A program made the translations under genes and the position numbers. Of a DNA stretch of 46,847 nucleotides, positions 1 to 46,847 are shown piece by piece. Under the pieces are notes generated by a model. It worked only from the letters and a program-made list of their open reading frames with translations. It was not told where the DNA came from and did no database searches. How positions within the stretch are numbered: the first letter of the stretch is position 1; every line of letters starts with the position of its first letter. Origin of the DNA: an uncultured Clostridia bacterium (GTDB taxonomy: Bacteria > Bacillota > Clostridia > Oscillospirales > Ruminococcaceae); the NCBI GenBank assembly GCA_947624555.1, contig CANQKW010000011.1, forward strand, positions 1-46,847, read 5' to 3'.

Positions 1-523
1 AATGATTGGCATAAATGTGGTTCAGCGACTGCCCGTTGAGGATAAGCGGTGTGATAAGATTGTTTAATTCCGTTATTCTTTCATCAGGCGTATGAAGTGC
101 TCTTCTTGCATCAGATAAACGTTCACGGCTTATTGCGTCCGCCTTGTGCGCGGAATATACCGCGTGTTCCTTTTGGCAGAAATTGCGGTTTTCGCAGGAA
201 TTACAGACATACGGGGCATTGTCCAGCTTGCTGCAGTGAAACGGCTTGAAATCCTTACATATCGAATGACAACCATATTCGCGGCATGTTTTACAGGGAT
301 TAAAGCAAGTAGGTTTTCCGCAAATTTTTCGTTTCAGACACTCTCTAAAATTTGCGCATCCGGTTTTTGACGAGGTTATGAAAACGCGGTTGTTTCGCAC
401 CTCGCGCATAACGGTTGACGGGCTGCAATTGAGGCTCAGGGCTATTTCTCGAAAGCTGTGTTCAAGCGCAAGTCCCTTTTCAATTATGCACCTGTCGGTT
501 AAATCAAGATGTTTTCGGCTCAT
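1..523 (-). CDS. IS30-family transposase, N-terminal part (runs off left edge)
   Basis: The reverse strand is open from an ATG at 523 to the window edge (174 residues seen). The start has a strong AAAAGGAGG site at 529-537. Residues 7-46 form the IS30-type helix-turn-helix, with a Ser-Pro-Ser-Thr-Val recognition segment near 34-38 and Arg-Glu after it. Residues 56-116 are very Cys-rich (Cys56, 62, 68, 73, 77, 80, 85, 89, 97, 107, 110, 116), including an APYVCNSC segment; this zinc-binding insert is typical of the long IS30-like transposases of Firmicutes. The catalytic DDE domain lies outside the window, so intactness cannot be judged. Family placement is from motif recognition. Confidence 0.88.
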   Translation of the reverse strand, partial: MSRKHLDLTDRCIIEKGLALEHSFREIALSLNCSPSTVMREVRNNRVFITSSKTGCANFRECLKRKICGKPTCFNPCKTCREYGCHSICKDFKPFHCSKLDNAPYVCNSCENRNFCQKEHAVYSAHKADAISRERLSDARRALHTPDERITELNNLITPLILNGQSLNHIYANH

Positions 524-561
524 TTTTTCCTCCTTTTCATCGTCCTGCCGAGTCCATCTTT

Positions 562-591
562 ATTATACCTCTTGTGCATTCTTTATTGCAA
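562..591 (-). promoter_or_regulatory. Promoter of the IS30 transposase
   Basis: On the reverse strand a TTGCAA -35 (586-591) and a perfect TATAAT -10 (562-567) are 18 bp apart, about 40 bp upstream of the transposase start. The -35 lies inside one copy of a 13-bp repeat. Confidence 0.6.
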
Positions 592-658
592 CACTTTGTA
601 TCTATAATTATATGCTTTGTGCAGAGGTTATTGCAACACTTTTCTGCTTTGTGTTGCA
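585..658. repeat. Direct and inverted repeats at the IS30 end
   Basis: ATTGCAACACTTT occurs at 585-597 and again at 630-642, exactly 45 bp apart. The inverted form GTGTTGCA follows at 651-658, giving an imperfect hairpin with 631-640. The repeats lie between the transposase and the yerC promoter, where the right-hand terminal inverted repeat of the element should be. Assigning them to the IS terminus is inference because the other end is not in the window. Confidence 0.45.
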
Positions 659-717
659 TTTACTTTTGCATTTGACGTCCTATCGGGAATATCGGCTGTT
701 TTGCCGCAGAAAAGCAC

Positions 718-746
718 TTGACTTTTCAGCTTTATTATGCTAAAAT
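718..746 (+). promoter_or_regulatory. Promoter for yerC-methyltransferase-hslO
   Basis: TTGACT (718-723) and TAAAAT (741-746) have a 17-bp spacer. The transcript would start near 753, 33 bp before the yerC ATG, which has a GGAGGG site at 775-780. Confidence 0.65.
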
Positions 747-785
747 ATATCTAGTATCTGCGAATAATTTGCACGGAGGGTTTTT

Positions 786-1076
786 ATGAGGAAAAGTAAG
801 CACAATATAAATCTGTTATATCGGGCATTGCTCTCGCTTGAAAACGAGGAAGAATGCAAAGCGTTTCTTGAAGATTTGTGTACTCCGCAGGAGCTTGACG
901 CTATGGCTCAGCGGCTAAGCGTTGCAGTAATGCTCAACAAGGGCGCTGTTTACAATAAAATAGTCGAGGAAACGGGAGCGTCGACCGCCACTATTTCCCG
1001 TGTAAACAAAACGCTTACTTATCAGACAGCAGGCGGATATGAAATCGTTCTTGACCGCATAAAAGACTATGTGTGA
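786..1076 (+). CDS. YerC/YecD family TrpR-like DNA-binding protein
   Basis: This 96-residue protein matches the Firmicute YerC/YecD family, small relatives of the Trp repressor. A TrpR-type helix-turn-helix occupies about residues 30-80; the segment GASTATISRVNKTL (64-77) is the recognition helix, and the preceding helix holds TPQELDAMAQR. No tryptophan operon is nearby and the effector and targets of the family are not settled, so its regulon is unknown. It heads a rightward unit: its stop overlaps the next start by 8 bp, which suggests translational coupling. The start is fixed by a GGAGGG site five bases upstream. Confidence 0.9.
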   Translation: MRKSKHNINLLYRALLSLENEEECKAFLEDLCTPQELDAMAQRLSVAVMLNKGAVYNKIVEETGASTATISRVNKTLTYQTAGGYEIVLDRIKDYV

Positions 1077-1815
1077 ACAGTATGAACGAGGCTACGGCGA
1101 TTTTGCCGCTGTTTACGATTTGCTCACGGTAAACGTTCCATATGACGAAATTGCCGATTATTATGCGAAAATTCTCTGTGAAATTACAGACGGAAAACGG
1201 CTTTTGGATATGGGGTGCGGCACGGGAAATTTAACCGTGAGATTAGCGGATAAGGGATTTGACGTTATCGGGCAGGACGTTTCTGCGGAAATGCTTTCGC
1301 AAGCTGCGGCGAAAAATCCCGAAATTCAGTGGATTTGCCAGAATATGTCCGAAACCGACCTCGGAGAACAGGTTGACGCTGTTATTTCAACGCTTGACAG
1401 CATCAATCATCTTGAAAGCGCAGAGGAAATCGAATGCTGCTTTAAATGCGCCGCTGAAAATCTCAAAAGCGGAGGAGCGTTTGTTTTTGACGTAAATACG
1501 ATCTACAAGCACCGTGAAATTCTCGGAGAAAACACATTTGTCTATGATGTCGAGGGAGCTTACTGCGTGTGGCAGAATGAATTTTCTCCGAAGGACAACA
1601 GCGTTTCGATAGAGCTTGATATTTTCTTTGAGGAAGAGGACGGTTCGTATATACGAGGCGGCGAAAGCTTTCGGGAAATTGCCCTCTCCGCCGAGGAAAT
1701 AAAGAAACTTCTTGAAAAATGCGGATTTGAGATTGTCAATATTTACGAATATCTGACGTTTGATGCGCCGAATGACAAAAGTGAAAAATTGCTCTTCGGG
1801 GCAAGAAAAATTTAA
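1069..1815 (+). CDS. Class I SAM-dependent methyltransferase
   Basis: This is a 248-residue Rossmann-type methyltransferase. Motif I is LLDMGCGTGN (45-54), the acidic residue closing beta-2 is Asp70, and a VISTLDSINH segment (about 105-114) fits motif IV. No extra substrate domain is visible, so the acceptor (protein, RNA or small molecule) cannot be named. It overlaps the yerC gene by 8 bp and is followed 11 bp later by hslO, so the three genes are probably cotranscribed. The C-terminal half resembles the many small clostridial methyltransferases annotated only at family level. Confidence 0.85.
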   Translation: MCEQYERGYGDFAAVYDLLTVNVPYDEIADYYAKILCEITDGKRLLDMGCGTGNLTVRLADKGFDVIGQDVSAEMLSQAAAKNPEIQWICQNMSETDLGEQVDAVISTLDSINHLESAEEIECCFKCAAENLKSGGAFVFDVNTIYKHREILGENTFVYDVEGAYCVWQNEFSPKDNSVSIELDIFFEEEDGSYIRGGESFREIALSAEEIKKLLEKCGFEIVNIYEYLTFDAPNDKSEKLLFGARKI

Positions 1816-1826
1816 AAGGTGAAAAA

Positions 1827-2708
1827 ATGGGTAAAATAGTCAGAACTCTTTCAGAGGACGGGAGCGTGCTTTGTGCCGCCCTTGACTCAACGGATATTGT
1901 GCGTGAAATCGCAAAAATGCACGGCTCTTCTCCCGTTGTAACAGCGGCTCTCGGAAGGCTTTCTACGGCGGCGGCTATGATGGGCGCAATGCTTAAATAT
2001 AAGGACGATGAGCTTACTCTCCGCATAAACGGCAGCGGTCCCTGCGGCACGCTCACGGCAGTTTCGGATTACAGAGGAAACGTTAAATGCAGCGTTTCTA
2101 ATCCTGTTGTAAATATTCCGACAAAGCCCGACGGCTCTCTTGACGTGGAAACGGCTGTCGGATGTGACGGTTCGCTTACGGTCATAAAGGATATGGAGCT
2201 GAAAGAGCCTTACTGCGGTCAAGTGCCGCTTGTTTCGGGAAATATTGCGGAAGATATTACCTCTTATTATGCAATAAGCGAGCAGCTGCCCACCGTCGTC
2301 GCTCTCGGAATATCCTTCGGCGAACGTGCCGAGATAGAGGCAGCGGCAGGATTTATGGTACAGATAGTGCCGCCCGTTATGGACAAGGCGGTTGAAATCC
2401 TCGAAAGAAATCTCTCGAATATGGACGATATTTCCGCTATGCTGGAAAAACATCTCACCCCCGAAGATATTGCTATGACTGCGCTGTCGGGACTGGGCGC
2501 AGAAATACTTGACAGCTGGGAATGCGGATATTTTTGCGGCTGCTCGAGAGAAAAAACAGAGCAGATTCTTGTTTCTCTCGGCAGGGAAGAAATTGAAAAG
2601 CTTATAAAAGAGCAAAAAGAAACCGAAGTTTGTTGTCACTTTTGTAACAAGAAATACATTTTTTCAGCAGACGATATGTCTAAATTGCTGAAAGAAACAA
2701 AAAGTTAA
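1827..2708 (+). CDS. hslO: Hsp33 redox-regulated holdase chaperone
   Basis: The protein has 293 residues, the usual Hsp33 length. The N-terminal domain has the family sequence around GRLSTAAAMMG (43-53) and RINGSGPCG (66-74). The C-terminal redox switch is complete: Cys237 and Cys239 in a CxC pair, then 30 residues, then Cys270 and Cys273 in a CxxC pair. In characterised Hsp33 these four bind zinc when reduced and form disulfides under oxidative or bleach stress, turning on holdase activity in the cytoplasm. The start has an AAGGTGA site. It is the last gene of the yerC unit. Confidence 0.97.
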   Translation: MGKIVRTLSEDGSVLCAALDSTDIVREIAKMHGSSPVVTAALGRLSTAAAMMGAMLKYKDDELTLRINGSGPCGTLTAVSDYRGNVKCSVSNPVVNIPTKPDGSLDVETAVGCDGSLTVIKDMELKEPYCGQVPLVSGNIAEDITSYYAISEQLPTVVALGISFGERAEIEAAAGFMVQIVPPVMDKAVEILERNLSNMDDISAMLEKHLTPEDIAMTALSGLGAEILDSWECGYFCGCSREKTEQILVSLGREEIEKLIKEQKETEVCCHFCNKKYIFSADDMSKLLKETKS

Positions 2709-2726
2709 AAAAATTCAAAAAAATGC

Positions 2727-2755
2727 TTGACTTTTTTCGGAGAAATGTGTATAAT
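2727..2755 (+). promoter_or_regulatory. Promoter for the tRNA pair
   Basis: TTGACT (2727-2732) and a perfect TATAAT (2750-2755) with a 17-bp spacer lie 24 bp upstream of mature tRNA-Val. Confidence 0.8.
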
Positions 2756-2779
2756 ATAATAGTCGTTTGAAAACGTCCC

Positions 2780-2855
2780 GGAAGTTTAGCTCAGCTGGGA
2801 GAGCATCTGCCTTACAAGCAGAGGGTCATAGGTTCGAGCCCTATAACTTCCACCA
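2780..2855 (+). tRNA. tRNA-Val (anticodon TAC)
   Basis: A 76-nt cloverleaf with acceptor GGAAGTT pairing with AACTTCC, discriminator A and an encoded CCA (2853-2855). The anticodon stem TCTGC/GCAGA encloses loop CTTACAA, so the anticodon is TAC. The T-arm has GGTTCGAGCC. Confidence 0.97.
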
Positions 2856-2889
2856 GCATTATACAGCGCCTGCAATAGCGGGCGCATTT

Positions 2890-2966
2890 GGCCCGGTAGT
2901 TCAGTTGGTTAGAACGCCGCCCTGTCACGGCGGAGGTCGTGAGTTCGAGTCTCATCCGGGTCGCCA
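2890..2966 (+). tRNA. tRNA-Asp (anticodon GTC)
   Basis: A 77-nt cloverleaf: acceptor GGCCCGG pairs with CCGGGTC (one G-U pair), discriminator G, encoded CCA (2964-2966). The anticodon stem CCGCC/GGCGG encloses loop CTGTCAC, giving anticodon GTC. It lies 34 bp after tRNA-Val in the same transcript. Confidence 0.97.
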
Positions 2967-2976
2967 GATTATCAGC

Positions 2977-3001
2977 GAACGCCTTTGGGCGTTCTTTTTT
3001 T
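2977..3001 (+). terminator. Terminator of the tRNA operon
   Basis: GAACGCC (2977-2983) pairs with GGCGTTC (2988-2994), loop TTTG, followed by seven T (2995-3001). Confidence 0.85.
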
Positions 3002-3014
3002 GAAAAAAACACAC

Positions 3015-3042
3015 AAAAAAGCGCCAAATCTAATTGGCGCTT
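3015..3042 (-). terminator. Terminator of the GGDEF/EAL-FIST unit
   Basis: AAGCGCCAA (3019-3027) pairs with TTGGCGCTT (3034-3042). On the reverse strand the hairpin is followed by a T run (complement of 3015-3020), 37 bp past the FIST stop codon. Confidence 0.8.
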
Positions 3043-3078
3043 AATTGCATAACGGATCATTGTGAAATATCGGACTTG

Positions 3079-4200
3079 TTACTCAAACACTGCAAGCATC
3101 ATTGTATGGTTGAAATTATTTGTGCCCATTTGTTCTCCCATACAGGAAAAACCTATAAAATTCGGTAATGCACGGGCAATTTTTCCGCAATATTCGTCAA
3201 GATAATTCTTTTCCTCAAAAAGAACCGTTCTCGCAACACAATGAAACAGTATCACAAGCGAGGGATTGGGTATTTTGCTCTTTACTTCTTCAAGAGTGCG
3301 GTCGTTTATTTGCCTGAAATCGCCCTCTTTCATCACCATCATATCGGTTCCCTCGTAAACACGGGCGTGATGTTTCAGACTTCCGTGAGAGCCCTCTCCC
3401 TGTATTGCGGTAACGTAAAAGTCATCGCCCTCTCTGCGTCCCATAGGAAAATGGAAGAAATATTTATCAATATCCTCGGGCATAACATTCAGCTCTTCTG
3501 CGTAAACACTGACAGCAGGCTTTTCGTCATAGGTCATTACCGTTCTTGTAATGCTGTTTGCCTTTGTAACGGTATGATGCCTTCCTGTCAGCGGCTCATA
3601 AATATTCTCACGGCGAAGAATTATTCTTCCGTTGATATTATGTATCAGTGCATAAACGCAGCCTTCGGTGTAAACCTCTCCGTTAAGCGAAACATATGCC
3701 TCCTCTGAGCCTTCCTTATCCGATACGGAATTAGCTGCCGTTCCTCCGATTATCGGTATATCGTCCCTCAAAAGCACGCTGTTAAGCGCCATAAGAGCAT
3801 ACTCCTCCGAGCGGACATACGGCGAAGTAAACTCCACGCAAATCGTATTTTCGGTTTCTCCTATTTCCTTTGCGCACTTTTCTATCCCGTCGGCATATTC
3901 CAGAGCGAAATTATCCGCTTTCTCGATAACGCCTGCCGAACAGGTTACTCCGTCCTCTATTGCCACCGCTTTAAGCACATTTTTATCCGCACCGTCCGCA
4001 TTCCATATCCTGTATGCCGAACAGCCCATACAAATTGTTTCGGGGAATTTTTCGCTCATCAGACGGGCAATTTCGGTGAAATTATTCTCTCCTGCAAAGA
4101 AAAATATGATTTTCGGGTCTTTGAAGTTTTTAACCGCCTCGTCAACGCAAAGACCGACATCTTCGGTGTTTTTTCCGACTCCAAACGAACTTTTTATCAT
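3079..4200 (-). CDS. FIST domain sensory protein
   Basis: This 373-residue protein has the FIST-N domain (about 15-200) followed by FIST-C (about 210-370). Family landmarks are the SSFGVG start, IIFFFAG strand, ICMGCSA segment, DIPIIGGTAAN (about 150-160) and a GFSCMGEQMG end typical of FIST-C. FIST domains are predicted intracellular ligand-sensing modules, often paired with c-di-GMP or kinase domains; here the domain stands alone. A GTG at 4218 is in frame, but its next codons form an AAAGGAAA ribosome site for the ATG at 4200, so 4200 is chosen. It follows a GGDEF/EAL gene by 49 bp on the same strand, so the two probably act together. The ligand is unknown. Confidence 0.9.
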   Translation of the reverse strand: MIKSSFGVGKNTEDVGLCVDEAVKNFKDPKIIFFFAGENNFTEIARLMSEKFPETICMGCSAYRIWNADGADKNVLKAVAIEDGVTCSAGVIEKADNFALEYADGIEKCAKEIGETENTICVEFTSPYVRSEEYALMALNSVLLRDDIPIIGGTAANSVSDKEGSEEAYVSLNGEVYTEGCVYALIHNINGRIILRRENIYEPLTGRHHTVTKANSITRTVMTYDEKPAVSVYAEELNVMPEDIDKYFFHFPMGRREGDDFYVTAIQGEGSHGSLKHHARVYEGTDMMVMKEGDFRQINDRTLEEVKSKIPNPSLVILFHCVARTVLFEEKNYLDEYCGKIARALPNFIGFSCMGEQMGTNNFNHTMMLAVFE

Positions 4201-4249
4201 CGGGCAGTTTCCTTTCACACATTTCAGCGAAAAATTCGCCTAATATAAA

Positions 4250-5929
4250 TCAATTGTAGTATTTTCTCTTTAATCTGTCGATAAAATCGCTCTCGGTAAG
4301 AGGCTTGTCAAAAATGTATCCCTGAACGGCGTCACAGCCAAGATCCTCTATAAGAGCGAGCTGCTCACGGGTTTCAACGCCCTCTGCGACGATAGTAAGT
4401 CCAAGGCTCTTCGCAAGACTTACAACGCCCCTGAGCATTACAAGGGTCTTGTCATATTCTTTGGAGAATTTTTCGGGAATAAAGCTTTTATCAATTTTCA
4501 GCTCGTTAAGATGAAGTGTTCTTAACATTCCCAACGACGAATAGCCCGTACCGAAATCATCAATAGAGCTTTTTATTCCCAAAATACTAAGCTCTTCGAC
4601 AATATCCTTTATTACGCCCTGATTATGATAATCCTCGCTCTCTGTAAGCTCTACTTCTATCAAATTATGGGGTATCTGATAACGGTCGATGACCTCGACG
4701 ATTTCTTCCACGAGCTTGTTGTTCGACAAATGACGCTTAGAGAAATTGACCGAAATTTTTACAGGCTCAATTCCGCTGTCGAAAAGCCTTCTTTGCAGCT
4801 TACAAACCGTTTCGAGCATATAAAAATCAAGAGCGCATATACAGCCGTCTTTTTCGAGTATCGAAACAAAGCTTGCGGGCATTATAAAGCCGCTTTCCCG
4901 TCTCCAGCGAACCAAAGCCTCCGCTCCCACGAGCATATGCGTCCTCGTATCGACTTTCGGCTGATACATAGCGAAAAACTCTCGGTCATTAAGCGCTTTA
5001 TGGAATTTCGAGAGTATTATCTTCTTTTCCATAATGTCAAGATTGATTTTCTTGTCATAATAGCTCAAAACCATTCGTTTTTCACGGGCTGCCTGATAAG
5101 CTGAGATAATATGCATCATTATCTCGCCGGGATTTTTTTCGTCTGCCAGCTTTGTTGCGCCTATCGTTGCACCGAACGAGAAAGAATAATTCTTACCGTC
5201 CTTTGAAAATTTGATTATCATATTCTGGATAAGGTCAAAGAAATAATCTCTATGCTCGTCAAAAATAAGAGCGACAAAGTTATCTCCGCCCATACGTGCG
5301 ACCATTTCCCTGCTTGAAAGCGCATTTATAAGCGTCTGACAATATTTCGCCATAACCGTATTTCCCTCGACAAAATTCAGCACCTTGTCAATGGATTTGA
5401 AATTGCGTATGTTGAAATAAAGCGCAGTATATTCCCGTGACCTGCCCGTTGCGGTGAGCATTCCGGCAAACTGCATAAACGCAGCCTGCGTATTCATTCC
5501 CGTGGCAGGGTCGACCATAACCAGTTTTTTATATGTATTGATATTTATTACTTCGTTCAGCATATTATTGAGCCAGCCGAATATCGCATTGAGCACCTGC
5601 CGCTCTTCCGAAGAAACGCTCTTGCCTTCCTCAAAATATGCCGAAAATGCGATCAATCCGCCTTTGTCAAGAATAAACTGAAAACGTACAGGCTCTGTTT
5701 TTACTTCAATATTTCCGCCGAACAAAACGCCTTTGTCGGGCACTTCCTCCGCAAACGGGAGATTTGGCGGCGCAGAAATCGTATATTCCGATTTTACCGC
5801 TTTATAGGCTGTTAATTCTTTGCCGACTGCCGTGCCGACTACACGGTCAAATTCGTCGAAACTCTTCGGATTCATTGTTGAAAGCCTATTGAACAGCTGC
5901 GCCAATGAAATATTTCCAGAAAGTTCCAT
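4250..5929 (-). CDS. c-di-GMP phosphodiesterase: sensor, degenerate GGDEF, intact EAL
   Basis: The 559-residue protein has an N-terminal GAF-like region (about 1-135), a GGDEF domain (about 136-295) and an EAL domain (about 305-555). The cyclase signature is GGDNF (214-218): the catalytic Glu is Asn, so cyclase activity is unlikely. The EAL site looks complete: Glu337, Asn395, Glu427, Asp457-Asp458 in DDFGTG, Lys478, Glu516 and Gln536. It is therefore expected to hydrolyse c-di-GMP to pGpG in the cytoplasm, with the GGDNF domain possibly a GTP-sensing regulator. A TTG at 5947 is also in frame, but the AGGAAG in between is the ribosome site for the ATG at 5929. It is first in a two-gene unit with the FIST protein. 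Confidence 0.93.
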   Translation of the reverse strand: MELSGNISLAQLFNRLSTMNPKSFDEFDRVVGTAVGKELTAYKAVKSEYTISAPPNLPFAEEVPDKGVLFGGNIEVKTEPVRFQFILDKGGLIAFSAYFEEGKSVSSEERQVLNAIFGWLNNMLNEVININTYKKLVMVDPATGMNTQAAFMQFAGMLTATGRSREYTALYFNIRNFKSIDKVLNFVEGNTVMAKYCQTLINALSSREMVARMGGDNFVALIFDEHRDYFFDLIQNMIIKFSKDGKNYSFSFGATIGATKLADEKNPGEIMMHIISAYQAAREKRMVLSYYDKKINLDIMEKKIILSKFHKALNDREFFAMYQPKVDTRTHMLVGAEALVRWRRESGFIMPASFVSILEKDGCICALDFYMLETVCKLQRRLFDSGIEPVKISVNFSKRHLSNNKLVEEIVEVIDRYQIPHNLIEVELTESEDYHNQGVIKDIVEELSILGIKSSIDDFGTGYSSLGMLRTLHLNELKIDKSFIPEKFSKEYDKTLVMLRGVVSLAKSLGLTIVAEGVETREQLALIEDLGCDAVQGYIFDKPLTESDFIDRLKRKYYN

Positions 5930-5979
5930 AAGCTCTCTTCCTTTCAAATAAATATCAAGGCATAAATCTCCTTCTTTTC

Positions 5980-6008
5980 ATTATAACAGATTTTCTCAGA
6001 AAAGTCAA
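5980..6008 (-). promoter_or_regulatory. Promoter of the GGDEF/EAL-FIST unit, with a two-codon leader frame
   Basis: On the reverse strand TTGACT (6003-6008) and TATAAT (5980-5985) are 17 bp apart. Between this promoter and the start at 5929, the leader carries AAGGAG followed by ATG CCT TGA, a well-placed two-codon reading frame. Confidence 0.75.
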
Positions 6009-6042
6009 CGTCATTTATACCAAATAATACGGTTAGATTACA

Positions 6043-6074
6043 CAAAACGGCAGGTCAAATGTCCGACCTGCCGT
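6043..6074 (-). terminator. Terminator of the aryl-acid operon
   Basis: ACGGCAGGTC (6047-6056) pairs perfectly with GACCTGCCGT (6065-6074) around an 8-nt loop, with a short T run on the reverse strand, 19 bp after the ACT gene. Confidence 0.8.
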
Positions 6075-6092
6075 CTATTGATTTAATGTAAA

Positions 6093-6521
6093 TCAGAGAT
6101 TTTGTATCTCGCTGTCAGAAAGCATTTCAATGCTGTTTTCCCTCAGAACCTTTTCGGCAGACTTATTGTCGTTGACACGGATAACAACGTAAGCGCCGTT
6201 GTTTGCTGGTGCGGTAAATGCGTACATATATTCAATATTTACTTTTGCTTTATCGAGAACGTCAAGTATATCCGCAAGAGAACCTGCCTTATCGGACATT
6301 TTTACGGCAATAACTTCGATAACGGATGTCACGCAGATTTCCGCAAGAGCAGCTTTTGCTTTTTCGGTATCCGATACAATTATACGCAGAATTCCGAAAT
6401 CCTTGGTATCGGCAATACTCATTGCACGGATATTTACATCTGCTTTGGAAATAGCCTCGACCATATCTCTGAGCTTGCCGGGCCGATTTTCAATAAAAGC
6501 CGTGAGTTGTTTTACTGACAT
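6093..6521 (-). CDS. Tandem ACT domain protein
   Basis: The 142 residues form two ACT domains (about 4-66 and 70-138). The first has ENRPGKLRDMVEAISKADVNIRAMSIAD and the second DKAGSLADILDVLDKAKVNIEYMYAF in shortened form, each with the Gly that begins the ligand-binding loop. ACT domains bind amino acids and regulate metabolic enzymes. Proteins of this type commonly follow phenylacetate-CoA ligase genes in Clostridia and archaea; here the gap to paaK is 15 bp with an AAGGAG site. A role as an aromatic amino acid sensor for the ligase or the oxidoreductase is inference. Confidence 0.9.
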   Translation of the reverse strand: MSVKQLTAFIENRPGKLRDMVEAISKADVNIRAMSIADTKDFGILRIIVSDTEKAKAALAEICVTSVIEVIAVKMSDKAGSLADILDVLDKAKVNIEYMYAFTAPANNGAYVVIRVNDNKSAEKVLRENSIEMLSDSEIQNL

Positions 6522-6536
6522 AATCTGCTCCTTTCA

Positions 6537-7844
6537 TCAATCGTGAAGTTTACGGTGGTCTATAACTCTCTTTGCCTTTCCTTCACTTCTCTCAACGGAA
6601 TGAGGAGGCATAAGATGAACTTTCGGTCCTATACCCAACATTGTCCTCAAAGCAGATTCAAGACTCTTTTCCTTAGCCTGAATATCGCTTACCTTGTCGG
6701 AGAACCGCTCAGGAGGAAGCTCAACATTTATATCGAGAGTATCGCTGTTGTTTACACGGTCAACTATTATCTGATAATTCGGCGGATAGCCTTCCTTCAG
6801 GAGAACCGCCTCGATCTGGCTGGGGAATACGTTTACTCCTCGAATTATCATCATATCGTCACTTCTGCCCATAGGCTTGCTCATCTTTACGTGAGTACGT
6901 CCGCAGGAGCATTTTTTGCGGGTAAGAACACAGATGTCGCGGGTCCTGTAGCGGAGAAGAGGGAAAGCCTCTTTGTCAAGAGATGTAAAAACAAGCTCTC
7001 CTTTTTCGCCTTCGGGGAGGACTTCTCCTGTGTCGGGGTCGATTATTTCGGCGTAAAAATGGTCCTCGTTGATGTGCATACCCGTCTGCTCCTCGCACTC
7101 GAACGAAACGCCCGGACCGCTGGTTTCGGTCAAGCCGTAAATGTCGTATGCCTTAATGCCCAAGCTCTTTTCAATGCTCAAACGCATTTCTTCCGTCCAC
7201 GGCTCTGCTCCGAAAATTCCTGCTTTGAGCTTGTTGTCCTCAGGCTTGTACCCTGCCTCGGCAAGAGACTCTCCTATGTAAGCGGCATAAGAGGGCGTAC
7301 AGCAAAGAATTGTCGCTCCCAGATCCATCATAAACTGTATCTGGCGCTCGGTGTTGCCCGACGACATAGGGAGCGTAAGGCAGCCTACCTTGTGCGAACC
7401 GCCGTTCAGACCGGGACCGCCCGTAAACAATCCGTAGCCGTAGCAGACCTGACAAACGTCCTCGTTTGTGCCGCCTGCGGCAACGATGGCTCTTGCGCAG
7501 CACTCTTCCCATATGTCAATATCTTTCTGTGTATAAAATGCAACCACCCGTCTGCCTGTCGTGCCCGAAGTTGACTGGATACGAACGCAGTTTTTCAGGT
7601 CTGTGCCCAGCAAACCGTACGGATAAGCAATACGCAGATCCTCTTTGGACAAAAAAGGCAGCTTTTTTATATCGTCCACGCTTTTGATGTCCTCGGGTTT
7701 AACGCCTTTTGAATCCATAAGGTCACGGTAATATTTTACATTATCGTAAACGTGACGGACCTGCTTTACGATTTTCTCGTTCTGTATCTCGAGAATTTTC
7801 TCACGAGAGGCAGTTTCAATTTCGGGCTGGTAGTAATTTGACAT
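6537..7844 (-). CDS. paaK: Phenylacetate-CoA ligase family (aryl-acid CoA ligase)
   Basis: This 435-residue AMP-forming ligase activates an aryl acid with ATP and CoA. The P-loop is STSGTTGRR (about 91-99); other adenylation motifs are DIYGLTETSGPG (about 235-246) and YRTRD (about 298-302), with the mobile C-terminal domain starting near GRSDDMMIIRG. This order and length match PaaK. No ring-1,2-epoxidation (paaABCDE) genes accompany it; instead iorA, iorB and an ACT gene do, which is the anaerobic arrangement. It probably handles phenylacetate, hydroxyphenylacetate or indoleacetate. The start has an AAGGAGG site. Substrate choice among aryl acids is not visible. Confidence 0.93.
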   Translation of the reverse strand: MSNYYQPEIETASREKILEIQNEKIVKQVRHVYDNVKYYRDLMDSKGVKPEDIKSVDDIKKLPFLSKEDLRIAYPYGLLGTDLKNCVRIQSTSGTTGRRVVAFYTQKDIDIWEECCARAIVAAGGTNEDVCQVCYGYGLFTGGPGLNGGSHKVGCLTLPMSSGNTERQIQFMMDLGATILCCTPSYAAYIGESLAEAGYKPEDNKLKAGIFGAEPWTEEMRLSIEKSLGIKAYDIYGLTETSGPGVSFECEEQTGMHINEDHFYAEIIDPDTGEVLPEGEKGELVFTSLDKEAFPLLRYRTRDICVLTRKKCSCGRTHVKMSKPMGRSDDMMIIRGVNVFPSQIEAVLLKEGYPPNYQIIVDRVNNSDTLDINVELPPERFSDKVSDIQAKEKSLESALRTMLGIGPKVHLMPPHSVERSEGKAKRVIDHRKLHD

Positions 7845-7900
7845 TTGCTTTAGACCTCCTTAAAAATATTTTTGAATTCTTCGGCAGCAGACGTCGAAAA

Positions 7901-8473
7901 TCACGACGAATAGCCAATCTCGAACGCTTTTTTATTGATTTCGACAAATTGCGGCTTTACAAGCTTTTCAATAGCGGCAAGCCACTTTTCTTTGCCTATA
8001 TCGAAATATTTTGCCAGTCTGCCCATAAGGACGATATTTACCGCTTTTGAACTTCCTGCGTCCGACGCCATAGAAAGTGCGTCAATCTCGTCAACGAAAA
8101 TTCCTTTGGATTTAAGCTCTTCGAGGATGCCCTCTGGGTACTCCGCAGCGCCTGTGATAACGGGCATAGGGTCTATCTGCTGAATATTAACGACTATCCT
8201 GCCACCGTCTTTGAGCCATGCTGCATAACGTGCAGCCTCGATCTTCTCAAAGGACACGATATAATCCGCTTCTCCCGTCGAAACGACAGGAGAATAAACC
8301 TTATCGCCAAAGCGAACATAGGTTACGACAGAGCCGCCCCTCTGACTCATTCCGTGGACCTCGCTGACCTTAACGTCATAGCCCTCGTCCGTGAGTATCG
8401 AACCCAACAGCTTGCTTGCGAGAAGACTTCCCTGACCGCCAACGCCGACTATCATAACATTTTTAGTTTCCAT
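7901..8473 (-). CDS. iorB: Indolepyruvate:ferredoxin oxidoreductase, beta subunit
   Basis: The protein is the gamma-type (POR/KOR gamma-like) subunit of IOR: GVGGQGSLLASKLLG near the N terminus, then SEVHGMSQRGGSV (about 44-56), both family signatures. With IorA it interconverts aryl pyruvates and aryl-acetyl-CoA using ferredoxin and thiamine diphosphate. An in-frame ATG at 8503 overlaps iorA, but GGGAGGAG lies directly before the ATG at 8473, leaving 19 bp between the genes, so 8473 is chosen (191 residues). It lies between iorA and paaK. Confidence 0.95.
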   Translation of the reverse strand: METKNVMIVGVGGQGSLLASKLLGSILTDEGYDVKVSEVHGMSQRGGSVVTYVRFGDKVYSPVVSTGEADYIVSFEKIEAARYAAWLKDGGRIVVNIQQIDPMPVITGAAEYPEGILEELKSKGIFVDEIDALSMASDAGSSKAVNIVLMGRLAKYFDIGKEKWLAAIEKLVKPQFVEINKKAFEIGYSS

Positions 8474-8492
8474 AACTGCACTCTCCTCCCGT

Positions 8493-10223
8493 TCAGACTT
8501 CAATAGCGCCGACCTTGCAAAGCTGTCCGCAAACTGCGCAGCCGACGCACTGCGTCGGGTCTATAAACGCCTTTTTATCCTTTATGCTGATTGCAGGACA
8601 ACCCAACTTCATACACATTTTACAGCTTACGCACTTTTCGGGATTGATTTTGAGCGCAGGTTTCGGCTTAACGTATTTGAGTAGCATACAAGGTCTGCGG
8701 GAAATGATGACGGAAGGCTCTTTTACAGCGAGTTCTTCCTTGACTGCGTCCTCGCACTGTTTAAGGTCATACGGGTCGACAACACGCACACGCTTTATGC
8801 CGATAGCACGGCAAAGCTCCTCCAGATCAACTGCCGCAGCAGGCTCTCCCTTGATATTATAGCCTGTGGTGGGGTTTTGCTGATGTCCCGTCATACCTGT
8901 TATAGAGTTGTCCAGAATAATGACCGTGGAATTAGAGCCGTTGTAGGCGATATTTACAAGTCCTGTCATACCCGAATGCATAAACGTTGAATCTCCGATA
9001 ACGCAAACGGTTTTTTCCTCAGAATCGGCGCCGCCGGCTTTATTAAAGCCGTGTATGCCCGAAACCGAGGCTCCCATACAAAGCGTGCTGTCAAGCGCAG
9101 AAAGCGGAGCGGCACTTCCAAGGGTATAGCAGCCTATATCGCCCAGAGTAGTGATTTTGTTCTTCGAGAGAACGTAAAAAAGTCCTCTGTGCGGACAGCC
9201 TGCGCACATTACGGGAGGACGCACGGGAACAGGCGTATCGGAAGAGACCGATTTCGGCTGCGGCAGACCGAAAGCCGCACGTATCGTTGACTGATTAAAT
9301 TCCCCGACAGGCGGGAAAAGCTCTTTTCCGACGCAGGGAACGCCGAGCTTGTTTAAATGCTGCTCGATTATGCCGTCAAGCTCTTCGATAACGTAAACTT
9401 TTTCGACAGATGCCGCAAAATCACGGATAAGCCTTTCGGGGAGCGGATTTATAAGTCCGAGCTTTAAAACAAAGACCTTATCCCCGAAAACTTCTTTCAC
9501 ATACTGATAGCAAGTGCCTGCGCAGATTATTCCTATCTCATTTGAGCTGCCTTTTTCGATGCGGTTGAGCGGAGAAGTTTCGCCAAACTCCGAAAGCTTT
9601 TTTGTGCGCTCTTCGACAAACGGGTGACGTCTGACAGCGTTTGCAGGCGACATTATGTATTTCTGCGGCTGCTTTTCGTACTCGGGGACGGGAATTTCCT
9701 TTCTGTCCTCAAGCTCAACGACATTCTGACAGTGAGCTATTCTGGTGCACATTCTTACAATTACGGGGGTATCGTATTTTTCGGAGATCTCGTATGCCTC
9801 CTTGACGAATTCCTTCGTTTCAACAGAGTCAGAAGGCTCTAACATAGGCACTTTTGCAGCAACGGCATAATGTCGGGAATCCTGCTCGTTCTGTGAGGAG
9901 TGCATAGCAGGGTCGTCCGCCACAAACAGGACAAGACCGCCGTTTACACCCGTATAAGAAAGCGTAAAGAGAGGGTCTGCGGCTACATTAAGACCGACGT
10001 GTTTCATGGCGCACGCAGAGCGCACTCCTCTCAAAGACGCACCGAAAGCGACCTCTGTCGCTACTTTTTCGTTGGGCGCCCATTCGCAGTAAATTTCATC
10101 ATACTTTGCGGCAAATTCGGTTATTTCGGTAGAAGGCGTTCCGGGATAGGACGAAACGACCTTAACGCCCGCCTCGTATAATCCCCGAGCCGCCGCCTCG
10201 TTGCCAAGCATCATTTTTTTCAT
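8493..10223 (-). CDS. iorA: Indolepyruvate:ferredoxin oxidoreductase, alpha subunit
   Basis: The 576-residue catalytic subunit starts with the MLGNEAAARGLYEAG segment and SSYPGTPSTEI (pyrimidine-binding domain). The CAGCPHRG and GDSTFMHSG segments are the thiamine-diphosphate pocket, and two ferredoxin-type 4Fe-4S clusters close the protein: CVSCKMCMKLGC and CVGCAVCGQLC (about 531-572). It decarboxylates aryl pyruvates to aryl-acetyl-CoA with reduction of ferredoxin; in anaerobes with low-potential ferredoxin the reverse, reductive carboxylation, is also known. GGGAG precedes the start. It lies 62 bp after the symporter gene. Confidence 0.96.
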   Translation of the reverse strand: MKKMMLGNEAAARGLYEAGVKVVSSYPGTPSTEITEFAAKYDEIYCEWAPNEKVATEVAFGASLRGVRSACAMKHVGLNVAADPLFTLSYTGVNGGLVLFVADDPAMHSSQNEQDSRHYAVAAKVPMLEPSDSVETKEFVKEAYEISEKYDTPVIVRMCTRIAHCQNVVELEDRKEIPVPEYEKQPQKYIMSPANAVRRHPFVEERTKKLSEFGETSPLNRIEKGSSNEIGIICAGTCYQYVKEVFGDKVFVLKLGLINPLPERLIRDFAASVEKVYVIEELDGIIEQHLNKLGVPCVGKELFPPVGEFNQSTIRAAFGLPQPKSVSSDTPVPVRPPVMCAGCPHRGLFYVLSKNKITTLGDIGCYTLGSAAPLSALDSTLCMGASVSGIHGFNKAGGADSEEKTVCVIGDSTFMHSGMTGLVNIAYNGSNSTVIILDNSITGMTGHQQNPTTGYNIKGEPAAAVDLEELCRAIGIKRVRVVDPYDLKQCEDAVKEELAVKEPSVIISRRPCMLLKYVKPKPALKINPEKCVSCKMCMKLGCPAISIKDKKAFIDPTQCVGCAVCGQLCKVGAIEV

Positions 10224-10285
10224 CTTAAAACTCCCTTATAAATTTGATTATTTTGCTCTCCGCTGCGGCAGTGAGCAGCGCAGTC

Positions 10286-11860
10286 TTATTTGTCGTCGTC
10301 GCCAAGGCTGTCCGTAACCTCGACCGTTTTTGTTCTGGTGTAGCAGACAAACATACTTTCAACATTTTCGGGACGTGTCTTTTTGGTGAGCAGGCTTACT
10401 ATCGGCACGATAATAAGTCCTCCTACCATTGCAAATACTCCCGAATAAAGCGAATTTGTAAATACAAACGAAAGCACGGGGATATTCTTTACATCAAGTA
10501 CTCCGAGAGAAACCAAAAGCTGTACGATTTCAAGTCCCACACCGAACACAAACGACGACGCTACAGCCGCCTTTGTTGTCTTTTTCCAGTAAAGTCCGTA
10601 AAGGAACGGCGCTAAAAATGCACCTGCAAGCGCTCCCCACGAAACGCCCATCATCTGAGCGATAAACATATTTTTGCTCTTCGCCTGAACAATAGCGATA
10701 GCCGCAGAAACCGCCACGAAAATCACTATGAAAATTCTTATAATAAGCATTTTTTTCTTTTCGCTGAATTTGTTCTTGCTGAGCGGCTCAATAAAGTCAA
10801 GCGTTATCGAAGAACCGCTTGTAAGAACGAGCGAAGAAAGCGTAGACATTGACGCTGAAAGCACAAGAACTATTACCAGTCCGATTATAGCAGGAGAAAG
10901 CGTCGAAAGCATCTGCGGAATTACAGCGTCAAAGCCGTTTGCCTGAACGTCTACGTCATACAGTCTGCCAAATCCTCCGAGGAAGTAGCAGCCGCCTGCA
11001 ACGATTATTGCAAATAACGTGGAAATGACCGTGCCTTTCTTGATAGAATCCTCGTTCCTGATAGCGTAGAATTTTCCGACCATCTGAGGAAGTCCCCACG
11101 TACCGAGAGATGTAAGCATTACAACGAACAGCAAAAACAGCGGATTTGGACCGAGGAAAGAAGAATATGCGCCGTTCCAGCCTGCGTCGCCTTCAACCAA
11201 TGCGAGGGATTGCATAGCCTCCGTAAGACCGCCGTTATCGTTGAGGACAGCGCCGATTACGGCAATAATGCCGATAAGCATAACCATACCCTGAATGAAG
11301 TCGTTTACTGCCGTTGCCATATATCCGCCGATAATAACGTAAATTCCCGTAAGAACTGCCATTACAAGGACGCATATCGAGTAATCAATCCCGTTGAACG
11401 CCATTGAAAACAGCCTTGAAAGTCCGTTATAAAGCGAGGCTGTATACGGGATAAGAAATACAAAGGTGATGACAGACGCTGCGATTTTCAGCTTTTTTGA
11501 TTCAAAACGAGAACCGAAAAAATCGGGCATTGTTTTGCTGGAAAGATGCTGGGTCATAATCCTCGTTCTTCTTCCGAGAATGCTCCAGGCAAGCAGTGAG
11601 CCGATAAAGGCGTTTCCCAGACCTATCCAGGTCGACGCCACGCCGAAATTCCAGCCGAACTGTCCCGCATAACCGACAAATATTACCGCCGAGAAATAAG
11701 AAGTGCCGTATGCAAATGCACTTAGCCAGGGTCCAACCTGACGTGAGCCGAGAACAAATCCGTTCACGTCTTTAGCATGTTTTCTGCTCCTTACGCCTAT
11801 GAGTATCATCACAGCAAAGAACAGGATCAAAAATACGCCTGTGATTATCATTGTTTCCAT
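10286..11860 (-). CDS. Sodium:solute symporter (SSS family)
   Basis: This 524-residue membrane protein has about 13 hydrophobic segments starting at residue 4. SSS features are GFVLGSRQVGPWLSAFAYGTSYFSA (in part, 34-53), with the unwound first helix of the LeuT fold, and LSASMSTLSSLVLTSGS (about 330-346), which holds the Ser pair of the Na2 sodium site. It is the first gene of the operon with iorA, iorB, paaK and the ACT gene. PutP-like transporters of this family carry proline, pantothenate or organic acids; an aryl acid or aryl 2-oxoacid is a reasonable guess here only from context. AAAGGA precedes the ATG. I see no convincing promoter in 11861-11940 on this strand. Confidence 0.88.
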   Translation of the reverse strand: METMIITGVFLILFFAVMILIGVRSRKHAKDVNGFVLGSRQVGPWLSAFAYGTSYFSAVIFVGYAGQFGWNFGVASTWIGLGNAFIGSLLAWSILGRRTRIMTQHLSSKTMPDFFGSRFESKKLKIAASVITFVFLIPYTASLYNGLSRLFSMAFNGIDYSICVLVMAVLTGIYVIIGGYMATAVNDFIQGMVMLIGIIAVIGAVLNDNGGLTEAMQSLALVEGDAGWNGAYSSFLGPNPLFLLFVVMLTSLGTWGLPQMVGKFYAIRNEDSIKKGTVISTLFAIIVAGGCYFLGGFGRLYDVDVQANGFDAVIPQMLSTLSPAIIGLVIVLVLSASMSTLSSLVLTSGSSITLDFIEPLSKNKFSEKKKMLIIRIFIVIFVAVSAAIAIVQAKSKNMFIAQMMGVSWGALAGAFLAPFLYGLYWKKTTKAAVASSFVFGVGLEIVQLLVSLGVLDVKNIPVLSFVFTNSLYSGVFAMVGGLIIVPIVSLLTKKTRPENVESMFVCYTRTKTVEVTDSLGDDDK

Positions 11861-11908
11861 AAATTATATATCCTTTCCAAACGGTCTTACCAACCGCTTT
11901 TTAACGTA

Positions 11909-11937
11909 TTGAAAAATTCGGATTTTTATGTTATAAT
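11909..11937 (+). promoter_or_regulatory. Promoter for the amidohydrolase gene
   Basis: TTGAAA (11909-11914) and TATAAT (11932-11937), 17-bp spacer. An inverted repeat AAAAAT-TCGG-ATTTTT (11912-11927) lies between the two boxes and could be an operator for this divergent region. Confidence 0.65.
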
Positions 11938-12036
11938 GTATACAAAAACCGACAAACGCATATAACTGCAAATTATACCGAAAAGCATTTTCAGCAGGCA
12001 GCGTTTTTTGCCGCTGATTTGATAAGGAGAGTTTTT

Positions 12037-12852
12037 ATGATCATTGATTTCCACACACATACATTTCCCGATAAAATAGCCGCCCGTACAATCGAACTTC
12101 TGGCAGAAAAGGGCAACGTAAAGCCTTTCCGAGAGGGCACGCTTTCCTCTTTAAAGGAGAGTATGAAACGTTCCGGAGTGGATTATTCCGTTATTCTTCC
12201 CGTAGCGACCGCAGTCCGACAGGTAGAGTCGATAAACCGCCTTGCGGCTGAGCTTAACGGAAAAGACGGCATTATATATGCAGGAGCAATTCACCCCGAA
12301 TGTGAAAATATTGATGAGATACTTGATTTCATAAAAAACGCAGGTCTTTTCGGAATAAAGCTGCACCCCGATTATCAGGGCGTTTATTTCAATGATGAAC
12401 GGGTACTGAAAATCCTCGAAGGAGCGGCAAAACGGGGTCTTTACATTGTCACTCACGCAGGAATAGACGTCGCATATCCCGATGATGTGCACTGCACGCC
12501 CGATATGGTCCTTGAGGTCCTTGATAAGCTCGGCGGCGTTATTGATGACAAGCTCATCTTGGCTCATCTGGGAGGCTGCGATATGGGAGAAGAAGTTCTC
12601 AAAAAGCTTGTCGGAAAGCCCGTTTATATGGATACCGCCGTTGTTCTCGACCGCTATCCCGAAACAGCCGAAAAAATCATCAGAGCGCACGGTACTGACA
12701 AGATACTCTTCGCAACCGACTCCCCGTGGGCAGACCAGAAGAATTTTATCGACCTGCTTTGCGGTTTTGGCTTTTCCGAAGAAGATCTTCGGCTTATGTA
12801 CTGCGAAAACGGCAAAAAAATCCTTAAATCCGCAAAAATCAACACACTATAA
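12037..12852 (+). CDS. Amidohydrolase family metal-dependent hydrolase
   Basis: The 272-residue protein is a TIM-barrel amidohydrolase of the amidohydrolase-2 type. The metal motif HxH is in IDFHTHTFPD (3-12); KLHPDYQG (about 114-121), ITHAG (about 143-147), ILAHLGG (about 175-181) and a late ATDSPW (about 227-232) supply the remaining His and Asp ligands. These are in the order expected for a decarboxylase or hydrolase with one or two metals. The substrate is not evident. A GTG-like start at 12019 is in frame, but AAGGAG at 12023-12028 serves the ATG at 12037. The gene is transcribed divergently from the symporter operon. Confidence 0.85.
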   Translation: MIIDFHTHTFPDKIAARTIELLAEKGNVKPFREGTLSSLKESMKRSGVDYSVILPVATAVRQVESINRLAAELNGKDGIIYAGAIHPECENIDEILDFIKNAGLFGIKLHPDYQGVYFNDERVLKILEGAAKRGLYIVTHAGIDVAYPDDVHCTPDMVLEVLDKLGGVIDDKLILAHLGGCDMGEEVLKKLVGKPVYMDTAVVLDRYPETAEKIIRAHGTDKILFATDSPWADQKNFIDLLCGFGFSEEDLRLMYCENGKKILKSAKINTL

Positions 12853-12987
12853 TTCATTATATCATTTATTAAAGCTCCTGTCAATGGGTTTTGCCTTTAT
12901 ACCTTTAAATGCTAATTCCCGATTTCGGTTATCAGGAGAAATATGGGAAAACAGCGCTGACAGCAAATTTTGTAAATCGGAGACATT

Positions 12988-15012
12988 ATGGACTCACAGT
13001 ATAAAGCCTTGTTATCACTTCCTGCCGTGAGGTTTGCACCGTTTCTCGCCGCAGGAATGATGTTTGCATATTATTTCGGCGATATTGCACTGTGGCTGCT
13101 GACTGCGGCGGCTGTAACCGCTGCTGCTCTTGCGGTAAAGAAAAATAAATTCACGCTGTGCGTTTTCGGACTTGCAGTTGGGCTTTTGCTTATGACTTTG
13201 CATATCAAATTCTACTGTGAACCTGTATTATCCTATGCAGGGAAAACCGTAAGAGCAGAATTTACGGTCGGAGAAATTCTTGAATACTCCGAAAACGGCG
13301 TTGAATTTTCAGGAAAAATGAACCTCGGCGGTCTGTCGGCAAATGTAAGGCTGTCCGGAGAACGCCGTGTGGAAGAGGGATATTTTGCAGAGGCTACGAT
13401 TGAGCTTGACCTTCCCGACGAGGAATATCTCACGAGAAATCTTGCAAAAGGCATACTTCTCTCAGGAAATATCACGGAATATCATCTTGTAAAGCCGCAG
13501 GACAACGTTTTCACGTTTATCAGAAATATCCGCAGAGAACTTTTCGCCTCGCTTTGCCGATATGTCTGCGGAGAAAGCAGAGAAACAGCGTCGGCGATTT
13601 TATTCGGAAATGACCAAAATTTGCCGCAAACTCTCTCGGAGCAGATAAAAATCAGCGGAACAGCGCATTATACCGCCGCCTCGGGCACGCATTTCGCAAT
13701 TCTTGCGGCGGTTATTCTTCAATTTATACCGACGAGAAAAAGAAAAACGAAAGCGCTGTTCTCAATAATGACCGCCGCAGGAGCAGTGGTTTTCTTCGGT
13801 GCGACAGCGTCCGTTATGAGAGCCTCGGCTATGTTTATAATAAGCGCAGCAGCTCCTCTTTTCAGGCGAAAATCCGAAACTTTGAACACGCTTTGCCTTG
13901 CGGTTTCGGTAATACTTGTCATTTCGCCGGGAGCTGTCCTTGACGCAGGTTTTGCAATGTCGGTACTCGGAGTTTTCGGCGTGGGAGTTATCGGACCGAA
14001 AATATCCGGAAAGCTGAACGAATTTCTTCCCGAAAAGGCAAAATTTCTTTCTGCGGCAGTTTCGGCAATCACATCTTCGTTTTGTGCGCTTGTCTGCACT
14101 GCTCCCGTAAGCATTGCGGTTTTCAAGGGAGTATCGCTTTGCGCCGTGATAACCTCTCTTCTTATTGCGCCTTTTATGTCTGTAGGAATGATGTTTATGA
14201 TTTTCCTCGGCATTTTTGATTCGGGAATACTTGCCGTGCCTGTTGATTTTTCAATGAAAGCAATTTTGGCGATAGTAAAATTTTTCGGCAATCTGCGAGG
14301 AATGTTTATTTCGCTCGATTTCGACGGGGCTTGGGTATTAGCGGCTTTGTGTGCAATTTTGCTGACAGCCGCCGCATTCGGTTCAATGAAAACATTCAGG
14401 CGCTGCGCAGAGGGAACGGCGGTTTTATCGCTTGCGTCAATGCTCATCTCTCTTTATACCGCCAACAGCCGCAGCGAGATACGTTTTGTCGGAAACTATT
14501 ACACGAACGCCGCCGTTTTTATTCAGGGACGGGAGGCGGTCGTCTTTGTGTCGGGAAACGGAACAGGTCTTGCAGACGACATTTCCCGATGTATGCGCGA
14601 ACACGGTGCGGTAAAAATCAGCGTTCTCGCCGCATTCGAAACGGATTTAAGCGGAGCGCTCTCCATAAAAGAGCTTACGGATATGGTTGAAACGGAAGAT
14701 ATTTTTACAAGCGAAACAGCTTTGCAGGTTCTTGACATCGACTGTGCAAAATCCTCCGAAAAAATCACAGAATTTTCGGTAAACGGAAAAACCGTTTCAT
14801 CTGCGCCTGTCGGCGACAGCGGCGCAAACTCGGATATAGTGCTTTATCACGGTACATCAAGGAAAAACGTATGCTCGGCAGGACTTGGAATATTCTTCGT
14901 TAATCCCGGTCGAAAGCTGCCCGAAAACGCCGTTAATATCCGCATAAACAGGGATTTTTGCGTTGAGCTGGATTCTCAGGAGCTTAATGTGACTGTTATC
15001 GGGGAAAATTGA
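12988..15012 (+). CDS. ComEC/Rec2-like DNA channel protein without a recognisable nuclease site
   Basis: The 674-residue protein has an N-terminal membrane region with a DUF4131-like domain (about 1-150), then the Competence domain (about 190-460) beginning at ETASAILFGND and TAHYTAASGTHFAIL, with seven or more membrane helices. ComEC imports single-stranded transforming DNA. The C-terminal soluble part (about 490-674) sits where the metallo-beta-lactamase domain normally is, but it has no HxHxDH motif and none of its other His ligands, so it looks degenerate. Whether the cell is competent is unknown; no other com genes are here. The start is weakly supported by GGAGA. Confidence 0.85.
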   Translation: MDSQYKALLSLPAVRFAPFLAAGMMFAYYFGDIALWLLTAAAVTAAALAVKKNKFTLCVFGLAVGLLLMTLHIKFYCEPVLSYAGKTVRAEFTVGEILEYSENGVEFSGKMNLGGLSANVRLSGERRVEEGYFAEATIELDLPDEEYLTRNLAKGILLSGNITEYHLVKPQDNVFTFIRNIRRELFASLCRYVCGESRETASAILFGNDQNLPQTLSEQIKISGTAHYTAASGTHFAILAAVILQFIPTRKRKTKALFSIMTAAGAVVFFGATASVMRASAMFIISAAAPLFRRKSETLNTLCLAVSVILVISPGAVLDAGFAMSVLGVFGVGVIGPKISGKLNEFLPEKAKFLSAAVSAITSSFCALVCTAPVSIAVFKGVSLCAVITSLLIAPFMSVGMMFMIFLGIFDSGILAVPVDFSMKAILAIVKFFGNLRGMFISLDFDGAWVLAALCAILLTAAAFGSMKTFRRCAEGTAVLSLASMLISLYTANSRSEIRFVGNYYTNAAVFIQGREAVVFVSGNGTGLADDISRCMREHGAVKISVLAAFETDLSGALSIKELTDMVETEDIFTSETALQVLDIDCAKSSEKITEFSVNGKTVSSAPVGDSGANSDIVLYHGTSRKNVCSAGLGIFFVNPGRKLPENAVNIRINRDFCVELDSQELNVTVIGEN

Positions 15013-15119
15013 CATCTGAAATACGGGAGTTTAACCGCATCATAACAGCGGCGTTTCCGAGAACAGGATATTTTATTGTGAAAAGATACGAAATTATTCG
15101 TCATTATCAACAATATGTA

Positions 15120-15148
15120 TTGCAATTCTTGAATAAATATGTTATAAT
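15120..15148 (+). promoter_or_regulatory. Promoter for the second GGDEF/EAL gene
   Basis: TTGCAA (15120-15125) and TATAAT (15143-15148) with a 17-bp spacer; the gene start is 45 bp downstream. Confidence 0.7.
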
Positions 15149-15192
15149 ACCCCAAAGAACTATTTTTCCTCATAAAAACGGAGGGGATTAAA

Positions 15193-16860
15193 ATGAAATT
15201 GACAAATATTCCCGAAAAATACCGTGATTTGCTTGCTGACATTACTTCGGCAGATGAATATACATATCATTTTCTGTGGAATTGTGCCGAAAATGAAGTT
15301 TTTTCGTTCGGAAAGGTATTTTTGCCCGAAGGAGTCTGCGACCCGCTGGATTATATCCGTGAAAGCGGAATGGTCGCCGAAACATCTCAGGACGCATTTA
15401 ATGTTTTTTGCGCTCAGATCGAGCAGGGCATTATTGAAAGCTGTGAAAAAAACAGTATCTCCCTTGACCTAAGAATGAAATTCCCCGGTGAGGAAGATTT
15501 TTCAATGAACCATTTCTATGCGAATTTTCTGCTTGATGATAACGGGAAAATCAAATCGGTTCATTTTAATATCCGTCCGTTTTCTGTGCGTGAAAAGTTT
15601 GACAAGCAGGTGCTTAATGCGTTTACATCAGACAAGGCTCCGCAGATTTTCTCAAAGCGCTGCAGGACAATGCTCGACAATCACCCCGATGACAAAATAG
15701 CGTTTATTCAGCTTGACATAGAGCGTTTTAAGCTGATAAACGAAAAATACGGCGTGGAAGTCGGCGATGAGCTGCTGAAATTCATACTGGACAGTCTGGG
15801 TCTTATCTGTGACGAAGAAACGCCGTTCTGTCGGCTTACCGCCGATGTTTTTATGGTGGTAACGAAGTTTGAAAACGAAGATGAATTGCTGGATTTTATT
15901 CATTATATCGAGAGTATGCTTATGGGATATAAGGGAATGGAATACCGCCTTATCTTCGGAGTAGCTGTTGCCGAGGACAAATCGCTCCACACACGCAGGC
16001 TCGGCGACAACGCCTCTATCGCAAGAAGAAGTATCCACGGAAACGCTCTCAACAATATCGGCTGGTTCAACGGAAATATGAAGAGCGAACTTCACAAAAT
16101 GCAAAGTATTGAGGACGATATGCACAAGGCGTTGCTCAATAATGAGTTTGTGATGTATCTTCAGCCGAAACACAGCATTTCAACGGGAAAAATAATCGGC
16201 GCAGAGGCTCTTGCACGTTGGATACACCCCGAAAGAGGAATGATTTCTCCCGCTGTGTTTATCCCTGTTTTTGAGCAGAACGGCTTTATTCTTAAACTTG
16301 ACTGTTTTATATGGGAATGTGCCTGCAAGGAAATCAGAAGGCTGCTCGACTGCGGCATTGGACCTGTCCCCATTTCCGTGAATATTTCAAGAGAATATGT
16401 TCATTCATTCGACTGCGTGACATATATTTCCGATCTGATAAAGAAGTATGATATTCCTATAAATTACCTTGAGCTTGAGATAACCGAGACAGTTGACTCA
16501 CAAGGCATAAGCGATGTTGTCGCAAATATGAAACAGGCAGGATTTAAAATGCTTATGGACGACTTCGGTTCGGGATATTCTTCGCTTAATACGCTTAAAA
16601 CGACGCAGTTTGACGTTCTTAAAATCGACAGAGGTTTTTTGTCGGAATTTATGGACAGCGAAAGAGGAAGAAAAATCATCGAGCATATGATTTCAATGTC
16701 GCAGGATATAGGACTTGACATTATCGCAGAGGGCGTTGAAACCAAAGAGCAGGCAGAGTTCCTGAGAGTATGCGGATGTGACGCTGCACAGGGATTTTTC
16801 TATTCAAAGCCTATTGCTTTGAATGAGTTTGAGGAAAGGCTCGTTTCAATAAATAAGTGA
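15193..16860 (+). CDS. c-di-GMP phosphodiesterase: PAS-like, degenerate GGDEF, intact EAL
   Basis: The 555-residue protein has an N-terminal PAS-like region (about 20-140), a GGDEF fold (about 150-300) and an EAL domain (about 305-550). The GGDEF signature is TADVF (216-220), so all key Gly and Glu residues are lost and it cannot be a cyclase. The EAL domain keeps Glu338 in GAEALARW, Asn in VNIS, Glu in EITET, DDFGSG, KIDRGF, AEGVET and QGF, so phosphodiesterase activity is expected. It has its own promoter and a GGAGGGG ribosome site, and no membrane segment, so it is cytoplasmic. Its domain order parallels the protein encoded at 4250-5929. Confidence 0.93.
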   Translation: MKLTNIPEKYRDLLADITSADEYTYHFLWNCAENEVFSFGKVFLPEGVCDPLDYIRESGMVAETSQDAFNVFCAQIEQGIIESCEKNSISLDLRMKFPGEEDFSMNHFYANFLLDDNGKIKSVHFNIRPFSVREKFDKQVLNAFTSDKAPQIFSKRCRTMLDNHPDDKIAFIQLDIERFKLINEKYGVEVGDELLKFILDSLGLICDEETPFCRLTADVFMVVTKFENEDELLDFIHYIESMLMGYKGMEYRLIFGVAVAEDKSLHTRRLGDNASIARRSIHGNALNNIGWFNGNMKSELHKMQSIEDDMHKALLNNEFVMYLQPKHSISTGKIIGAEALARWIHPERGMISPAVFIPVFEQNGFILKLDCFIWECACKEIRRLLDCGIGPVPISVNISREYVHSFDCVTYISDLIKKYDIPINYLELEITETVDSQGISDVVANMKQAGFKMLMDDFGSGYSSLNTLKTTQFDVLKIDRGFLSEFMDSERGRKIIEHMISMSQDIGLDIIAEGVETKEQAEFLRVCGCDAAQGFFYSKPIALNEFEERLVSINK

Positions 16861-16918
16861 AAAATCTCGGCAAATCCAAGAAAACGTTTTTAATTGCACA
16901 CGAAAGCAGGTGAAAAAT

Positions 16919-17581
16919 ATGGGAGTTGGTCTTGTAGGCGCAGGCTCAACGGCGGTTGGCAGCGGCAAATACGGTAAAAATACCGTCGGTGAAATTGAAA
17001 ATATGATAAACCGTACAAAGCTTGAACGGGAAAACTATCAAAAGCAAGCCAAAAGCGCAGAAAACAGCAAAAGGATTTCTGAGCTTGACGAACGCCTGAA
17101 CAATCTGAAAACACGGCTTGACAAGCTTAAAGAAAAACAGGACAACGGCGAGTGTCAGACCTGTGAAAACAGAAAATATCAGGACGGTTCGGACGACCCC
17201 GGCGTATCGTTTAAAACTGCCGCAAAGGTAGGTCCCGAAGGAGCTGCCGCCGCAGTCAGAGGTCACGAGTACGAGCACGTATACCGCAATCAGGCTAAAG
17301 CTGCACAAGAGGGAAAAGAAATTGTATACCAGAATGTGCGGATAAAGACGGCGATTTGCCCCGAATGCGGAAAAAGCTATGTTTCGGGCGGCGAAACCAC
17401 AACAGTTACCAAAAGCAAGCCCGTTGAAAAGTCCGATACCGAAAACGCCGTGTCAGCGGATAACAAAAACGCAAAAAGTCCCGAAAAAAATAGCGGCGAA
17501 AATTCTCTTGAAAAGCGTTTCAGCGTGGGAATGTACGACAGAGAGCTTGAAATCGGTCAGTTTCTCAATATAGTTGCGTAA
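16919..17581 (+). CDS. Putative HExxH metallopeptidase with zinc ribbon (SprA-related/CJM1_0395 type)
   Basis: The 220-residue protein has a Gly-rich N terminus (1-25), a charged coiled coil (about 28-78), a CxxC pair (CQTC), then GHEYEH, an HExxH zinc-protease motif near residue 115, and a second CxxC pair (CPEC) about 30 residues later. The combination of HExxH in the context AAAVRGHEYEHV and the following conserved segment resembles the SprA-related putative metalloprotease family. The C terminus (about 165-200) is low-complexity and charged. No signal peptide is visible, so the target is unclear. AGGTGA precedes the ATG at 16919; a GTG three codons earlier is less likely. Confidence 0.7.
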   Translation: MGVGLVGAGSTAVGSGKYGKNTVGEIENMINRTKLERENYQKQAKSAENSKRISELDERLNNLKTRLDKLKEKQDNGECQTCENRKYQDGSDDPGVSFKTAAKVGPEGAAAAVRGHEYEHVYRNQAKAAQEGKEIVYQNVRIKTAICPECGKSYVSGGETTTVTKSKPVEKSDTENAVSADNKNAKSPEKNSGENSLEKRFSVGMYDRELEIGQFLNIVA

Positions 17582-17620
17582 TCGGAATAAAATGATAACC
17601 CCGTTTTAAAGAGAGCTTTT

Positions 17621-18067
17621 ATGAAAAAATACAAATTTTACGGTTCGGAAAATGCCGATTGCCTGCCCATAAGCGAAGAATTTAAAATGGCAGGCTCTCC
17701 GAGAGAATTATACGATTTGCTTTCGGAAATATGGAGCGCAGAAACCTGTGCTCCGAGAATGAGGGAAAAATGGACTGCCGAAAACAAAACTCTCGGACAA
17801 TGCTCAATAACGGCTTTTCTGGCGCAGGATATTTACGGAGGCAAGGTTTACGGAATACAAAGACCCGACGGAAATTTCCACTGTTATAATGTCGCAGGAA
17901 ACGTTGTTTTTGACCTCACAAGCGAGCAATTCGGCGACGAAAAGCTAAACTACGTCGGCAATCCCGAACAGTTCCGTGAAATCCATTTCAGAAAAGAGGA
18001 AAAGCGGCTCCGCTACGAGCTTATCAAAAAAGCGCTTAAAGAAAAAATTCAGCATTTTACAGAATAA
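17621..18067 (+). CDS. YunG-like conserved protein
   Basis: The 148-residue soluble protein resembles the YunG family of Firmicutes, which has no established function. Conserved points are CAPRMREKWTAEN (about 47-59), GQCSITAFLAQD (about 64-75), NFHCYN (about 88-93) and FDLTSEQF (about 101-108). The spaced Cys, His and Asp would fit a papain-like or transglutaminase-like triad; that is inference from residue spacing only. It lies 39 bp after the HExxH gene and before a shared terminator, so the two may be cotranscribed. Confidence 0.7.
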   Translation: MKKYKFYGSENADCLPISEEFKMAGSPRELYDLLSEIWSAETCAPRMREKWTAENKTLGQCSITAFLAQDIYGGKVYGIQRPDGNFHCYNVAGNVVFDLTSEQFGDEKLNYVGNPEQFREIHFRKEEKRLRYELIKKALKEKIQHFTE

Positions 18068-18070
18068 AAA

Positions 18071-18092
18071 ATCTCACCAAATTCGGTGAGAT
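18071..18092. terminator. Bidirectional terminator between the YunG-like gene and fabV
   Basis: ATCTCACC (18071-18078) pairs with GGTGAGAT (18085-18092); T run on the + strand (18092-18098) and A run before the stem that serves the - strand. Both convergent genes end within 20 bp of it. Confidence 0.9.
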
Positions 18093-18108
18093 TTTTTTAT
18101 GTGCCGCC

Positions 18109-19251
18109 TTAAACTTCAACGTCAGCGGAATAGTCAACGCCGTCAACACCGAAACCGAACAGCTCGTAAAAGTCCTTCCAATAGCCGTCAATGTCGGTGC
18201 AGCTCTTGAAATTATCTCCGTCAAGGCTGTCCCAGATCTTTTTGACCTCGTCTTGTATTTCGGGTTTCATTTCAAGGTCGTCCATACGTATTCTGCCCTC
18301 GCTGTCAAGGCCCAAATCGCCCGAAGATATTCTCGCAAAAAGCCTTTGCATCTGTTCAATGCAGCCCTCGTGAGTGCCGTGCTCCTTCATCACCTTGTAG
18401 AGAATTGAGATGTAAAGCGGAACTATCGGTATAGCTGCGCTTGACTGCGTTACAAGAGCCTTGTTTACGGAAATATACGCACGATAACCCTTCTGCGACA
18501 GTTTTTTTGAGGTTTCAAACAGGTGAGCTTTTGCTCTTCCTATACTTCCCTCGTAATAGATAGGATAAGTGATTTTCGGACCAATATAGGAATAGGCGAT
18601 CGTGAGCGCATTATCTTCAAGAACGTCTGCCTCTTTAAGAGCGTCGATCCAATCCTCCCAGTCCTCGCCGCCCATAACCTTTACGGTAGCCTCGATTTCT
18701 TCTTCGGTGGCAGGCTCGATAGTTGCCTCGGAAACAACGTTGTTCCTAAGGTCGATCGTTTTGTTGGTATATGTTTTGTCTGTGGTTTTCAAAACGCTTT
18801 TGTAAACCGTTTCTCCGACCTGTCTTCTGGGAGCGGCAAGCGAATAAATAACAGCGTCAACCTTGCCTAAGTCTTTTTTGATTATTTCGATTATTTCTTT
18901 TTTACATTCATCGGAATAAGCGTCGCCGTTTACTGTTTTTGCGTAAAGACCGTCAGCAGCGGCATATTTCTCGAAGGCTTTGGTATTATACCAACCCGAA
19001 GTGCCCGTTTTATTTCCCGAACCCTCCTTGTCAAACATAACGCCCAGCGTTGCCGCTTTCATACCGTAAGCGAGCGAAATTCTCGTGGCAAGTCCGTATC
19101 CCATTGAACAGCCGATAACAAGCGCTTTTTTGACGCCTTTAAGCTCTCCTTTGGACTTTACGTATTCAATCTGTCTTTTTACCAGCATATCGCAGCCGAC
19201 GGGGTGTGCTGTGGTGCAGATAAAGCCTCTTACCTTTGGTTCAACTACCAT
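18109..19251 (-). CDS. fabV: FabV/TER-type trans-2-enoyl reductase
   Basis: The 380-residue enzyme belongs to the FabV/TER group of NADH-dependent enoyl reductases. It starts with the family segment VVEPKVRGFICTTAHPVGC, has a Rossmann motif VIGCSMGYGLATR (about 44-56), and the Tyr-x8-Lys catalytic pair in ITYPIYYEGSIGRAK (about 225-239). TER proteins reduce crotonyl-CoA to butyryl-CoA, FabV reduces enoyl-ACP in fatty acid synthesis; sequence alone does not separate the two. It is slightly shorter than gammaproteobacterial FabV (about 400). AAGGAG precedes the ATG. It is the last gene of the long leftward run. Confidence 0.93.
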   Translation of the reverse strand: MVVEPKVRGFICTTAHPVGCDMLVKRQIEYVKSKGELKGVKKALVIGCSMGYGLATRISLAYGMKAATLGVMFDKEGSGNKTGTSGWYNTKAFEKYAAADGLYAKTVNGDAYSDECKKEIIEIIKKDLGKVDAVIYSLAAPRRQVGETVYKSVLKTTDKTYTNKTIDLRNNVVSEATIEPATEEEIEATVKVMGGEDWEDWIDALKEADVLEDNALTIAYSYIGPKITYPIYYEGSIGRAKAHLFETSKKLSQKGYRAYISVNKALVTQSSAAIPIVPLYISILYKVMKEHGTHEGCIEQMQRLFARISSGDLGLDSEGRIRMDDLEMKPEIQDEVKKIWDSLDGDNFKSCTDIDGYWKDFYELFGFGVDGVDYSADVEV

Positions 19252-19276
19252 AAAAATGCTCCTTAAAAATTTATTA

Positions 19277-19408
19277 TTATGCGCTCATTTTTGAAAAAAT
19301 GATAAGCGCAATTATTAACGCACCCGAAATACCCGTAATAATCCAGTTGCGTATTATGGTACGTTCAAGCTTTTTATCATCATTCTTGTTGGAAAAACGT
19401 TTAGCCAT
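19277..19408 (-). CDS. 43-residue single-pass membrane protein
   Basis: A short frame with an ATG at 19408, preceded by a good AGGAGT site, and a TAA at 19277. The protein has a charged N-terminal half (1-20, many Lys, Asp and Arg) and one hydrophobic helix (about 21-38), ending in KMSA, so the N terminus is likely cytoplasmic. It fits the 166-bp gap between punA and fabV, with 25 bp to fabV and 12 bp to punA. I do not recognise the family; the ribosome site, hydrophobic pattern and fit in the operon make it a likely real gene. Confidence 0.65.
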   Translation of the reverse strand: MAKRFSNKNDDKKLERTIIRNWIITGISGALIIALIIFSKMSA

Positions 19409-19420
19409 AATAAACTCCTA

Positions 19421-20254
19421 TCAGTTAAGCGTATGGATATTATCAATCGCTTTAGTTACCAGCTTTCTGAACATCGGCGCAGCCTTGTCCGCTGTTTCCT
19501 GAACCTCCTTATGCGAAAGCTTTTCGGGAGAAATACCTGCCGCAAGGTTGGAAATGCAGGAAATTCCGCAGACCTTCATTCCGCAGTGACGGGCAGCTAT
19601 CGCCTCAACTCCCGTAGACATTCCGACTGCGTCTGCACCCATTCTTCCGAAAGCACGAATTTCAGCGGGAGTTTCATAATTCGGTCCCGAAGTCTGAATA
19701 TAAACTCCGCTTTTCAGAGGAACGCCTTCTTCTGCCGCCGCCTCTTCGACAGCACTTCTCAGAATTTTTGAATAAACCTCGCTCATATCCGGAAAACGCA
19801 CGCCCAACTCCTCAATATTTTCGCCGATAAGCGGAGAGGGAACGTTATACAGGATATGGTCGCAGATAAGCATAAAATCTCCTGCCTTAAACGCAGGATT
19901 TATGCCGCCTGCCGCATTTGTCAAAAACAAAGTTTTTGCGCCCATAAGTTTCATAAGTCTTGTCGGAAGAACCACGTCCGATACGGAATATCCCTCGTAA
20001 TAATGCACTCTTCCCTGCATACAAACTATCGGCGTTTCTCCGCAGTATCCGAACACAAACCGTCCCTTATGACCTGCAACGGTGCTTTTGGGGAAACCGT
20101 CGATTTGTGCATATTCAAGCGTTTCCTTTATGTCGAGAGTTTCGCAGAAATCTCCCAATCCCGACCCCAGGACAAGCGCAAGCTCAGGCTTGAACGAGAT
20201 TTTCTTTTCAGCCTGTTCAAAGCATTTCATCAGTTTTTTGTAAGATTCATTCAT
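19421..20254 (-). CDS. punA: Purine nucleoside phosphorylase (trimeric class)
   Basis: The 277-residue enzyme phosphorolyses purine nucleosides to base and (deoxy)ribose-1-phosphate. Trimeric PNP landmarks are LVLGSGLGDF (phosphate loop, near residue 25), GRVHYYEGY (about 80), TNAAGGIN (about 112), and GADAVGMSTGVEAIAAR (about 206-222) with the purine-site Asn in SNLAAG. An ATG at 20284 is in frame but GGAGGG directly precedes the ATG at 20254. In this operon it follows ahcY, so it may also act on adenosine or other nucleosides from S-adenosylhomocysteine turnover, although trimeric PNPs usually prefer 6-oxopurines. Confidence 0.93.
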   Translation of the reverse strand: MNESYKKLMKCFEQAEKKISFKPELALVLGSGLGDFCETLDIKETLEYAQIDGFPKSTVAGHKGRFVFGYCGETPIVCMQGRVHYYEGYSVSDVVLPTRLMKLMGAKTLFLTNAAGGINPAFKAGDFMLICDHILYNVPSPLIGENIEELGVRFPDMSEVYSKILRSAVEEAAAEEGVPLKSGVYIQTSGPNYETPAEIRAFGRMGADAVGMSTGVEAIAARHCGMKVCGISCISNLAAGISPEKLSHKEVQETADKAAPMFRKLVTKAIDNIHTLN

Positions 20255-20285
20255 AGCAATACCCTCCTGTATTATGACCGGCATA

Positions 20286-21386
20286 TCAGCGATTATAGGC
20301 AGCCTTTAATTTAACGGTAAATTCAGAACCTTCCCCGACCTTACTTTCAGCCGTAATTCCTCCGCCGCAAAGCTCTGCTATTTTCTGCGCCAGCGGAAGT
20401 CCCAAACCGTTTCCTTTTGCAGCATGAGAAGTTTCTGCCTGATAGAATTTTTCAAAGATATGAGGAAGAGCCTCCTGTGAAATTCCGCAGCCGCTGTCTT
20501 TCACCTTAACGAAAACATATCCGTCCTCCTCAAAGCAGGAAACCCTGATCTGTCCGTTTTTTTCGCTGAATTTTACGGCATTGTCAAACAAATTGTTCCA
20601 TATATGAGCCAAAAGCTGCTCGTTCCAGAAATAGGGAATTTCCTCCATATCGCTCATATCAATTTCGATATTTTTCTCAGACCACTGCGGTTCAAGCCTC
20701 AGCATACACCGCCTTAACTGCTCGTCCAGAGAAAACTTCGTTTTATCGGTAATTATATCCCTGTTTTCAAGGTTTGTTAAAAGCTGGGTATTTGTCGAAA
20801 GTTCGGTCAGATATTCCGTTTCCTCAAGAATAATTCTTGCAAATTCCTTTTGCTGTTCTTCGGTGAGATTTCCCTCGTAAAGCTGCCTTGCAAATCCCCT
20901 TATGGAAACGAGCGGAGTTTTAAACTCGTGGGAAAAGTTTGAGATAAAATCCTTTCTGAAAAGCTCGGTGGAACGGAGCTCTTCGGTCATCTGATTAAAG
21001 TCCTCGATCAATCTTCGGATTTCTTTTAAAGTGTGCCTTGTAAGAAAATCGTTTATTTCAAGCTTGACCGTATAATCTCCCTCGGTGACTCGCTTAGTCG
21101 CTTTTGTGAGGTTAGACAGCGGTTTAAGCACGGCATTTCCGATAACGAACGAGAGCAGTCCGCCCACAACAACGCTTGCGATAATAGGTCCGATAATGTC
21201 GTCCGTTTCAGTTGTGCCGCCTGTCAGATACCCTATAACAAGCGTTGCCGTAAAGCTGAGCGCTTCCGATGTGATTATGATAATCAGCGTAAGAATCATA
21301 AGCATTACGCCGAACCTGTTTACACGGCTGAACGATTTCGCAATGAGCGCCCCAAGCTTTTTAAAAAAGTTGACGATTTTTTTCAT
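20286..21386 (-). CDS. Membrane sensor histidine kinase (HAMP-HisKA-HATPase)
   Basis: This 366-residue kinase has two membrane helices (about 26-54 and 66-86) with a very short extracytoplasmic loop, a HAMP linker (about 87-140), HisKA with phosphoacceptor His153 in SNFSHEFKTP, and a HATPase domain with NLFDNAVKF, DSGCGI and KGNGLGL boxes (about 245-360). The tiny loop suggests sensing inside or at the membrane. It overlaps the response regulator by ATGA, so the pair is translationally coupled and is its cognate partner. The signal is unknown. Confidence 0.93.
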   Translation of the reverse strand: MKKIVNFFKKLGALIAKSFSRVNRFGVMLMILTLIIIITSEALSFTATLVIGYLTGGTTETDDIIGPIIASVVVGGLLSFVIGNAVLKPLSNLTKATKRVTEGDYTVKLEINDFLTRHTLKEIRRLIEDFNQMTEELRSTELFRKDFISNFSHEFKTPLVSIRGFARQLYEGNLTEEQQKEFARIILEETEYLTELSTNTQLLTNLENRDIITDKTKFSLDEQLRRCMLRLEPQWSEKNIEIDMSDMEEIPYFWNEQLLAHIWNNLFDNAVKFSEKNGQIRVSCFEEDGYVFVKVKDSGCGISQEALPHIFEKFYQAETSHAAKGNGLGLPLAQKIAELCGGGITAESKVGEGSEFTVKLKAAYNR

Positions 21387-22060
21387 TGAGATTTCAGCTC
21401 CGCTTTATATCCAAGACCTCTCACGGTTATTATTTCAAAATCGTTGTTGTTGCGAAAACGCTCTCTCAAACGGTTTATATGAACATCTACGGTTCTTGCC
21501 TCGCTGTCGGAGTCCATTTCCCAAAACTCCTCCATAAGAGCCGCTCTTGTAAAGGTTTTTCCCGTGAACGAAAGCAGCTTGAAAAGGATTTGAAATTCTT
21601 TTTTCGGCAAAACAACCGGTTCTCCGTTCACCTTTACGGAAAAAGAGTCGTAAATAAGCTCGGTGCTTCCGACTGTGATTTTCTGCTCTTCGGCTATCTT
21701 ACTTCTTCTCAGGAGAGCCTTAATTCTGAGGATCATTTCCACTTCATCAACGGGCTTTGTCATATAGTCGTCCGTACCGAGCATAAAGCTCCTTCTCAAG
21801 TCCTCGGCGGCGTCTTTTGCCGTTATGATCAGGACAGGAAGACTGCTGCCGCTGCTGCGGAGCATTTTAAGCACCTCATAACCGTCCTTTTTGGGCATCA
21901 TCACATCAAGTATCATAAGGTCGATATGCTGCTTTTCTATCAGTTCCAGAGCCGCCTCGCCGTTTTCCGCAGAGAATGTCCTGAAACCGTTTTTTTCAAG
22001 CGTATATTCATACAGTCTTCTGATATTTGCGGAATCGTCCGCAATGAGAATATTAAACAT
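21383..22060 (-). CDS. OmpR/PhoB-family response regulator
   Basis: The 225-residue protein has an N-terminal receiver (1-118) with phosphoacceptor Asp52 in LMILDVMMP, Asp8-Asp9 and Lys102 in TKPVDE, and a C-terminal winged helix (about 130-222) with the GRxFTRAALMEEFW and RTVDVHINRLR segments of OmpR-type regulators. It controls transcription in response to the overlapping kinase. AGAGGA precedes the start. It follows the HAD gene by only 3 bp and lies within a metabolic operon, so it may autoregulate or control that operon. Confidence 0.95.
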   Translation of the reverse strand: MFNILIADDSANIRRLYEYTLEKNGFRTFSAENGEAALELIEKQHIDLMILDVMMPKKDGYEVLKMLRSSGSSLPVLIITAKDAAEDLRRSFMLGTDDYMTKPVDEVEMILRIKALLRRSKIAEEQKITVGSTELIYDSFSVKVNGEPVVLPKKEFQILFKLLSFTGKTFTRAALMEEFWEMDSDSEARTVDVHINRLRERFRNNNDFEIITVRGLGYKAELKSQ

Positions 22061-22063
22061 AAT

Positions 22064-22828
22064 TCAAATCCTCTTTATTATGCTGTGCGAATATGAATAA
22101 CAGGTCACAAATTCTTCAAATCCCGTTTTACTGCAAATGATTTTTTCCGGTGCGTCAACGCAGCTTTCGGGAATATTATCCGTAAAAACAGCCGTATAAG
22201 CCTCGTTCAGCATAGACACATCAATAGCGCTGTCGCCTGCGCAGGCTATTAAATTCTTCTCTATCCCCAGCACCTCGGCTAAACGTTTTACTGCGTTTCC
22301 CTTGCTTAGCTGTTTCGGGAAAACATAAATTTTTTCACCTGTCGAATAGCAGCCGCAAAGCTCTGATTTTCCGAGATTTTCAAGAGTTTTCTGCGGATCT
22401 TTGCTCTTTGTGAATAAAAACAGCTCGTCCACCGTGCGAATTTCAAAGCACCTGTGCTTATCCGTTTCAAGTACGGAGCAAAGCCGTTTTATTTCCTCCT
22501 CCGACTCCTTGCAGAGCTTTTTTGAACAGCAAAACCAATCCTCGCTGACCTTTCCGCCCACAATGAGATTTCCTCCGTTGGAGCAAAGCGCATATTCGGG
22601 GTCAAAGCCCTCGATTTTAATTCTTCTGTATTGCTCAATACTTCTTGTTGTTACGGGGATAATATTTGACAGCTGCGGAAACAGCACCGCCTGCCTGCGT
22701 GTAATGCAGGATATATCTTCTTTGTTTTTTCGCTCGATTACAATATCATCTTTACCGCCTCGTTTTGCCGAATTGATAAGCGTTCCGTCAAGGTCGGAGA
22801 ATACTATTCTGCCGTCATCTGCTGCCAA
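22064..22828 (-). CDS. HAD-superfamily phosphatase (subfamily IIB)
   Basis: The sequence has HAD motif I (FSDLDGTL, near residues 9-16), motif II within PVTTRS (about 59-64), motif III Lys in SKGNAVKRLAE (about 175-185) and motif IV GDSAIDVSML (about 198-207). This is the order of type IIB HAD phosphatases, which act on sugar phosphates and phosphorylated cofactors. An ATG at 22879 lies deep in ahcY and would add 17 residues without homology; AGGAG before the TTG at 22828 makes that the likelier start (254 residues). The gene overlaps the end of ahcY by 14 bp. The substrate is unknown. Confidence 0.8.
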   Translation of the reverse strand: MAADDGRIVFSDLDGTLINSAKRGGKDDIVIERKNKEDISCITRRQAVLFPQLSNIIPVTTRSIEQYRRIKIEGFDPEYALCSNGGNLIVGGKVSEDWFCCSKKLCKESEEEIKRLCSVLETDKHRCFEIRTVDELFLFTKSKDPQKTLENLGKSELCGCYSTGEKIYVFPKQLSKGNAVKRLAEVLGIEKNLIACAGDSAIDVSMLNEAYTAVFTDNIPESCVDAPEKIICSKTGFEEFVTCYSYSHSIIKRI

Positions 22829-24065
22829 GATATTTCTCCTGCTCCTCAGTGAGCTTGTCAATAGTAATTCCCCACGCATTCAGCTTTCTTTCGGCGACCT
22901 TTCTGTCTATCTCGCGGGGAACATTAAAGGTCATATTGCCAAGCTCTCGCTTGTCCTTGTTTTTGGCGATATATTCGGCGCAAAGAGCCTGTATGGCAAA
23001 GCTCATATCCATAATTTCAGCAGGGTGACCGTCGCCTGCCGCAAGATTTACAAGGCGACCTTCGGCAATAACAAAAACGGTTTTGCCGTTCGGGAGCACA
23101 TATCCCTCAATATTATTGCGTGCCTCGTAATGCGATTTTGCTATCTCACGGAGTTTTTTCATATTTACCTCAACGTCGAAATGACCTGCGTTGCAGCAGA
23201 CAGCGCCGTCCTTCATATTGAGAAAAGCCTCTTCGCCGATAACGTCCGCACAGCCTGTTACCGTAACGAAAAAATCTCCGATTTTGGCTGCATCTCTCAT
23301 AGGCATAACCTTAAATCCGTCCATAACAGCCTCCATAGCCTTTATGGGGTCGATTTCAGTCACGATAACGTTTGCGCCAAGACCTTTTGCCCTCATTGCC
23401 GTGCCTTTTCCGCACCAGCCGTATCCTGCAACTACGACGTCCTTTCCTGCTACGATAAGATTAGTCGTTCGGTTAATTCCGTCCCACACAGACTGACCGG
23501 TGCCGTAGCGGTTGTCAAACAGATGCTTGCAGTCTGCGTCATTTACAAGAGCCATAGGGAATTTAAGCTCCTTGTTCTTGTCCATAGCCTTTAACCGCAG
23601 TATGCCCGTAGTGGTTTCCTCACAGCCGCCAAAAACATTCTTCAGCAGGTCGGGACGCTCGTTATGGATATAATTTACGAGGTCGCCGCCGTCGTCAATG
23701 ATTATATTCGGCTCAGAGCCGATAACCTTTCCTATATGCGAGAAATACTCTTCCTCGGTCGTGCCGTGCCACGCAAAAACGGAAAGTCCCTCGTGAACAA
23801 GAGCCGCAGCCACATCGTCCTGCGTGGAAAGCGGATTTGAGCCTGTAATGTACATATCCGCTCCTCCTGCCGCAAGGACCTCGCAAAGATAAGCAGTTTT
23901 AGCCTCAAGATGAACCGAAAGAGCCACACGCAGCCCCTTGAACGGCTTTGTTTCGATAAATTCCTTTTCAATGCCGTTAAGCAGCGGCATATTTCTTCTT
24001 ACCCAGTCGATTTTGCGCTTTCCCGACTCCCATAAAGACGGATCTTTTATTTCTGAAATTCCCAT
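22815..24065 (-). CDS. ahcY: Adenosylhomocysteinase
   Basis: This 416-residue enzyme splits S-adenosylhomocysteine to adenosine and homocysteine, removing the product inhibitor of methyltransferases. Family landmarks are GLRVALSVHLEAKTA (about 45-59), DDGGDLV (about 123-129), the NAD-binding motif VVAGYGWCGKGTA (about 210-222) and NAGHFDVE (about 290-297). The C terminus ends with the family's KLxxWGI and LTEEQEKYLG segments. AAGGAG precedes the start. It lies in an operon with purine nucleoside phosphorylase, fabV and a two-component pair. The Zn-free, NAD-bound cytoplasmic tetramer of the family is expected. Confidence 0.97.
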   Translation of the reverse strand: MGISEIKDPSLWESGKRKIDWVRRNMPLLNGIEKEFIETKPFKGLRVALSVHLEAKTAYLCEVLAAGGADMYITGSNPLSTQDDVAAALVHEGLSVFAWHGTTEEEYFSHIGKVIGSEPNIIIDDGGDLVNYIHNERPDLLKNVFGGCEETTTGILRLKAMDKNKELKFPMALVNDADCKHLFDNRYGTGQSVWDGINRTTNLIVAGKDVVVAGYGWCGKGTAMRAKGLGANVIVTEIDPIKAMEAVMDGFKVMPMRDAAKIGDFFVTVTGCADVIGEEAFLNMKDGAVCCNAGHFDVEVNMKKLREIAKSHYEARNNIEGYVLPNGKTVFVIAEGRLVNLAAGDGHPAEIMDMSFAIQALCAEYIAKNKDKRELGNMTFNVPREIDRKVAERKLNAWGITIDKLTEEQEKYLGSR

Positions 24066-24086
24066 TTTTATTCTCCTTATTTTATT

Positions 24087-24476
24087 TTATAATATCCTTG
24101 TTAAAACTCCGCAGGCAATCTGTGGCTCTTCACCATCGATTTTTTTGTGGAGCATAATAACTTTTCCCGATATATCCGAAAGATTGGCGGCGTCCGTATA
24201 AAACTGTGCCGAGGCGTTTCCGATGCTGTCCGAAACGACATCGGGAAGAACCAAGGCTTTTTCGCCCGCATTATCGCAAATACTTCCCTTATGGACATGA
24301 AACGGCAGAGAGCTGTCGTGCGGCAGACCCGAAAGCTCCAGAGCGAAATACAGCCCGACAGGGAGATTAAAAACGAATACGCCGCCGTTTATTCCTGCGT
24401 AGCCGTCTATGCCGTTCATATCGGCATAAAGCACCGCCCGTTCCTGTTCCATAAAAGCATATTTTGTCATATTCAT
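24087..24476 (-). CDS. Cu/Zn superoxide dismutase-like protein lacking the zinc loop
   Basis: The 129-residue protein aligns by motif with Cu/Zn SOD: GLYFALELSG, FHVHKGSIC with His60 and His62 (copper ligands in SOD), GNASAQFYTD, and GKVIMLHKK with His110. Cys67 and Cys122 occupy the positions of the conserved intramolecular disulfide. The stretch carrying the bridging His and the zinc ligands is missing: Gly71 is followed at once by ALVLPDV. So it keeps at most three metal-binding His residues and no signal peptide, and dismutase activity is doubtful. GAGGTGA precedes the ATG. It is 21 bp before ahcY. Confidence 0.75.
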   Translation of the reverse strand: MNMTKYAFMEQERAVLYADMNGIDGYAGINGGVFVFNLPVGLYFALELSGLPHDSSLPFHVHKGSICDNAGEKALVLPDVVSDSIGNASAQFYTDAANLSDISGKVIMLHKKIDGEEPQIACGVLTRIL

Positions 24477-24545
24477 AAAAAAATCACCTCTTTAGATGAT
24501 ATTCTTATGAGCTTGAACAAATTCTTTCGTATCTGCAATAAATAC

Positions 24546-25172
24546 TTATCCGCTGACAAGACTTGTGAGCAATCTTTTCAGTTCCTCGTCAAGTCCGCTG
24601 TAAAACAGCGTAAAAAGAATATCGCAGCTTCCCAGCAAAAACATATTTTTATTCGTGATAGCCGTAAGCGCAGGCACATAGCTGTAAATATAACTCTTAA
24701 ACCATTCTGCATCATATGCCGGAACGGGTCTGCCCGATTTTACCATACGGCGGATCTCCTCAAAATCGTCAACGATAACGTTGTCATAATTTCCCGCTCC
24801 TTTAGAAACGACAAGGTCGAAAATCGACTTTATCTGCTTGTCGTTCAGGCTTTGATTGTTCACCCTGAAATTTTTAAGCTCAGGCAGTCTTACCGCAAAT
24901 GAATACACCATAAGCGACAAAACCCTCTCATATTCGGGGGAATTCATTTCCTTACAGCGCTCTTTGTCGAGCTTTATCCCCGTATTGTAAAGGCAGGTCG
25001 TGTCGGTAATGTTTTTAAGCGATATTTTAAATATATCCTTAACGTTTATGTTGTAGAAATCCTTATCCGCTATCATATAGATGTACTTTACCGCATTGAA
25101 CAGAGAAACGCCTGCCTTTACAACAGTCTCGGAAATCATAGTAAATGCGGTTCTCTCACTTACAAACTCCAT
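24546..25172 (-). CDS. Conserved-looking protein of unknown function
   Basis: I do not recognise this 208-residue protein. It is soluble, largely alpha-helical by composition, with no signal peptide or clear membrane segment; two moderately hydrophobic stretches occur at about 20-35 and 170-195. Asp and Lys residues are frequent and no metal-binding cluster is seen. It is the first gene of the leftward run, with its own promoter 57 bp upstream, AGAAGGGAG before the ATG, and a 69-bp gap to the SOD-like gene. It is unlikely to be a shadow because it has its own promoter and ribosome site. Confidence 0.7.
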   Translation of the reverse strand: MEFVSERTAFTMISETVVKAGVSLFNAVKYIYMIADKDFYNINVKDIFKISLKNITDTTCLYNTGIKLDKERCKEMNSPEYERVLSLMVYSFAVRLPELKNFRVNNQSLNDKQIKSIFDLVVSKGAGNYDNVIVDDFEEIRRMVKSGRPVPAYDAEWFKSYIYSYVPALTAITNKNMFLLGSCDILFTLFYSGLDEELKRLLTSLVSG

Positions 25173-25229
25173 TCTTTTAATCTCCCTTCTTTTCGGAAAT
25201 AATTCTTACAGCATTACCCTATTATACTT

Positions 25230-25258
25230 ATTATACAATTTTTTTCTGATAATTGCAA
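25230..25258 (-). promoter_or_regulatory. Promoter of the nine-gene leftward run
   Basis: On the reverse strand TTGCAA (25253-25258) and TATAAT (25230-25235) have a 17-bp spacer, 57 bp before the unknown gene. A second possible -10 lies at 25221-25226. Confidence 0.7.
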
Positions 25259-25299
25259 TAAGGTTTGTGAAAAAAACTCTGTAAATTGCCCAAAAGCTC

Positions 25300-25328
25300 T
25301 TGATTTTATCTATAATTTGAGTTATAAT
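25300..25328 (+). promoter_or_regulatory. Promoter for nadE
   Basis: TTGATT (25300-25305) and TATAAT (25323-25328) with a 17-bp spacer, 86 bp before the nadE start and back to back with the leftward promoter. The leader has no clear riboswitch fold. Confidence 0.65.
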
Positions 25329-25414
25329 TATATATGTGGGAATATGTTCAGAAATCAATTTGGCTCTGCAGAAGTATATTTTTGTCGTTTAAGAGCCGAA
25401 AACGAGGTGATTTA

Positions 25415-27319
25415 ATGCTTGACGGATTTGTGAAATGCGCTGCGGCCACACCCGACTTAAAGGTCGCCGACTGTGAATATAATGCGGAAAAAATAATTGA
25501 ACTGATAAAACAGGCTGATAAAGAGGGAGTGAAGATACTTGCCTTTCCCGAACTTTGCGTTACGGGATATACCTGTGCGGATCTGTTCTTTCAGACTGCG
25601 CTGCAAGATGCCGCAGAATATGCGCTTGAGAAGATCGTGACAGCCTCTCTCGGAACAGATGTGGCGATTGCCGTCGGCTGTCCGCTCTGCATTGACAAAG
25701 AGCTTTACAACTGCGCCGTTATCTTTAAAAACGGGGCGATATTGGGCGTTATACCGAAAAAAAATCTCCCGAATTATAACGAGTTTTACGAAATGCGCTG
25801 GTTTACGGAGGCTCCCGAAGGAAAGCGCACTATCGAACTTTTCGATATGCTGGTGCCTTTTGGCGAGGGTCTTGTTTTTTCCTGCGATAATTTCCCCGAA
25901 ATAACCTTTTCTGCGGAAATATGCGAGGATTTATGGAGTCCTGAGCCGCCTTCGACAAAGGCTGCGCTTAACGGCGCTCTGATAATACTGAACCTTTCCG
26001 CCTCGAACGAACTTGTCGGCAAGGACGAGTACCGCACAGACCTTGTAAAAGGACAGTCTGCACGTCTTATTTGCGGGTATGTTTTTGCTGCGGCAGGAGA
26101 AGGAGAGTCCACCACCGACCTTGTTTTCGGCGGACAGAGAATAATTGCCGAAAACGGCAAAATACTTGCCTCGGGCGAGCTTTATACCAACGGTCTTACA
26201 ATATCGGAGATCGACGTTTCAATGCTGACATCCGAAAGAATAAGAAATACCAGTTTTCGTGGCAGACATTGTGATATTGCAGCGTCATTTGCTCTTAGCA
26301 ACTGCGTCACAAAGCTTACCCGTAAAATCGAGCCTCTGCCGTTTGTTCCTGCCGAGGACGCCGAAAATCGCAGCCGCTGCCGAAAAATCCTTGCTATGCA
26401 GGCGCACGCTCTTGCGAAAAGAATAAAGCACACGCATTGTCAAAAGCTGCTTATCGGCATTTCGGGCGGCTTAGATTCCTGCCTAGCACTGCTTGCGAGC
26501 ACAGAGGCGGTGAAACTGCTCGGTCGTCCGACTACCGATATTGTAGCAGTTTCAATGCCCTGTTTCGGCACAACAAACCGTACAAAATCCAATGCCGAAC
26601 TTCTGTGTGCCGCTCTGGGCGTAGATTTCAGGCTTATTGATATAACCGAAACGGTAAAATCTCACTTAAAAGATATTTCTCACCCCGAAGGCAGCTATAA
26701 CACCGCTTATGAAAACGCACAGGCACGGGAAAGGACGCAGGTCATTATGGACCTCGCAAACGACCTCAACGGAATGGTCGTCGGAACAGGCGATTTATCC
26801 GAACTGGCTCTGGGTTGGGCGACCTATAACGGCGACCATATGAGTATGTACGGAGTAAATTCTTCCGTACCGAAAACACTGGTTCGTCATATAGTGAAAT
26901 ATTGTATGAACGAGGCGACAGACGAACGGCTGGTAAAAGCTCTTGCCGACATTCTTGCCACGCCTGTCAGTCCCGAACTTCTCCCTGCCGAAAACGGCGA
27001 AATTTCTCAAAAAACCGAAGACCTTGTAGGTCCGTACGAACTTCACGATTTCTTCCTGTACTACGGCATAAGATACGGATTTACGCCCGACAAGGTGTTT
27101 CGGCTGGCAAGACGCGCATTTGAGGATTTGTATTCCGATGAGATTATCCTGAAGTGGGAAACCGTCTTTTATAAGCGGTTCTTCTCTCAGCAGTTCAAGA
27201 GAAGCTGCCTTCCCGACGGAGTGAAAATAGGTTCTGCGGCGATTTCTCCGAGAGGCGATCTAAGAATGCCGAGCGACGCAGAGGCTGCTGTCTGGCTCGC
27301 ACAGCTTACCGATGAATAA
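25415..27319 (+). CDS. nadE: NAD+ synthase, glutamine-dependent
   Basis: This 634-residue two-domain enzyme makes NAD+ from deamido-NAD+, ATP and glutamine. The N-terminal nitrilase-like amidase (about 1-270) has the Glu in FPELCVTG (about 46), the Lys region PKKNLPNYNEFYE (about 117-129) and the nucleophile Cys in AEICEDLW (about 170). The C-terminal synthetase (about 320-634) has the PP-loop ISGGLDS. The 661-codon open frame starts upstream at 25334, but GAGGTGA directly precedes the ATG at 25415, so that start is used. The following genes are close and rightward, so it heads a transcript that may run to polA. Confidence 0.96.
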   Translation: MLDGFVKCAAATPDLKVADCEYNAEKIIELIKQADKEGVKILAFPELCVTGYTCADLFFQTALQDAAEYALEKIVTASLGTDVAIAVGCPLCIDKELYNCAVIFKNGAILGVIPKKNLPNYNEFYEMRWFTEAPEGKRTIELFDMLVPFGEGLVFSCDNFPEITFSAEICEDLWSPEPPSTKAALNGALIILNLSASNELVGKDEYRTDLVKGQSARLICGYVFAAAGEGESTTDLVFGGQRIIAENGKILASGELYTNGLTISEIDVSMLTSERIRNTSFRGRHCDIAASFALSNCVTKLTRKIEPLPFVPAEDAENRSRCRKILAMQAHALAKRIKHTHCQKLLIGISGGLDSCLALLASTEAVKLLGRPTTDIVAVSMPCFGTTNRTKSNAELLCAALGVDFRLIDITETVKSHLKDISHPEGSYNTAYENAQARERTQVIMDLANDLNGMVVGTGDLSELALGWATYNGDHMSMYGVNSSVPKTLVRHIVKYCMNEATDERLVKALADILATPVSPELLPAENGEISQKTEDLVGPYELHDFFLYYGIRYGFTPDKVFRLARRAFEDLYSDEIILKWETVFYKRFFSQQFKRSCLPDGVKIGSAAISPRGDLRMPSDAEAAVWLAQLTDE

Positions 27320-27337
27320 GACCGAAAAAACGTTGAT

Positions 27338-27964
27338 ATGAACTATAAAACCAAGAAAAAAATAATCCATTTTTACACGAGCGGCGCTATTGCCGAGGAC
27401 TTTACTGCGTCAAGAAAGCGCAAACTGGCATTTTACAGAAAAGTCATAAGGACTTGCTTTTATATTCAGTGCGTGATATGTGCAATTTGCGCCGCCTTAG
27501 GATTTCTTGTGAATTCAAAAGAGGCAATCCCCACGGCAGTCTGTTCGGGAATACTGCTGATTGCGGCTTTTTTTGCCGTTGGCGGAACGACTGCGGTCAA
27601 AATCCTTTCGTGCATATTGAACTTTATTTTTTCCGCTGCCGGAATAACCGTCTGCATTCTTGAAAGGATAAGCATTTACGGGGTGTGCGGCGGAATTATG
27701 CTCGTCGGATTTATTGCGTCCTGCGTAAGTCTAAGATTTTCCCTTTTCAGAAATTACCTGGCGAGTTATCCTGCACGGCTTATAAAAAGGGAAGATTATA
27801 CGCTTATGCGGCATTTTTCCGATATTCCGCAGTATGAGGCGCCTGTTATCGAAAATTTCACATCTACGGAAGAGGAACTTCCAAAACTGCCTCAGCTTAC
27901 AAGCGAAATGCGAGAGCTTGCAAATAAACTTTCCGATATTCTTAATTCCGCACAATCACGATAA
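27338..27964 (+). CDS. Multi-pass membrane protein of unknown function
   Basis: I do not recognise this 208-residue protein. It starts with a basic region (1-42), then four membrane helices (about 43-58, 68-84, 87-107 and 111-130), and ends with a hydrophilic acidic tail (about 140-208) that has two Glu-rich stretches. There is no signal peptide. The gap to nadE is 18 bp and to the next gene about 29 bp, so it is part of the same operon. No enzyme motif is seen. Confidence 0.65.
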   Translation: MNYKTKKKIIHFYTSGAIAEDFTASRKRKLAFYRKVIRTCFYIQCVICAICAALGFLVNSKEAIPTAVCSGILLIAAFFAVGGTTAVKILSCILNFIFSAAGITVCILERISIYGVCGGIMLVGFIASCVSLRFSLFRNYLASYPARLIKREDYTLMRHFSDIPQYEAPVIENFTSTEEELPKLPQLTSEMRELANKLSDILNSAQSR

Positions 27965-27993
27965 CTTTAAAACGTTATCAGACAACGCTTTTG

Positions 27994-28554
27994 ATGAAAA
28001 AAATGACGGTAAAAAAAATCTGTATAGAAGCGCTTTTCATATGTATTGCGGCAGCTTTGGCGGTTCTTGAAACAATGCTGCCGCCGTTTGTTCCCATACC
28101 GGGGATACGGGTGGGTCTGGGCAATATTGTAACGCTTTTTGTACTGTATATCGGCGGTTCGTGGAGAGCATATGACGCTTATGCCGTTGCGGTATTGAGA
28201 TGTTTTTTGGCGGCGCTGATAACAGGCTCTCTGCTAAGCGCATTTTACGGACTTGCAGGAGGAGTTTTAGCCTGCACGGCAATGCTGACCGCACGGCAGC
28301 TCTTACCGAAGAGCAAAAATGAGCGTTTCGGATACAAACTGCAATATCTTCCGTTTACGGCTGTATGCGGAGCTGTTTTTCATATAGCGGGGCAGTTGCT
28401 TGTCGCAGTCGCATTTTACGGCTCAAAGTATGTTCTGACTTATGCGCCCGTCCTTGCGGCTTCGGCGATAATAGGCGGCATTCTGACAGGATTTTTGACG
28501 TATCTGCTGCTTAAAAAAATCCCCCGTAAGCTGATTGACAATATAAGAAATTAA
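27994..28554 (+). CDS. Gx transporter family protein (formerly heptaprenyl diphosphate synthase component I)
   Basis: The protein of about 186 residues has five or six hydrophobic segments and the family signature IPGIRVGLGNIVTLFVLY (about 36-53) with LLSAFYGLAGG (about 81-91). Members are widespread in Clostridia and related to small ECF-type substrate-binding membrane proteins; the older name component I of heptaprenyl diphosphate synthase is not a demonstrated function here. The start is uncertain: TTG 27991, ATG 27994 and ATG 28003 are adjacent and no strong ribosome site is present. It ends 13 bp before polA. Confidence 0.8.
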   Translation: MKKMTVKKICIEALFICIAAALAVLETMLPPFVPIPGIRVGLGNIVTLFVLYIGGSWRAYDAYAVAVLRCFLAALITGSLLSAFYGLAGGVLACTAMLTARQLLPKSKNERFGYKLQYLPFTAVCGAVFHIAGQLLVAVAFYGSKYVLTYAPVLAASAIIGGILTGFLTYLLLKKIPRKLIDNIRN

Positions 28555-28567
28555 AGAGGAGATAATT

Positions 28568-31051
28568 ATGAAGTTTCTTTTGATCGACGGAAACAGCATA
28601 ATGAACCGTGCATTTTACGGTATACGTCTGCTGTCGAATAAAAAGGGCGTTTTTACAAATGCGCTGACAGGCTTTCTCAATATCTATCTCAAGCTTATAA
28701 AAGAGGAAAAACCCGACAGAGCCGCCGCCGCATTCGACCTGAAAGCGCCGACATTCCGTCACAAGATGTACAAAGAGTATAAAGCAGGCAGGCATAAAAT
28801 GCCCGATGAGCTTGCAATGCAAATGCCTCTGATAAAGGACATTCTGAGAGCGTTAGGCGTAAAAATCGTGGAATGTGAGGGCTATGAGGCTGACGATATA
28901 ATCGGTACGCTGTCGCATATCTGCTCCGAAAACGGCGGCGACTGCCTCATAAGCACGGGCGACAGGGACAGCTTTCAGCTCGTGGGAGAGCACGTTTTTG
29001 TGCGTCTTGCCGCAAATAAAGAGGATATTTTGTACACTCCCGAAAAAATACACGAGGTCTACGGAGTATCTCCGAAGGAAATGCTCGAAGTAAAAGCACT
29101 TATGGGCGACAGCTCTGACAATATCCCCGGCGTTGCCGGAATAGGAGAAAAAACCGCTCTTTCGCTTATAAAGAAATATCATTCGATTGATTATATTTAC
29201 ACGCATTTTGACGAGCTTGACGTAACTGCAAGCGTCAAAAAAAAGCTGGAACCGGGCAAGGAAAGTGCGTTCCTTTCAAGAAAGCTCGGAGAGATATGCC
29301 TTACTGCTCCTGTTTCGGATAATCTTGACGATTACATTATAGGCGAGGGCGACAGAGAAACTGCAAAAGGTATTTTGCAGGAGCTTGAAATGAATACCGC
29401 CATAAAAAAGCTCAATCTTGACGACGCAGCAGCCAAAAAGATAGAAATTGCGTCACCCGTATCAGCCGAAAAAATTAAAGTCGCACCCGACAGCGAACCT
29501 TTTGATGACGAGGCGCTTACTGTTCTCATTGAAAACGGCGAGATAGCGGTTTACCGCAAAAATGAACGCATTGACAATCCGCTTGACGTTATCGGAAACG
29601 ACGAACCAAAGCATACAGACAACGCAAAAGCGATTTTTTATCAATGCATTAAGCAAAAAATCGAGCTGAAAAACGTCACCTTTGACGCAACTCTTGCGGC
29701 ATATCTTCTCGACGTAAACGCAAAGGATTACGAGCTTTCCCGTCTTTATGAAAAATACGGCATTGACGGAGAGCCGAACGTCCGTCTTGAACAGCTCTGC
29801 AAGGCGCTTTTTGATGAAGTGTGCGCCGCAGGAATGTTAAAAATCCTTCGGGAGATAGAAATTCCTCTTGCAGAGGTTTTAAGCTCTATGGAGCTGTTGG
29901 GAATAGCGACAGACGTTGAAAGTCTAAATAATTTCGGCGAAGAAATTCTCCCCGAAATAAGCAAAATCGAAGAGGAGATTTTTGAGCTTGCAGGGCATAA
30001 ATTCAACGTAGGAAGTCCAAAGCAGATTTCCACCGTGCTTTTTGAAGAGATGGGTCTGCCTGCGAAAAAGAAAAGCAAAACAGGTTGGTCGACCGACAGC
30101 GATACTCTGGAAGAGCTGATGACTTATCACCCTATTGTTGGGAAAATACTTGACTGGAGAAAGCTTTCCAAACTGTATAACACTTACGTCAAAGGGCTGC
30201 TTAATGCGGTTTCGGAGGACGGAAGAATGTATACCACCTTTAAGCAGACCGAAACGAGAACAGGCAGGATAAGCTCTGCTGAACCGAATATCCAGAATAT
30301 TCCCGTGCGGACAGAAATCGGACGCAATTTCAGAAAGTTTTTCACGGCAGGCGAGGGAAAACTGCTTTGCGACGCAGATTACAGCCAGATCGAGCTTAGA
30401 GTTCTTGCGGCTTTGGCAAAAGATGAGGTTATGATAAAAACTTTTGCCGAGGGACGTGACATACACACCGAAACAGCGGCAAGCGTTTTCGGATTGCCCG
30501 AAGAATGGATAGACCCCGATACCCGAAGGAAAGCGAAAGCGGTCAATTTCGGTATAGTTTACGGAATAGGCGCTTTTTCGCTTGCAAAGGACATAAATTC
30601 AACCGTGGCAGAGGCAAAAAAGTATATCGATGATTATTTAAATCACTTCTGCGGCGTAAAAAAGTATATGGACGAAGTAACCAAATCCGCCGAAACGGAC
30701 GGCTATGCCGTGACTTATTTCGGCAGGAGAAGATTTATCCCCGAAATTCTTGCATCAAATAAAACAATAAAGGCTCTTGGAAAGCGTATTGCTATGAACA
30801 CGCCCATTCAGGGAACAGCGGCGGATATTATAAAGATAGCAATGATACGTGTTTACAACAGATTGAAAAAAGAACTTCCCGAGGCAAAACTTATTCTTCA
30901 GGTTCACGACGAGCTTATCGTGGAAACACCTGAGGCTTATGCGGAGGACGCCGCAAAAATTCTCAGAGAGGAAATGCAGAATGCCGTGCAGTTGGGCGTG
31001 CCGCTGCCCTGCGACACTAAAATCGGAAAAACATGGTATGATGTTCATTGA
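28568..31051 (+). CDS. polA: DNA polymerase I
   Basis: The 827-residue polymerase has an N-terminal 5'-nuclease (about 1-270) with LLIDGNSIMNRAF and DSSDNIPGVAGIGEKTA, a middle 3'-5' exonuclease-like domain (about 300-450) that lacks the DxE and DxxxD catalytic acids, and a C-terminal polymerase with DADYSQIELRVLA (motif A), KAVNFGIVYGIG (motif B) and QVHDELIVE (motif C). This is the usual non-proofreading Gram-positive form, acting in Okazaki fragment maturation and repair. GAGGAG precedes the ATG. A PAS protein gene follows 10 bp later. Confidence 0.97.
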   Translation: MKFLLIDGNSIMNRAFYGIRLLSNKKGVFTNALTGFLNIYLKLIKEEKPDRAAAAFDLKAPTFRHKMYKEYKAGRHKMPDELAMQMPLIKDILRALGVKIVECEGYEADDIIGTLSHICSENGGDCLISTGDRDSFQLVGEHVFVRLAANKEDILYTPEKIHEVYGVSPKEMLEVKALMGDSSDNIPGVAGIGEKTALSLIKKYHSIDYIYTHFDELDVTASVKKKLEPGKESAFLSRKLGEICLTAPVSDNLDDYIIGEGDRETAKGILQELEMNTAIKKLNLDDAAAKKIEIASPVSAEKIKVAPDSEPFDDEALTVLIENGEIAVYRKNERIDNPLDVIGNDEPKHTDNAKAIFYQCIKQKIELKNVTFDATLAAYLLDVNAKDYELSRLYEKYGIDGEPNVRLEQLCKALFDEVCAAGMLKILREIEIPLAEVLSSMELLGIATDVESLNNFGEEILPEISKIEEEIFELAGHKFNVGSPKQISTVLFEEMGLPAKKKSKTGWSTDSDTLEELMTYHPIVGKILDWRKLSKLYNTYVKGLLNAVSEDGRMYTTFKQTETRTGRISSAEPNIQNIPVRTEIGRNFRKFFTAGEGKLLCDADYSQIELRVLAALAKDEVMIKTFAEGRDIHTETAASVFGLPEEWIDPDTRRKAKAVNFGIVYGIGAFSLAKDINSTVAEAKKYIDDYLNHFCGVKKYMDEVTKSAETDGYAVTYFGRRRFIPEILASNKTIKALGKRIAMNTPIQGTAADIIKIAMIRVYNRLKKELPEAKLILQVHDELIVETPEAYAEDAAKILREEMQNAVQLGVPLPCDTKIGKTWYDVH

Positions 31052-31061
31052 AAGGTGAATT

Positions 31062-31439
31062 ATGGATTTATCGGTTTATTTTAAAAGCATTATTGACCGT
31101 GACAGATGTGCAGTAGTTATCTGCAATCTTGAGCACACTGTGATTTATCTCAATCCCGCTGCTGCCGAAAGCTATAAAAAGCACGGAAATCTTTTAGGAA
31201 AGAGTATTTTTGACTGCCACAACAGTGACTCGTGCGAAAAAATACGCAAGGTAGTAAGGTGGTTTTCGGAGAGCTGCGATAACAACCTCGTCTACACCTT
31301 TCACAACGAAAAGCAGAACAAGGACGTTTATATGGTTGCCCTGCGTGACGAAAACGGCAAGCTTATCGGCTATTACGAAAAGCACGAATACAGAAATCCC
31401 GAAACGATGAAACGTTATGATTTAACGGGCAGCGGCTGA
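31062..31439 (+). CDS. Stand-alone PAS domain protein
   Basis: The 125-residue protein is a single PAS fold: a VICNLEHTVIYLNPAAAESY strand-helix start (about 18-37), GKSIFDCHN (about 46-54) in the loop where ligand-binding PAS domains hold a flavin or heme ligand, and a DVYMVALRDENGKLIGYYE core (about 87-105). No output domain is attached, so it must act by protein contact or as a sensor for a partner. The start has an AAAGGTGA site and is 10 bp from polA. Its His53 in DCH would be a plausible heme ligand; that is inference. Confidence 0.8.
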   Translation: MDLSVYFKSIIDRDRCAVVICNLEHTVIYLNPAAAESYKKHGNLLGKSIFDCHNSDSCEKIRKVVRWFSESCDNNLVYTFHNEKQNKDVYMVALRDENGKLIGYYEKHEYRNPETMKRYDLTGSG

Positions 31440-31526
31440 CTTTGAGCCGAAAAAACGCAAAAACCTGTCCCGTAATACGCAAACGAGCAGGTTTAATCGC
31501 AAAATATAATTAAAAGGAAGGTTATT

Positions 31527-32780
31527 ATGACAGCGTTTTCAACAGCAAATATTCTTCTCCCGAAACTTAGCAATGAGGAAATGACAAAATGGGCGGTTGT
31601 TGCCTGCGACCAGTACACAGGCGAACCCGAATACTGGCGTGAAACCGCAGAAATAGTGGGAAACTCTCCCTCGACGCTTGAACTTATTCTTCCCGAGGCG
31701 TTCCTTTCGGACAACGAAGAAGAGCGCGTTGCAAAAATAAACGAAAAAATGCGTGAATATCTTAATTCCGATCTGTTTGCTCTTCACGAAAATTGCTTTA
31801 TACTGACCGAAAGAAAACAATCTGACGGCAGACTTCGCCCCGGACTTATCGGCGTAATTGACCTTGAAATGTATGATTACAGCAAAGGGAGCAAATCTCA
31901 GGTGCGTGCGACCGAGGCTACAGTCGCATCAAGAATACCGCCCCGTGTAAAAATACGCTTGAATGCACCTATGGAACTGCCTCACATAATGATTTTGATA
32001 GACGACCCCGAAAAGACTGTTATTGAGCCTCTTCTTGAAAAAAATCTCCCAAAGCTTTATGATTTTGAGCTTATGCAAAACGGCGGACATCTTACGGGCT
32101 ATAAAGTCGAGGGAGAGTATGCAAAAGCCGTTGAAACGGCGCTTGACAGGCTCTCTGACAAGACTCTTTTCAATGAGCGTTACGGCTTGAACGGCGAAGA
32201 AGTGCTTTTGTACGCTATGGGTGACGGAAATCATTCTCTTGCAACGGCAAAAGAGTGCTATGAACGCAAAAAACGTGAAAACGACCCCAACGCAGAGCTT
32301 GCAAGGTATGCTCTTGTGGAGGTCGTAAATCTTCACTGTGACGCTTTGGAGTTTGAGGCAATACATAGAGTTATTTATAACGCAGATTTTGACAAATTGT
32401 ATAAAGAAATGACAGAATATCTGGGCTTAACGGCTAAATCCGACACCGCTAAGCAGGAATTTACGCTGATTGTCAAAGACAGGTCAGAAAAACTCTGTAT
32501 CACAAAGCCGAATTCAAACCTGACAGTCGGCTCTTTGCAGAAATTTATTGATGAATTTCTCGAAAATAACGGCGGAGAGGTCGATTATATCCACGGCGAT
32601 GACGTTGTAAGGAAAATCTGCGAAAAGGACGGAGCAATCGGATTTTTGCTCCCCTCAATGCTAAAAGACGAGCTTTTCCCGACGGTAGTCAAGGACGGTG
32701 CGCTCCCCCGAAAGACTTTTTCAATGGGTCACGCCCACGACAAGCGTTTTTACTGTGAGGCAAGAAAAATTACAAAATAA
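31527..32780 (+). CDS. DUF1015 family protein
   Basis: The 417-residue protein matches DUF1015, a bacterial and archaeal family without an assigned reaction. Recognisable segments are WAVVACDQYTGEPEYWRE (about 25-42), GVIDLEMYDY (about 108-117), YAMGDGNHSLATAKECYE (about 230-247) and IGFLLPSM near the C terminus. The GDGNHSLA segment is the most conserved point of the family and may be part of a catalytic or ligand site. GGAAGG precedes the ATG. The 87-bp gap after the PAS gene holds only a weak hairpin at 31461-31494 and no convincing promoter. Confidence 0.85.
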   Translation: MTAFSTANILLPKLSNEEMTKWAVVACDQYTGEPEYWRETAEIVGNSPSTLELILPEAFLSDNEEERVAKINEKMREYLNSDLFALHENCFILTERKQSDGRLRPGLIGVIDLEMYDYSKGSKSQVRATEATVASRIPPRVKIRLNAPMELPHIMILIDDPEKTVIEPLLEKNLPKLYDFELMQNGGHLTGYKVEGEYAKAVETALDRLSDKTLFNERYGLNGEEVLLYAMGDGNHSLATAKECYERKKRENDPNAELARYALVEVVNLHCDALEFEAIHRVIYNADFDKLYKEMTEYLGLTAKSDTAKQEFTLIVKDRSEKLCITKPNSNLTVGSLQKFIDEFLENNGGEVDYIHGDDVVRKICEKDGAIGFLLPSMLKDELFPTVVKDGALPRKTFSMGHAHDKRFYCEARKITK

Positions 32781-32808
32781 ATTGATTGATAGGAGAACCT
32801 GTCTGAAA

Positions 32809-33222
32809 ATGACGAATTGTAATATAAAAGAGCTGTATTACGTTGAGTGTAACTGTTTTGCTCACCCGTGGACAGAAAAAATGCTTGAGAGCGAGTTGAA
32901 AAATCCGCTCTCAATTCTTGTAACAGAAGAGCAAAACGGTATGACGGTCGCTTATTCTTTGGGGAGAGTGACAGCCGACGAGGGCGAACTGCTGAAAATT
33001 TGCGTTCTCAGCGAGTACAGAAAGTCGGGTATTGCCGAAAAACTGCTCACTGCTCTTTTGGAAAAAATGAAAGAAAAGGGAGCGTCGGTTTGTTTTCTGG
33101 AGGTAGGCAGCAAAAATTCTGCGGCTGTTTCGCTCTACAGAAAGTCGGGATTTGAAAAAATCGGTTTAAGGAAGAATTATTACCAAGACGACGACGCAGT
33201 TGTAATGAAACGTTCTTGTTAA
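32809..33222 (+). CDS. rimI: RimI-like GNAT N-acetyltransferase
   Basis: This 137-residue GNAT acetyltransferase has the N-terminal YYVECNCFAHPWTEKMLESEL of RimI proteins (about 10-30), the acetyl-CoA loop EYRKSGIAEKLL (about 70-81) and the AVSLYRKSGFEKIGLRKNYY C-terminal signature (about 108-127). RimI acetylates the N terminus of ribosomal protein S18. The usual neighbours tsaB and tsaD are absent. The open frame extends upstream into DUF1015, but that part lacks homology. The chosen ATG is 13 bp from AGGAG; a CTG two codons earlier has better spacing and could be the true start. Confidence 0.85.
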   Translation: MTNCNIKELYYVECNCFAHPWTEKMLESELKNPLSILVTEEQNGMTVAYSLGRVTADEGELLKICVLSEYRKSGIAEKLLTALLEKMKEKGASVCFLEVGSKNSAAVSLYRKSGFEKIGLRKNYYQDDDAVVMKRSC

Positions 33223-33231
33223 ATCAGCAGC

Positions 33232-33891
33232 TTATATATACTTGCTGCCTTCTCTGATAGTCAAAGGACTCATTTTTTCCCGATTTTTTTCAATAAAATC
33301 AGTGACCCACTTCGGGTCGGTTTTGGAATATTCTCTCAGCGCCCAGCCGATTGCCTTGTTGATAAAAAACTCGTTGCTGCCGAAATTGAGTTTAAGAATT
33401 TTTTCAAGATTATCAGTGTTTGTTTTTTCCTTTTTATTGAGCTGATATTCGATTGCGGTACGTCTTATCCAGATATTTTCGTCTTTTGCCCAATCAAGCA
33501 TCAGTTTATCGACCTTTGGGTCATTGTCGCTGAGTTTGCCGACTACTTTGCACAGGCAGTCAATTGTGTCCCACCACGATTTAGTTGTCACATATTTTCT
33601 GATTTTCGTCATATCGCTGAAAACGATATATTGAGCCAGACAGAGCAGATAATCGTTTGCAAGATATTGAAATTCCCGGTGTTCATCGGCGTAGCATAAA
33701 TCCAAAAACGTCCAGTCAACGGCTTTTGACTTTTTTTCGTCTTTCAGGAGATCCCTGCAAAGCGATTTTCTCTTCGGCGTAGGTAAACCGTAAAATTCAA
33801 ACTGATTACGCATATACTTTTTCATTTCAAGAGCCTTTTCGCCGTCAGCCTGCGTTTCAAATATTTCCCTTATTTTTTCATATTTTGACAT
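33232..33891 (-). CDS. alkD: AlkD-like DNA alkylation repair protein
   Basis: The 219-residue protein is a HEAT-like repeat protein of the AlkC/AlkD DNA glycosylase family. Landmarks are YGLPTPKRKSLCRDL (about 33-47), TTKSWWDTIDCLC (about 102-114), the W-W-D pair and the catalytic Asp in that segment, and INKAIGWALREYSKTDP (about 180-196). AlkD removes positively charged alkylated bases such as 3- and 7-methylpurines. A TTG at 33909 is in frame but weaker. It follows the REC-GGDEF gene by 25 bp on the same strand and is probably the last gene of that operon; it converges with rimI 9 bp away. Confidence 0.9.
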   Translation of the reverse strand: MSKYEKIREIFETQADGEKALEMKKYMRNQFEFYGLPTPKRKSLCRDLLKDEKKSKAVDWTFLDLCYADEHREFQYLANDYLLCLAQYIVFSDMTKIRKYVTTKSWWDTIDCLCKVVGKLSDNDPKVDKLMLDWAKDENIWIRRTAIEYQLNKKEKTNTDNLEKILKLNFGSNEFFINKAIGWALREYSKTDPKWVTDFIEKNREKMSPLTIREGSKYI

Positions 33892-33916
33892 ACTGCGATT
33901 CCTGTGCAAATGATTT

Positions 33917-35287
33917 TTACTGATTTTTACCTTCTAATCTTGCAATTCCGTAGTCAATACAAATATTGCCTTTGGTATACAGCTTATAGAAGGTGTTTTT
34001 TACACGTTCTGCCACCATATCGCCGTTTACGGTATCCGTATTCATAAGTATCACAATTATCTGACGGTTAGAATAGCGTGTAGAGATGTCCGAACGGCGC
34101 AGCGAAGAGTAAATCGACTGCTCCAGAAGTTCCATAGCGTTTTCGGTTTCCGATGCGTCGGGATTGGCATTAGGACTTTCGCTCAACGTGAACAGCACCG
34201 TCTGCACGTCGCTGTCGCTGCGCTCGACAAAGCGGTGAATGAAGTTGTAAACGCGGTTAAAGCTTTCAAAATCAAGCTGATAAGCGCCTTTTCCGCAGTC
34301 CCCACGGTTCATCAGCTCATTGATATAATTCAAATCTACGGTCTTTTCGCCTCGTTCTCTTTCGGCGGCAAGCTTGTCGCTGAAGAAATGATAGGAGTTT
34401 TTACCGTTCTGTTTTACGTAATAAAGAGCCTTATCTGCGGCATTGTACAGCTTTGTAAACTCAATTCCGTCTCCGGGAGATAAAGCTATTCCGATAGAAA
34501 CCGACGTGTCGGTATTGAAATTGCACTCATCGATCTTCTTTACAATATCGGAGATTATTGCCGTTGCCTTTTGGCTTGCGTCCTCCTTTGACGTCATATC
34601 CTTTATGAACATAACAAATTCATCTCCGCCTATACGGCACAGGACATCTCCCTCGGAAGAGTGCGCACGCATGGTATCGGCAAACATTTTAAGCGTTTTG
34701 TCGCCTGCAATATGTCCGTAGTTGTCGTTTATGAGCTTAAAGTTATCCATATCTATCATAAACAGTGCGCCGCAGACGCCTATACGGAGCATATCATTTA
34801 CAGCGTCCTGTGTGTACTCCCTGTTCCACAATCCCGTAAGAACGTCACGGTTGGATTTGATTTTGATGTCGGATACCTCTTTAATTTTTTGCTCCAGCCT
34901 GTCAGCAAGACTTCTGCGAAGGTCGTCAAGCTCCAGTATCCTTGCAATTCTCGACAGCATAACAGCAGGCACAAACGGCTTTCTGATAAAGTCGATAGCT
35001 CCCTCGCTGAAACAGCGAGTTTCGGTTTCGGTGTCGTTTTCTCCCGTGAGGAAAATAACGGGAGTATTTTTGTGCTTTTCTATCTGACGAATACGCTTTA
35101 TAACCTCAAATCCGTTCATTTCGGGCATATTTATATCGAGGAGTATTACATCGCAGTCGCCGTTTTCAAGATACGACAAAGCCTGCTGTCCTTTTTTGAC
35201 AAGAATTGTCTTGTATTTGTCGCTCAGGACCTCTTTCGTTGTCGTAAGATTCATATTATCGTCATCTACTACGAGTATGGTTTTCAT
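33917..35287 (-). CDS. Response regulator diguanylate cyclase with extra C-terminal domain (REC-GGDEF-X)
   Basis: The 456-residue protein has a receiver (1-120) with Asp8-Asp10 and phosphoacceptor Asp51 in ILLDINMP, then an active-looking GGDEF domain (about 145-310) with RIGGDEF (218-224), MIDMDNFK (177-184), and RDVLTGLWNR. No RxxD inhibitory site precedes GGDEF. The last 125 residues (about 330-456) resemble a second, eroded GGDEF fold: LFTLSESP, RRSDISTRYSNRQIIVIL and GIARLE in the right order but with SNRQI in place of the signature. It makes c-di-GMP from GTP when phosphorylated, by family precedent. AAGGAG precedes the ATG. It follows the binding protein in the kinase operon. Confidence 0.94.
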   Translation of the reverse strand: MKTILVVDDDNMNLTTTKEVLSDKYKTILVKKGQQALSYLENGDCDVILLDINMPEMNGFEVIKRIRQIEKHKNTPVIFLTGENDTETETRCFSEGAIDFIRKPFVPAVMLSRIARILELDDLRRSLADRLEQKIKEVSDIKIKSNRDVLTGLWNREYTQDAVNDMLRIGVCGALFMIDMDNFKLINDNYGHIAGDKTLKMFADTMRAHSSEGDVLCRIGGDEFVMFIKDMTSKEDASQKATAIISDIVKKIDECNFNTDTSVSIGIALSPGDGIEFTKLYNAADKALYYVKQNGKNSYHFFSDKLAAERERGEKTVDLNYINELMNRGDCGKGAYQLDFESFNRVYNFIHRFVERSDSDVQTVLFTLSESPNANPDASETENAMELLEQSIYSSLRRSDISTRYSNRQIIVILMNTDTVNGDMVAERVKNTFYKLYTKGNICIDYGIARLEGKNQ

Positions 35288-35313
35288 AGTCTCTCCTTTT
35301 GTTCTCTTGCATC

Positions 35314-36117
35314 TCAGGTGAGGACTGCGCCTTCTATGCCGTACTGCCTTGCGATTTCCGTCATCTTTCCGTCGGCTTCCGTTTCCTTTAAGAACTCATT
35401 TGCCGCAGCGGTAATATCAGACCCCTTGCGAAATCCCACGCAGATCTGCTCCTCATTCAGCGGAAATCGGTATCCCAGATCCGAAAACTCCTTGCCGTCC
35501 GCTGTATAGTATCCTGCCATAATAATATCTATAACAGCGCAGTCAGCCGTTGCGTTCATAACGCTTGAAAGTGTGTCCTTCTGAGTTTCAAAGGCGGTAT
35601 AACGGTATTTCAGTCCGCTTACGATTTCGTTTCCTGCCGAACCGTTCTCTACTGCGAACAGCAGGTGCTGACATTCGTCAATAGTCTTGTACTGATCAAT
35701 TTTATCCTTGCGCATTACCACTACCTGGGAGTTCGACATATATGCATCAGTGCAGTCTATTTCCTCGGCAAGCTCTTCCGAAAAGGTCATACCGTTCCAG
35801 ACAACGTCAATAGTGCCGTCTGTGAGAAGATCGGCTTTTTTGTTCCAGTCGATTTCGACAAATTCGGGAGCAACGCCCAATTCCTCTGCGAACAGCTTTG
35901 CAAGCTGTGCGTCAAAACCGTCCCAATCTCCGTTTTCCGTCGGAAAATCCATAGGAGCATAATCGGTAACGCCGATTTTCAGCGTTCCCTTGCTCTTTAC
36001 ATATTCAATATCGGACTGACCGTCTTTCAGCACGGATTCTGCCTTATTTCCGGCGCAGCCGCCCAGGGCAAGCGCCGCCGACGCCAAAACGAGCAGTTTC
36101 ACAAGAATTTTTTTCAT
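35314..36117 (-). CDS. Orphan amino-acid-type solute-binding lipoprotein
   Basis: The 267-residue protein has a lipoprotein signal peptide (1-20) with lipobox LALGGC and Cys21, then a type II periplasmic-binding fold of the family that binds polar amino acids (SBP_bac_3). It opens with LKIGVTDYAPMDFPTENGDWDGFDAQLAKLFAEEL (in part) and has SYSVVVMRKD-type and TADCAVID segments. No ABC permease or ATPase gene is near; it lies between a hybrid kinase and a cyclase. It is probably exported, lipid-anchored and used for sensing instead of uptake, by inference from context. AAGGAG precedes the ATG. Confidence 0.9.
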   Translation of the reverse strand: MKKILVKLLVLASAALALGGCAGNKAESVLKDGQSDIEYVKSKGTLKIGVTDYAPMDFPTENGDWDGFDAQLAKLFAEELGVAPEFVEIDWNKKADLLTDGTIDVVWNGMTFSEELAEEIDCTDAYMSNSQVVVMRKDKIDQYKTIDECQHLLFAVENGSAGNEIVSGLKYRYTAFETQKDTLSSVMNATADCAVIDIIMAGYYTADGKEFSDLGYRFPLNEEQICVGFRKGSDITAAANEFLKETEADGKMTEIARQYGIEGAVLT

Positions 36118-36128
36118 AGTTTATCTCC

Positions 36129-38792
36129 TTATTTTTCCATAAAAATCAATCCAAAGCTGTCAGGACCGCAGTTGATTGAGATAGTCGGAGAGGCTTTCTG
36201 ATAAATTACCTCGTCAAACGTCACCCGTTTTTTTACAAGCTCGGCTATTTCGTCAAGTTCCTGCGGACGCATTCCCGCATAGGTGATAAACAACAGCCGC
36301 TTATCTATTCTTGCAGGATTTCTGAGCACGGACTTTATATATTTCTTTGCAGCTCTTTTCTGTGAGCCTATAAGTATAGACCCCACGCCCATACTGCTCT
36401 TCTTCAGTGAAAGCACCGGGTGGAGCATAAATGTTTCGCAAAACGAGTTAATTCTGTGTGAAATTCTTCCCGAACGGGCAAGAAATTCTGTACTTCCCAC
36501 CACAAAGCTCGTTTTGGTATGGGATTTGAAATATTCGATCTCCGAACGGATAGTTTCCACGTCAGCGCCCTTTTGGACAAGCTTTGCCGCTCTCAGCACA
36601 ACAAGTCCCATACCGCTTGAAAGATGTCCCGAATCTATTACAGTAACATTGTCAAACACAGCCGACGCCTCTTCTGCCTTTGAAAAACCCTTGCTGACGT
36701 TTTTTGCCATTGCGATATGGATAATGTGCTGCGCTTTGGTGAGCTGTTCTGCGAAAAATGCCTCGTAATCGGCAACAGAAGGCTCTTTGGAATGTGCCTT
36801 TTTTTCCTTGCTTTGTATGTAGGGCAAAATGCCGTCCGTTTCGATTTCCTCGCCGTCCTTGAAATCGCCGCCTTCGGTCAGGACGTGATAAGGCAAAACA
36901 GCTATCTTGTACCTTTTTACAAGCTCTGCGGGAATATCGCTTACGCTGTCGGTCGTTATCATAACAAGCTGTTTTCTTCTGTGTCCGAGGACAGGACCTA
37001 CCACCTCGTCGCTAAATTCCCCTGTAAGCGTTACCAATTCTCTGGGAAGATGTCTTAAAAGCTCTGTTTCAAGCTGATTTCCGCTTACAGGTTTCAGGAG
37101 ATAACCGTCAAAGCCTGCCTGCTTATACATCTCCTGATTTTCACTTCCTGCATTAGCCGTAAGTACGACAATGGGAGTATTAACGTTCATTCCTCCCGTC
37201 TGCGAACGGAGATTATGAAGGCACTCGATACCGTCCATAACAGGCATAAGGTGATCCATAAAGATAACGTCATACCGCTTGTTTTCGGCTTTTTTCAGAC
37301 ATTCCTGACCGCTTGAGGCGGTATCGGTGTTTACCTTTGTATCCTGCAAAAGCTTTGCCGCTACCAAGAGATTGGTTTCGTTGTCGTCCACTATGAGGAC
37401 ATTTGCCCTGGGAGCCTCAAAGAGTGCCTTGTACTGCTCTCTCTTACGGGTAGAACGTCTTTTCTCAAAGTCAAGCTCGCCTATCTTGGCAACGCCCTCC
37501 GACTGCTGAGGAATGGTCACGATAAACGTCGAACCTTTTGTGTAGACGCTGTTTACCTCAATATCTCCGCCCATAAGCGCAACTAACTGCTTTACGATCG
37601 AAAGTCCGAGACCCGTACCCTCGATATAGCGGTTATTTTCCTCGTCCACACGCTTAAAAGTATCAAAAAGGTGAGGAATACTCTCTTTTTTAATGCCCAT
37701 TCCCGTATCGGAAACAGAATATACAATATCCACAATGTCGCCCTGCACCTGCTTTTGCTGAATTGACAGCGTCACAGAACCCTCTCTGGTATATTTTACG
37801 GCATTGTTAAGAATATTTATAAGTATCTGCTTTATGCGGACCTCGTCGCCCCTCAGTTTTGCCGGGACATTGTTGTCAACGTTTATATGGAACTGCAAGC
37901 CCTTTTCCTTTGCCTTTACCCATATCATATTGACAATATCCGAAAGCATAGCGCCGACATCATATGTAGTCGAAACAATGTCCATTTTACCCGACTCTAT
38001 CTTCGACATATCGAGTATATCGTTGATAAGCGACAGCAGCATTTTACTTGCGCTCTGGATATTCAAAGCGTCCTCCGCTACCTCGTCGGTCACCGCCTCG
38101 CGGATTATCATCTCGTTAAGTCCGATTATCGTATTTATAGGCGTGCGTATCTCGTGGCTCATACTTGAGAAAAAGCGGTTCTGCGCACTGTTAAGGTCCT
38201 CTATCTGCTTTTTCTGCTTTTGCGTCATCTCGTTTTCGCTTTTGTAAATCGCATTCTGGAACAAAAGCATTCCGCACGCCACCGCAGACACCAGCGTCAG
38301 CGTTGTTACCGAGTCGATATACGCCATTTCAAGCGTATGCTGAACGATAAGTTCGGGATTATTGTACGCTATGTAATAGCACACGAGAAAGACGATATAT
38401 CCTCCCGCTACCAGGAAAATCTTGACTTTTCCGCTGACAACTATCGTTGCCATAATAAATCCCAAAATAAACCAGATAGGACCGCCGCCGTAAATTCCGC
38501 CTGCCGTGATAAAATTCAGCGGAAATACGACATATACCATTATAGCCGATATGATAATAGCACCGACCTGTATTCTCTGCGTTTTTTTCGTTATAAAGAA
38601 TATGACGCTTAGAACGACAATGGAAATAGCCATTGTAACGATATTGCTTACGCTCTCGCTGAAAAAAATCTCCATAACGAGCCTCAGCGCAAGACCCACA
38701 AGTCCCATAATGGTGGTAAGCTTGAAAAGACGTTCCTGCAAAGAACGGCTATGGTCGCCTATCAGATTTTCGATATGACTTTTCAGCGACAT
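36129..38792 (-). CDS. Hybrid histidine kinase with C-terminal DegV lipid-binding domain (TM-HisKA-HATPase-REC-DegV)
   Basis: The 887-residue protein has six membrane helices (about 25-185) without a large extracellular loop, HisKA with His213 in MSHEIRTP, HATPase (about 315-430: NILNNAVKY, DTGMGI, GTGLGL), a receiver (about 463-582) with Asp513 in VIFMDHLMP and Lys567, and then residues 608-887, a full-length DegV/FakB-type domain. DegV evidence: ITTDSVSDIPAEL (612-624), KEPSVADY (669-676), TVIDSGHLSSGMGLVV (717-732), EFLARSGRIS (769-778), HPVLSLKK (791-798) and GPDSFGLIF at the end. DegV proteins bind long-chain fatty acids. The start overlaps the upstream kinase stop by one base (TAATG). 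Confidence 0.93.
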   Translation of the reverse strand: MSLKSHIENLIGDHSRSLQERLFKLTTIMGLVGLALRLVMEIFFSESVSNIVTMAISIVVLSVIFFITKKTQRIQVGAIIISAIMVYVVFPLNFITAGGIYGGGPIWFILGFIMATIVVSGKVKIFLVAGGYIVFLVCYYIAYNNPELIVQHTLEMAYIDSVTTLTLVSAVACGMLLFQNAIYKSENEMTQKQKKQIEDLNSAQNRFFSSMSHEIRTPINTIIGLNEMIIREAVTDEVAEDALNIQSASKMLLSLINDILDMSKIESGKMDIVSTTYDVGAMLSDIVNMIWVKAKEKGLQFHINVDNNVPAKLRGDEVRIKQILINILNNAVKYTREGSVTLSIQQKQVQGDIVDIVYSVSDTGMGIKKESIPHLFDTFKRVDEENNRYIEGTGLGLSIVKQLVALMGGDIEVNSVYTKGSTFIVTIPQQSEGVAKIGELDFEKRRSTRKREQYKALFEAPRANVLIVDDNETNLLVAAKLLQDTKVNTDTASSGQECLKKAENKRYDVIFMDHLMPVMDGIECLHNLRSQTGGMNVNTPIVVLTANAGSENQEMYKQAGFDGYLLKPVSGNQLETELLRHLPRELVTLTGEFSDEVVGPVLGHRRKQLVMITTDSVSDIPAELVKRYKIAVLPYHVLTEGGDFKDGEEIETDGILPYIQSKEKKAHSKEPSVADYEAFFAEQLTKAQHIIHIAMAKNVSKGFSKAEEASAVFDNVTVIDSGHLSSGMGLVVLRAAKLVQKGADVETIRSEIEYFKSHTKTSFVVGSTEFLARSGRISHRINSFCETFMLHPVLSLKKSSMGVGSILIGSQKRAAKKYIKSVLRNPARIDKRLLFITYAGMRPQELDEIAELVKKRVTFDEVIYQKASPTISINCGPDSFGLIFMEK

Positions 38793-41557
38793 TATGCTCC
38801 ACCGCCTTTCACCTGCTCAATAAGAGCGCCTGCCTTTTCGGACGCAGACTCGTACTCAAATTCCTCGACATCACGGTTTATGTCGGTCAGCATTTTCTTC
38901 ACCGATTTGCCGTTATATACCGTTTTTGAAAGCTCACTTATCAGAGTTTGCGACTTATCCGCCTCATACGTTTCAAAACATCTTTTCAGCTCCTCAAGAT
39001 AACCGATAAGCTCCTCCGACGAAATTTCCGTGCCTGCCGGTTCTTCCTCGGCATTTTCCTCTGAATTCTCTTCCGCACCTATAGCCTCTCTCATCAGCTT
39101 TACGGTATCGGCGTACTGTTTCATAAGCTTTTCGTGGTTTTCCTTGATGAAATCTCCGTTGTTTTCCTTGGAGGCAGCCTCCATTTCCTTTGCAAACTCC
39201 GAAAGCTCTTCCGCACCCATCATCTTCGAGGAGCTTTTCAGCGAGTGTACCTGTATTCTGTAGCCTGCATAGTCCTCTTTTTCGAGCAGACCGTTAAGCT
39301 CGTTCGTTCTGTTATGGAAATCAGCCACATACTTCTGCAAAAGCTTTATGTAAAAATCCTTGTCGCTGCGGCAGTATTCCAAAGCCTCTTCGACATTTAT
39401 GCCGCCTCTTCTCAGGAGAGTCAGCTCATCGGGATTTTCCTCGGCGAAATCCTGCTCTGATGATTTCGGGGCAATATCCTGCACGAGATTTTCCTTGCGT
39501 ATGTCTTTTTCGTCCACATACTGTATTCTCGTTATAGGCAGGACTTTACGCAAAACTCTTTCAAGCTCGTTTACCTCAACGGGCTTAGGCAAAAAGTCGT
39601 CAAATCCTTCTCTCAGGAACATTTCCCTTGCTCCGCTTACCGCATTTGCAGTAAATGCGATAGCCGCAAAGCTCTGCGCAGCATCGGTATTAAGCCGCCT
39701 GAGCTGTTTTAACGCCTCAACGCCGTCCATTTCGGGCATCATATGGTCGATAAACAGAATATCGAAATCCTCCCGGCTGCACATTTCGATAGCCTCCACA
39801 CCGCTTGCGGCGGTCTTTACGGACATCTGATAATCCGAGAGTATGCCCTCTGCCACCATTCTGTTCATCGGTTCGTCGTCCACTACAAGAGCCTTGACAT
39901 CGGGGCAGATCATACGCTTGCCCCTATTTTCGGACTCAGACTTTGAATTGATAAGCGTCACGACAGGGAAACAGAAGAACGGCTTTCGGATAATTTTTAT
40001 CCGATTGCTTTTCGGAGCAGGATAATTCTTCTTTGCAATAACAATGACCTGCACTGTTTCATCCAGACTTTCAAAAAACTCTCTGTCCGCTTCGTATTCC
40101 TCGTCCGCCAGCAGCAAATGAGTTATCTGATACGACGACAGCAGTTTTTCAAGGTCGCCCTTGCTGTACACCCTGTGGACCGCCACATCAAGTCCCGTGG
40201 CAAGATTGGAAATCATCTTGTCATAGAAATGACGTATCTGCGATACCTTGTACTTTTCGGGCGTAATGTAACAGCCTATGCAGAGCTTTTCGGGGTCGTC
40301 AAACCTCATTCCGGGAGCGTCGTCAGCTATTCTCTGAGGAATGCTTACCGTAACGTGCGTGCCCTCGCCGACATTACTGTCAATGTGGACAAATCCCTCC
40401 ATTGCCGATACCATTCCCAAAACTATCGGAAGACCTAATCCCAAACCGCCTGCACGGCGTTCACGTCCGCTGTTGGACTGATAGAAACGCTCCGTTATCC
40501 TTGAAAGACTTCCCGAATCCATTCCTATTCCCGTGTCTGTTACCTGAATGCACAGATTAAGTCCGTACTCTTTCGGAATGCTGTATATTCTCACATAAAC
40601 GCCGCCTGCGTCGGTAAATTTGACGGCATTATCAAGAAGATGCTTTATTACTTTCCTTATCTTTTTGCTGTCGCCGATAAGCATGGCAGGGATTTTCGGC
40701 TCAACATCGAAAATAATTTCGAGATTGTCCTTTTCCTCCGTCATACTTCTCTCTGTGATTATGTCGTTTACAAGCGAAGAAAGCATATACTGGTCATCGC
40801 TTGCTTTTATCTTTCCCGTATCAATTTCGGTATAGTCGAGGATATCCTCTATCTGCCCGAAAAGTCTGTATCCTGCCTTTTGAATCGAGAAAAGATTATC
40901 CCGTTTAGAGGAATCATTCTCGTTTTTGAGCATAACGGCAGTAAGTCCCGTAACTGCGTTTATCGGCGTACGAAGTTCGTGAGAAACGTTGGTCAAAAAG
41001 TTTTCCGTTCTGCGGTTTTCTTCCTCAAGACTTCGTATGATCTCCTCATTAAGCCTGTTGTTTTCCTTTCTGCGCTCTTTGAGCCTTCCCGTAAAATACA
41101 CCATAAGCAGGATAAAAACGCATTGTATGACAAGCAGCGCAATCGTACCCGGCGTAAAACTGATCTGCCCTCTCGAAACGAACAGTAAATTTCCCGCAAA
41201 CGTCAAAAAGTACACGACTACCGTAACGTTTACAAGCTCGTAAAACTCTACCGTGAGGAACAAAGCGCAAAGTCCCATTGCCATAAACGCCAGCGCCTCG
41301 ATATTGTCGGGACTTAGTCCGAACTGCACAAACGAGTGCATCGCCAGAGCATACCCTACCCATTTTTCAACGTTATCGGGTATTTTCGGGATAAAGCGCA
41401 TAGCCCAGCAGATAACCAGTTTTGCGACTATTTGCAGGAGCATAAATGTGTCTTTGCTGCCTGCGGCGATATATGCCCCCAACGCAACAGCGATGAACGT
41501 ATAGAAAATAAGTACCGTTGTAAACTGCGTTGAAAGCGGTTTTTTCTTTTTATTCAT
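38792..41557 (-). CDS. Hybrid histidine kinase with pseudo-receiver, receiver and HPt domain
   Basis: The 921-residue protein has about seven membrane helices (12-155) resembling a 7TM-type sensor, HisKA with His193 in VSHELRTP, HATPase (about 295-408: LLDNAVKF, DTGIGM, GLGLGL), a receiver-like segment without the phospho-Asp (about 424-535), an intact receiver (about 553-672) with Asp604 in LFIDHMMP and Lys658, and an HPt domain (about 720-810) with His771 in VHSLKSSSKM. About 100 further residues are mostly acidic and helical. This is a full intramolecular phosphorelay; the HPt can pass phosphate to separate receivers, such as those of the adjacent HD-GYP and GGDEF proteins. The HD-GYP gene is 3 bp upstream. 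Confidence 0.95.
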   Translation of the reverse strand: MNKKKKPLSTQFTTVLIFYTFIAVALGAYIAAGSKDTFMLLQIVAKLVICWAMRFIPKIPDNVEKWVGYALAMHSFVQFGLSPDNIEALAFMAMGLCALFLTVEFYELVNVTVVVYFLTFAGNLLFVSRGQISFTPGTIALLVIQCVFILLMVYFTGRLKERRKENNRLNEEIIRSLEEENRRTENFLTNVSHELRTPINAVTGLTAVMLKNENDSSKRDNLFSIQKAGYRLFGQIEDILDYTEIDTGKIKASDDQYMLSSLVNDIITERSMTEEKDNLEIIFDVEPKIPAMLIGDSKKIRKVIKHLLDNAVKFTDAGGVYVRIYSIPKEYGLNLCIQVTDTGIGMDSGSLSRITERFYQSNSGRERRAGGLGLGLPIVLGMVSAMEGFVHIDSNVGEGTHVTVSIPQRIADDAPGMRFDDPEKLCIGCYITPEKYKVSQIRHFYDKMISNLATGLDVAVHRVYSKGDLEKLLSSYQITHLLLADEEYEADREFFESLDETVQVIVIAKKNYPAPKSNRIKIIRKPFFCFPVVTLINSKSESENRGKRMICPDVKALVVDDEPMNRMVAEGILSDYQMSVKTAASGVEAIEMCSREDFDILFIDHMMPEMDGVEALKQLRRLNTDAAQSFAAIAFTANAVSGAREMFLREGFDDFLPKPVEVNELERVLRKVLPITRIQYVDEKDIRKENLVQDIAPKSSEQDFAEENPDELTLLRRGGINVEEALEYCRSDKDFYIKLLQKYVADFHNRTNELNGLLEKEDYAGYRIQVHSLKSSSKMMGAEELSEFAKEMEAASKENNGDFIKENHEKLMKQYADTVKLMREAIGAEENSEENAEEEPAGTEISSEELIGYLEELKRCFETYEADKSQTLISELSKTVYNGKSVKKMLTDINRDVEEFEYESASEKAGALIEQVKGGGA

Positions 41558-41560
41558 AAA

Positions 41561-42595
41561 TTACTTCTCTCTCATATCGTAATCAGTGTCTGCGTCTATC
41601 ATAGCAAGCATAATGTCCGCAAAGTACGGGTCAAACTGAGTGCCCTTGCCCTTTGCGACCTCTTCGCGCACCTGCTGCTGCGGAATAACGCCTCTGTACG
41701 CTCTTTTGCTGCTCATAGCGTCATAAGCGTCCGCAACAGCGATGATCCTCGCCTCTACAGGGATATTTTCGCCCGAAAGTCCGTCGGGATAGCCTTTGCC
41801 GTCATAACGCTCGTGGTGAAATTTTGCTCCCGTGACAAGTCTCGGAAATTCCTCTATTCGCTGAAGTATCTTTTCGCCCATAATGGGGTGGGTCTTTATT
41901 ATCGCATATTCCTCATCGTTAAGCCGTGAAGGCTTGTTGATTATAGCGTCGGGAATACCGATTTTTCCCACATCGTGGAGCAGTCCGATAAGATAAATGT
42001 CATCCTGCTCCTGTTCGGAAAATCCTGCAAGCTGCGCAATTCTTCGGGAATATTCGGCAACTCTTGCCGAATGACCGTTCGTATATGTATCCTTGGCGTC
42101 CACAGCGCCCGAAAGCGCCATTACTATCTGCACGGTCATCTTTTCGACCTTCCGCTGTTGATTTATGACCTCCCGTGTCTTTACCTCGACCTCGTGTGCA
42201 AGGTCTGCCTGAAGCCTGGTAAGTTCCACGATATGGTTTATTCTCAGCAAAAGCACCTCTGTCATAAACGGTTTGGTCACAAAGTCCATAGCTCCCGACC
42301 TCAGACAGCGTGTTTCGGTGTCGTTGTCGTTATCTGCGGTAAGGAAAATAACAGGAATATCAAAGGTGTTTTCGTTGGCTCTTATGCGCTCAAGCGTTTC
42401 AAAACCGTCCATTTCGGGCATATGTACATCAAGAAGAATAATATCGGGTCTGTTGCTCGCAAGGAATTTAAGTGCAGAACTGCCCGATTTCACACAGCTC
42501 ACACGCATTCCTTCGGCACTCAGTATACGGTTTGCTACTGTAAGGTTAGCCACATCATCATCAACCACAAGTATCCAGTAATCCAAAATTCTCAC
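41561..42595 (-). CDS. Response regulator c-di-GMP phosphodiesterase (REC-HD-GYP)
   Basis: The 344-residue protein has a receiver (5-125) with Asp12-Asp14, phosphoacceptor Asp56 in IILLDVHMP and Lys108, a helical linker (about 127-160), and an HD-GYP domain (about 160-335) with LLHDVGKIGIPD (205-216), HHERYDGKGYPDGL (260-273) and VADAYDAMSSKRAY. All hallmarks are present, so hydrolysis of c-di-GMP (to pGpG or GMP) is expected. The start is GTG at 42595 or TTG at 42586; neither has ideal spacing from the AAGGG site. It is the first gene of the leftward signalling operon. Confidence 0.94.
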   Translation of the reverse strand: MRILDYWILVVDDDVANLTVANRILSAEGMRVSCVKSGSSALKFLASNRPDIILLDVHMPEMDGFETLERIRANENTFDIPVIFLTADNDNDTETRCLRSGAMDFVTKPFMTEVLLLRINHIVELTRLQADLAHEVEVKTREVINQQRKVEKMTVQIVMALSGAVDAKDTYTNGHSARVAEYSRRIAQLAGFSEQEQDDIYLIGLLHDVGKIGIPDAIINKPSRLNDEEYAIIKTHPIMGEKILQRIEEFPRLVTGAKFHHERYDGKGYPDGLSGENIPVEARIIAVADAYDAMSSKRAYRGVIPQQQVREEVAKGKGTQFDPYFADIMLAMIDADTDYDMREK

Positions 42596-42661
42596 GCCCT
42601 TTTTGATATAATTTAAGCCGAATTGAAATAAAAGTCACAATAATATAGTTACACATTATAT

Positions 42662-42690
42662 ATTGTACCTGAAAAAGCGTCTGTTGTCAA
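42662..42690 (-). promoter_or_regulatory. Promoter of the signalling operon
   Basis: On the reverse strand TTGACA (42685-42690) and TACAAT (42662-42667) are 17 bp apart, 67 bp before the HD-GYP start. Confidence 0.75.
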
Positions 42691-42735
42691 GAGAAAAGCG
42701 AAAATTATTTTCGATTTGCAGATAAAAACGGAAAA

Positions 42736-42758
42736 TGCGGAGCGTTTTTCGCTCCGCA
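42736..42758 (-). terminator. Terminator of the metal operon
   Basis: TGCGGAGCG (42736-42744) pairs with CGCTCCGCA (42750-42758), loop TTTTT; on the reverse strand T-rich sequence follows. It is 19 bp after the ATPase stop, insulating the metal operon from the signalling operon. Confidence 0.8.
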
Positions 42759-42776
42759 CAGAACCATTGTATTCGA

Positions 42777-44657
42777 TTACAGACTTTTTTGCAAATTTCC
42801 TGTTCTCATTGCCCTCATCGCGTTGATGATTGCGATAACCGATACTCCGACATCGGCGAAAACCGCCGCCCACATATTTCCAATGCCGAAAACGGTCAAA
42901 ATCAGCACCGCCGCTTTAACGGCGAGCGCAAATACAATATTTTCCGTAACGATCCTGTGAGTTTTTCGTGCAATCTTCACCGCAAGAGGGATATTTTCAA
43001 TATTGTCGTTCATCAGAACAATATCCGCCGCCTCGATAGCTGCGTCCGAACCCAAAGCGCCCATTGCAATTCCAACGTCCGCTCTTGCAAGCGAAGGAGC
43101 GTCATTCATTCCGTCGCCGACAAAGCAAAGAGCTGTTTTGGCAGGTTTTTCGGCATAAATCTTCTCTACAGCCTCCACCTTTCCGTCGGGGAGCAGCTCG
43201 CACACGACCTCGTCGATCCCGACAGCTTTGGCGACTGCCTCGGCAGCGTTTTTTCTGTCGCCCGTGAGCATAATTTTTCTGTCAGCGCCAAGCTCTGAAA
43301 GCCTTTTTAGAGCTGAAACGGCATTTTCCTTCGGCTCGTCCCGAACAACAATATTTCCTGCATACCCTCCGTCAACAGCACAGTGTACCACAGTTCCTGC
43401 GACCGGGGTTTCTTCGGGCTTGATGCCGAGCTTTTCCATAAATCGAGCGTTTCCTACAGAAATTTCCTTTCCGCAGACCACCGCTTTCACCCCGTAGCCT
43501 GCGATTTCCTCTGCGCTGTCTGTTTTTGCTTTAAGAGAACGCTTTTCTGCGGCAGATACGATAGATTTTGCTATCGGGTGATTGGAAACCTTCTCAGCCG
43601 ATGCGCAAAGCGTAAGAAGTTCTTCCTCGGACAATCCGACAGGATTGATTTCAGCTACGCCGAAACTTCCCTTGGTAAGAGTGCCCGTTTTGTCGAAAAC
43701 GAATATTTTTGCCCTCGCAAGCTCTTCAAGATAATTTGCGCCTTTTACCATAATTCCTTTGTGCGATGCGCCGCCTATTCCCCCGAAAAACGACAGCGGC
43801 ACGGAAATAACCAGTGCGCACGGACAGCTTACTACCAAAAACGTAAGCGCTCTGTACACCCAATCGCTCCAATTTCCGTCAAAAATCGGCGGCACACAGC
43901 CCAGCGAAACTGCTCCGATAACGACAACGGGCGTATATACTCTTGCAAAGCGTGTTATGAAATTCTCTGTTTTCGCCTTGTTTTCGGCAGAATTTTCCAC
44001 AAGCTCAAGAATTTTTGCTGCCGTTGAGTTGCAAAATTCGCTTGTGACCTTAATTTTAATCAAGCCGTTTGTATTAAGGCTTCCGCTCAGAACCTCGTCG
44101 CCCGCCGCAACGTCACGCAAAGCGCTCTCTCCGGTAAGAGCCGCCGTATTAAGCCCCGTAGAGCCGAAAACCACAACGCCGTCCAAAGGGACTTTTTCCC
44201 CCGGCTTAACTACGATTATTTCGCCAATGCCGACCTCGTCGGGTTCGACCTCGATAACCTCGCCGTCACGCTCAACATTTGCATAATCGGGACTTAAATC
44301 AATCATATCGGAAATCGACTTTCTCGACTTTCCTACCGCAATCGACTGGAACAGCTCGCCTACCTGATAGAAAATCATAACCGCCGTTCCTTCGGAATAT
44401 TCTCCGATGATCATAGCGCCGACAGACGCCGCCGACATAAGAAAATTCTCGTCGAAAACGTGTCCGTGAGAAATATTGCGAATTGCTTTCCAAAGAACGT
44501 CCCAGCCTGCCGTCAGATATGCCGCAAGAAATACCGCAAGCCGAACAAACCATAATACGGAAAATTTTTCTTCGGCAGCCGGCACAAAAAATCCGCCCGT
44601 AAAAAGAACAGCCGCAGCAATTATCCGAACAAGATTTTTCTTTTGCTTTTTCGTCAT
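42777..44657 (-). CDS. zntA: Heavy-metal P1B-type ATPase (Zn/Cd/Pb type), no N-terminal HMA
   Basis: The 626-residue pump exports divalent metal ions. Eight membrane helices frame the CPC metal motif (278-280), phospho-Asp322 in DKTGTLT, the SNHPIA segment, HP locus, and GDGMNDAP hinge. The last helix has an FADVGVSVI acidic residue, which fits the Zn/Cd/Pb subgroup. The protein starts at the first transmembrane region: the HMA domain normally fused in front is absent and is encoded by the next gene upstream. GGGAG precedes the ATG. It is repressed, presumably, by the ArsR-type protein of the same operon. Confidence 0.94.
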   Translation of the reverse strand: MTKKQKKNLVRIIAAAVLFTGGFFVPAAEEKFSVLWFVRLAVFLAAYLTAGWDVLWKAIRNISHGHVFDENFLMSAASVGAMIIGEYSEGTAVMIFYQVGELFQSIAVGKSRKSISDMIDLSPDYANVERDGEVIEVEPDEVGIGEIIVVKPGEKVPLDGVVVFGSTGLNTAALTGESALRDVAAGDEVLSGSLNTNGLIKIKVTSEFCNSTAAKILELVENSAENKAKTENFITRFARVYTPVVVIGAVSLGCVPPIFDGNWSDWVYRALTFLVVSCPCALVISVPLSFFGGIGGASHKGIMVKGANYLEELARAKIFVFDKTGTLTKGSFGVAEINPVGLSEEELLTLCASAEKVSNHPIAKSIVSAAEKRSLKAKTDSAEEIAGYGVKAVVCGKEISVGNARFMEKLGIKPEETPVAGTVVHCAVDGGYAGNIVVRDEPKENAVSALKRLSELGADRKIMLTGDRKNAAEAVAKAVGIDEVVCELLPDGKVEAVEKIYAEKPAKTALCFVGDGMNDAPSLARADVGIAMGALGSDAAIEAADIVLMNDNIENIPLAVKIARKTHRIVTENIVFALAVKAAVLILTVFGIGNMWAAVFADVGVSVIAIINAMRAMRTGNLQKSL

Positions 44658-44674
44658 AAAATCTCCCGTTTCAA

Positions 44675-44896
44675 TTATTTTACGATAACCTCGCAGTCGG
44701 GTTCGACCTTTTTGCAGGCTTTGACCGCAAGCCGCACTATCTCGTCAAAACGCTCGTCGTCCGCCTCTATGGTCATTTTCTGCGAAATAAAGCTCACGGT
44801 CGCATTTTTTACGCCGTCAATTTTCTTTATTGCGTCCTCCATTTTGGCAGCACAGTTTGCACAGTCAAGGTCAACAAGCTTAAACGTCTTTTTCAT
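44675..44896 (-). CDS. Free-standing HMA metal-binding protein
   Basis: The 73-residue protein is a single heavy-metal-associated domain with a betaalphabetabetaalphabeta fold pattern and the CxxC site DCANCAAKM (Cys12, Cys15). It is either a soluble metallochaperone or a detached N-terminal domain of the ATPase encoded 17 bp downstream. The Asp-Cys context (DCANC) is like the HMA domain of Zn/Cd ATPases rather than the usual copper GMTCxxC chaperone. AAAGGAA precedes the ATG. Confidence 0.9.
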   Translation of the reverse strand: MKKTFKLVDLDCANCAAKMEDAIKKIDGVKNATVSFISQKMTIEADDERFDEIVRLAVKACKKVEPDCEVIVK

Positions 44897-44917
44897 AGTC
44901 AGTATTTCCTTTCAATT

Positions 44918-45274
44918 TTATTCGTTAATATGCTCAAATCCCTGTTTCAGTATTGTATTTACGTGGCTGTCCGCAAGAGAGTAGATAACCGTTTTTCCCT
45001 CTCGCCGAAAACTTACAAGCTCGGCGTTTTTTAGAATTTTAAGCTGATGAGAAACCGCCGAATTTGTCATTCCCACAGCCGTTGAAATATCGCACACGCA
45101 AAGCTCCCCGCAGGACAGCGCACTTAAAATCTTAATTCTTGTCGAGTCGCCGAAAACCTTGAAAAGCTCCGCCAGATCAATCAGCGTATCGTCGTCGGGC
45201 ATACTCTCGCATATTTTGCTGATTTTTTCGGGGTGAGCGTGAATAAACTCACAATGCGGAATTTCGTTTACCAT
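44918..45274 (-). CDS. ArsR/SmtB-family metal-sensing repressor
   Basis: The 118-residue winged-helix repressor has the ELCVCD metal box in helix 3 (Cys59 and Cys61) and, at the very C terminus, Asp102, His104, His115 and Glu118, the four-residue alpha5 zinc site of SmtB (Asp104, His106, His117, Glu120 in SmtB). An N-terminal His7-Cys8 and Cys22 could complete a CadC-like alpha3N site. The DNA-reading segment is NSAVSHQLKIL (about 71-81). It therefore may sense zinc and cadmium or lead through two sites. It is the first gene of the operon and lies 22 bp before the HMA gene; GAGGAT precedes the ATG. Confidence 0.93.
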   Translation of the reverse strand: MVNEIPHCEFIHAHPEKISKICESMPDDDTLIDLAELFKVFGDSTRIKILSALSCGELCVCDISTAVGMTNSAVSHQLKILKNAELVSFRREGKTVIYSLADSHVNTILKQGFEHINE

Positions 45275-45299
45275 TTTATCCTCGCTTTCAATTTATCGT

Positions 45300-45315
45300 T
45301 TGAATAAATGTTCAA
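45300..45315 (-). promoter_or_regulatory. SmtB/CadC-like operator
   Basis: On the reverse strand the sequence TGAACATTTATTCA (complement of 45301-45314) has the 6-2-6 inverted-repeat layout of SmtB operators (TGAACA-nn-TATTCA), extended by T/A on both sides. It lies downstream of the -10 box and before the ArsR start, where a bound repressor would block initiation. A second, weaker TCAA-n4-TTGA repeat overlaps it at 45312-45323. Confidence 0.75.
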
Positions 45316-45327
45316 CTGTTTGATTGT

Positions 45328-45356
45328 ATTATAATACTATTATTTTAAATTGTCAA
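45328..45356 (-). promoter_or_regulatory. Promoter of the metal operon
   Basis: On the reverse strand a perfect TTGACA (45351-45356) and TATAAT (45328-45333) with a 17-bp spacer. The bases from 45357 to 45545 hold no gene I can support. Confidence 0.85.
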
Positions 45357-45545
45357 GAGCATTTTCCTGCAATTATCAAATATATCTCGTTATATCTCAT
45401 ATATTCGGATAATTTCGCTTTGTTTCTTACTTTATTATGCCGTGCAGTTAAAATGAAACGGAACAAGAGAAACAGAGAAAAACGCAGAGAATTTAAGAGA
45501 AATGCAAAGAAAATGCCGTATATTTTAAATTTGCGTCAAAAAAGG

Positions 45546-45574
45546 CTTGACAAATTGAAAGGAATGAGTTATAA
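45546..45574 (+). promoter_or_regulatory. Promoter of the rplM-rpsI operon
   Basis: Perfect TTGACA (45546-45551) and TATAAT (45569-45574) with a 17-bp spacer. The transcript would have a leader of about 60 nt before the rplM start; an autoregulatory leader structure is possible but I do not see a certain fold. Confidence 0.85.
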
Positions 45575-45641
45575 TAACATCTGTTGATTGTAAAAGTTTA
45601 GGGAAAAATCTCTAATGACTGCTATAAGGAGGAAATAATCA

Positions 45642-46070
45642 ATGTCAACTTATATGCCTAACGCACAGACAGTTGAGCGTGCTTGGTACGTTATTGACGC
45701 AGCAGATAAACCGCTTGGACGAGTTGCTGCCGCTGCCGCTCACCTGCTCAGAGGAAAGCATAAGCCCACATTCGCACCTCATTGCGATTGCGGCGACCAC
45801 GTAATAATCGTAAACTGCTCGAAGGCTGTTCTCACGGGAAAGAAGCTGGAGAAAAAGTTTTACAGATGGCACACAGGCTGGATTGGACATCTCAAAGAAG
45901 TCAACTACGGCACTTTGATGAAGAATAATCCCGAAAAGGCAATGATGCTCGCAGTAAACGGAATGCTCCCCAACACGACGCTGGGAAGAAAAGCTCTTAC
46001 CAGACTTCGCTGCTATGCAGGCGCAGAGCATAAGAATGCGGCTCAGAAGCCTGTTGATTACAAGATTTAA
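45642..46070 (+). CDS. rplM: 50S ribosomal protein L13
   Basis: The 142-residue protein has the L13 signatures WYVIDAADKPLGRVAAAAAHLL (in part), YRWHTGWIGHLK and NGMLPNTTLGRKALTRLRCYAG. It assembles early into the large subunit. AAGGAGG precedes the ATG. It is followed 12 bp later by rpsI, the standard bacterial pair. Confidence 0.98.
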   Translation: MSTYMPNAQTVERAWYVIDAADKPLGRVAAAAAHLLRGKHKPTFAPHCDCGDHVIIVNCSKAVLTGKKLEKKFYRWHTGWIGHLKEVNYGTLMKNNPEKAMMLAVNGMLPNTTLGRKALTRLRCYAGAEHKNAAQKPVDYKI

Positions 46071-46082
46071 GGAGGGCTTTAT

Positions 46083-46481
46083 ATGTACGAATCTAAACCT
46101 TATTACTACGGCACGGGCAGAAGAAAGCACTCCGTTGCACGTGTAAGAGTATATCCCGGAAGCGGTTCCATCACCATTAACAACAGAGATATTGACGAGT
46201 ATTTCGGTCTTGATACGCTCAAGCTGATTGTACGTCAGCCTCTCGCTCTGACGGATACTCTTGAAAAGTTTGATATAATCTGCACAGTTGCAGGCGGCGG
46301 CGTAACAGGTCAGGCAGGTGCTATCCGTCACGGTCTTTCGAGAGCTCTTCTTCAGTACAGCGACGAACTTCGTCCTGTCCTTAAGAAAGCAGGATTTCTC
46401 ACTCGTGACCCGAGAATGAAGGAAAGAAAGAAGTACGGTCTCAAAGCAGCAAGACGTGCACCGCAGTTCTCGAAGAGATAA
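46083..46481 (+). CDS. rpsI: 30S ribosomal protein S9
   Basis: The 132-residue protein has [21 protein letters not shown] near its N terminus (in part), [20 protein letters not shown] and the invariant C-terminal SKR tail, whose Arg contacts P-site tRNA. AAGGAGGG precedes the start. The operon ends at the terminator at 46542. Confidence 0.98.
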
Positions 46482-46541
46482 TCATACACCTCAAAATCTG
46501 CGTATCAACGCACTTTGGTCAACTATTGGTCAAATCAATTA

Positions 46542-46567
46542 CCTCCCTGTTCACGCAGGGAGGTTTT
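46542..46567 (+). terminator. Terminator of rplM-rpsI
   Basis: CCTCCCTG (46542-46549) pairs with CAGGGAGG (46556-46563), loop of 6, followed by four T, an A and two more T. Confidence 0.85.
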
Positions 46568-46618
46568 ATTTGCCTTTAAGCAATGCACAGCTCAATGCTC
46601 GTCCTTCCCCCATTATTC

Positions 46619-46633
46619 GGGGATAATATCCCC
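46619..46633. other. Short palindromic hairpin in the intergenic region
   Basis: GGGGAT (46619-46624) and ATCCCC (46628-46633) around loop AAT. There is no T run, so it is not a terminator. The rest of 46568-46767 holds nothing I can support. Confidence 0.3.
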
Positions 46634-46767
46634 TGCATACATAATTTACGCTTTACCGCTACAAAACGCAAGCGGCAAATTCAGCAAAATTATTCTGTTG
46701 TTTTGGGCATATATGCAGGGAGAATTTTTTATTACGCTGCTGACGGAACATACATAAGAAACATAAT

Positions 46768-46796
46768 TTGACAAATTGGGATTTTTATGATATAAT
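46768..46796 (+). promoter_or_regulatory. Promoter for the gene at the right edge
   Basis: Perfect TTGACA (46768-46773) and TATAAT (46791-46796) with a 17-bp spacer. Confidence 0.8.
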
Positions 46797-46842
46797 CGCA
46801 CTGTCGGGTATTATTCAATAAATCAAGATTTGAGGTGGAATA

Positions 46843-46847
46843 ATGGC
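46843..46847 (+). CDS. Start of a truncated gene
   Basis: An ATG at 46843-46845 is preceded by a GAGGTGG ribosome site and the strong promoter above. Only two bases after the start codon are in the window, so the product cannot be identified. Confidence 0.6.

What the first reader, a model, noticed from the sequence alone, without database searches (positions are those of the whole stretch)
36129..38792. A hybrid histidine kinase fused to a full-length DegV fatty-acid-binding domain
Residues 608-887 form a complete DegV-type domain after the receiver of a membrane hybrid kinase. Established knowledge: free DegV/FakB proteins bind fatty acids and hand them to a fatty acid kinase. A fusion to a kinase and receiver would make the lipid-bound state a signal for phosphotransfer. 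The first binding loop differs from the usual (KEPS for TSQPS, VSKGF for LSGTY), so ligand preference may have changed. I do not recall this architecture as described.
Basis: partly seen in the sequence, partly recalled or inferred. Interest (0 to 1): 0.78.

Follow-up and report, generated by a model that had tools for sequence, protein, structure and literature searches.

The report
Hybrid kinase carrying fatty-acid-binding-type domain
A membrane signalling kinase of gut Clostridia ends in a domain of the family that normally carries fatty acids to an enzyme; it is conserved in many relatives beside a partner kinase, and often beside genes for the messenger c-di-GMP, which suggests a lipid-responsive switch.

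The parts
36129..38792 (-). hybrid histidine kinase with C-terminal DegV domain, 887 aa
   Evidence: ORF, Pfam
38232..38741 (-). membrane part, residues 18-187, six predicted helices
   Evidence: hydropathy, low-confidence model
37989..38186 (-). HisKA, phospho-acceptor His213
   Evidence: Pfam; His in 47 of 48 fusions, the remaining row has a gap there
37503..37850 (-). HATPase_c
   Evidence: Pfam; N330, D362, L395 in 48 of 48
37062..37400 (-). receiver, phospho-acceptor Asp513
   Evidence: Pfam; D469, D513, T545, K567 in 48 of 48
36135..36962 (-). DegV domain, residues 611-886
   Evidence: Pfam, fold
38792..41557 (-). partner hybrid kinase: membrane part-HisKA-HATPase_c-REC-Hpt, 921 aa, overlaps the finding by one base
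   Evidence: Pfam; catalytic residues in 40 of 40 aligned partner rows, 38 distinct
41561..42595 (-). receiver with HD-GYP-type HD domain (probable c-di-GMP phosphodiesterase)
   Evidence: Pfam Response_reg and HD_5; NCBIfam c-di-GMP phosphodiesterase model matched below its cut-off
35314..36117 (-). family 3 solute-binding protein with a lipobox-like LGGC near the N-terminus (by eye)
   Evidence: Pfam; directly downstream of the fusion in 13 of 47 loci
33917..35287 (-). receiver with GGDEF domain (probable diguanylate cyclase), two GGDEF stretches
   Evidence: Pfam
42662..42690 (-). promoter-like site ahead of the five genes, 11 of 12 consensus bases
   Evidence: pattern scan; 20 promoter-like sites in the region against 14.9 expected, so not proof of function
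42735..42759 (-). terminator-like hairpin behind the preceding P-type ATPase gene
   Evidence: pattern scan

Best explanation
The protein is a membrane hybrid kinase whose DegV domain has turned from a fatty-acid delivery protein into a regulatory, probably lipid-sensing, domain. The DegV domain would take a fatty acid or similar lipid from the inner leaflet or cytosol. Being loaded or empty would shift the kinase/phosphatase balance of the attached HK-REC core. Phosphoryl groups would pass from His213 to Asp513, then to the Hpt of the neighbouring HK-REC-Hpt protein, and from there to REC-HD-GYP and REC-GGDEF, so that lipid status sets c-di-GMP. Shown: domains, intact phosphotransfer residues, conserved gene order, a separate DegV group next to these kinases, and loss of the FakA-docking residue. 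Inferred: the ligand, the direction of control, the relay partners and the output.
For: Domains. Phosphotransfer residues kept in fusions (47 or 48 of 48 rows, the one miss a gap) and in 40 of 40 aligned partner rows, 38 of them distinct. A complete HK-REC-Hpt frame directly upstream in 38 of 48 analysed fusion genes; the other ten are told one by one in the full report. REC-GGDEF or REC-HD-GYP in the fetched flanks of 29 of 47 loci. L150 carries HK-REC-DegV-Hpt in one frame. The sister free DegV proteins have REC with Hpt (12) or REC with HK (2) next to them in 14 of 14 loci; other free DegV in 0 of 44 loci (L098, which does have a REC piece, and the contig-cut L093 set aside). R202 position: Arg in 2 of 48 fusions, 4 of 14 sister free, 45 of 45 other free; H266 position: His in 2 of 48, 0 of 14, 40 of 45. 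The residue of FakB1 equivalent to R202, Arg205, is called the key residue for FakA binding (PMC8892158, passages). FakA and a free DegV are present in the same genome, so the fusion is not its only possible FakB. Precedent: free fatty acids act as negative regulators of the SaeRS two-component system in S. aureus (PMC5539427, abstract).
Against: No ligand was shown. S93 is kept in only 29 of 48 and R170 in 28 of 48 fusions, so some members may bind nothing or another ligand. The H266 change is not peculiar to this group: 5 of 45 other free DegV lack His there, and the genome's own free DegV has Asn. Two FakB1 tunnel alanines (121, 158) align by eye with Leu724 and Thr761, which could narrow the pocket. 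A domain behind a receiver is often an output, not an input (general knowledge). 18 of 47 loci show no GGDEF or HD-GYP gene in the fetched flank, some of them short stretches, so c-di-GMP is not shown to be a general output. The full-length model is too uncertain (mean pLDDT 65.6, pTM 0.36) to say how the domains meet.
Confidence: 0.5

Rival explanations
1. The DegV domain is an output: phosphorylation of the receiver controls whether the domain captures or releases fatty acid at the membrane.
For: It directly follows the receiver, the usual place of an output domain. The residues that align with the latch Arg173 and Ser171 of FakB1 are present in the window protein (R776 and S774).
Against: In L150 an Hpt follows the DegV domain. 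In the sister group DegV is a separate protein beside the kinase.
Confidence: 0.2
2. The DegV domain no longer binds a ligand and serves as a dimerisation or docking surface for the partner kinase or another protein.
For: Polar pocket residues drift in many fusions: S93 kept in 29 of 48, R170 in 28 of 48. Tight genetic linkage to HK-REC-Hpt.
Against: In the window's own group these places are invariant over ten sequences (S61, S93, R169 of alignment A1). T61 keeps a hydroxyl in 44 of 48.
Confidence: 0.18
3. The fusion is simply a FakB: it feeds fatty acid to FakA while tied to the membrane.
For: Same fold; FakA present in the genome; S668, S700 and R776 kept.
Against: FakA-docking Arg lost in 46 of 48, network His lost in 46 of 48; linked to phosphorelay genes.
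Confidence: 0.04
4. Assembly or sequencing artefact joining two genes.
For: Three of 48 relatives are split into two frames (L038, L134, L153).
Against: 45 of 48 are uninterrupted, over at least four families.
Confidence: 0.01

Closest known systems
FakB / DegV fatty-acid-binding proteins (Pfam PF02645; S. aureus FakB2, PDB 4x9x)
   Same: Whole fold and domain length; hydroxyls at T61 and S93 and Arg at R170 in the window protein
   Different: Fused to a membrane hybrid kinase; R202 (FakA docking) is Ile808, H266 is Asn874; sits among phosphorelay genes
Hybrid histidine kinases with receiver (TorS, ArcB, BarA, LuxQ type)
   Same: HisKA-HATPase_c-REC core with the catalytic residues in place
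   Different: None of the 24 kinase models shown reaches its cut-off; a DegV domain, not an Hpt, follows the receiver
DhaQ and DhaK-DhaR of the dihydroxyacetone kinase systems
   Different: Different ligand, no histidine kinase fusion, transcription factor partner (recalled)
SaeRS control by fatty acids in S. aureus (PMC5539427, abstract)
   Same: A two-component system responding to free fatty acid, with Fak proteins involved
   Different: There the effect of Fak is indirect, through the fatty acid pool; here a DegV domain is part of the kinase

Membership tests
DegV family (PF02645) | Match to the family model over its cut-off | tested here: met
   162.7 bits, cut-off 27, residues 611-886; TIGR00762 174.3 bits, cut-off 99.7
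DegV family (PF02645) | DegV/EDD fold | tested here: met
FakB (fatty acid kinase partner) | Carboxylate-binding hydroxyls T61 and S93 (FakB2 numbering recalled; it fits 4x9x with an offset of 20) | tested here: met
   S668 (Thr to Ser) and S700 in the window protein
FakB (fatty acid kinase partner) | Catalytic/latch Arg170 | tested here: met
   R776 in the window protein; only 28 of 48 fusions keep Arg
FakB (fatty acid kinase partner) | FakA-docking Arg202 | tested here: not met
   I808; Arg in only 2 of 48 fusions against 45 of 45 other free DegV
FakB (fatty acid kinase partner) | Network His266 | tested here: not met
   N874; His in 2 of 48 fusions, 40 of 45 other free DegV
FakB (fatty acid kinase partner) | Bound fatty acid | not testable with these tools
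   needs purified protein and mass spectrometry
Hybrid histidine kinase | H, N and G boxes and receiver D, T, K | tested here: met
   H213, N330, D362, L395, D469, D513, T545, K567
TorS, BarA, ArcB, LuxQ and other named hybrid kinases | Score over the curated cut-off of the model | tested here: not met
   best TorS 317.9 bits against 676.5; none of the 24 kinase models shown reaches its cut-off (25 of 143 families shown)

The most novel reading that the evidence does not exclude
A group of DegV proteins in Clostridia, free or fused to a kinase, has left fatty-acid delivery and become the lipid sensor of a distinct class of phosphorelays, so that the free fatty acids of the cell are read directly by a histidine kinase system and turned into c-di-GMP or receiver output.
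Probability: 0.42. Interest if true: 0.8.

Novelty: new variant of a known kind. Interest (0 to 1): 0.64.

Why it matters
To my knowledge (recalled) little is known of DegV proteins outside the Fak system. A group that has mostly lost the FakA-docking residue yet travels with histidine kinases gives a concrete, testable second function. If the domain senses lipid, this would be an intracellular fatty-acid-sensing two-component system in gut bacteria, linking lipid supply to c-di-GMP behaviour such as attachment or motility (the last step is general knowledge, not shown here).

Tried and rejected
Frameshift or assembly join: rejected because 45 of 48 relatives are uninterrupted. Ordinary FakB role: rejected as main reading because of residues R202 and H266. 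A known named kinase family: none of the 24 kinase models shown reaches its cut-off (118 further families were not shown). Full-length structure for domain contacts: model too weak. Spread beyond the class: in 398 genomes of the phylum, at E up to 1e-38, the only frames over 400 aa under a DegV hit were those of the own genome and two of the same class; this does not exclude more distant cases. Papers: DegV with histidine kinase and fusion (6 papers, listing; passages of PMC12688256, where DegV is one gene of a deleted region), DegV with GGDEF and histidine kinase (1 paper, listing), 'DegV domain' with response regulator (5 papers, listing), FakB with fatty acid, sensor histidine kinase and c-di-GMP (none). 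Nothing that I saw of these describes the architecture; the papers themselves were not read through. (listing) was to find the FakB residue roles; passages of PMC9136124 and PMC11617999 gave none of the residues, those of PMC8892158 did for FakB1. The five FakB2 residue numbers and roles are recalled from a 2016 paper that was not seen; only its title shows, as the 4x9x entry. That B. subtilis degV lies beside degS-degU is recalled; one search was run to back it and only listings were seen, so it is not used. L165 (580-aa frame with DegV) has no kinase domain hit and was left aside.

Rows dropped: of 50 distinct fusion genes found, two (G481 contig 40, G395 contig 386) were not fetched with flanks. 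One more, G294 (L093), is cut at a contig end and not among the 50. L116 and L142 duplicate L035 and L037 and were removed before the counts of 48 genes and 47 loci, and the 40 partner rows (38 distinct), still contain them. L098, a free frame near a contig end that groups inside the fusions and has a REC piece upstream, and L093 were left out of the 45 'other free' proteins (44 loci, since L021 holds two); itself printed 1 of 46 with both in. Several of the 44 loci are cut short by contig ends. The free DegV compared were top hits, not a random sample.

Full report

Operon. On the same strand lie REC-HD-GYP (41561-42595), HK-REC-Hpt (38792-41557, sharing one base with the finding), the finding, a family 3 solute-binding protein (35314-36117) and REC-GGDEF (33917-35287), with gaps of 3, 11 and 26 bases besides the overlap. 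A promoter-like site with 11 of 12 consensus bases lies ahead of the first gene, after a terminator-like hairpin (pattern matches only).

Spread. Frames of this architecture were seen in 7 of 43 genomes of the genus, at least 25 of 396 of the family (list cut, so a lower bound), 6 of 394 of the order and 9 of 391 of the class (E up to 1e-45), the own genome counted each time and the samples overlapping, plus eight named MAG contigs (some of them the same contigs as G-handle ones, by length; the isolate name 'Lapin' suggests rabbit). I count 50 distinct genes; those in G handles fall in families f1, f24, f52 and f67. 48 were analysed. In 398 genomes of the phylum no case outside the class came up at E up to 1e-38.

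Gene neighbours. Of the 48 genes, 38 have a complete HK-REC-Hpt frame directly upstream. The other ten: L038 and L134 are split and have it ahead of their first piece; L036 and L154 show only its end before the contig stops; L039's second copy follows a first fusion copy that has it; L150 has HK-REC upstream and carries the Hpt itself; L153, split, has HK-REC upstream and a REC-Hpt frame beyond; L034 and L138 start at a contig end; L145 has a receiver upstream and, before it, a piece that by eye looks like the end of a partner. GGDEF or HD-GYP genes lie in the fetched flanks of 29 of 47 loci; of the other 18, 13 show one or two frames with a receiver hit only and 5 show neither. The solute-binding gene is directly downstream in 13 of 47 loci, the window's nearer relatives.

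Free relatives. In a tree of 109 DegV domains (midpoint root, several long branches flagged by the program) the 48 fusions and 15 free DegV form one supported group (100/99). Fourteen of the free ones form the sister (100/95) of a branch (98/96) with all fusions and one free frame, L098, which lies near a contig end; because of it the label needs two changes, so one origin of the fusion is not shown. Of the 14 sister loci, 12 have REC and Hpt and 2 have REC and HK in a neighbouring frame. Nine of them were read more widely, and 9 of 9 have HK-REC-Hpt directly upstream and a GGDEF or HD-GYP gene in the stretch (the tenth locus fetched, L165, is not of this group and has no such gene). Among free DegV outside the group, 0 of 44 loci have such neighbours in the held flanks, up to 1.5 kb (see rows dropped). 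So DegV of this group travels with these kinases whether fused or not.

Residues. By the alignment, the five FakB residues (T61, S93, R170, R202, H266 of FakB2; numbers and roles recalled, an offset of 20 fits all five) correspond to S668, S700, R776, I808 and N874 (the R202 place lies near a gap, and was taken from the multiple alignments). Counts over 48 fusions, 14 sister free and 45 other free: T61 keeps Ser or Thr in 44, 14, 42; S93 is Ser in 29, 14, 45; R170 is Arg in 28, 6, 45; R202 is Arg in 2, 4, 45; H266 is His in 2, 0, 40. In FakB1 the equivalent of R202 docks FakA and the equivalent of H266 joins the hydrogen-bond network on the fatty acid carboxylate (PMC8892158, passages). The pattern is loss of FakA docking with partial upkeep of a ligand site. 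Within the window's own group the serines and the Arg are invariant in ten sequences. Two tunnel alanines of FakB1 align with Leu724 and Thr761 (read by eye), so a different lipid is possible.

Kinase. H213, N330, D362, L395, D469, D513, T545 and K567 are present in 48 of 48 fusion rows, except H213 in 47 with one gap, and the partner's H, N, D, L, receiver and Hpt residues in 40 of 40 aligned rows, 38 distinct. Both proteins therefore look competent for a relay; which feeds which is not known.

How it most likely works: given under best explanation. The same genome holds FakA and a free DegV with the docking Arg, so ordinary fatty-acid activation need not rely on this protein; that free DegV itself has His at T61 and Asn at H266, so it is not a textbook FakB either. 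The DhaQ precedent (role recalled) shows that this superfamily can turn a substrate-binding subunit into a regulator.

Novelty. Hybrid kinases and DegV domains are both well known; the joining, the partner operon and the DegV group without FakA docking did not appear in four aimed searches of an open-access library. Domain databases may list the architecture automatically; I could not check. Hence a new variant of a known kind.

Noticed in passing
L176:3221-6342 (own genome, contig C22): The free DegV of the same genome is followed by genes that look by eye like the diadenylate cyclase CdaA and its regulator CdaR, so this DegV may be tied to c-di-AMP; its T61 position is His.
   Followed up: no
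L175:644-916 (own genome, contig C10): A 90-aa frame resembles residues about 205-301 of FakA and lies behind a gene that looks by eye like nadC; similar weak hits occur in most of the 43 genomes of the genus.
   Followed up: partly
L039:5249-10640: Two tandem copies of the HK-REC-DegV gene.
   Followed up: no
L150:5672-9106: HK-REC-DegV-Hpt in one 1145-aa frame.
   Followed up: yes
L038, L134, L153: The fusion gene is split into two frames in these three loci: decay or sequencing error.
   Followed up: no
window 35314-36117: A solute-binding lipoprotein follows the kinase in 13 of 47 loci, those nearer the window; it may be a second, external sensor for the kinase pair.
   Followed up: partly
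window 33232-33909: A DNA alkylation repair gene lies 7 bases behind REC-GGDEF on the same strand and may share the transcript.
   Followed up: no
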